The translations under genes and the position numbers were made by a program. A stretch of 64,000 bases of DNA from Ornithinimicrobium pratense (GTDB lineage: Bacteria; Actinomycetota; Actinomycetes; Actinomycetales; Dermatophilaceae), in assembly GCF_008843165.1 (NCBI RefSeq), contig NZ_CP044427.1, positions 2,790,001-2,854,000 of the forward strand. The letters are read 5' to 3'. Position 1 is the first letter of the stretch, and each line of letters begins with the position of its first letter. The notes under the pieces are model-generated. The model was given only the letters and a program-made list of their open reading frames with translations. It ran no database searches and had not been told where the DNA came from. Positions 1 through 64,000 of this stretch are shown in pieces.

Positions 1-1092
1 CGCCCGCACCCCGCGCTCGACGGCTCCCTCGTCCGGCTGCGGCTGCCCGGCGGCGGCGTCGACCCCGCCGCGCTCGATCGGCTCATGGGACTCGCGCGCC
101 GGCACGGGTCACCGATGCTGCAGCTCACCTCGCGGGGCAACCTCCAGGTGCGCGGCCTGCCCGACCCGCTGCCCAGCGCCCTCGTGGATGAGGTCGAGGC
201 GTTGGGGCTGCTGCCCTCCCGCACCCACGAGCGCGCCCGCGGCATCCTCGCCGTGCCCGACCCGGTCGCGCAGGCCCTGGCCCGGCAGGTCGACGAGGCC
301 GTCCAGGCCCAGCCTGACCTCACCGAGCTGCCCGGTCGCTTCCTCACCGTCGTCAGCGACGGCTCCGCCCAGCTGCTCGCGGAGCGGTGGGACCTGGCGC
401 TGCAGGTGACCGACCCCGCTCATATCGCCTCGGCTGGGGTGCGGGTGCTCGTGGCGCCGGGCCACGCAGTCCGGCACGCCGTACCACCGACCCGTGCCGT
501 TGCCGAGCTGGTCGGGCTCATGCGGGCCTTCCTGCGGCGGCGCCCCGACGAGCGCACCTGGAACGTCCGCGACCTGCTCGATCCGGCGAGCCTGCACCCC
601 GACCTCGTCCCGGCCGGGCTGTGCCCGCCCCCGCCCCTGCGCCCCGGCGACTGCCCCGGCCCGGGGCAGCTCGTGGCCGCCGTGCCGCTCGGCCTGCTCC
701 GCCCCCAGCACACGGCCGCTTTCCTGCGGGCCGCGGGCGACGGGGGCCGAGTCGTCCTGACGCCGTGGCGCTCAGTGGTCCTCGACCTCGGCCAGGAGGA
801 GGGTTCGGAGAGCGCGGTGCGCCCGGCGGCGAGCATCCTCGCCGACGCCGGCCTGGTCGTCGGCCACGGGTCGCCCTGGGCGCGGCTGAGCGCCTGCGTC
901 GGCGCCCCCCACTGCCGACGCACGACCTCCCCCACTCTCGCCCTCACCGCCGAGGCGGCGGGCCGCGTGCCGGAGCACGGGGCCCGCGTGCACGTCGTGG
1001 GGTGCGGGCGGGCCTGTGGCCGGCCGCAGGGCGACCACATACTCGTCGTCGACCCCACCCACCCCGACCAGATTGTGCAGGAGGCGCGTTGA
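1..1092 (+). CDS. cobG: Precorrin-3B synthase CobG (5' end outside window)
   Basis: The reading frame is open from the first base, so the N-terminus is missing. The first visible residues read DGSLVRLRLPGG, typical of the beginning of CobG, so little is lost. The family is a sulfite/nitrite-reductase-like ferredoxin-fold enzyme carrying a 4Fe-4S cluster; in aerobic cobalamin synthesis it makes precorrin-3B from precorrin-3A. The C-terminal cysteine pairs expected to hold the cluster are visible (ACVGAPHC, then GCGRACG). The stop overlaps the TTG start of cobH by four bases, so the two are translationally linked. Family is confident from motifs and context. Confidence 0.9.
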   Translation, partial: RPHPALDGSLVRLRLPGGGVDPAALDRLMGLARRHGSPMLQLTSRGNLQVRGLPDPLPSALVDEVEALGLLPSRTHERARGILAVPDPVAQALARQVDEAVQAQPDLTELPGRFLTVVSDGSAQLLAERWDLALQVTDPAHIASAGVRVLVAPGHAVRHAVPPTRAVAELVGLMRAFLRRRPDERTWNVRDLLDPASLHPDLVPAGLCPPPPLRPGDCPGPGQLVAAVPLGLLRPQHTAAFLRAAGDGGRVVLTPWRSVVLDLGQEEGSESAVRPAASILADAGLVVGHGSPWARLSACVGAPHCRRTTSPTLALTAEAAGRVPEHGARVHVVGCGRACGRPQGDHILVVDPTHPDQIVQEAR

Positions 1093-1877
1093 GCGCGACC
1101 CATCCCACCGGCAGCCACCCCGACGACGGGGGCCCGGAGCTGGCGGCCCCGTCCGCAGCGGAGGAACCGACGCAACATGTGGGCACGACCCCGACGGCCG
1201 ACCCGGTCGCGCCCCGTCGCCCGACCCGCCGCTACGCCTACCTCACCGACGGGCAGGAGATCTACCGGCGCTCGTTCGGCACCGTGCGCGCCGAGCTGGC
1301 CGGCCGACTCGGCGCCCTCGACCCGCAGCTGGCCACCGTCGTGACCCGAATCGTGCACGCCGCCGGCGACACCGGCGTCGTTGACGACGTCGACGCCCAT
1401 CCCGACGTCGTCCGTGCGGCCCGGGAGGCCCTGCGCGCCGGAGCCCACGTGCTGACCGACTCGCACATGCTCGCCAGCGGCATCACCGCTCGCCGGCTGC
1501 CGGCGGCCAACCGGGTCATCTGCAGCCTGCGGGACCCACGGGTGCCGGGGTTGGCGCAGCGGTGGGGCACCACCCGCGCCGCCGCAGCGGTGTCGCTGTG
1601 GGAGCCGTGGCTGGAGGGGGCGGTCGTGGCGGTGGGCAATGCCCCGACCGCGCTCTTCCACCTGCTCGAGCTGCTCCATGACGGCGCCCCGCGTCCGGCG
1701 GCCGTCGTCGGGATGCCGGTGGGCTTCATCGGCTCGGCCGAGTCCAAGGTCGCCCTCGCTGGGCACGACCTGCCCGGGGGTCCGGTGCCGTGGTTGACCC
1801 TGCACGGGCGGCGCGGCGGGTCGGCGGTCGCCGCCGCCGCGATCAACGCCCTGGCCACCCCCGAGGAGCTGGCGTGA
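1089..1877 (+). CDS. cobH: Precorrin-8X methylmutase CobH
   Basis: CobH moves the C-11 methyl group of precorrin-8X to C-12, giving hydrogenobyrinate. The product is 262 residues from a TTG overlapping the cobG stop (TTGA). That is longer than the usual 210-230 residues because of a low-complexity N-terminal stretch. A GTG at 1179, preceded by GAGGA, would give a more typical length, so the start is uncertain. Family signatures are present: YRRSF near the domain start, the active-site histidine in IVHAAGDT, the TDSHMLASGI motif, and VGMPVGFIGSAESK near the end. The stop overlaps the next start (GTGA). Confidence 0.92.
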   Translation: MSATHPTGSHPDDGGPELAAPSAAEEPTQHVGTTPTADPVAPRRPTRRYAYLTDGQEIYRRSFGTVRAELAGRLGALDPQLATVVTRIVHAAGDTGVVDDVDAHPDVVRAAREALRAGAHVLTDSHMLASGITARRLPAANRVICSLRDPRVPGLAQRWGTTRAAAAVSLWEPWLEGAVVAVGNAPTALFHLLELLHDGAPRPAAVVGMPVGFIGSAESKVALAGHDLPGGPVPWLTLHGRRGGSAVAAAAINALATPEELA

Positions 1878-3448
1878 GCGCGGTGGGGGCCGGAGGGCCG
1901 GCCGCCCGGGGCGGTCACCTTTACGGCGTCGGGGTCGGCCCCGGGTCCCCCGAACTACTGACCTTGCGGGCGGCCCGGCTGGTCGCTACCGCCGACGTGG
2001 TCGCCTACCACGCCGGCCGGCGCGGGTCCTCCCAGGCGCGGCGGATCGTCGCCGCTGCGGGGCTTCTGCGAGCCGACGTCGTGGAGGAGGAGCTGGTCTA
2101 CCCCGTCACGACCGGCACGATCAGGCACGAGGCCGGTTACTACGGCGCGCTGGCCGAGTTCTACGACGCCTGCGCCGAGCGGCTGGCCACGCACCTTGAC
2201 GCTGGCCGGAGCGTCGTCGTCCTGGCCCTCGGCGACCCGCTCTTCTACGGCTCGTTCATGTATGTGCACGATGCGCTGCGCCCCCACCACCCGGTGACCG
2301 TCGTCCCCGGCGTCACCGCCGTGTCGGCGGTCACCGCGGCGGCCGGCACCAACCTGTGCCTGCACGAGGACACCCTCACCGTGCTGCCGGGCACCCTCCC
2401 GACCGCGGAGCTGGCGCGCAGGCTCGCCGACACGGACGCGGCGGTCGTGCTCAAGCTCGGGCGCACCTTCCCCGCCGTTCGGGAGGCGCTGCGCCAGGCC
2501 GGGGTGCTGGAACGGGCGGTCTACGTCGAGCACGCCTCCACGCCGCGGGAGCGGGTGCTGCCGGTCACCAAGGTCGACGAGGCGGACGTGCCCTACCTGT
2601 CGATGGTCGTCGTGCCGGGGCAGGACCTGCGCTCCGACGCGGCGGGCCGCGCCGGGGTCGAGGAGCAGCACGCCGCTTCCCCGGTGGCGCCGCGCGCCGG
2701 CCGGGCACCGGGCACGGTGCACGTCGTCGGGCTGGGGCCCGGAGGCGCGGGGTGGACGACACCGGAGACGACCGGGCTGCTGGAGCGGGTCGCGCACGTC
2801 GTGGGCTACGCGCCCTACCTCGCCAGGGTGCCGCAGCGGCCCGGTCTGACCCGGCACGCCAGCGGCAACACCGTGGAGCTCGACCGGGCACGGCTGGCAC
2901 TAGACCTGGCCCGGGCCGGTGAGGACGTTGCCGTGGTGAGCGGCGGCGACCCGGGGGTGTTCGGGATGGCGGCGGCCGTCCTGGAGGCCGCCGCGGACGT
3001 CGGGGACGATGGGGACGCCCCCGTGCCGGTCCGCGTCCACCCCGGCGTCACGGCCGCGCACGCCGCCTCGGCCCGGGTCGGGGCGGTGCTCGGGGGCGAC
3101 CACGCGCTCGTCAACCTCTCCGACAACCTCAAGCCGTTCGAGGTGCTCGTCGACCGGCTCGTGGCGATGGCCGAGCGGGACGTCGTCGTGGCCTGCTACA
3201 ACCCCCGGTCGCGCAGCCGTCCCGACACCCTCGGTGACGTGCGGGACCGGTTGGTCGAGCGCGTGGGTCCCGACCGCACCGTCGTGGTGGCCCGGAACGT
3301 CGGCCGGGACGGTGAGTCGGTGGAGGTGACCACGCTGGGCGGGCTGGACGTGGGGACCGTCGACATGGCGTGCCTCGTCGTCGTGGGGGCCTCCACCACC
3401 CGGGTCACCCCGGACGGGCAGGTCTGGACTCCGCGCGGCGTGGGCTGA
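1874..3448 (+). CDS. cobIJ: CobI-CobJ fusion: precorrin-2 C20- and precorrin-3B C17-methyltransferase
   Basis: Two SAM-dependent corrin methyltransferases are fused in 524 residues. The N-terminal half (about 1-260) begins YGVGVGPGSPELLTLRA, the family's glycine-rich first strand, and is the CobI part. The second half begins VHVVGLGPGGAGWTTPET, contains SGGDPGVFGMA and ends with VACYNPRSRSRP, as in CobJ. A low-complexity linker of about 25 residues joins them. This CobIJ fusion is known from mycobacteria and other actinobacteria. The start is a GTG overlapping the cobH stop. The stop codon lies in a hairpin shared with the convergent cobM gene. Confidence 0.93.
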   Translation: MSAVGAGGPAARGGHLYGVGVGPGSPELLTLRAARLVATADVVAYHAGRRGSSQARRIVAAAGLLRADVVEEELVYPVTTGTIRHEAGYYGALAEFYDACAERLATHLDAGRSVVVLALGDPLFYGSFMYVHDALRPHHPVTVVPGVTAVSAVTAAAGTNLCLHEDTLTVLPGTLPTAELARRLADTDAAVVLKLGRTFPAVREALRQAGVLERAVYVEHASTPRERVLPVTKVDEADVPYLSMVVVPGQDLRSDAAGRAGVEEQHAASPVAPRAGRAPGTVHVVGLGPGGAGWTTPETTGLLERVAHVVGYAPYLARVPQRPGLTRHASGNTVELDRARLALDLARAGEDVAVVSGGDPGVFGMAAAVLEAAADVGDDGDAPVPVRVHPGVTAAHAASARVGAVLGGDHALVNLSDNLKPFEVLVDRLVAMAERDVVVACYNPRSRSRPDTLGDVRDRLVERVGPDRTVVVARNVGRDGESVEVTTLGGLDVGTVDMACLVVVGASTTRVTPDGQVWTPRGVG

Positions 3449-3467
3449 CCGCGGCGCGTGCGGTCAG
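3445..3467. terminator. Bidirectional hairpin between convergent cobIJ and cobM
   Basis: The sequence CTGACCGC, a 7-base loop, then GCGGTCAG forms a perfect 8-bp stem. The stop codon of cobIJ (3446-3448) and that of cobM (3464-3466, complement) both lie inside the stem, so one hairpin can serve both genes. No T-tract is visible, as is common in high-GC actinobacteria. The terminator role is inferred. Confidence 0.6.
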
Positions 3468-4222
3468 GGGGCGGTGGCCCGGCCGGCGGCGCGGTGGCAG
3501 GAGTAGAGGTGGGACTCGACGAAGTCCGCCGCCCCCAGGGCCGCGCCGACGAGAATCACCGCGGCCTGCCGCAGGCCCGCGGCCTCGACCTGGTCGGCGA
3601 TGTCGGCGAGGGTGCCGCGCAGCACGAGCTCGCCCGGCTGGGTGACCTGGGACCCCACGACGACGGGGCAGGCCTCGCCGTAGTGCGGCACGAGCTCGGC
3701 AGCCAGCCGGCGGGTGTGCCGGATCGACAGGTGCAGCACGAGGGTGGCGCCCGTCGCCGCGAAGGCGGCCAGCTCCTCAGTCGCGGGCATGCGGGTGGAG
3801 TCCTGGTGCGTGCGGGTCAGCACGACTGACTGCGCGACCTCGGGCACGGTGAGCTCGCGCCCCACCAGGGCCGCCGCGGCGGCGTAGGCCGGGACTCCCG
3901 GCGTGACGTCCCACGGGACGCCCGCCGCGTCCAGGCGCCGGGTCTGCTCGGCGACGGCGGAGTAGACCGAGGGGTCGCCCGAGCAGAGCCGGGCGACGTG
4001 GTGGCCCTGGGCCGTCGCCTCGACGAGGCGCGCGGTGATCTCGTCCAGGGTGAGGTGCTGGGTGTCGACGAGGTGGGCGCCGGGCGGGCAGTGGGACAGG
4101 ACCTCGGCGTCCAGGTAGGTCCCAGCGTAGAGGCAGACCTGGCTCTCGCCGAGCAGCCGGACGGCCCGCAGCGTCAGCAGGTCGCCCGCGCCGGGGCCGG
4201 CGCCGATGAAGTGGACCGTCAT
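3464..4222 (-). CDS. cobM: Precorrin-4 C11-methyltransferase CobM
   Basis: This is a 252-residue SAM-dependent tetrapyrrole methyltransferase that adds the C-11 methyl group to precorrin-4. It begins MTVHFIGAGPGAGDLLTLRA, the family's first strand and glycine loop, and carries RLCSGDPSVYSA and TPGVPAYAAAAALVGRELTVPEV, as in CobM. The ATG overlaps the cobL stop (ATGA), which is why it is preferred over the open frame extending eight codons further upstream. It is cotranscribed with cobL and converges on cobIJ. Confidence 0.93.
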   Translation of the reverse strand: MTVHFIGAGPGAGDLLTLRAVRLLGESQVCLYAGTYLDAEVLSHCPPGAHLVDTQHLTLDEITARLVEATAQGHHVARLCSGDPSVYSAVAEQTRRLDAAGVPWDVTPGVPAYAAAAALVGRELTVPEVAQSVVLTRTHQDSTRMPATEELAAFAATGATLVLHLSIRHTRRLAAELVPHYGEACPVVVGSQVTQPGELVLRGTLADIADQVEAAGLRQAAVILVGAALGAADFVESHLYSCHRAAGRATAP

Positions 4223-5499
4223 GCGTGGGGTTCCTTCCAGGTGCACGAGAGCTGGATGACGGGCCGCGCCGGCGTCCAGGACAGGTAGCGACCGAGGGCG
4301 GTCGCGTGCTCCACCGAGAGCCGGGTCAGGTCGCCGCCGAAACGCTGCTGCGCACGGACGAGGACGGCCTCTCCCTCGAGGGTGACCGCGTCGGCGACCA
4401 GCCGACCGCCAGGCGACAGGGCCTGCCAGGCGAGGTCCAGGAGCTCATCACTTGCTCCCCCGCCGACGAAGACGGCGTCGGGACGCGGCAGGGCGGTGCC
4501 GCCCTCGGCCACCCGGCGGAGCAGGTGGGCGCTGTCACCGTGGAGCACCTCGACACGGGCGCCGACCCCGTGCGCCCGGGCGTTGGCGCGGGCCCGGTCG
4601 GCACGCTGGGCGTCCCGCTCAACGGCGGTGCAGCCGGCCCGCGGCGCGGCCAAGCACCATTCGACACCGACGGAGCCCGAACCGGCCCCCAGGTCCCACA
4701 GGTGCGCCCCCGGCGTGGGCCGCAGCCGGGCCAGGGCGCTGGCGCGCACGTCACGCTTGGTGATCTGCCCGTCGTGGTCGAAGCAGTCCTCGGGCCGCCC
4801 AGGGACCGGGCCCCACGCCCCGGCGAGCGTCGCGGCACCGCTGCCGGTCCCGGCGAGCTGCTCCGCCGGCGGCACCTCGACCGCGCAGACGACAAGGTCA
4901 GGGGTGACCCTCCCGGCCGCGTCCTGGCCCGCCCACTCCCCCGCGGTGGCGGTGCGCGAGCCCTCCTCGGCACCCCCGAGGTGCCACAGGGCGGTGAGCC
5001 GCGCCGCGGCCAGCCCCCGCCCTGCCAGGAGGCCGCCGAGGCGCGCGGGATCCCGGCCGTCCGAGCAGAGGACCACGACCCGGGCGCCGGGGGTGAGCAG
5101 CGGGAGGACGGCCTCCAGGTCACGGCCCACGGTCGTGACGACGTCGGTGGTCTCGGCCGGCCAGCCGAGGCGGGCGCGGGCGAGGGTGTCGCTGGAGACC
5201 GCGGGGTGGATCCGGACGGTGCGCGGGCCGAGCAGTTCGAGCAGCGTCGTGCCGACGCCGGAGCGGAGCGGGTCGCCGCTGGCCAGCACGACGACGCTGC
5301 CCCGGGCGCCCGCGAGCAGGGCGGGCAGCCCCTCCCGAAGGGGACTCGGCCAGGTCCGGCGGTCCTGCCCGTCGAGGGGAGGCACGAGCGCCAGGTGGCG
5401 GGCGCCGCCGAGCAGCAGGTCGGCACCCAGCACCAGCTGGCGCTGCGTCTTGCCCAGCGCCGCCCAGCCGGCGTCCCCCAGTCCCACGACCTCGATCAC
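4219..5499 (-). CDS. cobL: Precorrin-6Y C5,15-methyltransferase (decarboxylating) CobL
   Basis: The 426-residue bifunctional enzyme methylates C-5 and C-15 and decarboxylates the C-12 acetate side chain of precorrin-6Y. The N-terminal CbiE-like domain begins VIEVVGLGDAGW; the C-terminal CbiT-like domain carries a Rossmann SAM site (LWDLGAGSGSVGVEW) followed by AVERDAQRADRARANA. The GTG start is placed where homology begins; the frame stays open for over 2 kb upstream, but that stretch is antisense to the chelatase gene. It is first gene of a cobL-cobM operon, divergent from the riboswitch-led operon. Confidence 0.92.
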   Translation of the reverse strand: MIEVVGLGDAGWAALGKTQRQLVLGADLLLGGARHLALVPPLDGQDRRTWPSPLREGLPALLAGARGSVVVLASGDPLRSGVGTTLLELLGPRTVRIHPAVSSDTLARARLGWPAETTDVVTTVGRDLEAVLPLLTPGARVVVLCSDGRDPARLGGLLAGRGLAAARLTALWHLGGAEEGSRTATAGEWAGQDAAGRVTPDLVVCAVEVPPAEQLAGTGSGAATLAGAWGPVPGRPEDCFDHDGQITKRDVRASALARLRPTPGAHLWDLGAGSGSVGVEWCLAAPRAGCTAVERDAQRADRARANARAHGVGARVEVLHGDSAHLLRRVAEGGTALPRPDAVFVGGGASDELLDLAWQALSPGGRLVADAVTLEGEAVLVRAQQRFGGDLTRLSVEHATALGRYLSWTPARPVIQLSCTWKEPHA

Positions 5500-5642
5500 G
5501 GTCCCCGAGCCTAGACGCCCGCGGGACAGGCTCCGGCGGCGGCCGCCGCGCAGACGCCGGGGTGCATCAGGTCGGCTCCGCGGCGTCGACGGCGCGCCCA
5601 GGTGGCTCCGTGACCCGCCCGGTGCTGTGGCATGCTGACCCC

Positions 5643-5808
5643 GACGCAGGGCGTGGAATCCGGTGAGAGTCCGGAGCGGTCCCGCCACTGTGATCCGGGG
5701 CTGGCCTTGTGCCGGGCGTCGGAAGTCAGAGCTTCGCTCCTGCGTCCCTGGTGCCGGCCCCGGCCCCAGAGAGACTCGACGCGAGCGCGGATACTCGCAG
5801 GAGGCCCG
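5643..5808 (+). promoter_or_regulatory. Cobalamin riboswitch leader of the chelatase-cobO-cobBC-cobA operon
   Basis: The aptamer is closed by GACGCAGG (5643-5650) pairing perfectly with CCTGCGTC (5739-5746). Inside it are the conserved GGTGAGAGTCCGG segment, then GCGGTCCCGCCACTGTGAT (5677-5695), and a B12-box-like GGAAGTCAGAGC (5721-5732). These are hallmarks of the class that binds adenosyl- or methylcobalamin. Downstream, GCGAG (5781-5785) can pair with CTCGC (5794-5798), directly before the AGGAGG ribosome site at 5799-5804. This suggests control of translation initiation, with high B12 lowering expression. Confidence 0.9.
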
Positions 5809-7932
5809 ATGGTCACCCCGTCCTACCCCTTCACCGCCATCGTCGGTGCCCCGGCGCTGTCCACCGCCCTGCTCGTGGCGGCGGTCTCCCCCGAGATTGG
5901 TGGCGTGCTGGTCCGTGGCGAGAAGGGCACCGCCAAGTCCACCATCGTGCGGGCCCTCACCCGGGTCCTGCCCGCCCAGGAGGTCGTCGCCGGCTGCCGC
6001 TTCGGCTGCGACCCCGCGCAGCCGGAGACCTGCCCCGACGGGCCCCACGGGTCGGCCCCGCCCCTCACCCGCCCGGCCCGACTGGTGGAGCTGCCGGTCG
6101 GCGCCACCGAGGACCGGGTCGTCGGGTCCCTGGACCTGCGCCGCGCGCTTGGCGAGGGACGCGCGGACTACCAGCCCGGGCTGCTGGCCGAGGCGCACCG
6201 CGGCATCCTCTACGTCGACGAGGTCAACCTCCTCCACGACCACCTCGTCGACGTCCTGCTGGACGCCGCGGCGATGGGGCGCAACACCGTCGAGCGTGAC
6301 GGCATCTCGATGAGCCACCCGGCGAAGTTCACCCTCGTCGGCACGATGAACCCCGAGGAGGGAGAGCTGCGCCCGCAGTTGCTCGACCGCTTCGGGCTCA
6401 CTGTCGAGGTCCGCGCCAGCCGCGACCCCGACGAGCGGACCGAGGTCGTCCGCCGCCGGCTCGCCTTCGACGCCGACCCCTCCGGCTTCGCGGCCCGGTG
6501 GGCCGACGACGAGGCGGCGCTCACCGCGAGGCTGGCGCAGGCCCGTGAGCTGGCTGCACGCGTCCGCCTCGGTGACCGCGCGCTGCGGGCGATCTCCGGC
6601 ATCTGCGCCGCCTTCGACGTCGACGGCCTGCGGGCCGACATCGTCACCGCCCGCGCCGCCGTCGCTCACGCCGCCCTCCACGAGCGCGAGGAGGTCACCC
6701 GCGCCGACGTGCGCGCCGCCGCGCTCCTGGCGCTCCCCCACCGCCGGCGCCGGTCCCCCTTCGACGAGCCCGGCCTGGACGAGGAGATGCTTGACCGGCT
6801 GCTCGACGAGGAGCTGCCGGACGACGACGGGCCGGACGGGCCCAAGAACGACCCCGACGACCCGGGGCACGGTCCCGGCGATGACGGGGGCGGCGGGGAC
6901 CACGGGCAGAGCGGGGACCACGGGCCGAACGCTGGTGCTCCGGACGGGACGGACCAGCCGCCCCGGGACGGCGGGCCGGACACGAGCGCCGCGCCGCCGG
7001 CCGACAGTCCCGGCACTCCCGACGGCGCAGCCTCCCCGGACCCCGGTCTTCCCCCGCAGGCACCGGCCGACGACGCCGGTAGCGACGACGGTGCAGGCGC
7101 CCCGCCCCGGGCCGCCGCGCCGGTCGGAGTCGCCCCGGCCGGTAGGGCATACCGGGCCCGCAGCCTCACAGCCGGGGGACTCGGGCGCGGGTCTGCCGGG
7201 CGGCGCAGCCCCGCGCTGACCACCCGGGGACGCACGATCGGGGTGCACCCGGCGGGCCGGCCCGCACCCGGTGCGCCGGTGCACCTGCCCGCCACGCTGC
7301 GGGCCGGTGCCCTGCGCCTCGGGCGCGCCGGCCGGGCGACCGTGGCGGCCGAGGACGTGCGCTACGCCGTGACGCGCGGCAAGGAGGCCAACCTCGTGCT
7401 GCTCGTCGTCGACGCCTCCGGCTCCATGGCGGCGCGACGGCGCATGCAGGAGGTCAAGACCGCGGTGCTCTCTCTGCTCATGGATGCCTACCAGCGGCGC
7501 GACCGCGTGGGGCTGGTGACCTTCCGCGGCACCGGCGCCGAGCTCGTCGTGCCCCCGACCTCCTCGGTCGAGGTCGCGGCCGCGCGCCTGCACGAGGTGG
7601 GGCATGGCGGGCGCACCCCGCTCGCCGAAGGGCTCGTCCTGGCGCACCGCGTCGTGGCCCGGGAGCGGATCCGCGACCGGCACCAGCGGGCCCTCATCGT
7701 GCTCGTCACCGACGGCCGCGCGACCGTCGGGCGGGACGCGGTCGCGCGGGCCCGGCAGGTCGCCGACCGCTGGCCCGGCACCCACACCGTCCTCATCGAC
7801 TGCGAGACCGGGCCGGTGCGCCTCGGACTGGCCGCCGACATCGCGCGCCGGATGGGCGCCGAGCACCTGCCTCTGGAGCAGGTCGCCGCCGGCTCCATCG
7901 TCGACATCGTCACCGACCGAAAGGCCGCCTGA
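5809..7932 (+). CDS. ChlI/ChlD-type (Mg/Co) chelatase ATPase subunit, putative cobaltochelatase
   Basis: The 707-residue protein combines an AAA+ domain with a von Willebrand A domain. Walker A is GEKGTAKS (37-44) and Walker B is GILYVDEVN (about 132-140). A proline/aspartate/glycine-rich linker spans about 330-480. The VWA MIDAS motif DASGS is at 535-539. This fused ChlI-ChlD layout resembles magnesium chelatase; in cobalamin loci of actinobacteria it is thought to partner CobN in inserting cobalt. cobN is not in the window. The ATG follows a strong GCAGGAGG site, and the TGA stop overlaps the cobO ATG by one base. It is under the cobalamin riboswitch. Confidence 0.88.
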   Translation: MVTPSYPFTAIVGAPALSTALLVAAVSPEIGGVLVRGEKGTAKSTIVRALTRVLPAQEVVAGCRFGCDPAQPETCPDGPHGSAPPLTRPARLVELPVGATEDRVVGSLDLRRALGEGRADYQPGLLAEAHRGILYVDEVNLLHDHLVDVLLDAAAMGRNTVERDGISMSHPAKFTLVGTMNPEEGELRPQLLDRFGLTVEVRASRDPDERTEVVRRRLAFDADPSGFAARWADDEAALTARLAQARELAARVRLGDRALRAISGICAAFDVDGLRADIVTARAAVAHAALHEREEVTRADVRAAALLALPHRRRRSPFDEPGLDEEMLDRLLDEELPDDDGPDGPKNDPDDPGHGPGDDGGGGDHGQSGDHGPNAGAPDGTDQPPRDGGPDTSAAPPADSPGTPDGAASPDPGLPPQAPADDAGSDDGAGAPPRAAAPVGVAPAGRAYRARSLTAGGLGRGSAGRRSPALTTRGRTIGVHPAGRPAPGAPVHLPATLRAGALRLGRAGRATVAAEDVRYAVTRGKEANLVLLVVDASGSMAARRRMQEVKTAVLSLLMDAYQRRDRVGLVTFRGTGAELVVPPTSSVEVAAARLHEVGHGGRTPLAEGLVLAHRVVARERIRDRHQRALIVLVTDGRATVGRDAVARARQVADRWPGTHTVLIDCETGPVRLGLAADIARRMGAEHLPLEQVAAGSIVDIVTDRKAA

Positions 7933-8546
7933 TGGCACAGGGACAGCCCCCCGTCAACCCCGGCGACGGCCGCACCACGCGGCAGCGCCGGCACAGCCCA
8001 CTGCTCGTCGTCCACGCCGGCGAGGGCAAGGGCAAGTCCACCGCCGCCTTCGGCCTGGCCCTGCGGGGGTGGAACCAGGGCTGGTCGATCGGGGTCTTCC
8101 AATTCGTCAAGTCCGCCAAGTGGCGCATCGGCGAGGAGGCGGCCCTGATGGCCCTCGACCAGGTGCACCGCGACACCGGCCAGGGCGGCCCGGTGGAGTG
8201 GCACAAGATGGGCGCCGGCTGGTCCTGGTCGCGCAAGGCGGGCACCGAGGAGGACCACGCCGCCGACGCCCGTGAGGGCTGGGCCGAGGTCCGGCGCCGG
8301 CTGGCCGCCGAGCAGCACGCGCTCTACGTGCTTGATGAGTTCACCTACCCGCTGAAGTGGGGGTGGATCGACATCGAGGAGGTGCTGGAGACCCTGCGGG
8401 ACCGGCCGGGCTACCAGCACGTCGTCATCACCGGGCGCGACCCCCACCCGGACCTGCTCGCGGCCGCCGACGTCGCGACCGAGATGACGAAGCTCGCCCA
8501 CCCCTTCGACCGGGGACAGAAGGGCCAGAGGGGCATCGAGTGGTAG
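7932..8546 (+). CDS. cobO: Cob(I)yrinic acid a,c-diamide adenosyltransferase CobO
   Basis: The enzyme transfers the adenosyl group of ATP to cobalt of cob(I)yrinate a,c-diamide. It has 204 residues, the usual size for the CobO/BtuR family. The unusual P-loop GEGKGKST lies at residues 30-37. Further signatures are GWSIGVFQFVKSAKWRIGEE, the DEFTYPLKWGW segment (Walker-B-like) and HVVITGRDPHPDLLAAAD. The ATG overlaps the chelatase stop by one base and the stop overlaps the cobBC GTG by seven bases, so it is inside an operon. Confidence 0.95.
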   Translation: MAQGQPPVNPGDGRTTRQRRHSPLLVVHAGEGKGKSTAAFGLALRGWNQGWSIGVFQFVKSAKWRIGEEAALMALDQVHRDTGQGGPVEWHKMGAGWSWSRKAGTEEDHAADAREGWAEVRRRLAAEQHALYVLDEFTYPLKWGWIDIEEVLETLRDRPGYQHVVITGRDPHPDLLAAADVATEMTKLAHPFDRGQKGQRGIEW

Positions 8547-11137
8547 CGGCGGCCCCCGCCGCGCCTCCCACCGACCTGCCCAGGGTGGTGGTCGCCGCCC
8601 CGGCCTCGGGGCAGGGCAAGACGACCGTGTCGGTCGGGCTGATGGCGGCCCTCACCGCGCGCGGGCTCACCGTCGCCCCCGGCAAGGTCGGACCGGACTA
8701 CATCGACCCTGGCTACCACGCGCTCGCCACCGGCCGCCCCGGACGCAACCTCGACCCGTGGCTCGTGGGTGCCGAGCGGGTGCCGGGGCTGCTGGTCCAC
8801 GCAGCGCGCACGCCGACGGTCGCCGACCTCAGCGTGGTGGAGGGGGTCATGGGCCTCTTCGACGGGCGCAACGGGACCGACGGCGAGTCCTCCACAGCCC
8901 ACGTCGCCCGGCTCCTGGGTGCACCGGTCGTGCTCGTCGTCGACGCGGGCCACGCCTCGGGGACGGTCGCTGCGACCGTCCACGGCCTGCGGACCTTCGA
9001 CCCGCGCGTGCAGGTCGCCGGGGTCGTCCTCAACCGCACCGGCTCGCCGGGGCACGCGGCGGAGGTCACCCGCTGGGTCGAGCAGCTGGGCCTGCCCGTG
9101 CTCGGCGCGCTGCCACGTGACGCCGCCATCAGCGCCCCCTCCCGGCACCTGGGGCTCGTCCCCGCCGCCGAGCGCGCGGACGCCGCGGCCGCGCTGGAGC
9201 GGCTCGCGGAGCGGACGGCCCGTCACATCGACCTCGACGCCGTCCTCGACATCGCCCGTTCGGCTCCCCCGCTCGACGCCGAACCGTGGTCGCCGGAGGC
9301 CGGGTCGGTCGCCGGCCGGGGTGGTCGCCGCCCGGTCGTCGCCGTCGCCGGAGGTCGCGCCTTCACGTTCCGGTATGCCGAGACCGAGGAGCTCCTGCGC
9401 GCGGCGGGATGCGACGTCGTCACCCTCGACCCCGCCGTCGACCGGGCGCTGCCGGCCGGCGTCGCCGGGCTCTACCTCGGCGGCGGCTTCCCGGAGGTGC
9501 ACGCCGCGGCGCTGTCGACCAACACCGGCCTGCTCGCCGACCTGCGCGACGCCGTAGCGGCCGGCCTGCCGACGGTCGCCGAATGCGCCGGCCTGCTCTA
9601 CCTGACCGAGTCGGTCGACGGCCACCCGTTCGCCGGGGTCGTGCCGGCCGCGGCGGCGATGGCGCCGCGGCTCACGCTGGGCTACGCGGGCGCCCGCACC
9701 GCCACCGACTCCGTGCTCGGCCCGGCCGGCACGACCGCGACCGGCCATGAGTTCCACCGCACGGTCACCGACCCGGCGTCCGGCCAGCAGTCGGGCCGCC
9801 GTGGAGCGGGGGCCGCCTGGACGTCCGAGCGCGGACCGTCCGGCTTCGCCCTCGACCCCGCCGGCACCGGCCGGGCCACCGTGCACGCGGCCTACCTGCA
9901 CACCCACTGGGCCGGGCACCCACATCTGGCGCGGAGCTTCACGCAGGCCGTCGCCGAGCACGACCACGCCGGACTCGCCGACCGTGTCCTCCCCCCGCGC
10001 CCCTCACCCGCCCCCACCGGAGGCGCGGAAGCCGGTGTCGTGCAGGGCGGTGTCGCGGAAGCCCTCGCCCCGGCGGCCACCGACGGCACCGACCTGACGC
10101 ACCACGGCGACCGGGAGACCGCCCCCGACCTGGTTGACCTCGCCGTCAACGTCCGCCTGCCCGAGCCGCCCGCCTGGCTGGCCGAGGTCGTCGCCAGCAC
10201 CACGCGGCAGCTCGCGGCATACCCGGACCCTGCCCCCGCCCGGGCCGCCCTCGCGCGCCGGCACGGCGTGGCGGAGGACCTGGTGCTGCCGACGGCGGGC
10301 GCCGCAGAGGCCTTCACGTTGCTCGCGCGGGCGGGTCTTGGAGCTCGGGCGCTCGTCGTGCACCCGCAGTTCACAGAGCCCGAGGCGGCCGTGCGCCGGG
10401 CGGGGCTGGACGTGGAGCGGCACCTGCTCGACCCCGGCGACGGCTTCCGGCTCCACCCCCAGGCCGTGGGACAGGCCGACCTGGTCCTCGTCGGCAACCC
10501 GACCAACCCCACGGGCGTGCTGCACCCCGCGCGAACCCTGCGCGACCTCCACGCCCGCACCGGCGGGGTGCTCGTCGTCGACGAGGCCTTCCTTGACGAG
10601 GTGGTCGACGGCGAGCGCGAGAGCCTGATCGCGCCCTCCATGCCGGAGGTGCTCGTCCTACGCAGCCTGACGAAGACCTGGGGCCTGGCGGGCCTGCGGG
10701 TCGGCTACGTCGTCGGGGACCCGGCCCTCGTCGCGCGACTCGCGGCGCAGCAGCCGCCGTGGTCAGTGAGCACCCCCGCACTGGCCGCCATGGTCGCCAC
10801 CGCCGCGCCCTCCGCGCTGGCCGAGGCCGGGCGGCTGGCCCTGGAGCTCGAGCCGTGGCGGCGCCACCTCGCCGCCGGGCTCGGGGCGCTGGGCGTCGAG
10901 GTGGTGCCCTCCGAGGCGCCGTTCCTGCTCGCCCGCGTCGGCCGCGGCGTCCGGGAGGCCCTCCGGGCCCGGGGGTATGCCGTGCGCCGCGGCGACACCT
11001 TTCCCGGCCTGGACGCCACCTGGGCGCGCATCGCCGTGCGGGACCCCCTGACCATCGACGGCCTGCTGCGCGAGCTGCGTGCGGTGCTGGCCGACCGGGC
11101 GGTCACGCCCGCCCGCGACCTTCCGCAGGAGGACTAG
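8540..11137 (+). CDS. cobBC: CobB-CobC fusion: cobyrinate a,c-diamide synthase + PLP-dependent decarboxylase/aminotransferase
   Basis: The 865-residue protein begins with a complete CobB/CbiA unit (about 1-460). It has a dethiobiotin-synthetase-like ATPase (ASGQGKTT near 20) and a class I glutaminase domain with GGGFPEVH and the nucleophile Cys349 in ECAGLLYL. A linker leads to a fold-type I PLP enzyme (about 505-865). This has VGNPTNPTG, DEAFLDE, and the Schiff-base lysine K712 in SLTKTWGLAGLRVGY, as in CobC/CobD L-threonine-phosphate decarboxylases, which make the aminopropanol arm. The fusion couples amidation of the ring with linker supply; the gene ends at the cobA GTG. Confidence 0.9.
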   Translation: MVAAAPAAPPTDLPRVVVAAPASGQGKTTVSVGLMAALTARGLTVAPGKVGPDYIDPGYHALATGRPGRNLDPWLVGAERVPGLLVHAARTPTVADLSVVEGVMGLFDGRNGTDGESSTAHVARLLGAPVVLVVDAGHASGTVAATVHGLRTFDPRVQVAGVVLNRTGSPGHAAEVTRWVEQLGLPVLGALPRDAAISAPSRHLGLVPAAERADAAAALERLAERTARHIDLDAVLDIARSAPPLDAEPWSPEAGSVAGRGGRRPVVAVAGGRAFTFRYAETEELLRAAGCDVVTLDPAVDRALPAGVAGLYLGGGFPEVHAAALSTNTGLLADLRDAVAAGLPTVAECAGLLYLTESVDGHPFAGVVPAAAAMAPRLTLGYAGARTATDSVLGPAGTTATGHEFHRTVTDPASGQQSGRRGAGAAWTSERGPSGFALDPAGTGRATVHAAYLHTHWAGHPHLARSFTQAVAEHDHAGLADRVLPPRPSPAPTGGAEAGVVQGGVAEALAPAATDGTDLTHHGDRETAPDLVDLAVNVRLPEPPAWLAEVVASTTRQLAAYPDPAPARAALARRHGVAEDLVLPTAGAAEAFTLLARAGLGARALVVHPQFTEPEAAVRRAGLDVERHLLDPGDGFRLHPQAVGQADLVLVGNPTNPTGVLHPARTLRDLHARTGGVLVVDEAFLDEVVDGERESLIAPSMPEVLVLRSLTKTWGLAGLRVGYVVGDPALVARLAAQQPPWSVSTPALAAMVATAAPSALAEAGRLALELEPWRRHLAAGLGALGVEVVPSEAPFLLARVGRGVREALRARGYAVRRGDTFPGLDATWARIAVRDPLTIDGLLRELRAVLADRAVTPARDLPQED

Positions 11138-12171
11138 TGCAGACCGAGCCCACCGCGGGGTGGCCCCTACCCGGCCGACCCGAGTCGGCGCTGGTCACCC
11201 GACCCGGCCCCCGGGCCAGTGAGACGGTGCACGCACTGCTCGACCGCGGCCTGCGGGTCACCGTGGCCACCGGCTCCCCCGACGCGCGCCTGCGCGACCT
11301 GGCGGGGCGCGGCCTAGTGGCCCTGGCGGACCCCGGCGCCACAGACCTTGCGGACTTCGATGTCGTCATCCGGGACACCGCGCACCTGCACGGAGGCGAC
11401 GCCGACGCACCTGGCCGGTGCGACGCCCAGCCTGGACGGCAGCGCGGCGAGGTGCTGCTCGTCGGCGGTGGGCCCGGTCCCCTCGGCCTGCTGACGCTCG
11501 CCGGCGCCGAGGCGCTGCGCGCCGCCGACGTCGTCGTCTACGACCGGCTGGCGCCCTTGGGCGCCCTCGACCTCGCCCCCGCCGACGCCGAGCGGGTGCC
11601 GGTCGGCAAGATCCCGCGCGGGGAGTTCACCCCGCAGGAGCAGATCAACGCGATCCTGGTGGACCGTGCCCGGCAGGGCGCCACGGTCGTGCGGCTCAAG
11701 GGCGGGGACAGCTTCGTCTTCGGCCGCGGGGGCGAGGAGTGGCTCGCGTGCGCGAGTGCCGGGATCCCCGTCCGGGTTGTCCCCGGGGTGACGTCGGCGG
11801 TCGCCGTGCCCGGCCTGGCGGGCGTGCCGGTGACCCACCGCGCGGTCACGCCGGGCTTCGTCGTCGTCTCTGGACACGTCGGTCCGGACGACCCCCGCAA
11901 CCAAGTGGATTGGGCGGCCCTGGCCGGGGCCGGCCTGACGATCGTGGTGCTCATGGGCGTGGCGACGCTGGCCGCGATCGCGGAGCGGCTCGTCGTCTGC
12001 GGGCTGCCCGGCGACACGCCCGCCGCCGTCGTCGCCGACGGCGGCCTGCCCTCACAGCGACAGGTGACCGCGCCGCTGGAGCAGGTCGCCCAGGCCGCCC
12101 AGCAGGCGGGGCTCGGAGCACCGGCGGTGGCCATCATCGGCCCCACCGTCGCGGCGTTGACGCCCGGCTGA
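11137..12171 (+). CDS. cobA: Uroporphyrinogen-III C-methyltransferase CobA with N-terminal extension
   Basis: SUMT makes precorrin-2 from uroporphyrinogen III, the entry reaction of the corrin branch. The 344-residue protein has a normal SUMT core from about residue 103 (VLLVGGGPGPLGLLTLAGAEAL, then VVRLKGGDSFVFGRGGEE and PGVTSAVAVPGLAG). About 100 residues precede it. They resemble a shortened Rossmann-type domain such as the precorrin-2 dehydrogenase part of CysG, but without its clear NAD site. The GTG start overlaps the cobBC stop by one base, making this the last gene of the riboswitch operon. Confidence 0.92.
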   Translation: MQTEPTAGWPLPGRPESALVTRPGPRASETVHALLDRGLRVTVATGSPDARLRDLAGRGLVALADPGATDLADFDVVIRDTAHLHGGDADAPGRCDAQPGRQRGEVLLVGGGPGPLGLLTLAGAEALRAADVVVYDRLAPLGALDLAPADAERVPVGKIPRGEFTPQEQINAILVDRARQGATVVRLKGGDSFVFGRGGEEWLACASAGIPVRVVPGVTSAVAVPGLAGVPVTHRAVTPGFVVVSGHVGPDDPRNQVDWAALAGAGLTIVVLMGVATLAAIAERLVVCGLPGDTPAAVVADGGLPSQRQVTAPLEQVAQAAQQAGLGAPAVAIIGPTVAALTPG

Positions 12172-12179
12172 GCCGGGCG
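12161..12179 (+). terminator. Hairpin at the end of the cobA operon
   Basis: CGCCCGGC and GCCGGGCG form a perfect 8-bp stem, and the cobA stop codon TGA (12169-12171) is exactly the three-base loop. No T-run follows, so the terminator role is inferred from position and stem strength. Confidence 0.55.
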
Positions 12180-12559
12180 CTACGAAGATGTCGCGCCACG
12201 CGAGACTATCGGCACCAGCCCGCCAATTGTGCTGCGCCACCACGCTCTGCAGGGACGGAGGAGCAAGACCGCATGTGCAGTCCGGCCGAGGCTGACCGCT
12301 CGGTCTGCGATGCCGACACCCGACGGGAGTGAGCGGCACACCTATATCAGGGTTTCAGGCGGTCACCGCTCCGCCCACCGTACTGAGCCCCTTCCGCCCG
12401 CACCAAGGCACGGGCCACGGCCACGGCCAGACCCAGCAGGGCACGCTGTGCCACCAGGTGTCGGCGAGGCGCTGCTGGGCCGGTGGGTCGCGGCTCAGCG
12501 GGCCAGGATGGATGATCCGCCTGGTGCGCGGGATCCGACGAGGGCGCCGAGCTGGAGCG

Positions 12560-12805
12560 GCTGCGGACTGAGACTCCTCTGCTGCAGATCGGCAGTGGGT
12601 TCCAAGAAGGCAGCGGCAGAACGTCGCAGGTAGTGAGGGTCAGCGGGGGTTTGGGCACCACGGTGAAGAACAGGTTGAGGTCGTACACCTGCGCGATCCG
12701 TGTTCGATCGGACACGAGCCTCGGTGAATTCCAAGTACTCATCAACCAGTCATTCGCCCAGCGGGGGCGCCGGCCTGCGCGCGGGCGGCGACCTCGTGTC
12801 ACCGA
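12560..12805 (-). pseudogene. Decayed N-terminal fragment of a tyrosine recombinase
   Basis: Read on the minus strand, one frame gives DEYLEFTEARVRSNTDRA and the next frame continues QVYDLNLFFTVVPKPPLTLTT. Together they look like the SAM-like N-terminal domain of actinobacterial site-specific integrases, split by a frameshift. Similarity is then lost after another frame change, and no catalytic R-H-R-Y core is present. The assignment rests on recall of the family pattern. The surrounding gap (12180-12913) between cobA and the peptidase holds no other gene I can support. Confidence 0.5.
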
Positions 12806-12913
12806 CAGACGGTTGCCAGGTTATGCGGCACACCAAGACCCGCGATATCTGTGGGCCGGCTGGCAGGAGCCCAGTTCGGCCGTGGCGCCGCTCTTCACCT
12901 TTCCGCTTGAGGG

Positions 12914-14110
12914 TCAGCGAGATGCGGCATACGGGGGGCGCGAGACCTGGGCGGCGAGGTAGCGCTCGCGGAGCGGAGCGTCGGCCGCGAGCGCGACGAC
13001 CGTGAGAGCCATGGCCTTCGCGGAGTCGACCGCAGCGTCGACCGCCTCCGACGTGGACGCCGCGGCGGCGAACTCGGCCGTATGCAGTGACGCGTCGGTG
13101 CCGCGGATGCTGACAGTGGGATGCAGACTCGGGACATATCTCGAGACGTTGCCCATGTCTGTCGAGCCGCCAGGCACGGGCTGGTCGGCAGGGTCGAGCG
13201 GTCGACCAATCTGGGCCATCGCCTCGGCGAAAAGGAGCGTGAGACCGGCATCCTGCTCTACCTGCTCGTACAGCGGTTCTGTCTCGGTGATCTCGACCGT
13301 GCAGCCGGTCGCGATCGCCGCGCCTTGGAAGCAGTCGCGTACGCGCGCCTCCACCGCCGCTTCAGCCTCGACGTCGGGGCCGCGCACCTCGAAGTCGACC
13401 ACGGAGAGTGCGGGGATGATGTTCGTCGCGACGCCGGCCTCGCGGATGAACGCGCTCAGGCGCATCCCGTCGGGGACCTGCTGGCGCAGCATCCCGATCG
13501 CGACGAGCGAGAGCGCAGCAGCGTCGCCGGCGTTGACGCCCTTCTCGGGGGCGGCGGCGGCGTGCGACGCACGACCGCGGAATGTCGCACGCAGGCGATG
13601 CACTGCACTGCGGTCAACTCGGTCGGGCCAGCGGTCGGGGCCGCTGGAGGGGTGGACCATGAGCGACACGGTTGCCGTATCCCAGGCGCCGCGCTCAAGC
13701 ATCAACTGCTTGCCCGCGCCGTGCTCCTCGGCGGGCGTTCCAAGCAGCACCACACGAACGCCCAGCATGTCGGCGAGCGGCGCAAGCGCGATCATGGCGC
13801 CCAGGGCGCCAGCTGCGATGACGTTGTGCGCGCACGCGTGCCCGATCTCGGGCAGTGCGTCGTACTCGGCGCACAGCACGACCTCGAACGGCCCCGATCC
13901 GGCGACCGCGCGGAAGGCGGTCGACAGATCGTGCACACCCGTCTCGACCGCGACCCCCTGCCCCTCCAGCACTGCTGACAACCGGGCGACGGCGCGGTGC
14001 TCGGCGAACGAGAGCTCAGGGTCGGCGTGCAGCGCATGTACGACCTCCGCCAGAAGCGGGCGCACGGCATCGACGGCTTGGAGCACGAGTGCGCGCGGAG
14101 TGCCAGTCAT
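12914..14110 (-). CDS. M20-family amidohydrolase/peptidase
   Basis: This is a 398-residue zinc-dependent amidohydrolase of the M20D type (AbgB/hippurate-hydrolase-like). Visible signatures are CAEYDALPEIGHACAHN with metal ligands, GTPAEEHGAGK, the dimerisation-domain histidine in GRASHAAAAPEKG, and STDMGNVS near the C-terminus. It removes an acyl or amino-acyl group from a small amide or dipeptide; the substrate is unknown. The ATG overlaps the upstream ABC ATPase stop (ATGA), so it is the last gene of the transporter operon and probably acts on the imported compound in the cytoplasm. Confidence 0.85.
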   Translation of the reverse strand: MTGTPRALVLQAVDAVRPLLAEVVHALHADPELSFAEHRAVARLSAVLEGQGVAVETGVHDLSTAFRAVAGSGPFEVVLCAEYDALPEIGHACAHNVIAAGALGAMIALAPLADMLGVRVVLLGTPAEEHGAGKQLMLERGAWDTATVSLMVHPSSGPDRWPDRVDRSAVHRLRATFRGRASHAAAAPEKGVNAGDAAALSLVAIGMLRQQVPDGMRLSAFIREAGVATNIIPALSVVDFEVRGPDVEAEAAVEARVRDCFQGAAIATGCTVEITETEPLYEQVEQDAGLTLLFAEAMAQIGRPLDPADQPVPGGSTDMGNVSRYVPSLHPTVSIRGTDASLHTAEFAAAASTSEAVDAAVDSAKAMALTVVALAADAPLRERYLAAQVSRPPYAASR

Positions 14111-15129
14111 GAGAACTCGCCCGGGAAGTGGCATTCGGCAGAGTGGGTCGCTTTCAGGTCGATACGCGGCGGGGGGACTTCGGCGCAGATGTCGCGGGCG
14201 ATCGGGCAGCGCGTCCGGAACCGGCAGCCGCTCGGCAGGTCGGTCGCACTTGGCGGGTCACCGGCGAGCACGACGCGCTCGCGGAGAGCATCGGCGGTGC
14301 CGGCCTCGGGCGAGGCAGAGATGAGAGCAGTCGTGTACGGATGCAGGGGATTGGCGAACAGCGCGTCAGTTGGGCCGATCTCGACGATACGTCCGAGATA
14401 CATGACAGCGACCCGTTGTGCGACCTGGCGGACGATCGGCAGGCCGTGCCCGATGAAGAGGTAGGTGAGCGACAGACGCTCGCGCAGCTCGACCAGCAAG
14501 TTCGAGATCTGCGCCTGCACCGACACGTCGAGGGCGGAGACCGGCTCGTCCGCGAGGATGAAGGCCGGGTTCACCGCGATCGCCCGGGCGATGCCGATGC
14601 GCTGCCGCTGACCTCCGGACAGCGACTTCCCGCCCGAATCAGCCCGAGCGGGGTCGAGACCCACGAGCTCGAGCAGCTCGGCGACGCGTTCTCTGCGTGC
14701 GCGACCGCGCAGGCCCTCGAACACGGCGAGCGGTTCACCTATGACCTCGCCCACCGTCATCCGCGGGTCGATCGAGCCCACGGGATCCTGAAAGACGACC
14801 TGCATGTTGCGCCGGAGCGGGCGCAGGCGGCGGTCGGGCAGATGAGTGATGTCCTGGCCGTCAAAACGCACGGTCCCCTCGGTGACCTCGAGCAGGCGCA
14901 CGGCGAGTCGCCCGAGGGTTGACTTGCCCGATCCGGACTCGCCGACCAGTCCGACCGTCTCACCACGGGCGATGTCGAGCGACACATCGTCGACGGCACG
15001 GAGCGTCGCGTGCCGGGTGCGCAGCGCCTTGGTCTGCGAGATGCGGTAGTGCTTCGACACCGACCGCAAGCTCACGAGCGCATCTGACGACCCGGGCACG
15101 GCGGAGGCGGTGCGGGCGTCGAGGCTCAT
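14107..15129 (-). CDS. Dipeptide/oligopeptide-type ABC transporter ATPase (DppF-like)
   Basis: The 340-residue nucleotide-binding subunit carries Walker [10 protein letters not shown], the signature [15 protein letters not shown], Walker [13 protein letters not shown] and the switch H in FIGHGLPIV. The latter is a variant of the usual SHDL (here GHGL). The C-terminal oligopeptide/dipeptide extension with [15 protein letters not shown] is present. The ATG overlaps the neighbouring ATPase stop (ATGA). It forms the ATPase pair with the preceding gene in the operon starting at the binding-protein gene (19616). Confidence 0.9.
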
Positions 15130-16130
15130 GAGGTGCTCCAGTCCTGGAGGTGACGTTCCTGTCCGGGGTGCCAACACGCAGTGTCGCGGCCGGCGACCGG
15201 CGCCAACGGCGGGTCGAGTTCGGCGCACTTCGCGGTGGCCATTGGACATCGTGGATGAAAGGCGCAGCCACTGGGCAACTGCGAGGGGTGCGGCACCGCC
15301 CCGCCGATGGTGGGAAGGATGGTGCGGCGTTCGCCCGCGAGGCTCGGGATGCACGCGAGCAGCCCACGTGTATACGGGTGCTGGCCACTGTCGAAGATCT
15401 CCGGGGGGGTGCCGTACTCGACCACGCGCCCGGCGTACATGACCGCGATGCGGTCGGCGAGGCGCGCCGCGACACCCATGTCATGGGTGACTAGGAGCAT
15501 CGACATGTCGCGCTCTCGGCGCACGTGCTCGACGAGGTCAAGGATCTGCGCCTGGATGGTGACATCGAGCGCCGTCGTCGGCTCATCGGCGATCAGGAGG
15601 CGGGGCTTTCCGGCCAGGCCCATCGCGATCATGACGCGCTGGCACATGCCACCCGACAGCTGGAACGGATAGCTGCGCAGTACCCGGTCGCCGTCGCGGA
15701 TGCCCACGTCGGCGAGCAGTCGTTCCATGTGCGGGCGCATGCCGCCCTCGACCTTGGCGCCAGCACGCACGAGCGACTCACGCAGCTGCGACTCGACGGT
15801 GTAGACGGGGTCTAGGGAGCTCATCGGCTCCTGGAAGATCATCGACATCTCGGTGCCGCGGAGGGCCCGGAAGCGGTTCTCCGGCATACCGATAAGTTCC
15901 TGGCCGTCGTAGCGAAGCGAGCCCGAGACGCTCATCGCGCGATCGCGCTGGGTGAGCCCCATGATCGTGCGTGCCAGCACCGACTTGCCCGAGCCCGACT
16001 CCCCGACAAGGCACACGATCTCGCCCGCGCCGATGGCGAGTGATCCTTCGCGCACGAGCGCGATGGAGCGGCCGTTCTTGCGCACCTCGACGCGCACGCC
16101 GTCGAGCTCGAGGAGAGGTGTGGTGCTCAT
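15126..16130 (-). CDS. Dipeptide/oligopeptide-type ABC transporter ATPase (DppD-like)
   Basis: The 334-residue ATPase shows Walker [10 protein letters not shown], the Q-loop region [12 protein letters not shown], the signature [15 protein letters not shown], Walker [13 protein letters not shown], the switch in LVTHDMGV, and the C-terminal cysteine motif [15 protein letters not shown]. The methionine-cysteine substitution in the ABC signature (GGMCQR for GGQRQR) is mild and occurs in DppD proteins. The ATG overlaps the permease stop (ATGA). It energises import with its DppF-like partner. Confidence 0.9.
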
Positions 16131-16990
16131 TCGGTGTCCAGACGGTCGCGAAGCCAGTCGCCGAGAATGCTCAGCGCGATGACGGTCAGAGTGAGGATGA
16201 CGCCGGAGATGGTGGTGATCCACCACGCGACGTTGAGGAAGGGCTGGCCGCGGGCGATCGTCGTCCCCCAGTCGGGGATGCCGCTCGAGGCTCCGGCGCC
16301 GAGGAAACTCAGAGCCGCGGCGGCCACGATCGACGAGCCGATCTCGATCGTGGCTAGCACGATGATGGGCGCCAGCGAGTTGGGCAGGATATGGGTGCGG
16401 AGAATCCTGCCGTGCGAGAGCCCAGTGGCGCGAGCCGCCTCGATGAACAGCCGGGACCTCACCGAAATCACCTGGCTGCGCATGACCCGCGCGAACGACG
16501 GAATGTTCCCGACGCCGACTGCGATAATGATGTTCCGCACGCTGGGCCCGAGTGCGGCGGCGATCACGAGGGCCAGCAGGATGCCGGGGAAACACATCAG
16601 GATGTCGATGAGCCGACCGATCACCATGTCGAGGCGGCCGCCCCAGTAGCCGGCGATCATGCCGATGCTGCCCCCGATGATAAGAGAGAGCACCGTAGCC
16701 GCGAGCCCGATGAAGATCGAGATACGGGCGCCGTGCACGAGCAGTTCGAAGACGCTGCGGCCGAACTGGTCGGTGCCGAGCAGGGTGGCTCCCGGCGCCT
16801 GAAGGATCCGGTCGGGCTGGATTTGCAGCGGGTCGCCCGGTGCGATGACGTTCGGGACGAGAACGCAGGCAAGGATCGCGACAAGCCACGCCACGGCGAG
16901 GATGAGCACGACGCGTGCCGCAGAGGCGCCGCGAAACAGCGAGCGGCGTCCCGCGTCCGCGGTAGTGAGGTTCTCGGCAAGGACGGTCAT
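16127..16990 (-). CDS. ABC transporter permease (DppC-like)
   Basis: The 287-residue inner-membrane subunit has an N-terminal helix (VVLILAVAWLVAILACVLV), the DppC family segment LLGTDQFGRSVFELLVHGARISI, and five further hydrophobic stretches. The cytoplasmic EAA loop reads AARATGLSHGRILRTHILPN. The ATG chosen leaves a 13-base gap to the dppB-like gene; the open frame extends 22 codons further without homology. It forms the membrane channel with the DppB-like subunit. Confidence 0.9.
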   Translation of the reverse strand: MTVLAENLTTADAGRRSLFRGASAARVVLILAVAWLVAILACVLVPNVIAPGDPLQIQPDRILQAPGATLLGTDQFGRSVFELLVHGARISIFIGLAATVLSLIIGGSIGMIAGYWGGRLDMVIGRLIDILMCFPGILLALVIAAALGPSVRNIIIAVGVGNIPSFARVMRSQVISVRSRLFIEAARATGLSHGRILRTHILPNSLAPIIVLATIEIGSSIVAAAALSFLGAGASSGIPDWGTTIARGQPFLNVAWWITTISGVILTLTVIALSILGDWLRDRLDTE

Positions 16991-17003
16991 AGTTCCTCCG
17001 TGC

Positions 17004-17945
17004 TCACCGTCGGGCCCCGACCACGGCGCTCCGCACGCGCGGGTCGATGTAGGCATAGGAGAGGTCGACGACGATGTTGATGACGATGTAGATCACGGCG
17101 ATCACGAGCACTACGCCTTGGATCACCGGGAAGTCGTTGTTGGCGACCGCCTGCACGAGCACCTGCCCCAGCCCGCGCCGGGCGAAGACTGTCTCGACGA
17201 TGACCGCGCCAGCTATCAGTGCGCCGAGCTGGAGGCCCAGCACCGTGACCGCGGGGATGACCGCGTTGCGCAGCACGTGCTTGACCATGACCACCCGGGG
17301 GCGCAGGCCCTTCGCGTAGAGCGCCAGCACGAAGCTGTCATCCATCGTCTCGATCAGGCTGTTGCGCACCACGCGGGCGATGACGCCCGATGCGGACAGA
17401 CCCAGGGTGATCGCGGGCAGGATAAGGAACTTCAGGCCGTCCGTTCCGGTCGCCGGCAGTAGTCGCAGCCCGAACGCGAAGATGACGATGAACACCAGCC
17501 CCAGCCAAAAGTTCGGCATGGCGGTGAACACGAGGCTCAGCACGCGGATGAGGGTGTCGGGCCAGCGGTCGCGCTGGATAGCCGCGAGTGCTCCGAGACT
17601 GATCCCCACGACGGCGGAGACGAGCGCCGCCGCCGACGCGAGGATGAGCGTGGGAGCGATCTGGCTGGCGATCATGCTCCCGACGGTCTGACGCGTGACG
17701 TACGACGTACCGAGGTCGCCGGTGAAGATCGACCCGAGGAAGTGCAGGTACTGGATGAAGGGCGGGTCGTCGAGGCCGAACTGCTCGCGCAGTGCGTCGG
17801 CGACCTCGTCACTGCCCTGGGACACGCCGATGAGGACCGAGACCGGGTCACCCGGCAGGAGCCGAAGCGCTACGAACAGAATGACCGTGACGCCCAGCAG
17901 GGTGGGGATCGCCGCAAGCAGGCGGCGCACGACATAGCGGGGCAT
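17004..17945 (-). CDS. ABC transporter permease (DppB-like)
   Basis: The 313-residue permease begins MPRYVVRRLLAAIPTLLGV, typical of DppB, followed by FGLDDPPFIQYLHFLGSIFTGDLGTSY and about six membrane segments. The EAA loop reads ALYAKGLRPRVVMVKHVLRNAVIP. An in-frame GTG lies one codon upstream; the ATG is preferred because GGAG sits at normal spacing. The distance to the binding-protein gene is 36 bases, so it is in the same operon. Confidence 0.9.
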   Translation of the reverse strand: MPRYVVRRLLAAIPTLLGVTVILFVALRLLPGDPVSVLIGVSQGSDEVADALREQFGLDDPPFIQYLHFLGSIFTGDLGTSYVTRQTVGSMIASQIAPTLILASAAALVSAVVGISLGALAAIQRDRWPDTLIRVLSLVFTAMPNFWLGLVFIVIFAFGLRLLPATGTDGLKFLILPAITLGLSASGVIARVVRNSLIETMDDSFVLALYAKGLRPRVVMVKHVLRNAVIPAVTVLGLQLGALIAGAVIVETVFARRGLGQVLVQAVANNDFPVIQGVVLVIAVIYIVINIVVDLSYAYIDPRVRSAVVGARR

Positions 17946-17981
17946 CACGGTCTCCAGTGGCGGTGTTGGTCCTCGAGCGGA

Positions 17982-19616
17982 TCAGCTCGAGGGCAGTTGC
18001 ACGTCGTACAGCATCGGGTAGCCGATGCTGAAGGACAAACCCGTGATGCCGGCCTTGCTGGCGATGGTGTAGACGGGCACGTACATCCCGATCGTGTAGG
18101 CGTTCTCGATCACAATGTCCTGCACCTCTTCATAGATTGCGGCACGGGCGTCTGCGTCGGTCTCGGTGCGGCCCTCGGCCAGGAGTGCGTCCAACTCGGA
18201 GTCCTCAATGTGACTGAGGTTGAACGTCGCCTGCTCGGGCGTGGGGATGTTCGAGCTGAGAAGGGTGTTCGCCAGCACGTTCGGGTCCGCATTGCTATAG
18301 CTGAGCGTCGCCAGCGCGTAGTTGCTGTTCTGGCGGTCCGCCTGCAGCGGCGCGTTCGCCTGGAACGCGAGGTCGACCTCGATGCCGACGTCGGCGAGGT
18401 TGGCCGCGATGAACGAGCCGTAGTCCTGCTTCTTCTGCACGCTCGGGTCCGACTCGATGTAGCGCAGGACCAGACGCTCGCCGTTCTTCTCGCGGATGCC
18501 GTCAGCTCCTTCGATCCAGCCGGCCTCCTCGAGCAGCTCGGCCGCGAGCTCGGGGTCGTACTCATACGCGCCCTCAGCCGAGTCGGAGTAACCCGGGGTC
18601 ACCGGGGTCAGCAGGCCCCACGCGTAGTCGTACGCGCCGAAGTACAGAGACTGCACGGCGGTCTCCCAATCGACGGCCGCGCGGATGGCCTTGCGCACGT
18701 TGACGTCGTCCAGACCGGGCTGAGACTGGTTGAGGAACAGTTGCGCGGTGGTGCCGGGCTGTGGCTCGCTCAGCAGGTCGAGCGTGGTGTCGGCGTCGAC
18801 CGCGGTGAACTCGGTTTCCGGCACCACACCGATCATGTCGACCTCACCCGCGCGAAGCGACCCGATGCGCACGGTGGCGTCGGGGATGATCTGGAAGACC
18901 AGCTTGTCAAGGTAGGCGGGGCCTTGGTGGGCAGCGGTTGCCGGACCCCACTGGTAGTCCTCGTTGCGCACCATCGTGACTCGGTCGTTCGGGGTGTAGG
19001 ACTCAACGACGAACGGACCCGACCCGACGGGCGCCTGCGCGAACTCGGCCGCGCCCATGGTCTCCACCGCGGCGGGCGAGGCGATGCCGAGGAACGTCGA
19101 CGAGGCATAGTTGAGGAACGGCACGAACGGCTCGGTGAGCGAGATCGTCGCCGTGAACTCCTCGGTGGCCTCGCACCCGGCGTACGGGCCGAGCATTGGC
19201 TTAGCCCCGAGCGACCCGTTGGCCGGGTCGGCGATGCGATCGAAGTTGAAGCACACGGCCTCCGCGTTCAACGGAGTGTCGTCACTGAACATGACGTCGT
19301 CGCGAAGAGTGAAGACGTACTGCTCACCATCGTCCGACACCTCCCACTCCTCCGCTAGCCAGGGCTGGACGGCGCCATCGGCGTCGAGCGAGACGAGCGA
19401 GTCGACGACCTGGCGCAGGACGCGACCTTCCTGCGCCGCGCCAGCCAGGTTTGGGTCGAGCGAGTTCAGCGGGGTGTCGAGCGCGTAAGTGAGGGTGCCG
19501 CCTTCGGCGGGCCCGGCGGTCGAGCCACCGTCTCCTGGCGCGCTGCATCCGGTGATGGTCGCAGCCGTGACCATGAAGGCCGCGGCGCCGAGGGACCGGC
19601 GGGAAGGTGTGATCAC
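17982..19616 (-). CDS. Family 5 extracellular solute-binding lipoprotein (DppA/OppA-like)
   Basis: The 544-residue precursor has a twin-arginine-like start (PSRRSLG), a hydrophobic segment and a lipobox ending ITGC with the cysteine at about residue 24, so it should be a membrane-anchored lipoprotein. The mature domain contains LDPNLAGAAQEGRVLRQVVDSL and LAEEWEVSDDGEQYVFTLRDDVMFSDDTPL, classic SBP_bac_5 features. The GTG start is supported by AGGAG. Family 5 proteins bind peptides, nickel or, in some bacteria, oligosaccharides. Next to a fucose locus the ligand is open. Confidence 0.88.
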   Translation of the reverse strand: MITPSRRSLGAAAFMVTAATITGCSAPGDGGSTAGPAEGGTLTYALDTPLNSLDPNLAGAAQEGRVLRQVVDSLVSLDADGAVQPWLAEEWEVSDDGEQYVFTLRDDVMFSDDTPLNAEAVCFNFDRIADPANGSLGAKPMLGPYAGCEATEEFTATISLTEPFVPFLNYASSTFLGIASPAAVETMGAAEFAQAPVGSGPFVVESYTPNDRVTMVRNEDYQWGPATAAHQGPAYLDKLVFQIIPDATVRIGSLRAGEVDMIGVVPETEFTAVDADTTLDLLSEPQPGTTAQLFLNQSQPGLDDVNVRKAIRAAVDWETAVQSLYFGAYDYAWGLLTPVTPGYSDSAEGAYEYDPELAAELLEEAGWIEGADGIREKNGERLVLRYIESDPSVQKKQDYGSFIAANLADVGIEVDLAFQANAPLQADRQNSNYALATLSYSNADPNVLANTLLSSNIPTPEQATFNLSHIEDSELDALLAEGRTETDADARAAIYEEVQDIVIENAYTIGMYVPVYTIASKAGITGLSFSIGYPMLYDVQLPSS

Positions 19617-19695
19617 GGATGCTCCTAATGAGTCGGGAAGGGGTCGGGCGCGGCGAGCGCGGCTCGGGTGCTCGCTCACGCTAAGGGATCGATTC

Positions 19696-19857
19696 ATCCG
19701 ATGACTATCCGATCCGACGGACCGAAACCAAATCGTGACCTTCGGGCGACAACCCCGCACCATGCGGACGTTCCGAGGTACCGCGCCTGAGGCTCGCGCA
19801 TCGAGAGCACCACCCAACGGTCCTCGTTGAGGACAGAGATCCGATGACTGATCCGAT
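19696..19857. promoter_or_regulatory. Pair of near-identical repeats, candidate operators
   Basis: ATCCGATGACTATCCGAT (19696-19713) and ATCCGATGACTGATCCGAT (19839-19857) are nearly identical. Each consists of two direct ATCCGAT half-sites one helical turn apart (11 and 12 bases). They sit upstream of the binding-protein gene and could bind a regulator of the ABC operon. Function is inferred from arrangement alone. Confidence 0.4.
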
Positions 19858-19922
19858 TTGAGTTCCTGCGCGTCGCGCAGAAGGACGACAGCTTCGGTGT
19901 GGGGTGCACCGCGGCCCCTCGG

Positions 19923-20062
19923 CGGAGGACATCGCCTCCGGGTAGGTCTCGTATCCACCCGCGCTCGGGCGGGCGCGGGTGGATGGCGGTGGCGTCATCG
20001 ACCATCACGCCACCGCCCTTGGGTCGTCGGATGTTACGGGGCGTCGCGCGCGGACGCCCCGT
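19923..20062. repeat. Tandem hairpin array between divergent transporter and fucosidase genes
   Basis: Four inverted repeats follow one another. CGGAGG/CCTCCG spans 19923-19940. A perfect 12-bp stem ATCCACCCGCGC/GCGCGGGTGGAT spans 19953-19984. A 10-bp stem GGCGGTGGCG/CGCCACCGCC spans 19985-20017. A 10-bp stem ACGGGGCGTC/GACGCCCCGT spans 20036-20062. They lie in the 745-base gap between genes transcribed away from each other, where terminators are not expected. No gene is supported in the gap. Confidence 0.6.
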
Positions 20063-20361
20063 GTCACATCGGAAGGGTAGACAGCGGTTTCGATGGAGCG
20101 ATCCTTGCATCCCCATGCACCGGAGGCAACCAGACGACACGCTGCCCGCGACCGATACGTAGATCAAAGTCGCTGCTATTAGTCATATTGATCATTTTCC
20201 TCCTCCTTTGTGGCAAGTTTTTGACTGGACGTGACGAAGCTGCCCGCTCGTGGCCCACTTCGACCGTTTCCTCCTGCGTGCTCGGACTCTCGGGCGGGTT
20301 GCCCGATTGGTCGGATCACTTATGGTGGCGGACACACCCACCGATCGAAGGACGAAAGTTG

Positions 20362-21669
20362 ATGCCCACCGCACGTGCCACCGCCGACTGGTTCACCGAC
20401 AACCGCCTGGGCCTCTTCGTGCACTGGGGGATCTACGCCATCCCCGCGCGCCATGAATGGGTCATGAACCGGGAGGAGATCGACCCAGCCACGTACGCGA
20501 GGTATGCCGAGTTCTTCGACCCCGACCTGTACGACCCGCGTGCGTGGGCCCGCGCGGCGAAGGCCGCCGGCATGACCTATGCGGTCATCACGACCAAGCA
20601 TCACGACGGCTTCTGCATGTGGGACACGGCGACTACCGACTACAAGGTCACGAACACGCCCTACGGCAGCGACACCCTGCGCGAGTTCGTTGACGCCTTC
20701 CGCGCCGAGGGCCTGCGGATCGGGTTCTACTTCTCTCTGCTGGACTGGACGCACGAGCACTTCCCGATCGATGCGCTGCACCCCCTGCGCAACCACCCCG
20801 ACCGTGACGCCATCAACGCCACACGCGACATGGCGCAGTACCGCACGGTGATGCACGAGCAGGTGCGCGAGATCCTGACGGGTTACGGCGAGATCGACAT
20901 CCTTTTCTTCGACTACTCGTACGACAACCGCGAGCACGAGGGGATCTGGAATGGGAAGGGCGCTGCCGACTGGGGCTCGCCCGAACTGCTGGCGATGGTG
21001 CATGAGCTGCAACCCGGCATCATCGTCAATGACCGTGCTGGCCTTCCGGGCGCCTTCGTCACCCCCGAGGAGTACCAGCCGAGCGCCCCGGTGCAGGTGG
21101 ACGGCAAGGAGGTGCCGTGGATCGGTTGCCAGACGATGGACGGCAGCTGGGGTTACTTCCGTGAGAAGCCTCGTCCCAAATCGCCCGATATTGTGTTGAA
21201 CCTGCTCATCGACAGCGTCGCCAAGGGCGGTGGCCTTCTGCTCAACGTCGGGCCCACGGCACGGGGCGAGCTCGACGACCTCGCCTCCGGTGTGCTGGCC
21301 GGCCTGGCTAAGTGGATGAGGTACAACCGCCGTTCGATCGTAGGCGCCGGTGCCACGTCACTGACCGCACCGCCGGACGCGCGCTACACGCGGCGGGGCG
21401 ACCGCCTCTACCTGCATCTGTTGTCGTGGCCGTACGCGCACGTGCACCTCGCGGGGCTCGCCGGCAAGGTACGCCACGTGTGTTTCCTCCACGACGGAGC
21501 TGAGGTGCGCACCGCCGTCTTCAAGCCCGGGGCCGCAGCCGTGCATACCAAGCAGGGCGGTCAGCCTGAGGGCACCCTCACGCTGAAGCTCCCCGTGGGC
21601 CGGCCCGGCGATACGGTGCCGGTGATCGAGATTCTCCTGACCCCCGAAGCCTCCGCTGAGCTCACATAA
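20362..21669 (+). CDS. Alpha-L-fucosidase, glycoside hydrolase family 29
   Basis: The 435-residue protein follows the GH29 pattern: WFTDNRLGLFVHWGIYAIPARHEW at the start, then MTYAVITTKHHDGFCMWDT, GLRIGFYFSLLDW, and the nucleophile region EIDILFFDYSYD. GGGLLLNVGPTARGEL follows near the end of the barrel. There is no signal peptide, so it should act in the cytoplasm on an imported fucoside, releasing L-fucose for the pathway encoded at 25-30 kb. The ATG has AAGGA upstream; the frame's earlier codons are non-homologous. Confidence 0.9.
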   Translation: MPTARATADWFTDNRLGLFVHWGIYAIPARHEWVMNREEIDPATYARYAEFFDPDLYDPRAWARAAKAAGMTYAVITTKHHDGFCMWDTATTDYKVTNTPYGSDTLREFVDAFRAEGLRIGFYFSLLDWTHEHFPIDALHPLRNHPDRDAINATRDMAQYRTVMHEQVREILTGYGEIDILFFDYSYDNREHEGIWNGKGAADWGSPELLAMVHELQPGIIVNDRAGLPGAFVTPEEYQPSAPVQVDGKEVPWIGCQTMDGSWGYFREKPRPKSPDIVLNLLIDSVAKGGGLLLNVGPTARGELDDLASGVLAGLAKWMRYNRRSIVGAGATSLTAPPDARYTRRGDRLYLHLLSWPYAHVHLAGLAGKVRHVCFLHDGAEVRTAVFKPGAAAVHTKQGGQPEGTLTLKLPVGRPGDTVPVIEILLTPEASAELT

Positions 21670-21715
21670 GTCGTTAGGATCACTCCGCGCGCCCGACGCA
21701 CACGAGGAGGCGACC

Positions 21716-22186
21716 GTGGCCGACGAGCGGCTGGATGACATCGACGTGCGAATTCTGCGCGTGCTCAGCGCGCACCCGCGCGCGAGCGTCACTCGCATTG
21801 CCGAACTGGCGCGCCTCGCGCGCGGTACGGTCAACACGCGGCTCGCGCGGATGGAGTCCATCCTGAGCCCGTACGAGCGACGGGTGCCCCCGGCCTCCCT
21901 CGGCCTCACCCTCACCGCCTTCGTGCAAGTGCAGGCCGTGGCGCTGATCGGCGACGAGCTGGCGACCGGGCTCGCCGACATCCCTGAGGTGATCGAGGCC
22001 TTCGGCACGTCGGGTGACTGGAGCGTTCTCGTGCGGATCGCGGCCCACGACGCCGCCGACCTGTACCGCGTGAATGAGCGCATTCAGGCCATCGCGGGGG
22101 TCGAGCGCACCGCGCTCACCCTGGCGATGCGTGCGCTCGTCGCGCCGCGGATGGCTCCCCTGCTCGACGGCTACGCCGCGGACTGA
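21716..22186 (+). CDS. Lrp/AsnC-family transcriptional regulator
   Basis: The 156-residue protein has an N-terminal helix-turn-helix (LDDIDVRILRVLSAHPRASVTRIAELARLARGTVNTRL in pieces) and a C-terminal RAM ligand domain (IEAFGTSGDWSVLVRIAAHD). The GTG start follows a strong GAGGAGG. It lies 46 bases after the fucosidase gene and faces the aminotransferase gene, with one base between the two stops. It probably senses an amino acid or related metabolite and controls neighbouring amidohydrolase or transporter genes; the target is not known. Confidence 0.88.
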   Translation: MADERLDDIDVRILRVLSAHPRASVTRIAELARLARGTVNTRLARMESILSPYERRVPPASLGLTLTAFVQVQAVALIGDELATGLADIPEVIEAFGTSGDWSVLVRIAAHDAADLYRVNERIQAIAGVERTALTLAMRALVAPRMAPLLDGYAAD

Positions 22187-22187
22187 C

Positions 22188-23417
22188 TCACGCGCCGCCA
22201 GAGCGCGCCCAGTCTAGGAGCGACGGTACGACCCGGTCGACGAACTGGTCGACGTGGGAAGTGCTCGTGTATGCGTGCGGGGCAACACGCAGGTACCCAC
22301 GGCCGCCGAACGAGGTAGGTGCCGTGGCGGAGCGATGCTCGGCCTTCAGCCGGTCACGCACGTGGTGGGCCGAGGCAGGGGTCGTTGCCAGCGGGCCGGG
22401 CAGGCGCACAAGGCGGATCTGATCGACCGGCATCCCGACGGGAACGTGATGGTCCTCCCCGGTCACCGCGGCGAAGGCGTCTGCGATGCGTTGGACGGCG
22501 TACGCCGCCATCGCGCCCGCGTGCGCTCGCACCGCAGGCCATCCCCACGTCTCGCTGATGAAATCGACCGCGCGCACCGCTGCGAGCGGGGCAGTCCCGT
22601 CGACGGTGCCCTGGTGGTCGAAGCGTTCGGGAAACCCCAGGGAGGCCCCCCATGAGTCGATCACTGGATGCAGGTCGTCGCGCAGGTCGCTCGTGGGCAC
22701 CACGACGGCGGTGCCGCGGGGCGCACAGGCGAACTTGTGTAAGTTGCCGACCCAGGTCACCTTGGCCTCGGGCACCGGTCGCCCGATCAGACCCGGCGCG
22801 TGGGCACCGTCGACGAGCACGCGGATGCCGCGTTCCGCAGCCGCGCACGCGACCCGCTCGACCGGGAGCCGCCGCGCGGTCGGCGACGTGATCTGGTCGA
22901 TCAGCACAAGGCGCGTGCGAGGCGAGAAGGTGGAGATGATCCGCTCGGCGGCCTCGTGCTCATCTGCGTCCAGCGGCACCGCGGCGGTGACAACCTTGCC
23001 GCCCCAGTGGCGCGCGAGTCGTTCGGCACCCATCGTGACGGCGCCGTAGCCGTGATCGGTCACGACGATTTCGCCCCCAGGCTCGTGCGGAAGCGAGCCG
23101 AAGACCGCACTCGCGCCGGCGCTGGCGTTCGGGACGAAGGCGAACCCCTCGGCCTCCAGTCCGAGGAACGGCGCGAGCTCGGCCCGGGCGGCGGCCATCC
23201 GCGCCGGCAGCGTGATGAACCAGCCGACCGGGTCGGCTTCCATCTCGTCCCGCAGGCCTTGCTGCGCGGCGAGCGCGATACGGGGCACCGCGCCGTACGA
23301 GCCGTGGTTCAGGTGAAGGATGCCGGGGTCGAGAGGCCATGCGTCGAAACCGGTACCCGCTGGCCCGAGGGGTCGAGGCGTCGTGCCGCCGGATGTGGTG
23401 CGGGCGGTCAAACTCAC
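22188..23417 (-). CDS. Class V PLP-dependent aminotransferase/epimerase-like enzyme
   Basis: The 409-residue protein resembles isopenicillin-N-epimerase/cysteine-desulfurase-like enzymes. ILHLNHGSYGAVPR is near the N-terminus, VPNASAGASAVF marks the phosphate-binding region, LVDGAHAPGLIGRPV contains the PLP aspartate, and the Schiff-base lysine is in VGNLHKFACAPRG. The reaction is uncertain: racemisation or desulfuration are both seen in the family. The GTG overlaps the stop of the M20 gene (GTGA), so both form an operon; a joint role in handling N-acylated or unusual amino acids is likely. Confidence 0.85.
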   Translation of the reverse strand: MSLTARTTSGGTTPRPLGPAGTGFDAWPLDPGILHLNHGSYGAVPRIALAAQQGLRDEMEADPVGWFITLPARMAAARAELAPFLGLEAEGFAFVPNASAGASAVFGSLPHEPGGEIVVTDHGYGAVTMGAERLARHWGGKVVTAAVPLDADEHEAAERIISTFSPRTRLVLIDQITSPTARRLPVERVACAAAERGIRVLVDGAHAPGLIGRPVPEAKVTWVGNLHKFACAPRGTAVVVPTSDLRDDLHPVIDSWGASLGFPERFDHQGTVDGTAPLAAVRAVDFISETWGWPAVRAHAGAMAAYAVQRIADAFAAVTGEDHHVPVGMPVDQIRLVRLPGPLATTPASAHHVRDRLKAEHRSATAPTSFGGRGYLRVAPHAYTSTSHVDQFVDRVVPSLLDWARSGGA

Positions 23418-24643
23418 GCCGAAGCGTTCGCGCTGAGCCTGCGCATGGCGCCGAGCGTGAGCGTGGTGAGGATTGTCGCCTGGTCGGGCAGCACGCTGTC
23501 GTCGAACCGCACCCGGTCGGAGTGGTTGTTCGGCGCGGTGGCGGGGTCAAGCTCGGGCGGGCAGGCGCCGAGCATGAGCAGGGCCCCGGGGATCCTCTGC
23601 AGGACGTATGAGAAGTCCTCAGACCCGGACCAGGGGTTCGCGGCCCGCTCGACGCGCTCCTCGCCGAACAGCTCGCGCAGGTCTGCGATCGCCGTCGACG
23701 CCGCGACGTCGTCGTTCATCGTGACGGGGCAGCTGAGGTGCCAGTCGAGTTCCGTCGTGCAGCCGTAGGCCCCGGCGATACCGTGCACGAGGCGCGGCAC
23801 TTCCTCGTGCAGCTGCGCGAGCGAGGCGTCGGAGAACGTGCGCACGGAGATACCAAGGTGGGCACTTGAGGGTATCGCGTTCAGCGGGCCCTCGGTCTGG
23901 AACTGCCCGACGTTCATCACCACCGGGTCGAAGATGTTGATGCGTCGCGTGATGTAGTTCTGCAGCGCAAGAGTGATCTCAGCGCCTACCGAGATAGGGT
24001 CGGTCGCCATGTGCGGGCGCGATCCGTGCCCACCCTGGCCGTTGATGCGGATGCGAAGGTCGGTAACGCTGGCCATCATGGCGCCCTCTCGCGTGGTGAT
24101 GACGCCGCGCTTGTCGGTATTGACGTGCACGGCGAACGCGGCATCGGGCAGGCGCCCGGCGGCCTCGAGCGAGCCCTCCGCAACCATGATCTTCGCCCCG
24201 CCCGGGTCCTCCTCACCCGGCTGGAACATCAGCACGACCGTGCCCGGCAGTGGGCCGAGTTCTGCAAGGGTCCGGCCAGCGCCGACGAGGCCGGCGACAT
24301 GGAGGTCGTGGCCGCAGGCATGCATAAGGTCGTTCGTTGACGAGAACTCCTCGCCCGAGTGTTCCTGGATGGGCAGGGCATCCATGTCGCCGCGGAGCAG
24401 CACCATCGGCCCCTCGAGGTCACCGGGCAGCACGGCCATGATGGAGTCAAGGCTCTCGCCGAAGTGCAACTCATAGGGCAGACCCGCGAGGCCGTCGAGG
24501 ATAGCCTGCCGCGTGCGCGGGAGACGGAGGCGCCGCTCGGGATGGCGGTGCAGATCGCGACGCAGGGCCATCATCTCTTCGGCCCGAGCGTGGTTCGCGG
24601 TGGCGGCGCTCGAGATGGCGGCGGAATAGTCGAATGTCGACAC
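23414..24643 (-). CDS. M20D amidohydrolase (hippurate hydrolase/N-acyl-amino acid hydrolase-like)
   Basis: The 409-residue metallo-amidohydrolase shows LRRDLHRHPE at the N-terminus, the metal motif LLRGDMDALPIQE, MHACGHDLHVAGLVGA, FQPGEEDPGGAK, and the dimerisation histidine in GQGGHGSRPHMATDP. Near the end, PWSGSEDFSY carries the last metal-binding region. It hydrolyses an N-acyl or aryl-amide bond of a small amino-acid derivative. The GTG start is supported by AGGAG. It is the first gene of a two-gene operon with the class V enzyme. Confidence 0.88.
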   Translation of the reverse strand: MSTFDYSAAISSAATANHARAEEMMALRRDLHRHPERRLRLPRTRQAILDGLAGLPYELHFGESLDSIMAVLPGDLEGPMVLLRGDMDALPIQEHSGEEFSSTNDLMHACGHDLHVAGLVGAGRTLAELGPLPGTVVLMFQPGEEDPGGAKIMVAEGSLEAAGRLPDAAFAVHVNTDKRGVITTREGAMMASVTDLRIRINGQGGHGSRPHMATDPISVGAEITLALQNYITRRINIFDPVVMNVGQFQTEGPLNAIPSSAHLGISVRTFSDASLAQLHEEVPRLVHGIAGAYGCTTELDWHLSCPVTMNDDVAASTAIADLRELFGEERVERAANPWSGSEDFSYVLQRIPGALLMLGACPPELDPATAPNNHSDRVRFDDSVLPDQATILTTLTLGAMRRLSANASA

Positions 24644-24706
24644 TTTATGCTCCTGTGCTCCGCGCGATGAACTGCGCGCATCTGTGTGGGACTAGCAGTG
24701 GGTGAT

Positions 24707-24722
24707 CTTCGCCATGGCGAAG
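24707..24722. promoter_or_regulatory. Perfect 16-bp palindrome in the 24644-24971 gap
   Basis: CTTCGCCATGGCGAAG is a perfect palindrome about 64 bases upstream of the M20 start codon, so it is a plausible operator for that operon. The rest of the 328-base gap shows no gene I can support. Confidence 0.4.
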
Positions 24723-24971
24723 GTCCAGCGGTGACGGCTCAGAACCTGCTCCGCGAGGCGCGCGTATGGACAGATGACTCGCGCGCGCGCCTGCGCTTTC
24801 ACCAGCTTCATTCAGGGATTTCCACACCAACGAGCCGATCCCGAGCAAGGGCATGGCGGCGAAGGCCGAGCGCAGGATCGGGGAAACGCGCGGTGGGCGA
24901 ACGTGATGCCCGAGTACATCCTCCTGATCACGCAGCGCGTCATGCGTTGTCCGACGGGTGGGCGGCCAGGA

Positions 24972-25736
24972 TCACTCTTGTGGGCGCAGACGCAGCCCTG
25001 ACATGCCGCCGTCGACCTCGATGACCGTGCCGACGGTCGAGGCGGCACGAGGGCTAGCTAGGTAGGCCACGGCGTCGGCGACCTCGTCGGCCTCGACCAG
25101 CCGGCCGTGCGGCTGACGAGCGTCGAGGGCCGTGCGCTCGGCCGCTGGATCGTCGGCGGTATCGAGCAGGCGCTGAACCCACGGGGTGGCCGCCGTGCCG
25201 GGGCTCACACCGTTGACGCGAATGCCTTCCCGCACGTGGTCGGCGGCCATCTGCAGCGTGAGCGAGTAGAGGGCCCCCTTGGTCGCGCCGTAAAGGGCGC
25301 GGTTCGGAAGCCCAGCTCTCGAAGCGATGGAGCACGTATTGACGATCGCGGCAGCGGACGACTTCCGCAGCCACGGGAGAGCGGCCCGGCTCACGCGCAC
25401 CGTTCCGACGACGTTGATGTCAAAAACCCGATGCCACTCCTCGTCACAGTTGTCGGCGACGGTGCCCTGCGCGCCGATGCCGGCGTTGTTGACGAGGATG
25501 TCGATGCCGCCGAAACTGTCGCCGACCTCTGCCACGGCGGCAACGACGCTTGCGTCGTCCGCGACGTCGACCCGATAACTATGGGGAGAATCCTCGACCG
25601 GCTGCACATCGAACACCGCCACGCGCGCGCCGTCGGCGCGCAGGCGCCGTACGATCGCTGCCCCGATCCCGGACGAACCGCCGGTCACGATCGCGCGGAG
25701 GCCGTCGAAGGTGCCTGCCGCCGTGTCGCCGGTCAT
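24972..25736 (-). CDS. SDR-family 2-keto-3-deoxy-L-fuconate dehydrogenase (probable)
   Basis: The 254-residue short-chain dehydrogenase has the nucleotide-binding TGGSSGIG, the NNAG motif and the catalytic Ser-Tyr-Lys set (NTCSIAS, then YGATKGAL). The C-terminus reads GTVIEVDGGMSG, typical of classical SDRs. Between fuconate dehydratase and the FAH hydrolase, its likely task is oxidation of 2-keto-3-deoxy-L-fuconate to the 2,4-diketo compound with NAD+, as in the Xanthomonas pathway. The ATG overlaps the FAH stop (ATGA). Specific substrate is inferred from context. Confidence 0.85.
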   Translation of the reverse strand: MTGDTAAGTFDGLRAIVTGGSSGIGAAIVRRLRADGARVAVFDVQPVEDSPHSYRVDVADDASVVAAVAEVGDSFGGIDILVNNAGIGAQGTVADNCDEEWHRVFDINVVGTVRVSRAALPWLRKSSAAAIVNTCSIASRAGLPNRALYGATKGALYSLTLQMAADHVREGIRVNGVSPGTAATPWVQRLLDTADDPAAERTALDARQPHGRLVEADEVADAVAYLASPRAASTVGTVIEVDGGMSGLRLRPQE

Positions 25737-26572
25737 CGGGTCACCTGCCGCTGGCGGCCCAGCCCTTCGATCTCGACCTCCACGACGTCGCCGGGTCGCA
25801 GGTACGGGAACCGGCCGGACAGCGCCACGCCCTCAGGAGTGCCGGTCATAATGAGATCGCCGGGTTCGAGCACGAGAAACTGGCTGAGCCTGTAGATGAT
25901 TTCACCCACATCGAAGATGAGGTCGGTGGTAGATGAGTCCTGGCGCGGCTCGCCGTTGACCCAGCTGCGCAGGCGCAGTGACGCAGGATCGATCTCGTCG
26001 GCGGTGACGAGCCATGGACCTACCGGAGAGAAGCCTGGGAAGGACTTGCCCTTGCTCCACTGTCCGCCCGAGCGCTCCAGCTGCCACTCGCGCTCGGAGA
26101 AATCGTTGACCGACACGTAACCGGCGACGTGTCCGAGCGCCTCCTCCGGCGAAGATACATAGCTGGCCCGATGGCCGATCACGACGCCGAGCTCGACTTC
26201 CCAGTCGGTCTTCGTGCTGCCCGGCGGAATGGGCACCGCATCGTCGGGGCCACCGATCGTGTTTGTCATCTTGTGGAAGATCACGAGGTCGGTCGGCGGC
26301 GCTGAGCCCGACTCGGCGGCGTGCGCGGCGTAGTTCATGCCGACGCACACGATGGCGCTGGGCCGCGCGATGGGAGCGCCGACCCGCAGCCCGTCTGCGC
26401 CTTCGATCTCGGGTAGGGCGCCGTCGGCGAGCGCTCGCTCCACCGGCTCGAGGTCGGCGTCGAGAAAGGCCCCGTCTATGTCTGCGGTGAGAGACGACAG
26501 ATCGAAAGAGCGGCCGTTCACCATCACTACCGGCGTCTCACGACCCAACTCTCCCAGACGTGCAAACTTCAT
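25733..26572 (-). CDS. FAH-family 2,4-diketo-3-deoxy-L-fuconate hydrolase (probable)
   Basis: The 279-residue fumarylacetoacetate-hydrolase-fold protein carries [23 protein letters not shown], the metal site [19 protein letters not shown], and the C-terminal IMTGTPEGV. In the L-fucose route this enzyme splits 2,4-diketo-3-deoxy-L-fuconate into pyruvate and L-lactate. The ATG is chosen because homology begins there ([10 protein letters not shown]) and AGGGAGAGG precedes it. It heads a leftward operon with the SDR gene and is divergent from the fuconate dehydratase gene. Confidence 0.87.
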
Positions 26573-26645
26573 ACCTCTCCCTAACATCTGAACTCTCGAT
26601 GGGGCGACAGCGGCCCTGGGGGCGGCATGGCCCATTTGACCGGTC

Positions 26646-26662
26646 TAAACATCTGATGTTTA
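26646..26662. promoter_or_regulatory. Palindromic operator, probably for the FadR-type regulator
   Basis: TAAACATCTGATGTTTA is a perfect inverted repeat: 8-bp half-sites around one central base. It lies in the 98-base gap between the divergent FAH and fuconate dehydratase genes. A weaker related half-site, TAACATCTGA, occurs at 26582-26591 near the FAH start. Size and symmetry fit GntR/FadR-family operators; the regulator is probably the gene at 30069-30740. Confidence 0.65.
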
Positions 26663-26670
26663 CTGAGTGC

Positions 26671-27966
26671 GTGCCGAACAGTATCACGTCCCTGGCGACA
26701 GCTGACATCCGATTCCCCACGTCCGCGTCACTCGACGGCTCCGACGCCATGAACCGCGATCCCGACTACTCGGCCGCCTACGTCGTGCTCGGCACTGACG
26801 CTTCCGACGGGCTCGAAGGCCACGCGCTGGCCTTCACCATCGGACGCGGCAACGACGTCCAGGTGGCAGCCATCGAGGCATTGCGCGGGCACATCGTCGG
26901 TCGTGACATCGAGGAGCTGCTGGACGACATGGGCGCCACCTGGCGCCTGCTGGTGCACGACTCGCAGCTGCGCTGGCTCGGCCCCGAGAAGGGCGTGATG
27001 CATATGGCTATCGGCGCCGTCATCAACGCACTGTGGGATCTGAAAGCCAAGCGTGCCGCCCTCCCGCTGTGGCAGCTCCTGGCGCGAATGACCCCCGAGG
27101 AACTCGCTGACCTTGTCGACTACCGCTATCTCTCCGACGCCCTGACTCGGGACGAGGCCGTGGCGCTGCTGGAGACCACGGCGGCGGGTCGCGCTGAGCG
27201 TGAGGCGATCATCCTGCGCGAGGGTTACCCCGCTTACACGACCACGCCCGGCTGGCTCGGCTACTCCGACGAGAAGCTGGCGCGTTTGTGCCGCGAGGCG
27301 ATTGCCGATGGCTACCCCCAGATCAAACTCAAGGTTGGTGCCAACCTCGCTGACGACGTACGCCGCATGCGCATCGCCCGCCAGGTCTGCGGCCCTGACT
27401 TCCCCATCGCGATCGACGCGAACCAACGCTGGGACGTCGCCACGGCGATCGAGTGGATCGGTGTGCTGAGCGAGTTCCGCCCGGCGTGGGTGGAGGAGCC
27501 CACCAGCCCCGACGACGTGCTCGGGCACGCGGCGATCGCGCGCGCCGTCGCACCGATCCCGGTGGCAACGGGCGAGCACGCTCAGAACCGCGTCATCGTC
27601 AAGCAGTTCCTTCAGGCCGGCGGGCTGCAGGTGCTGCAGATCGACGCGGCACGCGTGGGTGGTGTCAACGAGAACATCGCCCACTTGCTACTCGCGGCGA
27701 AGTTCGGCGTTCGGGTGTGCCCGCACGCGGGCGGCGTGGGCCTCTGTGAGGCGGTGCAGCACCTGTCGATGTTCGACTTCGTCGCGGTGTCCGGCACGAT
27801 GGAGGACCGGTTGATCGAGTTCGTCGACCATCTTCACGAGCACTTCGTCGTCCCCACCGTGGTGGCCGGCGGCCGCTACCTCGCACCCACCGCCCCTGGC
27901 GCGGGCATGGAGATGCACGCCGCATCGATCGAGTCCTACCGCCACCCTGTGCCGGTGCCCGCGTGA
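26671..27966 (+). CDS. L-fuconate dehydratase (enolase superfamily)
   Basis: The enzyme converts L-fuconate to 2-keto-3-deoxy-L-fuconate. The 431-residue protein has the family hallmark [19 protein letters not shown] at the N-terminus, KxK in [12 protein letters not shown], metal ligands in [19 protein letters not shown] and ATGEHAQNR, and the catalytic histidine in [11 protein letters not shown]. The GTG at 26671 fits family length; an ATG at 26656 lies inside the palindromic operator and is less likely. It is cotranscribed with the aldo/keto reductase. Confidence 0.9.
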
Positions 27967-28919
27967 TGGGCTGGGTCGTCTATGGTGCCGCCTCGATCGG
28001 TAACCTCTACCGACCGGTCGAGGACGACGAGGCGCAGGACGTACTCGAGGCGGCGTGGGATGCCGGCATCCGCTCGTTCGACACGGCACCGCACTATGGG
28101 CTCGGGCTCAGCGAGCGCCGGCTCGGCGCCTTTCTTCGGACGCGCGAGCGCGCGTCGTTCCAGCTTTCCACCAAGGTGGGACGGATCTTGGAGCCCCGCA
28201 CCGACCCCCGGCCCGCCGACGACATGGAACACGGGTTCGCCGTCCCCGCCGACACCGTGCGACGCTTCGATCCGAGCCGCTCCGGCATCGAGCGCAGCGT
28301 CGCCGACTCGCTTGAGCGCCTCGGCCTCGACCGTGTCGACACGCTCTTGCTGCACGACCCCGACGTGTACGACCTCGATCGCGGACTGCGAGAGGGACTC
28401 CCCGCCCTCGCGACACTGCGTGACGAGGGCGTGACCGGTGAGGTCGGCATCGGCGTCAACAGCGTCGAGGCCGCCGTGCGCGCCGTCCGCGAGGGCGACA
28501 TCGACGTTGTGATGATCGCTGGGCGTTACACGCTGCTTGAACAGCACGCGGCCGAGGAACTGCTGCCCCTCTGCCTCGAGCGCGGTGTCCGGATCATCGC
28601 CGTCGGGGTGTTCAACTCGGGGCTGCTCGCCGCGGCCACCCCCGCGAGCGCGCACTACGACTACGGCGCCGTGCCCGCCGATCTGGTCGAGCGCACCGAA
28701 CGCCTGCGCGCGGTGTGCACGCGGCATGACGTGCCCCTTCCTTGCGCGGCTCTGCAGTTTCCCCTTCGGCACCCCGCGATCGGGCAGATCGCCATCGGCA
28801 CCGCACGTCGGTCCTCCCTCGCGCAGAATGTCGAATACCTCAGGGCCCAGATCCCCGCAGCGCTGTGGAGCGACTTAGAGGCCGAGGGGCTCATTCCTCC
28901 TCAGCCGTCGATGCCGTAG
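27966..28919 (+). CDS. Aldo/keto reductase, probable L-fucose (D-threo-aldose) dehydrogenase
   Basis: The 317-residue AKR has the catalytic tyrosine in FDTAPHYGLGLSERRLG, STKVGR with the active-site lysine, VDTLLLHDPD with the histidine, and the NADP-site segment GTARRSSLAQNVEYL. It resembles L-fucose/D-threo-aldose dehydrogenases and would oxidise L-fucose to L-fuconolactone. The start is ATG 27966, or GTG 27963, overlapping the dehydratase stop. The 3' end overlaps the convergent lactonase gene by 19 bases. Confidence 0.85.
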   Translation: MGWVVYGAASIGNLYRPVEDDEAQDVLEAAWDAGIRSFDTAPHYGLGLSERRLGAFLRTRERASFQLSTKVGRILEPRTDPRPADDMEHGFAVPADTVRRFDPSRSGIERSVADSLERLGLDRVDTLLLHDPDVYDLDRGLREGLPALATLRDEGVTGEVGIGVNSVEAAVRAVREGDIDVVMIAGRYTLLEQHAAEELLPLCLERGVRIIAVGVFNSGLLAAATPASAHYDYGAVPADLVERTERLRAVCTRHDVPLPCAALQFPLRHPAIGQIAIGTARRSSLAQNVEYLRAQIPAALWSDLEAEGLIPPQPSMP

Positions 28920-29734
28920 AACATCCGCGCCACCTCGCGAGACACGAGCGGCCACGCCCCCTCACCCACCGTCTCGCGCACGAGCGTGACCCATTCAGCG
29001 GTGGCGACGCCGGTGCGCTCCCCCGTACTTACCGGCGAGTCACTGCCGAACATACAACGGTCGGGGCCGAAGGCGTCGACTGCCGCCCGCAGGAGATCCG
29101 GAGCGTTGCGGCGCAGCACCTCAGGTGACGACGCCTCAGCACCGAGCCCGGACAGTTTCACGAACACACCCTCCGCCGCAAGCGCCGTCAGCGACCGCGC
29201 CCATGCGCGGCCCTCGTCCGAGTGGAGCCCTGCGTCGACCGGCGGCTTGCCCGCATGATCGAGCACGACGACCGCCTCGGGGACGGAGCGCACAAGCTCG
29301 ACAAGATCGGGAAGTTGCGGCCAGCGCACGCACGCGTCAAATCGCAGAGCGGCTGCTGCGACCTGTCGAAGCCCGGCTCGTAGGCGGGGAGAGCAGAAAC
29401 TCTCGGCCGGAGCGTTCTGCAAGCCGTGCCGCACCCCTCGCACGAGCGGGATGGCACTCAGCCGGACGAGTCGGGCGGCCAGATCGCAGGATTCGAGGTC
29501 GATGCCCGCGACAATTGCGCGTAGACCCGGCCACGTCAGAGATGACACCCACAGCGTCTCGTCGAATGCCGACGCCGGAGCCGCGTCCGCCTCGACGAAG
29601 ATCCACTCATCCACCTCGCCCGCGGCATCCTCAAGCGCACCCGGCAGGTACGGCCGGTCGAGCCCCGCCGCGCCGAGCCAGTCGTAACGGAACCGATCAG
29701 GGTCCCAGACGTGCACGTGCGCGTCGAGGATCAC
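28901..29734 (-). CDS. Amidohydrolase-2 family L-fuconolactonase (probable)
   Basis: The 277-residue TIM-barrel metal hydrolase begins ILDAHVHVWDPDRF, with the HxH metal site, and continues with VEADAAP, VRGVRHGLQ, VVVLDHAGKPP and FGSDSPVS near the end. These match lactonases of the L-fucose/L-rhamnose type, which open L-fuconolactone to L-fuconate. The GTG overlapping the mutarotase stop (GTGA) gives a start aligned with homologs; an ATG four codons upstream (29746) is possible. It belongs to an operon with mutarotase and regulator. Confidence 0.83.
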   Translation of the reverse strand: MILDAHVHVWDPDRFRYDWLGAAGLDRPYLPGALEDAAGEVDEWIFVEADAAPASAFDETLWVSSLTWPGLRAIVAGIDLESCDLAARLVRLSAIPLVRGVRHGLQNAPAESFCSPRLRAGLRQVAAAALRFDACVRWPQLPDLVELVRSVPEAVVVLDHAGKPPVDAGLHSDEGRAWARSLTALAAEGVFVKLSGLGAEASSPEVLRRNAPDLLRAAVDAFGPDRCMFGSDSPVSTGERTGVATAEWVTLVRETVGEGAWPLVSREVARMFYGIDG

Positions 29735-30069
29735 CTTCGCTGCCATTCGCGCTGCGCGCGCAGATCCCACACCTGCTCCAGCGGTGAAGTGCCCTCCTCA
29801 CCATCGACGCCGCGGAACAGCTCGACGTAACGTCCAATGTTCGCCTGCCACCGCGCGTCCGCCGGGTCATGGCGGAGTGCTTCCTGCACCGTGTCCCAGT
29901 CGTCGCACTCGACCATGTGAAAGAGCCGACGCCCCGAGCGCCAGATCGTCCAATCCTGTATCCCGATCCGCGCGAACGTCGCCACGAGTTCGTCGGGGAT
30001 CACCTCGTGATGTGTGCGGTAATCGTCGATCGCACCTTCGCGGATTTCCGAGTGCAGGGCGATGCGCAT
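29731..30069 (-). CDS. L-rhamnose/L-fucose mutarotase-like protein
   Basis: The 112-residue protein belongs to the RhaM/YiiL mutarotase family, small dimeric alpha/beta proteins interconverting sugar anomers. Visible features are IREGAIDDYRTHHEVIPDEL, IQDWTIWRSGRRLFHMVECDD and the ARWQANIGRYVELF segment. In this locus the substrate is probably L-fucose. The ATG overlaps the regulator stop and the TGA overlaps the lactonase start. Confidence 0.85.
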   Translation of the reverse strand: MRIALHSEIREGAIDDYRTHHEVIPDELVATFARIGIQDWTIWRSGRRLFHMVECDDWDTVQEALRHDPADARWQANIGRYVELFRGVDGEEGTSPLEQVWDLRAQREWQRR

Positions 30070-30740
30070 CAGCGAGCCTCCTTCAGCCAGGCTTCGACGC
30101 CGGCGACGTGCGCGGTCATGAGAGCGTGGGCAAGCGCGGCGTCGCCCTGTTTCAGCGCATTGGCGATGGCGCGATGCTCGTCGATGGTGCGCGCCACCGA
30201 ACCGCTTTGGGTGATGCCTCGCCAGATGCGCGCACGCAGGGTGGTGCCCGACAACGAGTCGAGCAGTCCGACGAGGTAGGTGTTGCCGGTCGACTCGGCG
30301 ATCCGCCGATGGAACTCAACGTCGTGTTCGATGAGCACCTCAAGTTCCGCGTCGGCGGGCACGGCCGCGAGGGCGGCGATGAGCTCGTCGACCTGATCGG
30401 GGGTGATCCGCCGGGCCGCGGCGGCCGCAGCCTGGGGCTCCAGCATCCTCCGCACCTCGAGCGCCTGGAGCACGAAGTCGTCGCGGTGCAGGTCGACTAC
30501 GAACGCCATCACTTCAAGCAGGATGCTCGGCTGCAGGCTCGTGACGTAGGTGCCGTCGCCACGGCGCACGTCGAGCACGCCGATGACCTCGAGCGCCTTC
30601 ACCGCCTCGCGCAGTGAGCTGCGCGAGAGGCCGAGCGTCTCCCCCAGTTCCTTCTCGGGCGGGAGCCGGTCGCCGGGGGTGAGCTCACCTGCCACGATCA
30701 TGTCCTTGATCCTGCTGATCGCGTCATCCGTCACGGCCAC
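30069..30740 (-). CDS. FadR-type GntR transcriptional regulator (fucose catabolism)
   Basis: The 223-residue protein has an N-terminal winged helix (GDRLPPEKELGETLGLSRSS, then REAVKALEVIGVLDVRRGDGTYV) and a C-terminal FCD ligand domain with metal/ligand residues in EHDVEFHRRIAESTGN and TIDEHRAIANAL. FadR-type regulators usually repress sugar-acid catabolic operons. It is first gene of the mutarotase-lactonase operon; the palindrome at 26646-26662 is its probable site. The start is GTG. Confidence 0.9.
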   Translation of the reverse strand: MAVTDDAISRIKDMIVAGELTPGDRLPPEKELGETLGLSRSSLREAVKALEVIGVLDVRRGDGTYVTSLQPSILLEVMAFVVDLHRDDFVLQALEVRRMLEPQAAAAAARRITPDQVDELIAALAAVPADAELEVLIEHDVEFHRRIAESTGNTYLVGLLDSLSGTTLRARIWRGITQSGSVARTIDEHRAIANALKQGDAALAHALMTAHVAGVEAWLKEAR

Positions 30741-30874
30741 GCGCCGAGTCTACCGGACACACATCCTACGTCTCGTTCGGAGGACCTCTGCCGAGAACTC
30801 GCGGCCCCAAACCTCGCGGCAAACCCGTCAGCGTGGGCACGTAGCCCACCTCGAACCACTGAGGACGATCGCCG

Positions 30875-31822
30875 TCACTTAAGGACGCGAATATAGCTAC
30901 GCCGGTCCGTCCGGACCACGACGTGCACATCCGTCCTGGTGATGTGGGAAACCCAGTCCTCGGCTGGGAGCACGTTGTCGACATCGAGGCGACTGACCAG
31001 CGGCGTCTTCACGATGAAGTCCCATGGCCCCGCAAGGCGCGCCACAAACTTGAGGTGGTCCGCGGACCGCAGCCCGGCGGCCACCTCTTTGACGTGGCGG
31101 GGGGGGACGTCCAGCCACATCAGGACCTCCACATGGAATCCCGTGGCGGCAGGGTCGGCGACCGCCCGGACCGCGACGACCCCGTCCTCGCGCAGCTGGT
31201 CCACACGGCGCCGGGCTGTGACCTCCGAGACTCCGGCCCGGCGCCCGAGCTCCTCGTAGGTCATCCGGCCGTCCTCGCGCAGAGCGCGCACGATGGCCAT
31301 GTCGGAGGGGCCCAGGCCGGCGGTGGTACCGAAGTACTCGGCGTAGGTCGAGCTCAGGCCCTCCCACATCGCAGACCGCTCTGCAGGCGTCAGGATGCCG
31401 AGGTTCCACCACCGGGCCAGGCGGAGGTACTCGATGACCGGGTAGGACTCGATGCGCTGGGCGCCCGCGGTCGCCGGCAGCTCCTCCATCAGGTGGCGAG
31501 ACTCCTCTGTGCCCGCACGCAGGCTGAGCGCCGCCACGACGTCCGCGTTGCCGCTGACCACGTGCGCCCAGCCGCAATGGTCGAGGGCACCAAGCGCGGC
31601 CGAGGTCATACGCGACTGTCCGAGACCGCAGTTGATCCGGAGGACCACACCTGGTGCGGGCAGCGACACCCCCACGACCCGGACTGTGCCTGAGGCCAGG
31701 ACCGCGCTTCCCCGGCGGGCCACGGTCCGCTCGTTCTCCCCCAAGACCTCAGCGATGCGAGCCCACGACGCTCGGCCGTCGATGTGCAAAGCGTCGATGA
31801 TACGTCCGTCCAGAGAGCGCAC
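30875..31822 (-). CDS. Double-domain Lrp/AsnC-family regulator
   Basis: The 315-residue protein contains two Lrp-like halves. An HTH at the N-terminus (IIDALHIDGRASWARIAEVLGENERTVARR, in parts) is followed by a RAM-like domain, then a second HTH (IVRALREDGRMTYEELGRRAGVSEVTARRR, in parts) and a second RAM domain. The GTG start has GGAGGTG upstream. It is divergent from the dppBCDF-racemase operon, and a 10-bp inverted repeat lies between them, so it probably controls that operon in response to an amino acid or peptide. Confidence 0.88.
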   Translation of the reverse strand: MRSLDGRIIDALHIDGRASWARIAEVLGENERTVARRGSAVLASGTVRVVGVSLPAPGVVLRINCGLGQSRMTSAALGALDHCGWAHVVSGNADVVAALSLRAGTEESRHLMEELPATAGAQRIESYPVIEYLRLARWWNLGILTPAERSAMWEGLSSTYAEYFGTTAGLGPSDMAIVRALREDGRMTYEELGRRAGVSEVTARRRVDQLREDGVVAVRAVADPAATGFHVEVLMWLDVPPRHVKEVAAGLRSADHLKFVARLAGPWDFIVKTPLVSRLDVDNVLPAEDWVSHITRTDVHVVVRTDRRSYIRVLK

Positions 31823-31844
31823 TTTCAGACACCTCCCCTCTCTG

Positions 31845-31880
31845 TAGATTCAGATCCGGCACGAATCATGTCTGAATCTA
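31845..31880. promoter_or_regulatory. 10-bp inverted repeat between Lrp gene and dpp operon
   Basis: TAGATTCAGA (31845-31854) and TCTGAATCTA (31871-31880) are perfect inverted repeats separated by 16 bases. They lie 23 bases upstream of the regulator's start codon and 85 bases upstream of dppB. Probable binding site for the Lrp-type regulator, for autoregulation and operon control. Confidence 0.6.
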
Positions 31881-31965
31881 ACGATAGCGCCGAAACTCCT
31901 TGACCTCGGGTTTGATCCAACCCAAGACTGTTCCGCACCACTCCCCACCGCTGCGAGGAGGAACG

Positions 31966-32922
31966 ATGGGCGGCTACATCCTCAAACGTGTGCTTGCGCT
32001 CGTTCCTGTTCTGGCCGTGGTCGCCGTGATCACGTTTGGGCTGATGCACATCATGCCGGGCGACGCCGCCGCAGTGATACTCGGACCGGACGCCAGCCAG
32101 GAGCGCGTCGATGCCCTGCGTGAGGAGCTCGGCCTCACCCAGCCGGTCGTCATGCAGTTCTTCACCTGGCTCGGGGCAGCCTTCCAGGGGGACCTTGGGA
32201 CGTCGCTCTTCTTCAACGCGCCGGTCACCGAGGTGCTGCTGTCCGCATTGGGCCCGACGCTGAACCTAGCGATCATCGCTCAGACCCTGGCCGTGATCAT
32301 CGGCGTCCCCGCGGGGATCCTGGCTGCCCGATCGCAGGGGACCAACACGGACCGCACCGTGATGGTGGGCGCACTCCTCGGCATCTCCATACCGTCCTTC
32401 CTGTTGGCTCTCTTCCTGATGCTGATCTTCGGCGTCACTCTCGGCTGGCTGCCGGTCGCCGGGTACGCGCCGCCGGAGCAGGGCATGGGAGAGTTCCTGC
32501 GCTACATCGCCATGCCGGCCGTCGCGCTGGGGGCGATGCAGGCAGCGCTCATCGCGCGGATGACGCGGACCGCGATGCTCGACACCTTCTCCCAGAACTA
32601 CATGAAGACGGCCAAGGCCAAGGGCCTCAAGCGCAAGGTGCGGCTGTACAAGCACGCACTGCGCAACGCCGCCCTGCCCATCATCACCACCATCGGTCAG
32701 ACCCTCGGCACTCTCATCGCCGGCGCGGCCGTGACTGAGACGGTCTTCAACATCCCCGGGATCGGCTCGCTCATCGTCAACTCGGTCGAGCGGCGTGACC
32801 TGGTCGTGATCCAGGGTCTGGTGCTCATGATTGCGGTGTCCTATGTGCTCGTGAACTTCCTGATCGACATTCTTTACAGCGTCCTGGACCCGCGGGTTCG
32901 CTTCTCGGGGGGTGACTCCTGA
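31966..32922 (+). CDS. ABC transporter permease (DppB-like), second system
   Basis: The 318-residue permease starts MGGYILKRVLALVPVLAVVAVITFGLMHIMPGD in pieces, typical of DppB, with LGLTQPVVMQFFTWLGAAFQGDLGTSL and about six membrane segments. The EAA loop reads TAKAKGLKRKVRLYKHALRN. The ATG follows GAGGAGG. It is the first gene of a ten-gene operon; the stop overlaps the next ATG by one base. Confidence 0.92.
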   Translation: MGGYILKRVLALVPVLAVVAVITFGLMHIMPGDAAAVILGPDASQERVDALREELGLTQPVVMQFFTWLGAAFQGDLGTSLFFNAPVTEVLLSALGPTLNLAIIAQTLAVIIGVPAGILAARSQGTNTDRTVMVGALLGISIPSFLLALFLMLIFGVTLGWLPVAGYAPPEQGMGEFLRYIAMPAVALGAMQAALIARMTRTAMLDTFSQNYMKTAKAKGLKRKVRLYKHALRNAALPIITTIGQTLGTLIAGAAVTETVFNIPGIGSLIVNSVERRDLVVIQGLVLMIAVSYVLVNFLIDILYSVLDPRVRFSGGDS

Positions 32923-33920
32923 TGACCGTCTCACAGCTGGGCCAGGCGGAGGTTCAGCCGGGCACCTCTCTGGTGCCGGGCAAGCGGCGCTCGGGTCGGT
33001 CCCGTTTCATGCGCCGTTTCGCGGCGCACCAGCTGGCCCTCACGGGGGGCGTCATCCTGGCGATCGTGGCGCTGGTAGCAGTCGTGGGCCCACTCATCAC
33101 CCCGTCCCCGTATGCCATCGACGTTGCCAACCGGTTGCAGCCACCGTCGGCCGAGCACTGGTTCGGGACCGACAACTACGGCCGCGACGTCTTCAGCCGG
33201 GTGGTCGAGGGCGCGCGGGTGTCAATGATGGTGGGTGCCCTCACCGCCGCCTGCACCGCGATCTTGGGGTGTGGGATCGGCTTGTACGCCGCTTATAACC
33301 GGGTCGCGGACATGGTCCTCATGCGGGTGGCGGACGGGCTGATGGCCTTCCCCGCCATCCTCCTAGCGATCGCCATCATGGCGGCGATGGGTCAGCAAAC
33401 CTCTAACGTGGTGATCGCCCTCACGATCGTCTTCACGCCCTACGTCGCGCGCATCGTGCGCTCCTCGGCCTTGGTCGTCAAGGAACAGACGTTCGTCGAG
33501 GCGCTGCACGCCCAAGGCGCGTCCACGACCCGCATCGTCTGGCTGAACATGGCCCCCAACGTGATCTCCCCGCTCATGGTGCAGGCCACCTTCGTCTTCG
33601 CCGACTCCATCATCACCGAGGCGGCGCTCAGCTTTCTCGGTGCCGGGGTCCCTCCGCCCGCGCCTTCCTGGGGGAACATCCTCCTGGACGGCAGGAGCGT
33701 GATCTACACGGCGTGGTGGATGACGCTCTTCCCCGGGCTGTTCATCATGGGCACAATCCTGTCGATCAACCTGCTCGGTGACGGACTGCGCGACCTGCTG
33801 GACCCGACATACCGCGGCAAGGGCGGTCTGAATCGCAAGGCCCAGGCCCGACGCGCCAAGGCGGCCCGGCAGGGCACCAAGGTCGCGGCGCGTCGCGCCG
33901 ACGGAGGTGGCGCCCGATGA
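32922..33920 (+). CDS. ABC transporter permease (DppC-like), second system
   Basis: The 332-residue permease has a cytoplasmic N-terminus of about 35 residues, a first membrane helix (LTGGVILAIVALVAVVGPLI) and WFGTDNYGRDVFSRVVEGARVSMMVG, diagnostic of DppC. The EAA loop reads ALHAQGASTTRIVWLNMAPN. The C-terminal tail is rich in Arg/Lys/Ala. The stop overlaps the ATPase start (ATGA). Confidence 0.92.
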   Translation: MTVSQLGQAEVQPGTSLVPGKRRSGRSRFMRRFAAHQLALTGGVILAIVALVAVVGPLITPSPYAIDVANRLQPPSAEHWFGTDNYGRDVFSRVVEGARVSMMVGALTAACTAILGCGIGLYAAYNRVADMVLMRVADGLMAFPAILLAIAIMAAMGQQTSNVVIALTIVFTPYVARIVRSSALVVKEQTFVEALHAQGASTTRIVWLNMAPNVISPLMVQATFVFADSIITEAALSFLGAGVPPPAPSWGNILLDGRSVIYTAWWMTLFPGLFIMGTILSINLLGDGLRDLLDPTYRGKGGLNRKAQARRAKAARQGTKVAARRADGGGAR

Positions 33921-34957
33921 AGGAGAACCGCAACGTCCTCGAGGTGACCGACCTCCGGACAAGTTTCGTGACCGAGGACGGCATGGTGACCGCCGTGGAC
34001 GGGGTGTCTTTCACCGTGGCCCGCGGGGAGGTCCTGGGCATCGTGGGCGAGTCCGGATGCGGCAAGTCGGTGACCGCCGAGTCGATCATGCGCCTGCTTG
34101 ACGAGGATACGACCGTGTATGAGGGCGAGATCGTCTTCGACGGTGACGTGGACCTGCTCTCACTCGCCGACGAACGTATGCGCCCCTACCGCGGCGGTCG
34201 GCTGGGGATGATCTTCCAGGACCCGATGTCCTCGCTCAACCCCGTGTACACGATCGGCAACCAGCTGGTCGAGGCGATCCGGGCCCACGACAAGATCGGC
34301 AAGAAGGCAGCAGCCGATCGTGCACTGGAGATGCTGACCCTCACCGGCATCCCTGAGCCGAAGATGCGGTTGAAGCAGTACCCGCACCAGCTCTCGGGCG
34401 GTCAGCGTCAGCGCGTCGTCATCGCGATGGCCCTCAGCTGCCGCCCTGACCTGCTCATCGCCGACGAGCCCACGACCGCACTGGACGTGACCACTCAGGC
34501 CCAGATCCTCCAGCTGATGGAGGACTTGCGAACGGAGTTCGACACCGGCACCATCTTCATCACCCACGACCTGGGCGTCGTGGCCGAGATCTGCGACCGC
34601 GTCGTGGTGATGTACCTGGGCCAGGTCATCGAGGAGACCGACGTCACCACCCTCTTCGACGAGCCGGCGCACCCCTACACGCGGGGCCTGCTGGCCTCGA
34701 CACCGTCGGTCGAGACCGACAACACCCAGGACCTGCCGACAATCAGCGGCACGGTGCCTACCTTGACGCAGGTCCCTACCGGATGCCGCTTCGCCGACCG
34801 TTGCCCGTTCGTCGAAGACGCGTGCCGGGAGCAGCCGATCGAGCTGACCACTCTTGCCGATGGCCACCGGGTCCGGTGCCGGCGCGCGGAAGAGATCCCT
34901 GCGCTGGCCGCGGAGGTCGGCTGGCAGGCCGAGGCCACTAGAGGAGGACGGGCATGA
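33917..34957 (+). CDS. ABC transporter ATPase (DppD-like), second system
   Basis: The 346-residue ATPase has Walker A GESGCGKS, MIFQDPMSSLNP, signature [15 protein letters not shown], Walker [13 protein letters not shown], switch FITHDLGVV, and the C-terminal oligo/dipeptide motif GCRFADRCPFVEDAC. It energises the transporter with the following gene, whose ATG overlaps its stop. Confidence 0.92.
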   Translation: MKENRNVLEVTDLRTSFVTEDGMVTAVDGVSFTVARGEVLGIVGESGCGKSVTAESIMRLLDEDTTVYEGEIVFDGDVDLLSLADERMRPYRGGRLGMIFQDPMSSLNPVYTIGNQLVEAIRAHDKIGKKAAADRALEMLTLTGIPEPKMRLKQYPHQLSGGQRQRVVIAMALSCRPDLLIADEPTTALDVTTQAQILQLMEDLRTEFDTGTIFITHDLGVVAEICDRVVVMYLGQVIEETDVTTLFDEPAHPYTRGLLASTPSVETDNTQDLPTISGTVPTLTQVPTGCRFADRCPFVEDACREQPIELTTLADGHRVRCRRAEEIPALAAEVGWQAEATRGGRA

Positions 34958-35829
34958 CAGCCACCGGGCAGGAGGTCCCCCTGCTGTCGGCGCGGGGCCT
35001 GGTCAAGGAGTTCGTCACCCGCTCGCTGCTTGGTCTCCGCAAGGGCGCCGTCACCGCCGTGGACCACGTCGATCTGGATCTCTACGCGGGGCAGACCTAC
35101 GGCTTGGTCGGGGAGTCCGGATCGGGAAAGTCCACGACCGGACGGCTGCTGCAGGGCCTGATCACCCCGACCGACGGCACTATCAGCCTCGGGGGCGAGA
35201 CGCTCGACACGACGCACAAGGACGCCTGGAAGCTGCGGCGCGAGATCCAGATGATCTTCCAGGATCCGCACTCCTCCCTCAATCCCCGCCGCCGGGTCGG
35301 GGCCATCTTGACTGAAGCCATGCTCATCGTGGGGGAAAAGGACCGAACGAAGATCAAGAACCGCGTCGCGGAGTCGCTGGAGGCCGTGGGTTTCACCATG
35401 GAGCACGCCCAACGCTTCCCGCATGAGTTCTCCGGCGGCCAGCGCCAGCGGATCGGGATCGCCCGGGCACTGATGGTGCACCCCCAGGTGCTGATCTGCG
35501 ACGAGCCGGTGTCTGCCCTCGACGTCTCTATCCAGGCCCAGGTCCTGAACCTGCTACGGGGGCTGCAGCGGGACCGTGGCCTGACCTACCTGTTCATCAG
35601 CCACGACATGAGCGTCGTGCGCTACCTCGCCGACCGGGTCGGCGTGATGTACAAGGGCCAGCTCGTCGAGGAGAACGACGCCCAGGCCCTCTACGAGCAC
35701 CCCCAGCACGAGTACACCCAGAAGCTGCTGTCGTCGGTGCCTATCCGGCATCCCCGCGAGCGCCAGGAGCGCGTCGAGAAGCATCACGAGACCGCCCACC
35801 GCCCAGCCTCACCACCACGCAAGGAGTGA
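34954..35829 (+). CDS. ABC transporter ATPase (DppF-like), short C-terminus
   Basis: The 291-residue ATPase carries Walker [22 protein letters not shown], signature [15 protein letters not shown], Walker [13 protein letters not shown] and switch FISHDMSVV. Unlike its DppD partner and both ATPases of the first system, it ends shortly after the SSVPIRHPRER segment and lacks the cysteine-rich C-terminal domain, being about 40 residues shorter than usual. Only one of the two subunits therefore keeps that extension. It is in the same operon; the next gene starts four bases later. Confidence 0.9.
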   Translation: MTATGQEVPLLSARGLVKEFVTRSLLGLRKGAVTAVDHVDLDLYAGQTYGLVGESGSGKSTTGRLLQGLITPTDGTISLGGETLDTTHKDAWKLRREIQMIFQDPHSSLNPRRRVGAILTEAMLIVGEKDRTKIKNRVAESLEAVGFTMEHAQRFPHEFSGGQRQRIGIARALMVHPQVLICDEPVSALDVSIQAQVLNLLRGLQRDRGLTYLFISHDMSVVRYLADRVGVMYKGQLVEENDAQALYEHPQHEYTQKLLSSVPIRHPRERQERVEKHHETAHRPASPPRKE

Positions 35830-35832
35830 CCA

Positions 35833-36957
35833 GTGCTACTCGAATCCTTCACGGTCCGCCGCATGACCATGGAGATGCAGACCCCCTTCACGACGAGCTT
35901 CGGGACCCAGACACACCGAGACCTGCTCATCGTGGAGGCGCGCAGCGGCGACCGCGTCGGGTATGGCGAGTGCGTGGCGGGGGGCCAGCCGTTTTACTCC
36001 GAGGAGTTCACCACCGGCTGCAACCTCATGCTGCAGGAGGTCCTGCTGCCTCTCCTGGTTGGACGCGAGATCGGTCACCCGGACGAGGTGTCCGAGATCC
36101 TTCGCCCGATCCGGCGCAACAACATGGCCAAGGCGGCGGCGGAGGGGGCGGTGTGGGACCTCTGGGCGCGGCACCAGGATGTCCCGTTGGCGTCGGCCCT
36201 GGATGATGCCCCCAGGGAACGGGTCGAGGTCGGGCTCAGCATCGGCGTGAAGGAGACCGACGCCGAGCTGATCGAAGCGGTGGGCACCGCCGTGGACGCC
36301 GGGTACCGACGGGTCAAACTCAAGATCACCCCTGGTCGGGATCTCGACATGTTGCGGGCGGTACGGCGCGAGTTCCCGGACGTCCCCATGATGGCGGACG
36401 CGAACTCCGCCTACACCCTCGATGACCTCAAGCTGTTCCAGGCGATGGACGATCTGGACCTGATGATGATCGAGCAGCCGCTCGCGCACGACGACATCGT
36501 GGACCACCGTCATCTCCAGGCGCAGATCTCCACCCCTGTCTGTCTGGACGAGTCCGTGCACAGCATCGACGATGCCCGGCACGCGATCGAGCTCGAGTCG
36601 TGTCAGATCATCAATATCAAGATCGGACGCGTGGGCGGTCTGACCGATGCCAAGCGCGTCGAAGCGCTGTGCCGTGAGCACGGCGTGGACGTCTGGTGCG
36701 GCGGGATGCTGGAGACCGGTGTGGGACGCGCTCACAACGTGGCGATCGCCGCCTCTGCCGGCTTCACCCTTCCTGGCGACACCGCGCCGTCCGCGCGCTA
36801 CTGGGCCGAGGACGTCATCGAGCCCGAGGTCACGATGGATCGCGGCTACATCACGGTCCCCTCCGGGCCCGGTCTGGGCTACACGGTTCGAGGGGATCGG
36901 CTCGACGCGCTGACCACCTCGTCGTTCACGATCGATCAGGACGGTCGTTCGGCGTGA
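35833..36957 (+). CDS. N-acylamino acid / N-succinylamino acid racemase (enolase superfamily)
   Basis: The 374-residue protein matches the NSAR/OSBS group. Catalytic KxK lies at K162-L-K164, metal ligands at D189 (MADAN), E214 (IEQP) and D239 (LDES), and the second catalytic lysine at K263 (NIKIGRVGG). These positions are close to those of the Amycolatopsis N-acylamino acid racemase. It should interconvert D and L forms of N-acylated amino acids. OSBS activity (menaquinone) cannot be excluded, but no men genes are nearby. The GTG start has AAGGAG at good spacing. Confidence 0.88.
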   Translation: MLLESFTVRRMTMEMQTPFTTSFGTQTHRDLLIVEARSGDRVGYGECVAGGQPFYSEEFTTGCNLMLQEVLLPLLVGREIGHPDEVSEILRPIRRNNMAKAAAEGAVWDLWARHQDVPLASALDDAPRERVEVGLSIGVKETDAELIEAVGTAVDAGYRRVKLKITPGRDLDMLRAVRREFPDVPMMADANSAYTLDDLKLFQAMDDLDLMMIEQPLAHDDIVDHRHLQAQISTPVCLDESVHSIDDARHAIELESCQIINIKIGRVGGLTDAKRVEALCREHGVDVWCGGMLETGVGRAHNVAIAASAGFTLPGDTAPSARYWAEDVIEPEVTMDRGYITVPSGPGLGYTVRGDRLDALTTSSFTIDQDGRSA

Positions 36958-38411
36958 CCGAGGACGAGATCATCCACGCCGACGCCTGGGAGCTGGCCGC
37001 GGCCGTGCGCTCCGGCCGGTTGGATCCGGTGGAGGTGACGACTGCCCACCTGAACCGCATCGAGGCGGTGAACCCTGCGGTCAACGCCATCGTTGACCTG
37101 CGCCCCGAGCAGGCGCTGGACCGGGCGCGGGAGCTGTCCTCGCTTCCACGGCATGAGCTGGAAGCGTTGCCCCTGGCCGGGTTGCCGGTCGCCGTGAAGG
37201 ACATGATCCCGGCGGCGGGCTTCCGCCACACCCAGGGCAGCCTGGTCTTCGCCGACCGTGTCGCCACCGAGGATCACGTCGTCGTGGCCCGGATGCGGGC
37301 CGCGGGCGCGGTCGTCGTGGGCAAGACGAACACCCCGGAGTTCAGCCTCGGCTCGCACACCTTCAACAGCGTGTATGGCCTGACCCGCAACCCCTACGAC
37401 CTGAACTGCTCGGCGGGCGGCAGCTCGGGCGGGGCGGCAGCCGCGCTGGCGGCTCGTATGCTCCCGATCGCCGACGGCAGCGACACCGGTGGATCCCTGC
37501 GAAATCCGGCGTCCTTCTGCAATGTCACAGCCCTGCGCCCCTCGCTCGGGAGCGTTCCCAACGTGCCCAGTTCCTATCCCTTCGGCACCCTCTCGGTCAA
37601 GGGGCCCATGGGGCGCACCGTGCGTGACGTCGCACTCCTCATGTCGGTCCTTGCCGGTGGGGACGGCCGGGATCCGCTGACGTGCGCCGGCGCACCGGGA
37701 GGGTATCTGGACCTCACTGGCCCGACGGAGGCGGCCTCTCTGCATCTCGCCTGGACCCCGGACCTGGGTGGACTGGTACCGGTCGACCTCCGGGTCCGCA
37801 GGGTCCTGGGCGAGGTGGTCGACCGGATAGCCGGGTCCGGCGCGGCCGTCGTGGAGGACTACCCAGACCTTCGCCAGGCGGCCTCGGCCTTCCGGACCCT
37901 GCGTGGGATACAGATGCTGGCCAACCTCGGTTCCGTGGACGAGGCGCACCCGGGCCGGCTCAAGGAGGATGCCCGTGGGGACATCCAGGTCGGGCGCGAG
38001 GCCACCGGTCCCCAGGTGGCCCAGGCCCTTGTCGACCAGGGAGAGGCCTTCCACCGGATGCGCAGGCTGCTGGAGCACTACGACGCGCTTCTGCTCCCCA
38101 CCGTCCAAGTCGCGCCCTTCCCCGTCGAGCAACGCTACCCGAGTCAGATCGAGGGCCGCGAGATGCGCGACTACCTGGAGTGGATGACCCTACTGTCCTC
38201 CATCACCATGACCGGCCACCCCTCCGTTTCCGTACCCGTCGGGTTCACCGAGGACGGGCTCCCGATCGGACTCCAGATCGTGGGCCGGAACCGCCAGGAA
38301 GCCGCCTTGCTGCGGATCGCGCAGTTCGTCGAAGACCTGTGCGGGACGAGCGATGTCGTATCCACCCAAGACTTGACCACGGAGCGCGATCCCTTCCCCG
38401 CGATCGCCTGA
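36954..38411 (+). CDS. Amidase-signature family amidase
   Basis: The 485-residue hydrolase has the Ser-cisSer-Lys catalytic arrangement: K82 in VAVKDM, the serine loop in CSAGGSSGGAAAA (about 152-164) and S181 in DGSDTGGSLRNPA. The family cleaves carboxamide bonds. In this operon it may release amino acids from amidated or N-acylated precursors taken up by the Dpp system. The GTG overlaps the racemase stop (GTGA). Confidence 0.9.
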   Translation: MTEDEIIHADAWELAAAVRSGRLDPVEVTTAHLNRIEAVNPAVNAIVDLRPEQALDRARELSSLPRHELEALPLAGLPVAVKDMIPAAGFRHTQGSLVFADRVATEDHVVVARMRAAGAVVVGKTNTPEFSLGSHTFNSVYGLTRNPYDLNCSAGGSSGGAAAALAARMLPIADGSDTGGSLRNPASFCNVTALRPSLGSVPNVPSSYPFGTLSVKGPMGRTVRDVALLMSVLAGGDGRDPLTCAGAPGGYLDLTGPTEAASLHLAWTPDLGGLVPVDLRVRRVLGEVVDRIAGSGAAVVEDYPDLRQAASAFRTLRGIQMLANLGSVDEAHPGRLKEDARGDIQVGREATGPQVAQALVDQGEAFHRMRRLLEHYDALLLPTVQVAPFPVEQRYPSQIEGREMRDYLEWMTLLSSITMTGHPSVSVPVGFTEDGLPIGLQIVGRNRQEAALLRIAQFVEDLCGTSDVVSTQDLTTERDPFPAIA

Positions 38412-38438
38412 GGCTCTCGGAGAGGAGCGACCATCACG

Positions 38439-39992
38439 ATGACTGACCAAAGTTGCGACACCCTTATTTCTGGCGGCCGGCTGGTCGACCCCGAGAACGA
38501 GATCGATGCCCAGCTGAACGTGGGCATGACCGGTGGCCGCATCACCTACGTCGGCTCCGACCTCCCCGAGGCGGCCACGGTGATCGACGCTACCGGAAAG
38601 CTCGTGGTGCCCGGCTTCATCGACCTGCACAGCCACGCCCAGAACCTCACTGGCCACCGGTTGCAGGCCTTCGACGGGGTGACGACCAGCCTGGAGCTGG
38701 AGTCCGGTGCAACACCCGTCCAGGCCTCCCTGGCCTGGGCAGCCGCCCAGGGGAGGCCGTTGCACTACGGCTTCTCGGCCGGCTGGCTGCACGCGCGGAT
38801 CATCGTGCTGGAAGAGCTTGACGACGACACCGTCGCTGCCTGGCCCCCGCTGCCGCTGGACAGCTGGTCCACCCTGCAGGACCGGGCCCGGTGGCGGCAG
38901 GCCGCCACTACAGACCAGATCGCCCGCATCGTCGACCTGGTCAAGGAGCAGCTGGAGGCCGGTGCCCTGGGCATCGGCATGCTCCTCGGTTACGCCTCGG
39001 CCACGTCCAGCGAGGAGCTCTACGCCATCGCTGAGCTCGCTGTGCGCCGCGGATGTCCCCTCTTCGTCCACATGCGGGGACTGCGGAGCGAGGACGACTC
39101 GCCCGCGACAGCGGTGCGCGAACTCATCGGGCTCAGTCGCGACACCGGCGTGCAGGTCCACCTCTGCCACTTCGTCAGTTCTAGCGCGGCCTCGGTTCAG
39201 GAATCCGCTGCTCTTCTGGCCGAGGCTGTTGCCGAGGGACTGCCGGTCACCACCGAGTCCTACCCTTACGGCATCGCCTCGACCGTGCTCGGGGCGGAGT
39301 TCCTCCATCCCGACCGCCTTGCGTCGTCGGGCCTGAGCCCCACGTCCATCACCGTGATCCAGTCAGGCGAGCAGGTGGCAACCCTGGACCGGTTGGTGGA
39401 GCTACGCACCCTTGACCCTGGCGCGCTGTGTGCCATCCGCTACTACGACGAGGACGACCCGGCCCGGAGCCAGGACCTGAAAGAGGCCTTGGTGCTAGCG
39501 GGTGCTGCCTTCGCCTCGGACGCCATGCCGGTCCAGTCGCTGAGCGGTCCGGGAGACGACGAGCACGGCCGCACGGGCGACGCGACCGAATTGGACGAAT
39601 GGCCGGTGCCGAACGGCTACACCGTCCACCCCCGCAGTCTGGCCTGCTTCACCAGGGCGATCTCGTGGCTGCACCGGGACACCGGGCTGCTCAGTCTGAG
39701 CGAAGTCATCACCCGCTGCTCCGTCATCCCGGCTCGCATCCTGCGCCCCGCGCTGCCAGCGATGACCGCCAAGGGTCACCTGGCCGTGGGCGCAGACGCC
39801 GACGTCGTCGTGATCAACCTCGGGGAACTCGACCCCCATACCGAGTTTGCCCCGGTCCGGGCGACCCACGGCATCACAGACGTCTTCGTCGCCGGAACTC
39901 CGCTCATCCAGGACGGCGAACTGTGCGCCGCCCGACCGGGCCGACCTCTACTCGCCCCACCAACTTCTGATGGAGAAAGGAACACATCATGA
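38439..39992 (+). CDS. D-aminoacylase-like amidohydrolase (N-acyl-D-amino-acid deacylase family)
   Basis: The 517-residue metal-dependent amidohydrolase starts with a small beta domain (LISGGRLVDPENEIDAQLNVG) followed by the barrel entry VVPGFIDLHSHAQN with its HxH site. ELESGATP, HLCHFVSSSAA and FASDAMPVQSL follow. The C-terminal beta part reads KGHLAVGADADVVVINLGEL. It probably removes an N-acyl group from D-amino acids, or a related amide. Start ATG after AGAGGAG; the stop overlaps the next start (ATGA). Confidence 0.82.
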   Translation: MTDQSCDTLISGGRLVDPENEIDAQLNVGMTGGRITYVGSDLPEAATVIDATGKLVVPGFIDLHSHAQNLTGHRLQAFDGVTTSLELESGATPVQASLAWAAAQGRPLHYGFSAGWLHARIIVLEELDDDTVAAWPPLPLDSWSTLQDRARWRQAATTDQIARIVDLVKEQLEAGALGIGMLLGYASATSSEELYAIAELAVRRGCPLFVHMRGLRSEDDSPATAVRELIGLSRDTGVQVHLCHFVSSSAASVQESAALLAEAVAEGLPVTTESYPYGIASTVLGAEFLHPDRLASSGLSPTSITVIQSGEQVATLDRLVELRTLDPGALCAIRYYDEDDPARSQDLKEALVLAGAAFASDAMPVQSLSGPGDDEHGRTGDATELDEWPVPNGYTVHPRSLACFTRAISWLHRDTGLLSLSEVITRCSVIPARILRPALPAMTAKGHLAVGADADVVVINLGELDPHTEFAPVRATHGITDVFVAGTPLIQDGELCAARPGRPLLAPPTSDGERNTS

Positions 39993-41584
39993 CCTTCAAG
40001 AGAGCGATCGCCACCGGGGCGGTCCTGACCCTGTCCCTCGCTGCCTGCGCTGGGGGCGGCACCACCGATGTCGGGGAGGGAGGCGCCGGGGACAACGGGT
40101 CAGCCACCGCCGGGGGCGGGGGCGGCGGTGACTTCAGCATCGCCTGGAACGCCCAGCCGCCCACCCTCGACCCGATCGTCACCACAGCGACCTCGGCACG
40201 CGACATTAGCCGCAACTTTTTTGAGCCGCTGCTGACCACGGACGCAGACGGTGCGGTCCAGCCCGTGCTCGCCGAGAGCTTTGAGATGTCTGACGACGCC
40301 ACAGAGCTGACCATCGCCCTGCGGGAAGGGCTCACCTTCCACAACGGCGACCCCGTCACCGCCGAAGATGCTGTCGCGTCCCTGAAGCGATGGGCCGAGT
40401 CCACGGGCGTGGGCCAGCTCTACTTCCACGAGCAGGCGACCATCGAAGCGACGGACGAGTTGACCATCACCATCACTCTGGACTCCCCGACGGGCATCGC
40501 GCCGCAGCTCCTTGCCGAGCAGGGGCAGCTGCCGATGATCATGCCGGCCAGCATCGCCGAGGAGGCGGGCCTGGACTCTGTCGAGGAGTACATCGGTACG
40601 GGCCCCTACAAGCTGGACGAGTGGCGGACCGACCAGTTCGTGCGTCTGGAGCGGTTCGAGGACTACCAGTCCCCGGAGGGAGAGACGGCAGGAACCGCGG
40701 GCGCCAAGGAGCCCTCATTCGACACGATCACCTTCAACATCGTGACCGACGCCTCGACCCGGATGTCGGGTCTGCAGTCGGGAGAGTACGACGCGGCCAA
40801 CGCTCTGCCTCTCGACAACGCCGAGATGCTGGAGAGAGACGACAACATTCAACTCGTGTCCGGCCCACAGGGCTTCAACGGGGCCGTCTTCAACAAGCGG
40901 GCCGGCCTGATGTCCGATGTGAACATGCGCAAGGCCGTGCTCGCGGCCATCGACCCTGAGGCGATCCAGCAGGCCGCCTTCGTCTCCGACGAGTATTACA
41001 ACCTGAACCCGGCACTCATGAGCGAGGACTCCCCGTGGTACTCCGACGCCGGGCAGGAGTTGTACCACAACGAGGACCAGGCTGTGGTTGATGAGCTGCT
41101 GGAAGAGGCCGGCTACGACGGCGAGACCATCCGCATCCTCACCAGCCGCGAGTATGCCGACCACTACAACAACGCCGTCCCGCTCCAGCAGCAGTTGGAG
41201 GACGCAGGGATGTCCGCCGAGCTGGTGGTCACCGACTGGGCCACCGTGCTGCAGGACCGCTCCAACGAGAACGCCTACGAGATCTTCATCACGGGTTTCG
41301 CCCCGGTGACCGTGCCCGTCGTCTACGTCTTCCTGTCCCCGAGCTGGCCGGGTTGGACGGACAGCGACGAGATCAGCGCTGCGACGGAGGCCTTCGGCAA
41401 CGCCGCGGACGAGGCCGAGGCGCAGGAGGCGGCTGCGGACCTGCAGCAGGCCTTCTACGACTACCTCCCCATGGTGAAGTTCGGTGATAAGTGGACCGCG
41501 ACTGGCCTGCGCTCCGACATCAGCGGCTACGAGTTCGTGCCGCTGTCGGGTGACATCTTCTACAACGCCCGTAGGGACGGTTGA
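39989..41584 (+). CDS. Family 5 solute-binding lipoprotein (DppA-like), second system
   Basis: The 531-residue precursor has a signal peptide ending in a lipobox LAAC (cysteine at 20), a Gly-rich linker to about residue 48, and an SBP_bac_5 domain (AWNAQPPTLDPIVTTATSARDISRNFFEPL in parts; LREGLTFHNGDPVTAEDAVASLKRW in parts). It should be anchored outside the membrane and deliver substrate to the permease pair encoded upstream. Placing the binding protein late in the operon is less common. The ATG overlaps the amidohydrolase stop. Confidence 0.9.
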   Translation: MTFKRAIATGAVLTLSLAACAGGGTTDVGEGGAGDNGSATAGGGGGGDFSIAWNAQPPTLDPIVTTATSARDISRNFFEPLLTTDADGAVQPVLAESFEMSDDATELTIALREGLTFHNGDPVTAEDAVASLKRWAESTGVGQLYFHEQATIEATDELTITITLDSPTGIAPQLLAEQGQLPMIMPASIAEEAGLDSVEEYIGTGPYKLDEWRTDQFVRLERFEDYQSPEGETAGTAGAKEPSFDTITFNIVTDASTRMSGLQSGEYDAANALPLDNAEMLERDDNIQLVSGPQGFNGAVFNKRAGLMSDVNMRKAVLAAIDPEAIQQAAFVSDEYYNLNPALMSEDSPWYSDAGQELYHNEDQAVVDELLEEAGYDGETIRILTSREYADHYNNAVPLQQQLEDAGMSAELVVTDWATVLQDRSNENAYEIFITGFAPVTVPVVYVFLSPSWPGWTDSDEISAATEAFGNAADEAEAQEAAADLQQAFYDYLPMVKFGDKWTATGLRSDISGYEFVPLSGDIFYNARRDG

Positions 41585-41636
41585 CGTGCGACGGCCGCCC
41601 GGGACCCGCAGGACGAGACGAACTAAGTAGGATCTC

Positions 41637-42797
41637 ATGAGCGACGACCTGACCTGGCTGACCGATGAGGCCAAGGCGCGACAGCGCACCGTGATCGACG
41701 ACATACGCCGGATGGTGGAGGTCGAATCCCCCTCGGAGGACCTCGAGGCGGTCGCCCGCGGGGCCGAGGTGGTCGCCGGGATCATTGAGGAACGGCTCGG
41801 GCGGCGCCCAGAGGTTCTGGTGGTGGACGGTGTGACACATCTGAGGCTCCGCCTTGGCACCGGCCCCACCAGGGTCCTGCTGCTCAATCACCAGGACACC
41901 GTGTGGCCCGTCGGTACGCTTGACCGGATCCCGTTCAGCCACAAGGACGGTGTCCTACGCGGGCCAGGCGTCTTCGACATGCTCACCGGCGTGGCCATGT
42001 CCATCCACGCCTGCGCCATGCTGCAGGAGGCCGGGTGCGATCTCGACGGGGTGACCATCGTGGTGACCGGGGACGAGGAGGTGGGATCGACGACCTCGGA
42101 GTCGTTGATCCTGGCTGAGGCGGCCGACGCCAGGGCCGTCCTGGTCATGGAGGCCGCCGCCGAAGGTGCGCTCAAGCTGGCCCGCAAGGGCACCGGAAGC
42201 TACCGACTCGAAGTCCTCGGGCGTGCCGCGCACGCGGGGCTGGAGCCGGAGCAGGGCGTCAACGCCGCCTTGGCGCTGGGTGGCCTCCTCGCGGACGTGG
42301 CCGCTCTGTCCGACGTGTCGCGGGGCACCACGGTAACCCCGACGCTGACGCGCGGCGGCACCGCCCGCAACACGGTGCCGGCCCAAGCCGAGACCTGGGT
42401 CGACGTCCGTGCGGCTACCCGGGACGAGCTGGAGCGGGTTGACGCCGAGATCAGACGGCTGCAGCCGTCCGTAGATGGAGCCCGCCTCATCGTGCACGGC
42501 CAGATCGGTCGGCTCCCCTTCGAGCGGTCGGCCTCGGCCGAGCTGTTTGACAGGGCCACCGATCTGGCCGGCCGGCTCGGCGTGCCGAAGCCCACCTCCA
42601 CCGAGGTTGGTGGTGCCTCAGACGGCAATTTCACGGCCGCCGCAGGGAAACGCACCCTCGACGGACTGGGGGCCGCCGGAGCTGGCGCTCACGCCGAGCA
42701 CGAGCACACCCTGGCCGACGAGATCCCGGCCCGTCTGGCGCTGCTGGCCGCTTTGGTGGCCGACGGCTGCACAGGCGCGCAGCGGGAGGAGGGTTGA
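41637..42797 (+). CDS. M20 peptidase/deacylase (ArgE/carboxypeptidase G2-like)
   Basis: The 386-residue zinc enzyme has LLLNHQDTVWPVGTLD (first metal ligand), GPGVFDMLTGVAMSIHA, VTGDEEVGSTTSESL, the dimerisation-domain segment LGRAAHAGLEPEQGVNAA, and C-terminal EVGGASDGNFTAAAG. In the D-to-L amino acid pathway described with NSAR in Geobacillus, an M20 enzyme removes the succinyl group from the N-succinyl-L-amino acid; this gene fits that role. The gap to the binding-protein gene is 52 bases, and the next gene starts right at its end. Confidence 0.87.
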   Translation: MSDDLTWLTDEAKARQRTVIDDIRRMVEVESPSEDLEAVARGAEVVAGIIEERLGRRPEVLVVDGVTHLRLRLGTGPTRVLLLNHQDTVWPVGTLDRIPFSHKDGVLRGPGVFDMLTGVAMSIHACAMLQEAGCDLDGVTIVVTGDEEVGSTTSESLILAEAADARAVLVMEAAAEGALKLARKGTGSYRLEVLGRAAHAGLEPEQGVNAALALGGLLADVAALSDVSRGTTVTPTLTRGGTARNTVPAQAETWVDVRAATRDELERVDAEIRRLQPSVDGARLIVHGQIGRLPFERSASAELFDRATDLAGRLGVPKPTSTEVGGASDGNFTAAAGKRTLDGLGAAGAGAHAEHEHTLADEIPARLALLAALVADGCTGAQREEG

Positions 42798-42802
42798 GCG
42801 GG

Positions 42803-43696
42803 ATGAGACAGCGTCCTTCCGGCATAGAAAACGACGAGGTACATCACGACGACGACGCCGCACAGCGGACCCATGAGTTCGTCGCCCGAGACGCGGCAGA
42901 GCAGGCCGGGGTGGATATCCGAGAGATGACCACTGTGCATGACCTGGTTGCGGCCCCGAAGCTGCTGGGCCAGGTCTGGGGCATCGGTCCGCACGATCCG
43001 CCGCCGGTGAGTCAGCACACGCTCACGGCGCTCGTCCACGCCGGCAACTACGTCGTCGGGGCCTACAGGGCAGCGGACTTGGTCGGGGTGAGCATCGGCT
43101 TCTTCGGTACCCCTGGCCTTCACCTGTTCCACTCGCACATCACGGGTGTGCTGAGCGGGTCAACCGGGCGTGGGCTGGGGCTGGCGCTCAAGTTGCATCA
43201 ACGAAGCTGGTGCCTGGACCGAGGTGTCCGGCTCATCGAGTGGACCTTTGACCCGCTCGTCGTCCGCAACGCCGGCTTCAACCGCAACCGGCTGGGCGCG
43301 CGCTTCGTGGAGTATCTGCCGCAGTTTTACGGCGAGATGCGCGATGGTCGCAACTCCGGGCAGGGCAGCGACCGACTACTCGCCCGTTGGCATCTTGACG
43401 AGCCGGTGCCTCAACCGGACCGGAATCCCCCCACAGGGGACACCACCCCAGAATTGCTGCTCCTGGACGTCGGCGACGACGAGTATCCGGCGATCCACGG
43501 CCCACAGCGCGTGGATAGCGAGGGCGTACTCCGCCTGCGTGTTCACCCGGACATAGAGGATCTACGTCGGCGCTCCCCGGAGGCGGGGATCGCCTGGCGC
43601 GGGGCGGTGCGCGACACCCTGCAGCCTTTGATGGCTGAGGGCTGGCAGGTCAGCGCAGTAGCTCGCGACGGCACATATACGTTGACGCGCGGCTGA
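42803..43696 (+). CDS. GNAT-like acyltransferase (COG3375-type), candidate N-succinyltransferase
   Basis: The 297-residue protein resembles predicted GNAT acetyltransferases found beside NSAR genes. It has LVGVSIGFFGTPGLHLFHSHITGVLSGSTGRGLGLALKLHQR in successive segments (acyl-CoA-binding core) and WTFDPLVVRNAGFNRNRLGARFVEYLPQFYGEM in pieces, characteristic of this subgroup. In Geobacillus the homologous protein succinylates D-amino acids. A TTG at 42794 overlaps the M20 stop, but the ATG at 42803 has GGAGGAGG at normal spacing. It is last gene of the operon. Confidence 0.8.
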   Translation: MRQRPSGIENDEVHHDDDAAQRTHEFVARDAAEQAGVDIREMTTVHDLVAAPKLLGQVWGIGPHDPPPVSQHTLTALVHAGNYVVGAYRAADLVGVSIGFFGTPGLHLFHSHITGVLSGSTGRGLGLALKLHQRSWCLDRGVRLIEWTFDPLVVRNAGFNRNRLGARFVEYLPQFYGEMRDGRNSGQGSDRLLARWHLDEPVPQPDRNPPTGDTTPELLLLDVGDDEYPAIHGPQRVDSEGVLRLRVHPDIEDLRRRSPEAGIAWRGAVRDTLQPLMAEGWQVSAVARDGTYTLTRG

Positions 43697-43928
43697 CGAC
43701 CGCCCTCTCCACGAGGTTGAAGTGTGAGTGCGACCTTTCCCCTCTCTGGGCATGTGTCCGTTTCACACTTCTTGGCAGGAGAACGGCGGTGCGGCGCAGC
43801 GGCGAGGGCCGCAACAACGCGGATCCGGGCTGGGGAAATGTCTCGTGGCACAACCGCATGGCGGGATCGTCGGGGAACCCGGGCGCGCAGATGCCGGCTG
43901 ATCTGCCGCGGGCTCCACCGCTGGGCAG

Positions 43929-43988
43929 CCTGGTCATGAGGAGAGCTGGCGAAGGGACTCGAACCATCGACCACCTGTTTACAAGACA
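43929..43988 (-). other. attL: displaced 3' fragment of tRNA-Thr
   Basis: The sequence repeats 63001-63048 at 43941-43988 with two differences (43966 and 43969), and a further 8 bases (CCTGGTCA) match just outside. It covers the tRNA from the anticodon loop and stem to the 3' end. One difference (43966) disrupts a T-stem pair, consistent with a non-functional leftover fragment. The stretch 43697-43940 to its left holds no gene I can support. Confidence 0.85.
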
Positions 43989-44064
43989 CCCAGGGGAAAC
44001 GGGTTGACCTGCGGATATCGCACGTAACAGCGTCGTGTGGGGCGTCCCGTGCAACATACGTGCA

Positions 44065-44668
44065 TCAGTGATGGCCACCCCAGTCCGATTCTGACCGTAC
44101 GGCGCGCGCACGGGGACCAGCGGCGTACAGGGACGGACTGCGCAGCTTCCCGCTCCTGGCCAGGGCAGGGGCAGCGCACGATGACCGGTCGAAGCACCAG
44201 GGCCGCCGCTTCCCACCGTCCAGCTTCGAAACGCTGGCCTCCACCCGGCGCCGCCGAGTTGCCGGGTTCCTCGTTGCTTGGATCCAGCGGACCCACTCCC
44301 ACCGGGCCATTGCCGTGAGGTCCTCCCACCAGCTCCCCGGAGTCGTGCGGGGGCATCGTCCAGGGCAGCCTTTAGGTCATAAGGCACGTCAGGCTCTGGC
44401 CAGTCGGGTCGCCGGTGTCCCCGGGCCCAACCCCGGCGTCGTGGTACAGCGCCTGGTCCAGGCGGATCCAGTGCCCCCGGTGTCCGTCCGGCTCTCCGAC
44501 TGTCGCAAACGGATGCCCCTCAATGGTTCCCGCACCGCGACTTGCCCGCGCGAGTGTCGTTCCTCGCTCGCCGACGTCGGCAACGCCACTCAAGACGCGA
44601 AGCAGTCATCCATCCAGTTCACGGCCGAGTTGTCTGCCATCGACGGGAACACCCTGGTGGCCGGAGAC
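44065..44668 (-). pseudogene. YdeI/OmpD-associated (DUF1905) family gene, frameshifted and rearranged
   Basis: Minus-strand pieces in three frames give, in order, LPTSASEERHSRGQVAV, GTIEGHPFATVGEPDGHRG, HWIRLDQALYHDAGVGPGDT, DWPEPDVPYDLKAALDDAPA and ARWEWVRWIQATRNPATRRR. These follow the DUF1905/YdeI layout from middle to C-terminus. A piece resembling the expected N-terminus, SIQFTAELSAIDGNTLV, is on the plus strand at about 44613-44663, so the 5' part appears inverted. The gene is dead. The gap from 44669 to 45009 shows nothing else I can support. Confidence 0.6.
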
Positions 44669-45009
44669 ATGCACATAGCGACCTCCCTCGGTTTGGAGCC
44701 CAGGACCCGGTGCGCCCATGCGGCAGCACGGGGCTTCCAGCGCTTTCCAGCTACTGCGGGACCGTCATGGACGCCACGACGCCACTGCTCACCGTCGACG
44801 AATATGCTGCCCGCCGCAGCACCCGCCACATGCGTGACATCGCTCTCACGCCGAGGTGCGTGACATCACGACTCCGCCGATGAGCGGGCCTTTGACCATC
44901 GACATGTCGCTGGCCCGTCTTGTATCAGCCGAAGCGACTAGTCACGCGATCACTCCACGTCAGTGCAACCAACTGACCGAATCTGGCCGATTGTCGTTAC
45001 CATCCCGTC

Positions 45010-46563
45010 ATGCGACCACTCTCACCACGTCTCTTGGACCAGTTGCAGCTTGAATCGGCCGCGTCTGACGAGGCGGGAGCCCTACGCAACTTGCTTCCTC
45101 CAGAACCGGAGTGGTGGTCTCAAGTGACCAACTTTCCCACAGTCCTGTCGAAGGTGACTCATTCTCGTCTAGGCAGCGGCATGGTCGTGCATCCTGTGGC
45201 CGAGGTATCGGCCCGGAAGTCAAGGCACGGACTGCGCCCTCTGCCGCTCATCGGCTTACCTGAGCGCGTGGCTTATGGTGCTCTCACTAAACTAGTCACA
45301 CAAGACATACCGCCGCTTCGGCGGAGCCCGGAGGATTGGCTGCAGTTCTCCTTAGCCCCAGTCAAACACGGTGAGTCTCTCGTCCCAGAGCCAGAATTCA
45401 CCAGTGGGAAAATAGATTTCGGCACGCTTTTGCCTTGGTCCTCGCCCATCAAATACGTCTTGAAGTCAGACGTTGTGGCTTTCTATCGACATGTTGATCA
45501 TGAGCTTCTACATGAGCAGCTCATCATTCTTGGGGCTGACTACGAGGCCGCGCAACACCTCATCGAATTCTTGGGAGAACTACAAGGACGCCCTGTCGGT
45601 CTCCCGCAACTGCACGCGTCATCCGACGTCCTTTCGGAGATATACATAGACGCGGTCGAAAGGGAGATGCTCCGCCGAGGCCACGAGGTGTGGCGCTTCA
45701 ACGACGACTTTAGGGTGACTGCTAGAGGCTACATGGACGCGCTCAGGGGACTAGAGGATCTTGACGCTTGTTTGCGTAGAGCCAGTTTGACGCTTAATGA
45801 AGCCAAGACAACAATCCCATCCTTTTCGACCTATTACATGGAAGTTATGGGCCTTGCGGTCGGTGAAACCGGAGTTGTACTGGCAAGACAAGAAGTAGAG
45901 GATGTCGTCGGTGACTATACAGACGACTTCACGCAGGATGCTGACGCGGCTGCCCGTTTGATCGAAAGGGTTACCGAATGGCCGGGCGATGACGATAACG
46001 CCATAGATCTCCGGGGTGCTGGTCCGGCGGAGGTGAGGCTCTTGCGGAGGGCCCTAGCTGGGTTAGCACGAGCGCGCGATGATCGCGCTCTTGAGAAGGT
46101 TCCAATCCTGGTCCGTTACTTGGCCGAGTTGACCCCCGCTGCTCTGAAGTATGTACTGCGACTCAGCAGGGCCCGCGTGGCCAAAACCAGGCTCGCCGCT
46201 GTACTGGACGAACTTGCGGACAAAACGGCCACCAACGACTGGCAGAAGATGTGGATCGTGCACGCCTACTCCGGAGCTCGCATACTCGATCTCAAGCGAA
46301 ACCGTGAGTCTAGGGTCAAGTGGTTGCAAAACTGCGCCATGCACTGGTCGGATGCACCCCTTCGAGCCTATGCGATATGGGCCCTTGCCGCATCGGGCGA
46401 GATATCCATGGAGAACCTGCTCAAAGCCCAACACAGTGCGCCCGAGTGTCTGCATGTTTACTACGCTGAGGCGGCGCGCGAGTTGGGAACCCCCGCGAAT
46501 AGATCACAACGCCAGAAGGCCTTTGCCCATGACCCACTGCTGCGCACGCTGGCGGGTGCTTGA
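45010..46563 (+). CDS. Reverse transcriptase with C-terminal helical domain, probable phage-defence RT
   Basis: The 517-residue protein shows RT motifs in order: motif A KSDVVAFYRHVDHELL with D154, motif B GRPVGLPQLHASS (193-205), motif C RFNDDF with the catalytic pair D232-D233, and motif D-like LTLNEAKT (260-267). About 200 C-terminal residues are alpha-helical repeats without maturase or endonuclease motifs, so it is neither a group II intron RT nor a retron by appearance. It overlaps the HEPN gene (ATGA). Both are visibly AT-richer than the host genes, indicating transfer. It resembles Abi/DRT-class defence RTs; the subclass is unknown. Confidence 0.85.
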   Translation: MRPLSPRLLDQLQLESAASDEAGALRNLLPPEPEWWSQVTNFPTVLSKVTHSRLGSGMVVHPVAEVSARKSRHGLRPLPLIGLPERVAYGALTKLVTQDIPPLRRSPEDWLQFSLAPVKHGESLVPEPEFTSGKIDFGTLLPWSSPIKYVLKSDVVAFYRHVDHELLHEQLIILGADYEAAQHLIEFLGELQGRPVGLPQLHASSDVLSEIYIDAVEREMLRRGHEVWRFNDDFRVTARGYMDALRGLEDLDACLRRASLTLNEAKTTIPSFSTYYMEVMGLAVGETGVVLARQEVEDVVGDYTDDFTQDADAAARLIERVTEWPGDDDNAIDLRGAGPAEVRLLRRALAGLARARDDRALEKVPILVRYLAELTPAALKYVLRLSRARVAKTRLAAVLDELADKTATNDWQKMWIVHAYSGARILDLKRNRESRVKWLQNCAMHWSDAPLRAYAIWALAASGEISMENLLKAQHSAPECLHVYYAEAARELGTPANRSQRQKAFAHDPLLRTLAGA

Positions 46564-47129
46564 TGGTAAGGCACGTGCGCTTGGCACTGACAGAGCGCAC
46601 CCTGTTGCAGCTCCGTCAGTCTGCTGGTTTATATCAAGAACTAGTTAGAGACGGCCGCGTGACGGGCCAGGAAGAGAATGTACTCGGGATGGGCACCTGG
46701 ATGACTCTTCTCGGTTATACAGAATTCTATGCTGACGGCATTCTTAGTGCGCTATTCGAGAAGGCGTCCCGTGAGGTTGACGTTGGAATACAGTACCTCC
46801 TTAAGAAAGAAGCAAACAAGGCATACAATACGTGGCTTGCCAGGAAGGAAGCCTTAGCCGGGGTTTTTGGCGTCAGGATTACTGAACTTTCATCTTGGGC
46901 GAGACTAGACGCAGCCATATGGGTTAGAAATGGTATCGCTCACGGTTCTGGAGGACTCACCCGCATGCAAAAAGCGCAAGAGGCCGGAAAGGCGATCCTG
47001 GTCGGAGTTCCGCTGAACGAAGGCAGATTGGTTCTAAGTGCGATGTCAGTGGCTACCTGCGCTGACGTGTGTTGCGAGTTCGTTGAGGAACTTGATCTTG
47101 CGACGCGCAAAGAACTTTCTCAAAGCTGA
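46563..47129 (+). CDS. HEPN-like protein, partner of the reverse transcriptase
   Basis: The 188-residue, mostly helical protein contains VRNGIAHG, in which R122-N123-x3-H127 matches the HEPN ribonuclease motif (Rx4-6H with a polar second residue). Its ATG overlaps the RT stop by four bases, so the two are translationally coupled. In AbiA-type systems an RT and an HEPN domain are in one protein; here they would be separate. A function as an RNA-cleaving or RT-activity-sensing effector is inference. Base composition is as AT-rich as the RT gene. Confidence 0.75.
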   Translation: MVRHVRLALTERTLLQLRQSAGLYQELVRDGRVTGQEENVLGMGTWMTLLGYTEFYADGILSALFEKASREVDVGIQYLLKKEANKAYNTWLARKEALAGVFGVRITELSSWARLDAAIWVRNGIAHGSGGLTRMQKAQEAGKAILVGVPLNEGRLVLSAMSVATCADVCCEFVEELDLATRKELSQS

Positions 47130-47371
47130 TGATTGTGCATCTCAACTGACTGACATTCGATGGAGTCGCTCGTGGCGCTCCCATGCCTCGCACCTCGACC
47201 GGGCCGCCTGCTCGCGCACCTGACCAACGTCACTAGCACCGCATCCGCACATGCCGCCATGAGTTAGGTTGACCTACCGGCCAAAGCGTGCTGCTACGAA
47301 GCGGCCACAGATGGATGCGCCGCGGTGGCACCCACCCGGTACTCGACGAGACTCTAGGGAAGTAGGTCAGC

Positions 47372-47665
47372 ATGGGTGGGGTTGTCCGCGTTCGCAGAGA
47401 GAACAGCCCGTGGGCCAACCGAGGGCGCAAGTTTCGGATTCTCATCGATGGCATTGAGGTAGGGCGGATCGGCAACCGGGAGACGATTGAATGGCCTGTG
47501 CCCGCCGGTGACATTTCAATCGGGGCCCGCATCGACTGGGTTGGCTCCCCGACTCTGCAGGCGGAGGTCGAGGAGGGTGACGTGGTCTCGTTCACCGTCG
47601 GGAACGGTGACCCGTTGGCGCTCATCGGACGCACGGACCGCTACCTCACTTTGAAGCAGGGTTAA
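47372..47665 (+). CDS. Small beta-rich protein of unknown function
   Basis: The 97-residue protein (GGVVRVRRENSPWANRGRKF at the start, then ILIDGIEVGRIGNRETIEW) looks like a single small beta-sandwich with alternating hydrophobic residues and a W-x-GSPTLQ strand. It resembles short actinobacterial proteins with a PEGA-like fold, but no function is known. The ATG has AGGGAAGTAGG upstream. It lies alone between the RT/HEPN pair and a DUF4177 gene. The gap before it (47130-47371) contains only a small inverted repeat TAGGTTGACCTA at 47265-47276. Confidence 0.6.
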   Translation: MGGVVRVRRENSPWANRGRKFRILIDGIEVGRIGNRETIEWPVPAGDISIGARIDWVGSPTLQAEVEEGDVVSFTVGNGDPLALIGRTDRYLTLKQG

Positions 47666-47937
47666 CTGTCGATCGCGACTGCTGCCTCTTTGGTGCGACC
47701 CCCGTCCTTGACGTGATCGGTAACAGGCACATCGCAGTCCTGGCGCCGATCCTGCCGCTCAAATTCCAGAGAGTGGCCGAGAGTAGGCCGCTGGGGCGCC
47801 GCCCCTGCGCACTCATCTAACGCCGAACGCGCGGGACGCGCGACCCCCTGCCGCGCAGGAGAGTGTGTCCAGCAGGGCGCGCCGGCGACCACAGTTGGGT
47901 TACAGTGCGGCCATCGCTAGTGAGTCTTGGAGGAATT

Positions 47938-48153
47938 GTGGCGCAAGGTCCGAACTACGTTGTTCTGCAGGTCGTTCTAAAGGAGAAGCTCCTGGGAACC
48001 GGCTCGGGCAACCTCACCGAGCTGGAAAAGGCCATCAACCAGCAGGCGGCGAAAGGCTACCGACTTCACACCATCAGCACGGCGTCCTCCGGCAGCAAGG
48101 GCTTCGGGGGTGGTGACCGAGTCCAGGCCACCATGGTGTTCGAGGCGATCTGA
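47938..48153 (+). CDS. DUF4177-like small protein
   Basis: The 71-residue protein reads NYVVLQVVLKEKLLGTGSGN, then LTELEKAINQQAAKGYRLHT and a closing strand TMVFEAI. This strand-helix-strand layout with a conserved G-Y/W-x-L fits DUF4177. The GTG start is chosen because TTGGAGGAATT precedes it; the earlier open frame lacks homology. Function is unknown. 47666-47937 shows no gene. Confidence 0.65.
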   Translation: MAQGPNYVVLQVVLKEKLLGTGSGNLTELEKAINQQAAKGYRLHTISTASSGSKGFGGGDRVQATMVFEAI

Positions 48154-48384
48154 GCCACTCGACTGGGCACGACGATAGACCTCCGTAATTGCCGCACGTC
48201 GCTCGTGCGGTGAGGGTATCTCGGTCTGCCGGAACCGTGCCCGGGTGGCGTGGGAGGCGTGGCGGTCAGAGCGAACATAAGATGCCGACCGAGCCTGTTG
48301 CGCCGAGCGGCTCCGGCGACGTGATCGCAGAGGAGATCCGCCCAACGGTCTACGATTCGCGAAGACCAGGAGGGACAGACGAGC

Positions 48385-48885
48385 ATGGGCTACAGCAGCG
48401 AGTTGGAGATCAAGCGGGAGCTGGGCATCGAGACCTGGCGGGAGCTGTCGAAGGACAAGTTGCTGCGCTTCGTCGCCATGATGCCGGACATGGACACGGA
48501 GGTGGCGCTGAAGGTCGTTGAACAGTTTCCGAGCTTCAAGGACTTCGCAGTAGAGGTCGTAGGCGCTGTGGAGACCGCATACGAGTCCACCCTGAAGACG
48601 AACGAACGGAGCGGCGACCACGTCCACGATGCGTACGGGGACATCCGAACGATCCTGAAGGCAGAACTAGATAAGGGGGAGCTGCCCTGGGAGCAGCGGC
48701 GCTGGCTCGTGGAGCAGATCCAAGAGACCGGCCGCCAGCAGTTCATCAAGGACAGCGAGAACAAGCGCTTCTTGGACAGCGTGCTCGGCAAGGTCGTCAT
48801 GGGCGCTGGCGGCATCGTGGTGCTCGGCTTGGCCGCCTTGGGAGGGCGGGTGCTGGAGCAACGCGGCACTGGTGGTCCCTCTTAA
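48385..48885 (+). CDS. Hypothetical protein with C-terminal membrane anchor
   Basis: I do not recognise this 166-residue protein. It is helical and highly charged over residues 1-135, with likely coiled-coil stretches (KLLRFVAMMPDMDTEVALKV; QRRWLVEQIQETGRQQFIKD). One membrane segment (VVMGAGGIVVLGLAALGG, about 138-156) is followed by a short Arg/Gly tail, so it is probably tail-anchored facing the cytoplasm. AGGAGG precedes the ATG by about 12 bases. It stands alone; the gaps 48154-48384 and 48886-49118 show nothing I can support. Confidence 0.6.
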   Translation: MGYSSELEIKRELGIETWRELSKDKLLRFVAMMPDMDTEVALKVVEQFPSFKDFAVEVVGAVETAYESTLKTNERSGDHVHDAYGDIRTILKAELDKGELPWEQRRWLVEQIQETGRQQFIKDSENKRFLDSVLGKVVMGAGGIVVLGLAALGGRVLEQRGTGGPS

Positions 48886-49118
48886 CGCTCGCGCAGAGTA
48901 GCCGCGGATGGCTCGCCGGTTCAGCCAGGCGTGGTGGTTTGGACAGGCACCCCCCTGAATCCGGCCAGCCGACAAAGTGTCCGCGCGAGTTGATGTGGAC
49001 ACGGACTAACTGGTTCGGGATCCCAGCTTGCTTTCCGAAGCACCGGCTCACGCGAAGGGGTCGTTATTGCTGGTCAGAAGATGCCGCGGTGATGCCGGCC
49101 AGGCCGGGGCACGGTTCC

Positions 49119-50210
49119 TTATCCGTTCTCGACTACTCGCAAGTGACCTTGGCGACCGGTGGTGCGACCGCCCAACCGGCCGTCGACCGCCAGCGGCGTC
49201 AGGCCCATCATGTAGGCCTGGACTTCGGCAGGGTGCAGACCCAGATCGGCTGCGATCGTCCCTAGGCCGCTCTGACTGGCGCGTAACTGCTGCATGACCT
49301 TAGTGAGCAGCATCGACGATTCGTGTGCAATGCCATGTGGCTCACCACGACGGTAGCCAAGGCGCGACAGGTCGATGCAGAGACTGCGGTATGCCCACTC
49401 CGTCATCAGCCCCAGTTCGTTCGCGCGGTGTGCCATAGCCATCGCGGCGACTCTCCAACGCTTCTTGGCTTCGAGGACCTGGGGCGCCGTGGCGTTGGTA
49501 AGTCCTTGCGCGAGCACACCAGCCCTCGGCATCAAGAACGCCGCGGCGAATCTGTTCGCCTCAGCCTCCGCGTCGGGTCCGTTGGGGATCTTGTCTTCAC
49601 CGTGAAGGACCAGGTGCCCTAACTCGTGAGCAGCGTTGAACCGACGCCGCTCCCCCGACTTCTCTCGACTGAGCAGGATGAACGGCTGGCCGTGCCAGTT
49701 CACGCAGTACGCATCTAGGTCATTCGTGTCATTGGTTAGCGAGAAGACCCGGATGCCATGGGCCTCCAGAAGGTGAACCATGTTGCCAATGGGCTGCTCC
49801 CCCAGCCCCCAGCGGGCTCGAACCTCCTGCGCCGCCAGCTCAGGATCTCGCCCAGTCAAGGTGGGGACGTCGGGCTCAGGGAGCGCGAACCTCTGCTCGA
49901 TCCACTCGTTGATGAGAATGGCGATGCGTCCGGAGCTCAGTCCGCGATCACGGGTGCGTGCCGTCATTTTGCTTAGAGCTCGAAAACTGACTGACTCGAC
50001 CGGGATCTCGTCCAGATCGTCGGCGGTCAAGAACGCCTCCTCGACGCCAAGCGCTTCCGCCAGGGTCGCCAGGGTCTGGGGTGTTGGGTCCTGGTGCTGA
50101 TTTTCGTAAGCCGACAGACTCACTCGGCTCAGGCCAGTCTCGCCTGCCAGCTTCGTCAAGGTCCAGCCTCGGCGCTTTCGGGCGGCCGCCAATCGCGTTG
50201 GGTTTAACAC
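49119..50210 (-). CDS. XRE-family regulator with ImmA/IrrE metallopeptidase domain
   Basis: The 363-residue protein has an N-terminal HTH (LNPTRLAAARKRRGWTLTKLAGETGLSRVSLSAYENQ in parts, 1-40) and a zinc-peptidase domain. The latter carries HELGH at 195-199 and the downstream acidic ligand region AEAEANRFAAAFLMP. Members cleave repressors or act as antitoxin-like regulators in mobile elements and stress responses. The GTG at 50210 is preferred (AGGAA upstream, homology starts here); an ATG at 50267 would overlap the upstream gene by 38 bases. It is cotranscribed with the 216-residue gene. Confidence 0.85.
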   Translation of the reverse strand: MLNPTRLAAARKRRGWTLTKLAGETGLSRVSLSAYENQHQDPTPQTLATLAEALGVEEAFLTADDLDEIPVESVSFRALSKMTARTRDRGLSSGRIAILINEWIEQRFALPEPDVPTLTGRDPELAAQEVRARWGLGEQPIGNMVHLLEAHGIRVFSLTNDTNDLDAYCVNWHGQPFILLSREKSGERRRFNAAHELGHLVLHGEDKIPNGPDAEAEANRFAAAFLMPRAGVLAQGLTNATAPQVLEAKKRWRVAAMAMAHRANELGLMTEWAYRSLCIDLSRLGYRRGEPHGIAHESSMLLTKVMQQLRASQSGLGTIAADLGLHPAEVQAYMMGLTPLAVDGRLGGRTTGRQGHLRVVENG

Positions 50211-50229
50211 GGACTCTGTTCCTACTTGG

Positions 50230-50880
50230 CTAACGCAGCGCGACTTCGACGTTGTAAGCGTCGCCATCGTCGGACGGGGGCTCTTCGATCGCCATAGTCA
50301 GGGGCGGGTCTTGGCGCGAGACTTGCGGAAGGAGGATTCGCTCTTCCCAGTCGACTATGACCCCCTTCTCGATCGACGTCGGTAGCGACAGTTCGGCGTA
50401 GATAGTCTCGTCGGTCACCCGCTGGAGGAGGAACCAGACGTTCTCCAGGTCTGCCGGGTCGAGCGCGCGAAGCGCGTAAGCGTCACCGAGGTCGAGCACG
50501 CCCTGGTCTGCGTTCTGCTTGACCGCCAGAGCTGTCAGGTCGCCCTTGGGGTACTTTGTCGATGGCTTCATGCCCGGCACATGGACACCGGTGAACTCGT
50601 CGCCCGAACTGGTCACGATCGAGAACGAACCGCTGGGGTGGATCGTTCGGCAGAAGTTCTTCGCGTTGTCTGGCTTCCAGCCCAGAGGCACTAGTTCCTC
50701 GCGCACGTAGCGCACGGTCTTGCCGTATCTGGTTGTCCCCTCCGCAGTGGGCGGCTCAAGACCGGTTGTCATCTTGGCCTCGGCATCGGCGCGCAGAAGC
50801 GCCCGTACGAGCAGGTCTGCACTGAGACCGAGTTGCTGGAGGCGGCCCTCGGCGACGTGGTCGATCGCGACTGCAGTCAT
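50230..50880 (-). CDS. Unknown protein paired with XRE-ImmA/IrrE gene
   Basis: The 216-residue protein has no motif I recognise. The middle contains FCRTIHPSGSFSIVTSSGDE and YALRALDPADLENVWFLLQR, suggesting an alpha/beta fold; the C-terminus is acidic (EEPPSDDGDAYNVEV). It is the first gene of a two-gene operon with XRE-ImmA, 19 bases apart. In such pairs the upstream gene is often the substrate or toxin partner, but this is inference. The start region is preceded by GAGGT-type inverted repeats. CDS status is confident from codon usage and operon position. Confidence 0.7.
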   Translation of the reverse strand: MTAVAIDHVAEGRLQQLGLSADLLVRALLRADAEAKMTTGLEPPTAEGTTRYGKTVRYVREELVPLGWKPDNAKNFCRTIHPSGSFSIVTSSGDEFTGVHVPGMKPSTKYPKGDLTALAVKQNADQGVLDLGDAYALRALDPADLENVWFLLQRVTDETIYAELSLPTSIEKGVIVDWEERILLPQVSRQDPPLTMAIEEPPSDDGDAYNVEVALR

Positions 50881-50896
50881 GGCAATGGCTCCTTGC

Positions 50897-50934
50897 GGTG
50901 AGGTTGCTTGACGAAACCTTACCTCATGCGAGGT
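50897..50934. promoter_or_regulatory. Clustered inverted repeats upstream of the XRE-ImmA operon
   Basis: GGTGAGGTT (50897-50905) and AACCTTACC (50915-50923) are near-perfect inverted copies, and ACCTC-ATGC-GAGGT (50921-50934) follows at once. All share the GAGGT/ACCTC core and lie just upstream of the operon's first codon. They are probably operators of its XRE protein. The stretch 50935-51362 shows nothing else I can support. Confidence 0.5.
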
Positions 50935-51362
50935 CGGAAATCGTCAAGCCAAGGAGCGCGGGTTGCGTCACGTGTCTCGCAGCCTCGGCGAGTGGACATG
51001 TGACGCGGCCGGCTGAGACTCTTTTCGCGCTGACACAGAACCACCGGGCCGCCACGCAGGCGTGAAGCGGTCGGCGAGCAACCGGCACAGCGCGTGTTGC
51101 CCAACTCGGTGGTGACGCGCTCATTTGCCGCTGGTCGCGAGGCACAAGGCCCTCCTCCCCCGCCGCCCCACGAGCTGGTCATGGCAGCCGAGGGGGAGGA
51201 ACACGACCAAGCCGGATATGCAGTCTTTCGGCCGGTTGAGGAGGCTTCTTGCGTGGGCTTCCCGGCAGGAGTTGGGTCCACGACGGATTATGGACCGCAA
51301 CAGGACGACGTCCGGTGACGGGGCAACTGCCGTCCGCTCGCCGGCCGGTGGAGGATGCTGAC

Positions 51363-51824
51363 ATGGACGATGAGAACCAGCCCGTGCTGCAGCTCCGTGT
51401 CGTTGTCGAGGCCGAGGACTTCGACGCCGCGGTGCGCTTCTACCGCGACTTGCTCGGCCTGCCCGAGCGGATCGCCTACGCCCAGGGCGCCGACGACCGG
51501 GTGTCGATCCTCGAGGCAGGCCGAGCCACGCTGGAGATCGCCTCCCCCGGCCACAAGAAGGCCATCGACGAGATCGAGGCCGACGGTCAAGAGAGCCAGC
51601 GCATCCGCCTGGCCTTCGAGGTCACCGACTCCAAGGGGATGACCCGTCGCCTGGAGTCCGCGGGAGCACGCGTCGTCGCCGAGCCGGTGCTGACGCCGTG
51701 GCAGTCGCTGAACTCCCGGCTCGACGCGCCCGGCGACCTCCAGATCACACTGTTCCAGGAGACGATGCCGGAAGAGCAGCTGCCGCAGCTCGAGGGCTTC
51801 GCAACCGACGCCGAGCGCCATTGA
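51363..51824 (+). CDS. VOC-superfamily (glyoxalase/bleomycin-resistance-like) protein
   Basis: The 153-residue protein has two beta-alpha-beta-beta-beta units: LRVVVEAEDFDAAVRFYRDLLGLPERIAYA in parts, and LAFEVTDSKGMTRRLESAGARVVAEP followed by FQETMP. This is the vicinal-oxygen-chelate fold used by glyoxalases, dioxygenases and drug-binding resistance proteins. Substrate is unknown. GC content is host-like, unlike the RT/HEPN genes. The ATG follows GGTGGAGG. The following 485 bases contain no gene I can support. Confidence 0.82.
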   Translation: MDDENQPVLQLRVVVEAEDFDAAVRFYRDLLGLPERIAYAQGADDRVSILEAGRATLEIASPGHKKAIDEIEADGQESQRIRLAFEVTDSKGMTRRLESAGARVVAEPVLTPWQSLNSRLDAPGDLQITLFQETMPEEQLPQLEGFATDAERH

Positions 51825-52309
51825 CCCGTCGCGCAGCACGCCGAGTGTCCACCACGAAGCAGTGGCCCAGGCGCAGCGACTCCAGGGCAATCATCCAATG
51901 GCTCGAGCATGATTCCGGTGGCCCAGTGCCAAAGCCGACGCCAGCACCCGCCACGCCCAAATGCACAACCCGACCTCAGGGACGCACCACATCGACTCAC
52001 CCTCCCGACCAGCCGTGCCGAACACGCACCACGCAGACCGACCGGCCTGAGCATGACCCAGACCATCCCTGAGGCTGACCGAGACCGACCCTGAGTCTGA
52101 CCGAAACCGCCCCGCTCATGTCCCACACACCTCTGGCATTGCCGGTCCAAGCGAGCATTATCGCGCCAGATGTCACATGAGCAGGGTGGTCTGCGGATTC
52201 GTAGTCCGGGCTCGAGTCCCTGCATGGTGCGCCGACCAGGGACGCAGTCCATGGTGTAACGTCAGAAGCAACAATATGACTTCTACGGCAACGGCGATTG
52301 GCGGTCCTG

Positions 52310-53425
52310 ATGGTCGACGTGCCCGGCTCGGCAGGACTGCTCCTCGTCGCTGGGATCGCTCATCTGAACGAGGAGAGCGCCGTCTTCGAGGCCATGCTGA
52401 CCGGGTGGGGACGTCAGCAGCAGTCCCGGCTTCTGGGGAGCAAGACGGTCACCGACCGAGCGCGACTGGTGCGCCGGTTTACCGAGTTCGCCGACTCCTA
52501 CCCGTGGGCGTGGGGACCGGGTGACGTGGAGGACTTCACCGTCTCCTTGGCCAGCGGACCCGGTGCCCGAGCACCCTCCACGATCCGCGGGTACCACCTG
52601 GCCTTACGGATGTTCTGCGACTACGTCACCGACGCCCGTTACGGCTGGCTGAAGGAGTGCCGCGACCGGTTTGCCGCCGTGCCCTCCCAGGTCTGCCACG
52701 AGTGGAACACGGTGGCACACCTGAACGAGTACGAGGGCCGCCCGGCACGGCGCCCGCTGACGTACGGAGAGCTGCAGGATCTCTTCGACCACCTGGACGG
52801 CCAGGTGGAACGGGCCGCGTCCTCGGGCCGCAAGGGTGCCCTGAGCGCGTTGCGGGACGCGCAGATCTTCAAGACGGCCTACGCGTTCGGGCTGCGTCGT
52901 AACGAGCTGTGCCGCCTGGACGTGGCCGACCTGCGACCCAACCCGCACGTGCCCCGTTGGGGCACCTACGGCTCGGTCCACGTCCGGTACGGCAAGGCCG
53001 TCCGCGGTGGTGTCCCGCGCCGCCGCACCGTCCTGGCGGTGCCGGAGTTCGACTGGGCCATCGAGGGCATGCGCCAGTGGGTGGAGCAGGCACGGCCGTT
53101 GTTCAAGGCACCCGGCCAGCCGGCCCTGTGGGTGACCGAGCGGCTCTCGAGGGTCTCGCTGCGCCACCTGGACGCCCGCTTCGCCGACGTGCGCGAGCAG
53201 GTAGGCCTTGACCCTGCGCTGTCGCTGCACTGCCTGCGCCACTCCTACGTGACCCACTTGATCGAGTTCGGCTACCCCGAACGCTTCGTCCAGGAGCAGG
53301 TCGGGCACGCCTACGCATCGACCACCGCGATCTACGCCTCGGTCAGCAACGACTTCAAGGACAAGACGCTGAAGGCCGCACTGGCCCGCGTCTACGCACC
53401 CACCGATCAGGAGGACCCGTCATGA
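52310..53425 (+). CDS. Tyrosine recombinase, first gene of a three-gene recombination module
   Basis: The 371-residue recombinase has a SAM-like N-terminal domain (RLVRRFTEFADSYPWAW) and a full catalytic set: Arg in AFGLRRNELCRLDV, H-x-x-R-H in HCLRHSYVTH, histidine in VGHAYASTTAIY, and the nucleophile tyrosine at the end of that motif. The ATG at 52310 is chosen; a TTG at 52298 is in frame and no clear ribosome site is seen. The stop overlaps the HTH gene (ATGA). It probably moves this nested module rather than the whole island. Confidence 0.88.
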   Translation: MVDVPGSAGLLLVAGIAHLNEESAVFEAMLTGWGRQQQSRLLGSKTVTDRARLVRRFTEFADSYPWAWGPGDVEDFTVSLASGPGARAPSTIRGYHLALRMFCDYVTDARYGWLKECRDRFAAVPSQVCHEWNTVAHLNEYEGRPARRPLTYGELQDLFDHLDGQVERAASSGRKGALSALRDAQIFKTAYAFGLRRNELCRLDVADLRPNPHVPRWGTYGSVHVRYGKAVRGGVPRRRTVLAVPEFDWAIEGMRQWVEQARPLFKAPGQPALWVTERLSRVSLRHLDARFADVREQVGLDPALSLHCLRHSYVTHLIEFGYPERFVQEQVGHAYASTTAIYASVSNDFKDKTLKAALARVYAPTDQEDPS

Positions 53426-53757
53426 CCGTCCGCACCGCCATGGGATGGCACCTGCGCCAGGTGATGGCCACCCACGGCATGTACCAGACCTCCGACCTCG
53501 TCCCGCTGCTGGCCGAACGCGGCGTGCACCTGTCCCGCGAGCACGTGTATCGACTGGTGGCCCGCACTCCGCAACGGCTGAACATGGAGGTCCTGGCCGC
53601 CCTGTGCGACATCCTGGACTGCGAACCCAACGACCTGTTGGTCCCCACCGTCGTCGAGGACCAGACCACCAAGACAGGGACCGGGGACAGCGGTCCGGGG
53701 ATCGGTGACCTGCGCCCGATCCGGGCCCGGGTCCGCCGCCCGCCCGAGGACGGATGA
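53422..53757 (+). CDS. Small Cro/C1-type HTH protein of the recombination module
   Basis: The 111-residue protein carries an HTH (MGWHLRQVMATHGMYQTSDL, then LAERGVHLSREHVYRL and LAALCDILDCEPNDLL) of the Cro/C1 type and a short polar tail. Start and stop overlap both neighbours by four bases, so all three genes are translated together. It may regulate the module or assist recombination as a directionality factor. Confidence 0.83.
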   Translation: MTVRTAMGWHLRQVMATHGMYQTSDLVPLLAERGVHLSREHVYRLVARTPQRLNMEVLAALCDILDCEPNDLLVPTVVEDQTTKTGTGDSGPGIGDLRPIRARVRRPPEDG

Positions 53758-55217
53758 GCCCACGGGCGCGGCTGCCGCGCCAGGACTGCGCACACTGTGG
53801 CCGACACGAACGCTGCACCCGGATCGTCCTGGAGCAACCGGTCTGCCAGCGCTGCACCCTACGCTTCGCCCGGACCGCCCAGGCCTGCCCCGGCTGCGCG
53901 AACATCAGGGTGCTGGCGTTCTACGACGGCGACCGCCGGCCGTCGTGCGCGACCTGCACCGGCAACGAGGCCGTCTACGCCTGCACCGACTGCGGGCGGG
54001 AAGACTCCCCGTGGGGCAGGCTGTGCGGGCACTGCGCCCTGAAGGAGAAGGCCACAGCGCTGCTGTCCGGCCCCGACGGTGGCATCCACCCCCAGCTCCG
54101 GCCGGTGCACGAGGCCCTGGTCTGCGGACCACGGCCACAGACCACCCTCTACTGGTTCACCCGCTCCACCGGCCCGTCCGTCCTGGCCGCGATGGCCCGC
54201 GGCGACATCGAGATCTCCCACGCCACCTTCGAGGCCATGCCCGCGGACAAGACCCACAACTACCTGCGCGACCTCCTCGCCGCCCTCGGGGTCCTGCCGC
54301 CCTTCCACGCCGAACTCGAGCGCGTCACCCCATGGCTGAACCAGCTCCTGAGCACGCTTCCGGACGAACACGCAGAAGTGCTCAACCGGTTCGCCCGCTG
54401 GCAGGTCCTGCGGCGACTGCGCCGCGAGGAACAGCGCGGGACCTTGACCCACGGAGCGATCTCGGCCGCCCGTGCCACCATCGTCGTCACCGCCCGTTTT
54501 CTGGGGTGGCTGACCGAACACCGCATGGACCTGGCTGACCTCACCCAGGACGACCTGGACCGGTACGCCGAGCAGCACCGTGCCCGCGTCACCGCGCTGC
54601 GACCGTTTCTGACCTGGTGCGAGGCCACCGACCTGGGCCGGGAACTGTCCCCGCCCAAACGGCCCGACCTGCAACCGGCCGTCACCCTCCCCGACGAGGA
54701 CAGGTGGAGGCACGTCCAGCTGCTCCTGCACGACGACACGATCCGCCTCTACACCCGCATCGCTGGCCTCTTCGTCCTGCTCTACGCCCAACCCCTGGCC
54801 CGCGTGTGCCGCATGCGCGTCGACCAGATCACCGTCACCGCCGCCGGCATCACCCGGGCCACGTTCGACACCTACCCCATCGAGCTGCCCGACCCCCTCG
54901 ACCATCTCGTGCGCACCCACCTCACTCGCCGCGGGCAGGCCTCCTACGCCAGCCGCCCCGACACCTGGCTCTTCCCCGGCGGCATACCCGGCAAGCACCT
55001 GGTCACCGAGAACATCCGCAGCCAGCTCGTCGCCCGCGGCATCCAACCCCTGGCCGCCCGCAACGCTGCCATGTTCCAGCTCGCCTCGACCATGCCCACT
55101 CCGATCCTGGCCGAGATCCTCGGTCTCTCGCCCACGACCGCGACCCGCTGGGCCGCCCTCGCCGCACGGGACTGGAGCACCTACACCGCACTACGAGACC
55201 GAGCCCTGCAGCAGTAA
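53754..55217 (+). CDS. Zn-ribbon protein with degenerate tyrosine-recombinase fold
   Basis: The 487-residue protein begins with at least four zinc-binding CxxC/CxxH-like pairs (CAHC, CQRC, CPGC, CATC, CTDC, CGHC; residues 12-98). A recombinase-like domain follows. The C-terminal half keeps the fold (LFVLLYAQPLARVCRMRVDQ, RGIQPLAARNAAMFQLASTM) but the H-x-x-R-H box is replaced by LAARN. It is therefore likely an inactive partner of the recombinase at 52310. Similar integrase-HTH-Zn protein trios occur on actinobacterial elements. Confidence 0.75.
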   Translation: MSPRARLPRQDCAHCGRHERCTRIVLEQPVCQRCTLRFARTAQACPGCANIRVLAFYDGDRRPSCATCTGNEAVYACTDCGREDSPWGRLCGHCALKEKATALLSGPDGGIHPQLRPVHEALVCGPRPQTTLYWFTRSTGPSVLAAMARGDIEISHATFEAMPADKTHNYLRDLLAALGVLPPFHAELERVTPWLNQLLSTLPDEHAEVLNRFARWQVLRRLRREEQRGTLTHGAISAARATIVVTARFLGWLTEHRMDLADLTQDDLDRYAEQHRARVTALRPFLTWCEATDLGRELSPPKRPDLQPAVTLPDEDRWRHVQLLLHDDTIRLYTRIAGLFVLLYAQPLARVCRMRVDQITVTAAGITRATFDTYPIELPDPLDHLVRTHLTRRGQASYASRPDTWLFPGGIPGKHLVTENIRSQLVARGIQPLAARNAAMFQLASTMPTPILAEILGLSPTTATRWAALAARDWSTYTALRDRALQQ

Positions 55218-55294
55218 GTAACGTCGAACTCAAGAACGCTGGTTGCCTCCTGCAGCGGAACCTCGACCACCGGGGAGAGGGTGCCGTGCCTGCG

Positions 55295-55765
55295 TCAGTG
55301 ACGAAGATCCTCCTCGTCGCTGGCGAAGGCCAAACTTTCCTCGATCACGGAGAGCACCTGCTCTAGCTCCTGCTCGTTCCGCGGCCCGTAGATCATGAAC
55401 TCGGTGTCGAAGTCCGCGTACTGGTGCGGCTCGGCCCACCCCAGCTGCACCAGTTCCGCGCCCCGAGCGGTAGGCAACGTGAGATGGACACTGGTGTCCT
55501 CGACGCCGTGAAGGTGCACCGGCTCAAGGCGCCTACCGGGTGCCAGTGAGGTCTGCGGATCGCGCTCTTGTGCCATACCCACAAGGAAGACCGCCCTCGA
55601 TGAGGCTGGTGAGACCTGGCTGATGCCCTCTTCGACGTTCTCCCGCCCGAAGACGCGCGCTACCAACTGGCCCCACAGAGCCGCAGGGGCCCTCTGGTCG
55701 AGTTGACGGTGGGGTCCCTCGTCAGAGGTGGCGGGTCGCAATCCTGCTCTCTGTTCACTCAGCAC
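55295..55765 (-). CDS. Luciferase-like DUF5519 family protein
   Basis: The 156-residue protein reads SRAVFLVGMAQERDP, then RRLEPVHLHGVEDTSVHLTLP and LGWAEPHQYADFDTEFMIYG followed by PRNEQELEQVLSVIEESL. This HLHG...SLHLTLP...GWAEPH...YGPR pattern is that of the luciferase/DUF5519 family, whose function in such short proteins is unknown. The start is GTG. It faces the recombination module. Confidence 0.7.
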   Translation of the reverse strand: MLSEQRAGLRPATSDEGPHRQLDQRAPAALWGQLVARVFGRENVEEGISQVSPASSRAVFLVGMAQERDPQTSLAPGRRLEPVHLHGVEDTSVHLTLPTARGAELVQLGWAEPHQYADFDTEFMIYGPRNEQELEQVLSVIEESLAFASDEEDLRH

Positions 55766-56240
55766 GCCGCGAGTCTACCCAGACGGCGCCCAGCCTGAGG
55801 TTGCGGATAGGACCGGAGTGGCGAATCCAGCCCTATATGTGCCAAGTGGAATATCGCCGTCCACCAGTATGGTATATCGTTGGCACGAAATAATGTCCCC
55901 TCAGCAGCGACCCCCTCGGCGATCGGGCCAGGTGCCGACTCTCCCGCTCGGACGCCGTCAGCTCGACGCCGACCACGGCCGGTTGCTGGCCGCGGTCGAG
56001 CGCGGCGAACCCCCGTTCACGAGGGTGAGATGGACAACGCGAGCCTCGCCTTCCGCCCTTGAGCGAGTCACGCCATATTGGGGCGACATGACCCGACGGG
56101 CGCGATGGTCGCCGCGGCTGAGTCCATTTTCCGGGGAGGTGGTGGGATGGTTCGCCTGATCGAGCGACGTCGGGCCGGGCGGGACGATACCCCCTGAACG
56201 ATGCAAGATCGGCCCCGCCGAGGCGGCGACCTGGCGGCAG
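55766..56240. other. Gap without a supported gene
   Basis: A nested inverted repeat lies here: GTGCCAA (55839-55845)/TTGGCAC (55880-55886) encloses GTGGA/TCCAC (55846-55863). A weak 88-codon frame from 55893 begins with host-like codons but loses coherence and has no homology I recognise. It may be a broken gene. Confidence 0.35.
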
Positions 56241-56699
56241 CTACCTGCGCCGTTCGCGGCGGTGCAGCCTGTCGCTGCGGGCCCGGTAGGCCGTCAGTAC
56301 CCGGGACAGCGAGGACTCAATCTCTGCGAGGTCCGTCAGATCCATGCGGTTGCTGCCCAGTGCCCACTCCAGTCGGTTCAGCACCATGACCCACTCGCGA
56401 GCAGACCGGGGTGATTGCACCACCGGCACCCCCACCCGACGCTCCTCGACGACCTTCTCGACCCTGACGACCTCCACGACGCGGTCGACGACCTCGACAG
56501 CCGCAAGCCCCGCGTCGGCGGCACGACGTTGCTCCCAAGCGCGGTGTCGGCAGGAACTGGAGCACCACTTCGGCACCCGCCCCCGAGGCGGGATAGGGAC
56601 CTGTGCGCGACACCATCCGCAGACAACCTTCTGCCCCGGCTCGCGGGACATGGAGGGTGCGTCCCTACCACTAGGGACCTTGCTCGGCTCGATCTCCAT
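56241..56699 (-). CDS. Small zinc-motif protein of unknown function
   Basis: The 152-residue protein contains CGWCRAQVPIPPRGRVPKWC followed by SSSCRHRAWEQRR, a CxxC...CxxxC motif typical of small FLZ-like proteins common on actinobacterial elements. A basic and helical C-terminal part follows, with valine-rich stretches and NRLEWALGSNRMDLTDLAEI. The ATG at 56697-56699 is the first in frame after the IS3 remnant; the open frame continues upstream into that remnant. Function is unknown. Confidence 0.6.
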   Translation of the reverse strand: MEIEPSKVPSGRDAPSMSREPGQKVVCGWCRAQVPIPPRGRVPKWCSSSCRHRAWEQRRAADAGLAAVEVVDRVVEVVRVEKVVEERRVGVPVVQSPRSAREWVMVLNRLEWALGSNRMDLTDLAEIESSLSRVLTAYRARSDRLHRRERRR

Positions 56700-56846
56700 G
56701 AGAGCCTCCGATGGCTCGCTTCTTGTCACCCTGATTCGTGCCAACGATATACTCAACCCCGTCGGTGCAAGATGTGTGATGGTGTTGAGCGCAGCGAAGC
56801 AGGGGTAGGACGTCGTGGGTTGAACGCGTCGGTCGACGGAACACCC

Positions 56847-57077
56847 TCGGGAGACATGGGCCCGGTACAGGTCGTGTTTTGCATGCAGGACCGCGACGAC
56901 GGGGCGCGAACGGAACTGGCTGCCCCGATCTCCGTTGACCACGCAGCCGGCGACGGTGTCACGGCCGCGGCGGGCGGTGGCCATCTCGAGTGCGTCGACA
57001 GCCAGGGCCGAGGGCATCCGCTCGGCGATGGAGTAGCCCACGATCCGGCGTGGCCAGACGTCCTTCACCGCGCATAC
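56847..57077 (-). mobile_element. IS3-family transposase fragment
   Basis: The minus-strand peptide VCAVKDVWPRRIVGYSIAER, then ALAVDALEMATARRGRDTVA and GDRGSQFRSRPVVAVLHAKH, matches the middle of an IS3 OrfB integrase core (one catalytic Asp in GDRGSQF is visible). It ends abruptly on both sides, and no inverted repeats are recognisable. It is a remnant. Confidence 0.75.
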
Positions 57078-57195
57078 CAAACTGGCCCTACGCCCACTCG
57101 CCAACCACTGGGTCGGCGTCCCGCACGGCTGCACTCGCTACCGCATCTTCAACGACGAGAACACCGCCTGGCAACAGCACCTCAACAGTTGGTGA
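57076..57195 (+). mobile_element. Transposase C-terminal fragment (IS110-like)
   Basis: The plus-strand peptide TKLALRPLANHWVGVPHGCT, then RYRIFNDENTAWQQHLNSW and stop, resembles the C-terminus of IS110-family transposases (NRWVGxLHGC...YDExTAW). It abuts the IS3 fragment with no spacer, so one element inserted at or recombined with the other. Remnant only. Confidence 0.6.
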
Positions 57196-57459
57196 GGCAG
57201 CAGACGCGGGCGCGTGCTCGGCGGGCTCGGGCGAAGGTGCGCCAGGAGCAGGCGAAGCAGGGAGCGGCGGTTGTCGAAGTGGAGCGCGAGGTGGTGGCCG
57301 TGGCTTCAACTGAGCGGGACGCGGTGGTGCGTGACTGTGAGCAGGTGGGCAGGGCGGGCGCTGCGTTCCTTAATCGAGGAGGAGGGGCTGAGCACGCAGG
57401 AAACGTTGGCGTGGTGCGGGGATGACAAGCTGACGGCCGCGGGAGGTGCGACAGGCTGA
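57196..57459 (+). pseudogene. Frameshifted remnant of a small Arg/Glu-rich protein gene
   Basis: One frame gives VVEVEREVVAVASTERDAVV up to about 57345 and the next frame continues GRALRSLIEEEGLSTQETLA and WCGDDKL. Together they look like one small coiled-coil protein broken by a frameshift. The family is not recognised, and the call is tentative. The following stretch to 57606 shows nothing. Confidence 0.35.
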
Positions 57460-57606
57460 TCCGGCTGTCGGTGACGACGACGGCGGTGGCGATGGTGAGG
57501 AGGACAAGGGCGAGGACTCGCACCCGCGGCGACAAACCGCGGATTCAACCGCGGCAGGCCGCTGAGGCTTGGCGTTCCAGGGCACCGATGCTGGCATCAT
57601 CGGCCC

Positions 57607-58106
57607 ATGAATGAGCGTGATCGGTTAGCGGACAGTCTCAGTTGGCATGACCGGGCCGTCGCGAACATGGCCGACACCTGGCTCGACGGCCCGCAGGACG
57701 ATGACGCGTACCGGATTCCAAAAGCACGTCGGGTTAGCGGCCCAAGGTTCTCCCGTGTCTATACCATGCTCGACGGTGCCACGCTCTCCGCACGCGCTGG
57801 GTTCAACGGTGGGACGTTCTCCGGTTTGGTCGGCTAAAGAAGGTAGCCTGCTCAAGACGAACTACGTTTGCCTGGGCCATCTTCTCTAGCGACGTTCGAT
57901 CTGACGGTGCAAAGTTTTTGAAAAGCGCCACGTTCCGCCCTGCAACGTTCGCCGGCTCCACGTCATTCAGCGAAGTCACGTTTGGCGGGGACGCTCGAGT
58001 GTGTGGACTTGAAGACGCCAGGCCCAGCGACGATGCGCAGGTCACGAGGGACGGTGAACCGTTCCGCGGGTGGCCTCCGGTTACCGGCGCTGTGGAACGG
58101 CCGTGA
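57607..58106 (+). pseudogene. Pentapeptide-repeat protein gene, frameshifted
   Basis: The first frame (57607-57837) begins MNERDRLADSLSWHDRAVAN and reaches MLDGATLSARAGFNGGTFSG before a stop. Another frame continues SDGAKFLKSATFRPATFAGS and TSFSEVTFGGDAR, clear A(T/D)FxG-type pentapeptide repeats, up to about 58106. A frameshift near 57840-57890 separates them. Intact homologs are usually membrane-associated or regulatory, but no function can be inferred here. Confidence 0.6.
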
Positions 58107-58222
58107 CTGACTCGGTCATCGCTCCAGCCACATCACCGAGAGGCGAGCCGCGCTGCATTATCAGGCACGATAGTTGATAGGAATGTGACGGATAACCCAA
58201 TTCGGCGATAGGAGAGGCGTTC

Positions 58223-59093
58223 GTGGATTCGACCGACAACATTACTGCCCTAGTTGGTGTGCTGACTGCGGTGACCACCACGGCCCTGGCATTGTGGACA
58301 GCGTCTAGGACTGTCGGGCCGGTGGTCCGCCTGCGGCGCGATGAAGCGCAGTGGCGACAGATCGCTGACGCCACGCAGGCAGTGCGCAGCCCATCGTGCG
58401 CGCCCTGCACGAGCGGGCTGCCGCGGAGCTCATTGCCCATCAGGTCGAGCCCAAGGCCACTCCAGGTTCGCGAGCCGTGCTGATCCTCGGGTTGCTGCTG
58501 GTGATCGCGGCGGGGGTTCTTGGGGCCACCCTTCTCGGCGACCTGGGTTCACCCCGGGAGGTGACAGCAGCGCTGCTGCTTGCCGTGCTGGTGTTAGGTG
58601 GCTGGGCGTTCTTCTACCTCACACTGGATGAGCTGACGCAGGAGATTGACGCGCGCAACCTCGCGATGGGCGCGGTCCTTGACGGCACTTTCAGCTCCCC
58701 ACTGCAGGTACGACAGGTCGCACGTGTCGACTGTGGGTGGCTGTCCTATCTCTCGGCGTGGCTGTTGTCGGATTCGGCTTCAGCGGAGCCTTCTGGGGAG
58801 TGGGCTGGGTATTCGCGGGGGCGGGCCAGCTGTACGCGGTAATCGCGCTGGTGTCGTTGGGCGTCTGCCTGATCGGGATGGCCTTGACTTTGAGGTCTCT
58901 GAGGACACTCGTGACGCCACGGCCGGAGTTTCTCGCCACCCTAAGGCGCCCGACCGACGCGAAGAACCTTGACCAAGGGAACGGGCCGCAGCCAGAAGAA
59001 TTCTACTCCTGCTCGAGACGGCCCGGAGGAGTCGGAACAACCGAACAGGCCCGGAAAATCGACTGGCAACGGGCGAGGAGCGTCCAGGAGTAA
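58223..59093 (+). pseudogene. Membrane protein gene with two frameshifts
   Basis: Three frames in succession give one plausible protein. MDSTDNITALVGVLTAVTTT opens in the first frame. QPIVRALHERAAAELIAHQV then leads to AVLILGLLLVIAAGVLGATL and REVTAALLLAVLVLGGWAFF in the second. VLSLGVAVVGFGFSGAFWGV and LYAVIALVSLGVCLIGMALT appear in the third. The frame changes near 58380 and 58735. About five membrane helices would result; the family is not recognised. Decay is consistent with the neighbouring remnants. 59094-59484 has no supported gene. Confidence 0.6.
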
Positions 59094-59484
59094 CGCTCGA
59101 CCGCAGGGCCGATGACTTCCTCGAACTCCGACGACTCAGGGGCGCAGCAGTCGCACCCTCGCCCGCGCTGCCACCGACCATTGACGCCCGTCCTACAGCG
59201 GAGACATCCCAAGTTCTGGTTCTGTCAAGCGGCGGTTCGCCGCGCTCGAACCTGCGCTGTCCCTGGGTCCCAATCTCCTTCTCCGATCGAGGCAACAAGC
59301 TGCACCGGAGGCGGCCCACCTGAACCCCTAACCGGTCTGGGCGGGCGACTGTCAAACAGGTCCGGTCATGCATCGGCTCGACAACTACGGGAAACTATCG
59401 CTGCCAAGCAGAGGCCGGGCGCCCAGAAGTCAGAGGTCGTAGCCCGGGGACAAGGTGAACCGCAAGCAGCAGTGCACTGACCCG

Positions 59485-59955
59485 TTAAGGCGCGGAGTTA
59501 GGCTCCCGACGCAAGAACGGCATGACCACAGCGGGCAGTCCGAACTCACCGGGCAGGCGATGCAGTGCCGTTCGGAAATATGGGTACGCCATGAACAGCA
59601 CGTTCTGCTGTATGAAATATTCGATCGACTCATCGGAGGGGACGGCGTCGCCTTCCAGCTCGATCTCGACCATGTGGGCAACCTCTAGGTAGCCAACCAG
59701 CACCGGCTCCTCTTCCTCCGCTTCAGGCAACACGTATTCGGCCCTGTTGGCGAACCGCACCAAGATGACCCCTTCGGCCGCCTCAACGTGGTACCACGGG
59801 GGAGTCGTCGTTAGACGCACATCCACGTCGGCGGGGGGTGTGCGCCGCAGCTCCCCATCGATACGCTGAACAAGCACGTCCCGAATGCGCGTTCGCGGAA
59901 CGAGATCTTCCATTTCGGCAATGCTATCAGTGCCAGGCTCGGCTGCCTTAGACAT
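59485..59955 (-). CDS. SecB-like chaperone
   Basis: The 156-residue protein resembles the SecB fold. Strands include VDVRLTTTPPWYHVE, GVILVRFANRAEY and EEPVLVGYLEVAHMVEIELE. A helix YFIQQNVLFMAYPYFRTALH follows, with LPAVVMPFLRREP after it, which corresponds to the SecB PYxRexv...GxPPlxlx end. In mycobacterial toxin-antitoxin-chaperone loci a SecB-like protein stabilises the antitoxin. Here it overlaps the HTH gene by eight bases. Assignment is by pattern and should be confirmed by profile search. Confidence 0.68.
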   Translation of the reverse strand: MSKAAEPGTDSIAEMEDLVPRTRIRDVLVQRIDGELRRTPPADVDVRLTTTPPWYHVEAAEGVILVRFANRAEYVLPEAEEEEPVLVGYLEVAHMVEIELEGDAVPSDESIEYFIQQNVLFMAYPYFRTALHRLPGEFGLPAVVMPFLRREPNSAP

Positions 59956-60640
59956 AGTCCCTCGAACGCCAAGCGGCCGGGGATGGCGTCCAATCGAATG
60001 GGTCGCGCAAAGAGCACTTGCCTACGCTTAAGTCTTCCTGCGCGAATCCGAAGATGACCGTGCTCATGATTGACGTACGCGGCGCCAGCAGGGCTACGCG
60101 CGCCCCGCGTGCGGTCTGCGACCCCACCTGCTGCCAGTCTCGGTCAAGGAAGTCCCGAACATTGGCCAAACACGCGTCGATGTGGGCGATAGTTAGATGG
60201 TCCGGAAGGTTTTCGTCCATGGCGAGTCCGTAGACCTTCTCGAGCCACGGCACAACCTCGGCCCAATCCCAGATCTTCACAGCCCCGGACGGCGGGCCGC
60301 CCACAGTGTCAACTGGCGCAGGAAACGCGTCGTCGCCCTTGCGGTGGGTCCACTTACGGATGGCCTCTCGTGACAAGCCCACACGTGCTGCGACGTCGCT
60401 CATCGTTACGAAGTCACGGTGGACTCGAGTAATTTTGGCGTCGGGGAGTCGATTCTTGATCTCGTTCGCGGCCTCGACAACATGTCCCACCACGTCGCCA
60501 CCTGGTACAAAGATGGTCACGGTGACTTGGCCATCGACCGAGGCCCACGAGTAGTCGGGGAAGTAACGTGCGATCAGATCGTTAGTCGCTTCACTGTGAA
60601 GGTCCACCCCAGTGACCCGAAGTCGCACAGCTGTCGTCAT
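59948..60640 (-). CDS. AlpA/MerR-type HTH protein, partner of the SecB-like chaperone
   Basis: The 230-residue protein has an N-terminal alpha/beta region (VRLRVTGVDLHSEATNDLIA; GQVTVTIFVPGGDVVGHVVE), then an HTH with MSDVAARVGLSREAIRKWTH and the AlpA-like W-D-WAEVVPWL segment. A C-terminal region of about 80 residues follows. GGGAGGAGA precedes the ATG. It could be an antitoxin-type repressor or a regulator of this module. Its stop lies inside the SecB-like gene. Confidence 0.75.
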   Translation of the reverse strand: MTTAVRLRVTGVDLHSEATNDLIARYFPDYSWASVDGQVTVTIFVPGGDVVGHVVEAANEIKNRLPDAKITRVHRDFVTMSDVAARVGLSREAIRKWTHRKGDDAFPAPVDTVGGPPSGAVKIWDWAEVVPWLEKVYGLAMDENLPDHLTIAHIDACLANVRDFLDRDWQQVGSQTARGARVALLAPRTSIMSTVIFGFAQEDLSVGKCSLRDPFDWTPSPAAWRSRDYV

Positions 60641-60761
60641 GACGTCTCCTCCCATCTGCACGGCGATCCGCACATCCTAGACCCGAACGGTTGACACATG
60701 ACAACCGACCCTGCTAACTGTCGCACACTGTGCCGCGTTCCTCTAGGGGCGCCCAGTCAGA

Positions 60762-61409
60762 TCAGGTAACGATCCGGGCACGGAGCGCGTCTGTGCGGCG
60801 CCTCAGCGCGTTGGCCTGATCGCGCAGCTCCCGGACGCGGTCGGTGGGCAAGTGCTTGGTCCGCAGATCTCGCCTCGCATCATCGACTCTCTCATCTGCG
60901 AGCGCAACGGCGAGGGGCGCCTCGATGGGCTCTACCGCAGCCTCGACGAAGGCAGCCGCAGCCTCGGCCTCAAGTGCGTCGCGCGCATCAATCAGGCGTC
61001 CTGCCTCATCCCAGGTCGCCTCATCCATCTCGCCGTCGTTGAGGAGCTCGTCGGCCCCGGCCAGGAGCTCGAACGCCTTGTCCGTCTCGTCCCGCTCGTA
61101 CAGGGCCTCCGCCGCTGTGATCAACCGCTCCGCTTGATTCAACTTCAGTTCCGCTCCGGCCAGCACCCCCGGCGGACCTGTGTAGTGCGGGCATCGGTCA
61201 ACCAACTTTTTCGTGTCCTTCGCGACCGTCTCCCCGCCCGTCCCCGTTGCGTAAATGGGCTTGAAGCACTCGCGGGTCGGGCAGAAGATGGTCCCCCAAT
61301 GACCTCCAGACTCGAGAGACCATCCGTGGGTCTGGGCGTACCGCAGGGTCTCCCTCCAGTGAGGCTTCGGGTGCTCGGGCCACACGTCATCCGACGAGAA
61401 GCGTTCCAC
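60762..61409 (-). CDS. Unknown protein with HW/Cys-motif N-terminus and helical C-terminus
   Basis: The 215-residue protein is not recognised. The first 70 residues read PHWRETLRYAQTHGWSLESG, then GHWGTIFCPTRECF and RCPHYTGPP, a small alpha/beta region with Cys/His that resembles HicA-like mRNA-interferase folds only superficially. The rest is helical and Ala/Glu-rich. The GTG start is supported by AGGAGGTG. It precedes the HTH-SecB pair by 121 bases on the same strand. Gaps 60641-60761 and 61410-61727 hold no gene. Confidence 0.6.
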   Translation of the reverse strand: MERFSSDDVWPEHPKPHWRETLRYAQTHGWSLESGGHWGTIFCPTRECFKPIYATGTGGETVAKDTKKLVDRCPHYTGPPGVLAGAELKLNQAERLITAAEALYERDETDKAFELLAGADELLNDGEMDEATWDEAGRLIDARDALEAEAAAAFVEAAVEPIEAPLAVALADERVDDARRDLRTKHLPTDRVRELRDQANALRRRTDALRARIVT

Positions 61410-61727
61410 GGCGCACCTCCTCCCAACGCTGACCCTCAGCGGCACCGACCGATTCTCTCAGAGCCGGTCCGCTTCTGTGCCTACCGTTGCAAACCTCAGC
61501 GTGGCGCCCCTCGGGCGGCACACGTGCTCTTTGGTCAAGGTGAATCCGACTCTCGGAGTCGAGAGGGGAGCAGACGACACGCGCAGAAGATTTCGAGGAT
61601 GGCGGGTGCTTGGGAGTATGGCGCCGTCAGGCCCGCGGGCCAAGGGGGGGACAGCGCTAGGCCACGCCGACGGGTCCACCGTCGCCCCTGTCGTGCCCTC
61701 TGCGCGACCAGATCGGCTGCGGCGCGT

Positions 61728-62852
61728 TCATAGTTCGGGCTGGCGGGCGAGGTCGGACAGCTTGGCGGCGATCTCGGCGTCGCGGCCCTGGGCGGCGTGC
61801 TGGTAGCGCAGTGCGGCAGCGACAGTCGAATGTCCGAGGCGAGCCTGCAGCTCGGCGAGGGTGGCTCCGGTCATCGCGGCCATGGTGGCGCCAGTGTGCC
61901 GCAGGTCGTGGATCCTGAGGTCCTCGCGGCCGGCAGCGGCTCGTGCCTTGCGCCAGGCCGTGTGCAGCACCGTCGGCTGCAGATGACGCTGGTTGTCGCG
62001 CATGGAAGGAAAAAGCAGCGCATTCGCTTCGGACCGGACGTGCTTTTCCAGGTGCTGCTCCAGGGCGGGGACGATGTGCGGCGGCACGCTCACCTCTCGA
62101 GTCCCGGCGGCCGACTTCGGTGTGCCGACGATCGGCTGGCCCTTCACCCATGTCACCGCCCGGGTGACCTTGACGACACCACGGTTCAGGTCGAGGTCGC
62201 GCCGGCGCAGCTCAAGCACCTCCCCCACCCGGAGTGCGCACCAGGCGCAGAGTAGGACAACGGCACCGAGCTGGTCCGGCATCTTCTTCACGAGCACGTC
62301 CAGTTCGGGAAGCGTCGCCGGGTGGATCTCCTTCTTGGTCGGGGGGTTGGACGCGGACCGCACCCGGCAGGGGTTGCTGGCGAGGAGCTCGTCGGTGACG
62401 GCGGTGCTGAGGATGGCTCGAAGCAGCGCGTAGGCGCGGGCGTTGACCGTCGGGTGCTTCGGTGACAGTCCGGCCCACCACCGACGCACGAGAGCCGGCG
62501 TGAGGTCGGGGACGAGAAGCTCACCGAACGCCGGCTCCAGGTATCGCCGCAGCAGATGCTGGTAGCCCTCCCGGGTCCGCGGTTTGAGGGACCGGTCGGC
62601 CAGCCACTGCCGGGCGTACTCGTCGAAGGTGGGCGGCGCCAGCCGCTTTGCAATCTCGGCCCGACGCATGGGGGCGACCCAGTCGTCACGGTTGGCCAGC
62701 GCCCACTCCTGGCCCAGCCAGGCCTCGGCGTCACCCTTCGAGGAGAAGGTGTGCGGCGCGGTATGCCGCTGCAGGTCTGGCCCGGTGTAGCTCGCCTGCC
62801 ACCGCTTGCTCGGCAGCCGGCGCAGTGCCCCGAAGCCTCGTCTCGTCGCCAT
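61728..62852 (-). CDS. Tyrosine integrase of the tRNA-Thr island
   Basis: The 374-residue integrase has an N-terminal arm-binding region (GALRRLPSKRWQASYTGPDL), a SAM-like domain (TFDEYARQWLADRSLKPRTR) and the catalytic set: Arg in WCALRVGEVLELRR, H-x-x-R-H in IHDLRHTGATM, histidine in LGHSTVAAALRYQH with the tyrosine nucleophile at the end. The ATG at 62850-62852 is chosen by homology; another ATG lies four codons upstream. It reads away from the tRNA, 152 bases from attR, as in pSAM2-like elements. Confidence 0.92.
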   Translation of the reverse strand: MATRRGFGALRRLPSKRWQASYTGPDLQRHTAPHTFSSKGDAEAWLGQEWALANRDDWVAPMRRAEIAKRLAPPTFDEYARQWLADRSLKPRTREGYQHLLRRYLEPAFGELLVPDLTPALVRRWWAGLSPKHPTVNARAYALLRAILSTAVTDELLASNPCRVRSASNPPTKKEIHPATLPELDVLVKKMPDQLGAVVLLCAWCALRVGEVLELRRRDLDLNRGVVKVTRAVTWVKGQPIVGTPKSAAGTREVSVPPHIVPALEQHLEKHVRSEANALLFPSMRDNQRHLQPTVLHTAWRKARAAAGREDLRIHDLRHTGATMAAMTGATLAELQARLGHSTVAAALRYQHAAQGRDAEIAAKLSDLARQPEL

Positions 62853-62988
62853 CGGCCACCCCATCTCGTGCAACAGCGTGCAACATACGTGCAACAAGAG
62901 TGGGGCTTTGTGCTCACTTCTGTCAACGCGTGACCACGGCCGCGAACGCGGTGGATCCGGCATACTTGCAGGTCAGCGGCCTACAATG

Positions 62989-63048
62989 CCTGGTCAGAAC
63001 GAGAGCTGGCGAAGGGACTCGAACCCTCAACCACCTGTTTACAAGACA
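62989..63048 (-). other. attR overlapping the intact tRNA-Thr
   Basis: The sequence is identical to attL over 46 of 48 bases (63001-63048), and CCTGGTCA at 62989-62996 also matches. It spans the tRNA from its 3' end to the anticodon stem, so crossing over restores a full tRNA gene. The core point of exchange cannot be placed more exactly from sequence. Confidence 0.85.
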
Positions 63049-63076
63049 GGTGCGCTACCAATTGCGCCACGCCAGC
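63004..63076 (-). tRNA. tRNA-Thr (anticodon UGU)
   Basis: Minus strand: 7-bp acceptor stem GCTGGCG/CGCCAGC with discriminator T; D-arm with GCGCAATTGGTAGCGC; anticodon stem CCTGT/ACAGG around the loop CTTGTAA (anticodon TGT); T-arm GAGGG-TTCGAGT-CCCTT. No CCA is encoded. It is 73 bases long and the host gene for the island's attachment site. Confidence 0.95.
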
Positions 63077-63122
63077 GGAACCGACCGCAGGGCCGGCGAC
63101 TGCGATGCTACCTGCGCCGAGG

Positions 63123-63165
63123 CTGAGGCCCGGCATCCGCAACAGGAGCGGGTGCCGGGCCTCAG
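63123..63165 (-). terminator. Strong hairpin downstream of the Rpf/SH3 gene
   Basis: CTGAGGCCCGGCA (63123-63135) pairs perfectly with TGCCGGGCCTCAG (63153-63165). Five further pairs close toward a 7-base loop, giving an 18-bp stem with one G-T pair. It is 18 bases past the gene's stop, so a terminator is likely. Confidence 0.8.
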
Positions 63166-63183
63166 GCGCACGATCGGAGAGGG

Positions 63184-64000
63184 TCAGCCGACCTTGCTGA
63201 CGATCCCGCTGTAGACGAAGCCGTTGCGGTCGGCCAGCTTGATCCAGCCGTTGCTCTGCGGCGTGCCACGCAGCTGCGTGCCGTGGCCGGCGCCGCCGAT
63301 CACCGAGTGGTTGGTGCCCGGGCCGGAGCGGATGTTGGCGCCGCCGGGAGCGGAGACCCGGTAGGTGGAGGCCTCGCCGGGCGGGGCCGGGGACGGCGGC
63401 GGCGTGGGGGACCCGACGGGGGCGAGCGTGGTCAGGCTGATCCAGCCACGGCCGTCGGAGAGCTTGACCCAGCCGTTGCTGGCCGCGCCGGTGACCTGGG
63501 TGCCGCGGGCCGCGCCACCGACGACGCGATGGTTCAGGCCCGGGCCGGAGCGGATGTTGGCGCCGACGCTCGCGGACACCTGCCAGGTGCCGGTCTCCCC
63601 CGGCGGCGGGGTCGGGTCGGACGGCGGCGGGGTCGGCGGCGCCGGCGGCGGGGTCGGTGTCCCCGGGTTGCTGGTGGTCAGCGTGGTCAGGCTGACCCAG
63701 CCGCGGCCGTCAGAGATCCTGACCCAGCCGTTGCTGGCGGTGCCGACGACCTGGGTGCCGCGGGCGGCGCTGCCGACGACGGCGAAGTGGGTGCCGGGCC
63801 CGGAGCGGATGTTCGCACCGGCACCGGCGGACACCCACCAGGTGCCCGTCTCACCCGGCGGCGGGGTCGGCGGCGCCGGGTCCTCGGTGCCCGGGTAGGG
63901 CTGGCTGCCGTTCTGCAGCGTCAGTCCGGCGCGCACCGAGCACACCGGCCAGGCGCCCGGGCCCTGCACCTGCAGGACCCGCTGGGCGACCTGGATCTGC
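63184..64000 (-). CDS. Rpf/transglycosylase-like protein with three SH3 domains (5' end outside window)
   Basis: At least 272 residues are visible. The first, QIQVAQRVLQVQGPGAWPVC followed by SVRAGL, match the end of the resuscitation-promoting factor/transglycosylase-like domain, a wall-cleaving module. Three bacterial SH3 repeats follow, each with the pattern GANIRSGPGTNHxVxGxAxxGTQ...NGWxK, separated by Pro-rich linkers. SH3 repeats would bind peptidoglycan. The start and signal peptide lie beyond the window edge. It is probably an exported cell-wall enzyme active in growth or resuscitation. Confidence 0.85.
   Translation of the reverse strand, partial: QIQVAQRVLQVQGPGAWPVCSVRAGLTLQNGSQPYPGTEDPAPPTPPPGETGTWWVSAGAGANIRSGPGTHFAVVGSAARGTQVVGTASNGWVRISDGRGWVSLTTLTTSNPGTPTPPPAPPTPPPSDPTPPPGETGTWQVSASVGANIRSGPGLNHRVVGGAARGTQVTGAASNGWVKLSDGRGWISLTTLAPVGSPTPPPSPAPPGEASTYRVSAPGGANIRSGPGTNHSVIGGAGHGTQLRGTPQSNGWIKLADRNGFVYSGIVSKVG

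Follow-up and report, generated by a model that had tools for sequence, protein, structure and literature searches.

A reverse transcriptase (RT) gene of Ornithinimicrobium pratense that runs into a gene for a HEPN-type protein raises the question of what kind of system the two genes form and how their products might act together. We studied the pair within a 64,000-nt stretch of contig NZ_CP044427.1 (positions 2,790,001 to 2,854,000 of the forward strand), here called the window, in whose coordinates it is laid out as follows.

45010..46563, plus strand: UG22-type defence-associated RT, 517 aa (PADLOC, Pfam, structure model)
46560..46565, plus strand: stop/start overlap TTGATG of the RT and HEPN genes (reading frames, related loci)
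46563..47129, plus strand: HEPN-type protein, 188 aa, or 189 aa from TTG 46560 (RTasHEPN profile, motif R122-N123-G-I-A-H127)

Against PADLOC-DB 2023 the window RT matched RT_UG22 over residues 5-515 (1.1e-126, 422 bits), a score below those of two related RTs, in G535 (501 bits) and G316 (482 bits). The second-best RT profile was UG21 (2e-27) and the AbiA profile PDLC03742 reached just 9.7e-8, both among the best 25 of the 54 families listed. In Pfam, RVT_1 (1.3e-7) was the sole match up to E 1, with no maturase domain at that threshold, and a group II RT/maturase profile covered the RT core only, at 51 bits against a cutoff of 300. The original prediction of a defence-type RT with no intron maturase is upheld, UG22 being the best profile and far above that of group II introns; a group II intron RT is rejected on these grounds and by structural matches to Abi/DRT proteins. 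No NCBIfam model exceeded its cutoff for either protein of the pair, and the genome holds no second match of this RT's kind at E 0.001. The catalytic residues are intact, with coordinates, frames and motifs as had been described: D154, D232 and D233, the latter two within FNDD at residues 230-233 (window 45697-45708), are invariant among 41 of 41 aligned RTs, as are K266, G197, P199 and Q200. This alignment (A4) takes in 18 of the 20 loci retrieved by an RT pattern (see below), omitting L025, whose RT frame is broken, L011, and also P0009, a shorter copy of the window RT. Active-site variants were seen in L029 and L077 (YADD) and in L075 (FSDD).

The structure model of the RT (mean pLDDT 91) consists of an RT domain at about residues 1-290 and a helical C-terminus at about 311-516, which supports the long helical C-terminus expected earlier. 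The class 1 UG/Abi hallmark, an RT fused to alpha-helical HEAT-like repeats, is present in the model, and AbiK, AbiA, Abi-P2, DRT6 and DRT4 align with it across both domains, DRT6 and DRT4 best of all. By its model, the window RT is of Abi/DRT-type architecture. DRT6 and DRT4 belong to class 1. They are described as single-gene systems (PMC13213688), whereas all 24 loci of the window's branch have a HEPN gene after that of the RT. AbiK, AbiA and AbiP2 are placed in class 1 (PMC12632851). According to published accounts, HEAT-like repeats are a feature of class 1 UG/Abi RTs, those studied make untemplated DNA, and some prime DNA synthesis from a side chain of their own (PMC13174585, PMC13275509); DRT3b is reported to join DNA to its own Y666 (PMC13174585). 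On the basis of fold and architecture, a UG22 RT should carry out similar chemistry.

The RT stop codon TGA lies at 46561-46563, and the HEPN gene starts at ATG 46563 (TGATG) or, in the same frame, at TTG 46560 (TTGA). Because the genes overlap, we infer that they are translationally coupled. Among 21 related loci (the 20 RT-pattern loci plus L029), the exact four-base ATGA/GTGA overlap occurs in 13, and all 21 have a candidate HEPN start, chosen by us, at -15 to +7 nt from the RT stop. The second protein matched the RTasHEPN profile of PADLOC-DB 2023 (1.6e-38, residues 44-183). Pfam gave only a sub-threshold HEPN_RiboL-PSP match (0.031); when related HEPN proteins were scanned singly, 7 of 26 gave this match weakly (best 0.01), and the HEPN profile searched by sequence against the PDB returned nothing up to E 10. 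Structurally, its model comes closest to HepT toxins from MNT pairs, of which some were solved with AMP added, and the R-x4-6-H motif of the HEPN superfamily is present as R122...H127 in 26 of 26 aligned proteins. W91, R122, N123, H127 and G130 are invariant in these 26 (alignment A3, which holds all 20 RT-pattern loci and leaves out P0003, a shorter copy of the window HEPN), and E11, E54, A126, G128, T133 and Q136 are nearly so, while identity to the window HEPN drops to about 20%. This conservation looks like that of a selected active site with a putative activity. The second protein is HEPN-like in character, and the original expectation of a HEPN-type product with an RN-x3-H motif, encoded by an overlapping gene, holds.

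HepT-MntA (HEPN-MNT) resembles the pair in that the fold modelled for the window protein is similar to that of HepT, in the R-x4-6-H motif and in placing a small, toxin-like protein next to an enzyme that transfers nucleotides. It differs in that the partner here is an RT, not an MNT nucleotidyltransferase. HepT carries a tyrosine two residues after its catalytic H, whereas the window HEPN reads H127-G128-S129 at this position.

UG22 with RTasHEPN is filed under DRT in PADLOC-DB 2023, and both window genes match it with no difference in kind: we found a full-length UG22 match and an adjacent, overlapping RT-associated HEPN gene. Both genes are already profiled there, and the pair is therefore a catalogued candidate DRT type rather than a distinct branch, as had been thought possible. 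That it is a DRT of the UG22 type partnered by a HEPN protein is, in our view, very probable. In the open-access literature, with most subscription papers beyond its scope, no RT paper named UG22 or tested an RT together with a separate HEPN protein; UG22 with RTasHEPN is apparently a known kind for which laboratory tests were not found in the literature searched.

It had also been suggested that the parts of AbiA are here split into two genes, which the data contradict. In AbiA the RT and HEPN parts are one chain, whereas here they occupy two frames separated by the RT stop at 46561-46563. The AbiA HEPN motif reads RNSNPVSH (PMC11077055), an R-x6-H spacing compared with R-x4-H in the window, and a profile comparison of the window HEPN with that of AbiA gave no match (hhalign probability 0.1%). 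Because the RT is UG22 (with the weak AbiA match given above), the active-site spacing differs and the HEPN parts are unlike, we reject a split AbiA. A full-length AbiA is encoded in the same phylum at L073 1282-3108 (PADLOC 6.3e-219), with RNANPLSH in its HEPN part; it was the single one among 296 genomes at E 1e-25.

An RT-only pattern scan of GTDB contigs yielded 20 loci, all actinobacterial by record title and Acidimicrobiia included. Every one of them has a HEPN homologue immediately after the RT gene, in the same orientation (weakest match 1.7e-6, L027), and since these loci were fetched by RT sequence alone, the pairing is not due to chance. Genome searches added the HEPN-paired loci G316, G535 and G597. 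In total, 24 of 27 UG22-like loci have a HEPN gene immediately after that of the RT, which provides the conserved gene pairs in other actinobacteria that were to be looked for; PADLOC typing covered 11 of the 27, all best typed as UG22. No fused RT-HEPN form was present among the fetched loci. In L025 (4595-6108), a metagenome record, the RT frame is broken while the following HEPN gene is open, from damage or assembly error.

Three UG22-like RTs have no HEPN neighbour in the fetched DNA (G340, G078 and G410), and their best PADLOC match is UG22 at 312, 252 and 273 bits, respectively. The HEPN-less RTs measure 584-622 aa, compared with 490-580 aa, counted from the first start codon, for intact HEPN-paired ones. 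These long HEPN-less RTs are encoded at L065 4483-6237, L066 3993-5861 and L078 718-2583. In L066 and L078 the match to the UG22 profile starts after about 95-100 residues, leaving an N-terminal extension that might take the place of the HEPN partner.

The placement of the window RT in a tree was a further check that had been proposed. In a tree of 49 rows, the HEPN-paired RTs, the window's included, are set apart by a branch supported at 94/94, and the two HEPN-less RTs that were placed fall outside this group. Eighteen rows within the HEPN branch are metagenome proteins with neighbours outside the data; P0009, P0013, P0014, P0017, P0020, L011, L025, L075, L077 and L078 are absent from the tree, and its long branches are unsure (AbiA-like, UG21, the UG32 fragment, L066, P0030, L029 and L027). 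The outgroup (L040, L041, L047, L056, L061 and L062) is called group II-like from our own reading of general-RT-profile matches. Across the window and 18 loci (19 in total), RT and HEPN distances are correlated (r 0.89, with p 0.0001 by permutation), which is what co-inherited genes would give.

RTasHEPN profile matches occurred in 7 of 396 Actinomycetota genomes. The two strong ones (window and G316) adjoin UG22 RTs, and around the five weaker ones (G105, G152, G220, G342 and G347) no UG22 RT was found within the 7.4-12 kb fetched. The UG22 profile matched in 98 of the 396 genomes and was covered for the most part in four (window, G316, G340 and G078), the others being partial. Ten partial matches were typed: one is UG21 (L055), one a UG32 fragment (L039), one RT-Cas4-like (L042) and seven fit a general RT profile best, six of them making up the outgroup of the tree. 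The L042 protein (1279-2988), from a genome of the actinomycete phylum, joins an RT to a Cas4-like domain (PADLOC Cas4d 7.1e-51). UG22-like RTs are patchy in the order, being present in 5 of 248 genomes at E 1e-30. Phage records gave no relative; 96 stretches of IMG/VR fit a pattern, none of them coding for a relative, and 20 plasmid records matched in part, all over less than 80% of the query (the closest being 28% identical over 55%).

Several DRT systems include an RNA: DRT2, DRT3 and DRT9 are described with an ncRNA (PMC13213688), as is DRT10 (PMC12632851), whereas no sign of one was seen beside the window pair. An Rfam search of window 43500-48500 returned nothing at E 0.1. Flanks were compared for the window and 16 of the 20 RT-pattern loci, a set in which the window has no close relative. 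For seven close pairs, formed by six loci, DNA similarity runs from 4-145 nt before the RT start to the end of the HEPN gene or shortly before it, and similarity elsewhere in their flanks lies at differing distances. Other flank similarity was found far upstream and at different distances for L024/L026, about 5-7 kb downstream for L016/L022, and over 40 bp for L012/L018. Because close-pair similarity stops at the genes and Rfam gave no match, the module apparently comprises just two genes, and it is probably free of an ncRNA; a short leader RNA may lie within the 145 nt before the RT start. Retrons share with the pair an RT and a toxin-like effector in a possible toxin-antitoxin arrangement, but Rfam shows no ncRNA at the window pair, similarity in the close pairs compared is confined to the two genes, and the window RT has an Abi-type helical domain. 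We reject a retron as well, though less firmly, given the absence of an Rfam match and the unshared flanks among the loci compared.

The pair lies inside a ~19-kb element at a tRNA-Thr gene, with the following features.

43928..43988, no strand: left attachment site, a 61-bp copy (92%) of the 3' part of tRNA-Thr (sequence comparison)
49119..50267, minus strand: RmrA-like RosmerTA antitoxin, HTH plus ImmA/IrrE peptidase (PADLOC RmrA 1.6e-140; Pfam Peptidase_M78)
50230..50880, minus strand: RmrT-like toxin of RosmerTA (PADLOC RmrT 1.9e-51)
61728..62963, minus strand: tyrosine recombinase (integrase) of the element, abutting tRNA-Thr (Pfam Phage_integrase 4e-20)
62988..63048, no strand: right attachment site, inside and beside tRNA-Thr
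63003-63076, minus strand: tRNA-Thr gene

Searching the window for exact 16-base matches revealed no additional copy of the tRNA end. The GC content of the pair is 0.56, compared with 0.666 over 12-63 kb and 0.768 over 1-12 kb; among 245 stretches of 2120 bp across 12-63 kb, taken in steps of 200, none was as low (lowest 0.561). The view that both genes are AT-richer and lie on an island therefore stands, the island being the recombinase-bearing tRNA-Thr element. The pair is the first recognised function in the element, about 1 kb before it lying outside the scan, and RosmerTA, an established defence type (PMC10440598), is the second defence system there. Weak, partial candidate-defence matches were recorded on the minus strand at 59948-60673 (PDC-M06B, 5.5e-16) and 60762-61445 (PDC-M06A, 2.5e-9). 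The element also holds a second tyrosine recombinase (52298-53425, plus strand, 1.7e-19) and a sub-threshold rve integrase-core match (56241-57134, minus strand, 5.7e-7), perhaps reflecting nested mobile elements, as well as a small protein with a Pfam Luciferase domain (55295-55765, minus strand, 7.5e-19). To its left, the 12-44 kb region has a lower GC content than 1-12 kb and carries, besides a racemase-type gene, genes for oligopeptide-type ABC transporters, M20 peptidases, an amidase and a fucosidase.

DRT4 is reported to make random ssDNA, with toxicity arising once the 3' end of this DNA is shielded by a phage protein (PMC13213688), and the HEPN gene added here suggests that the state of the DNA is read by an RNase. 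We consider it reasonably probable that the pair is a phage-defence module in which the RT controls the HEPN as an RNase effector, be it by restraint or by activation. Tentatively, we favour restraint: the RT, or the DNA it makes, would hold the HEPN back, and infection would release it. The RT and HEPN would be made together and form a complex, and the RT would synthesise single-stranded DNA without a template and from a protein primer, in the manner of those class 1 UG/Abi RTs that have been studied. The resting RT, or its DNA adduct, would keep the HEPN RNase inactive until a phage factor disturbing that DNA or the RT released it; the freed HEPN would then cut cellular RNA, stopping the infected cell before phage release.

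The main sober rival is a structural role of the kind suggested for AbiA, since the AbiA HEPN is reported to be inactive in vitro despite its motif (PMC11077055). The window HEPN would then be a silent partner that assembles the RT and aids it in making DNA, with the DNA product as effector and no RNA cutting. We think this unlikely, as the R, N and H persist without exception across 26 of 26 divergent HEPN proteins, a stricter conservation than scaffolding would seem to demand, and the protein is a separate chain with R-x4-H rather than R-x6-H and no profile similarity to the AbiA HEPN. Alternatively, the HEPN RNase could be assembled and switched on when the RT synthesises DNA during infection, or through the covalent DNA adduct of the RT. 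Such activation falls within RT control of an RNase effector, has a parallel in the DRT1 nitrilase and is a close alternative to restraint, yet in itself a doubtful one: restraint is at least as good a fit for a tightly coupled partner, and the RT-first order is like that of operons in which an antitoxin gene comes first.

That the genes are a domesticated or selfish mobile pair with a role other than defence is improbable; the literature that could be searched yielded no phage test of UG22, which favours this reading, but the placement among DRT families, RosmerTA in the same element and the patchy presence (5/248) argue against it. Least probable of all is that the RT blocks the HEPN by adding nucleotides to it, as MNT does in HEPN-MNT pairs: the HEPN model is nearest to HepT toxins, some with AMP added, and the DNA on Y666 of DRT3b indicates that such RTs can prime from protein hydroxyls (PMC13174585), but the HepT-type tyrosine is missing and the best-kept tyrosine of the window HEPN, Y56, is found in 21 of 26 proteins, compared with 41 of 41 aligned RTs for Y159 and 40 of 41 for Y275 and Y381 of the RT.

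Under the favoured restraint of the HEPN, the pair could be, more speculatively, an RT-based toxin-antitoxin system without an RNA, in which untemplated DNA, perhaps as a covalent adduct, would be the antitoxin state holding a separate, active HEPN RNase that phage tampering frees. If true, an RT-HEPN toxin-antitoxin system would amount to retron logic without an ncRNA. Here the DNA-making RT and what is probably an RNase effector exist as separate chains that are coupled genetically; each can therefore be switched off singly, and the link between RT and effector is directly testable. The pair thus lets the role of the HEPN in RT systems be asked, enzyme or scaffold, a question to which AbiA, at least in vitro, has given the answer of a scaffold (PMC11077055).
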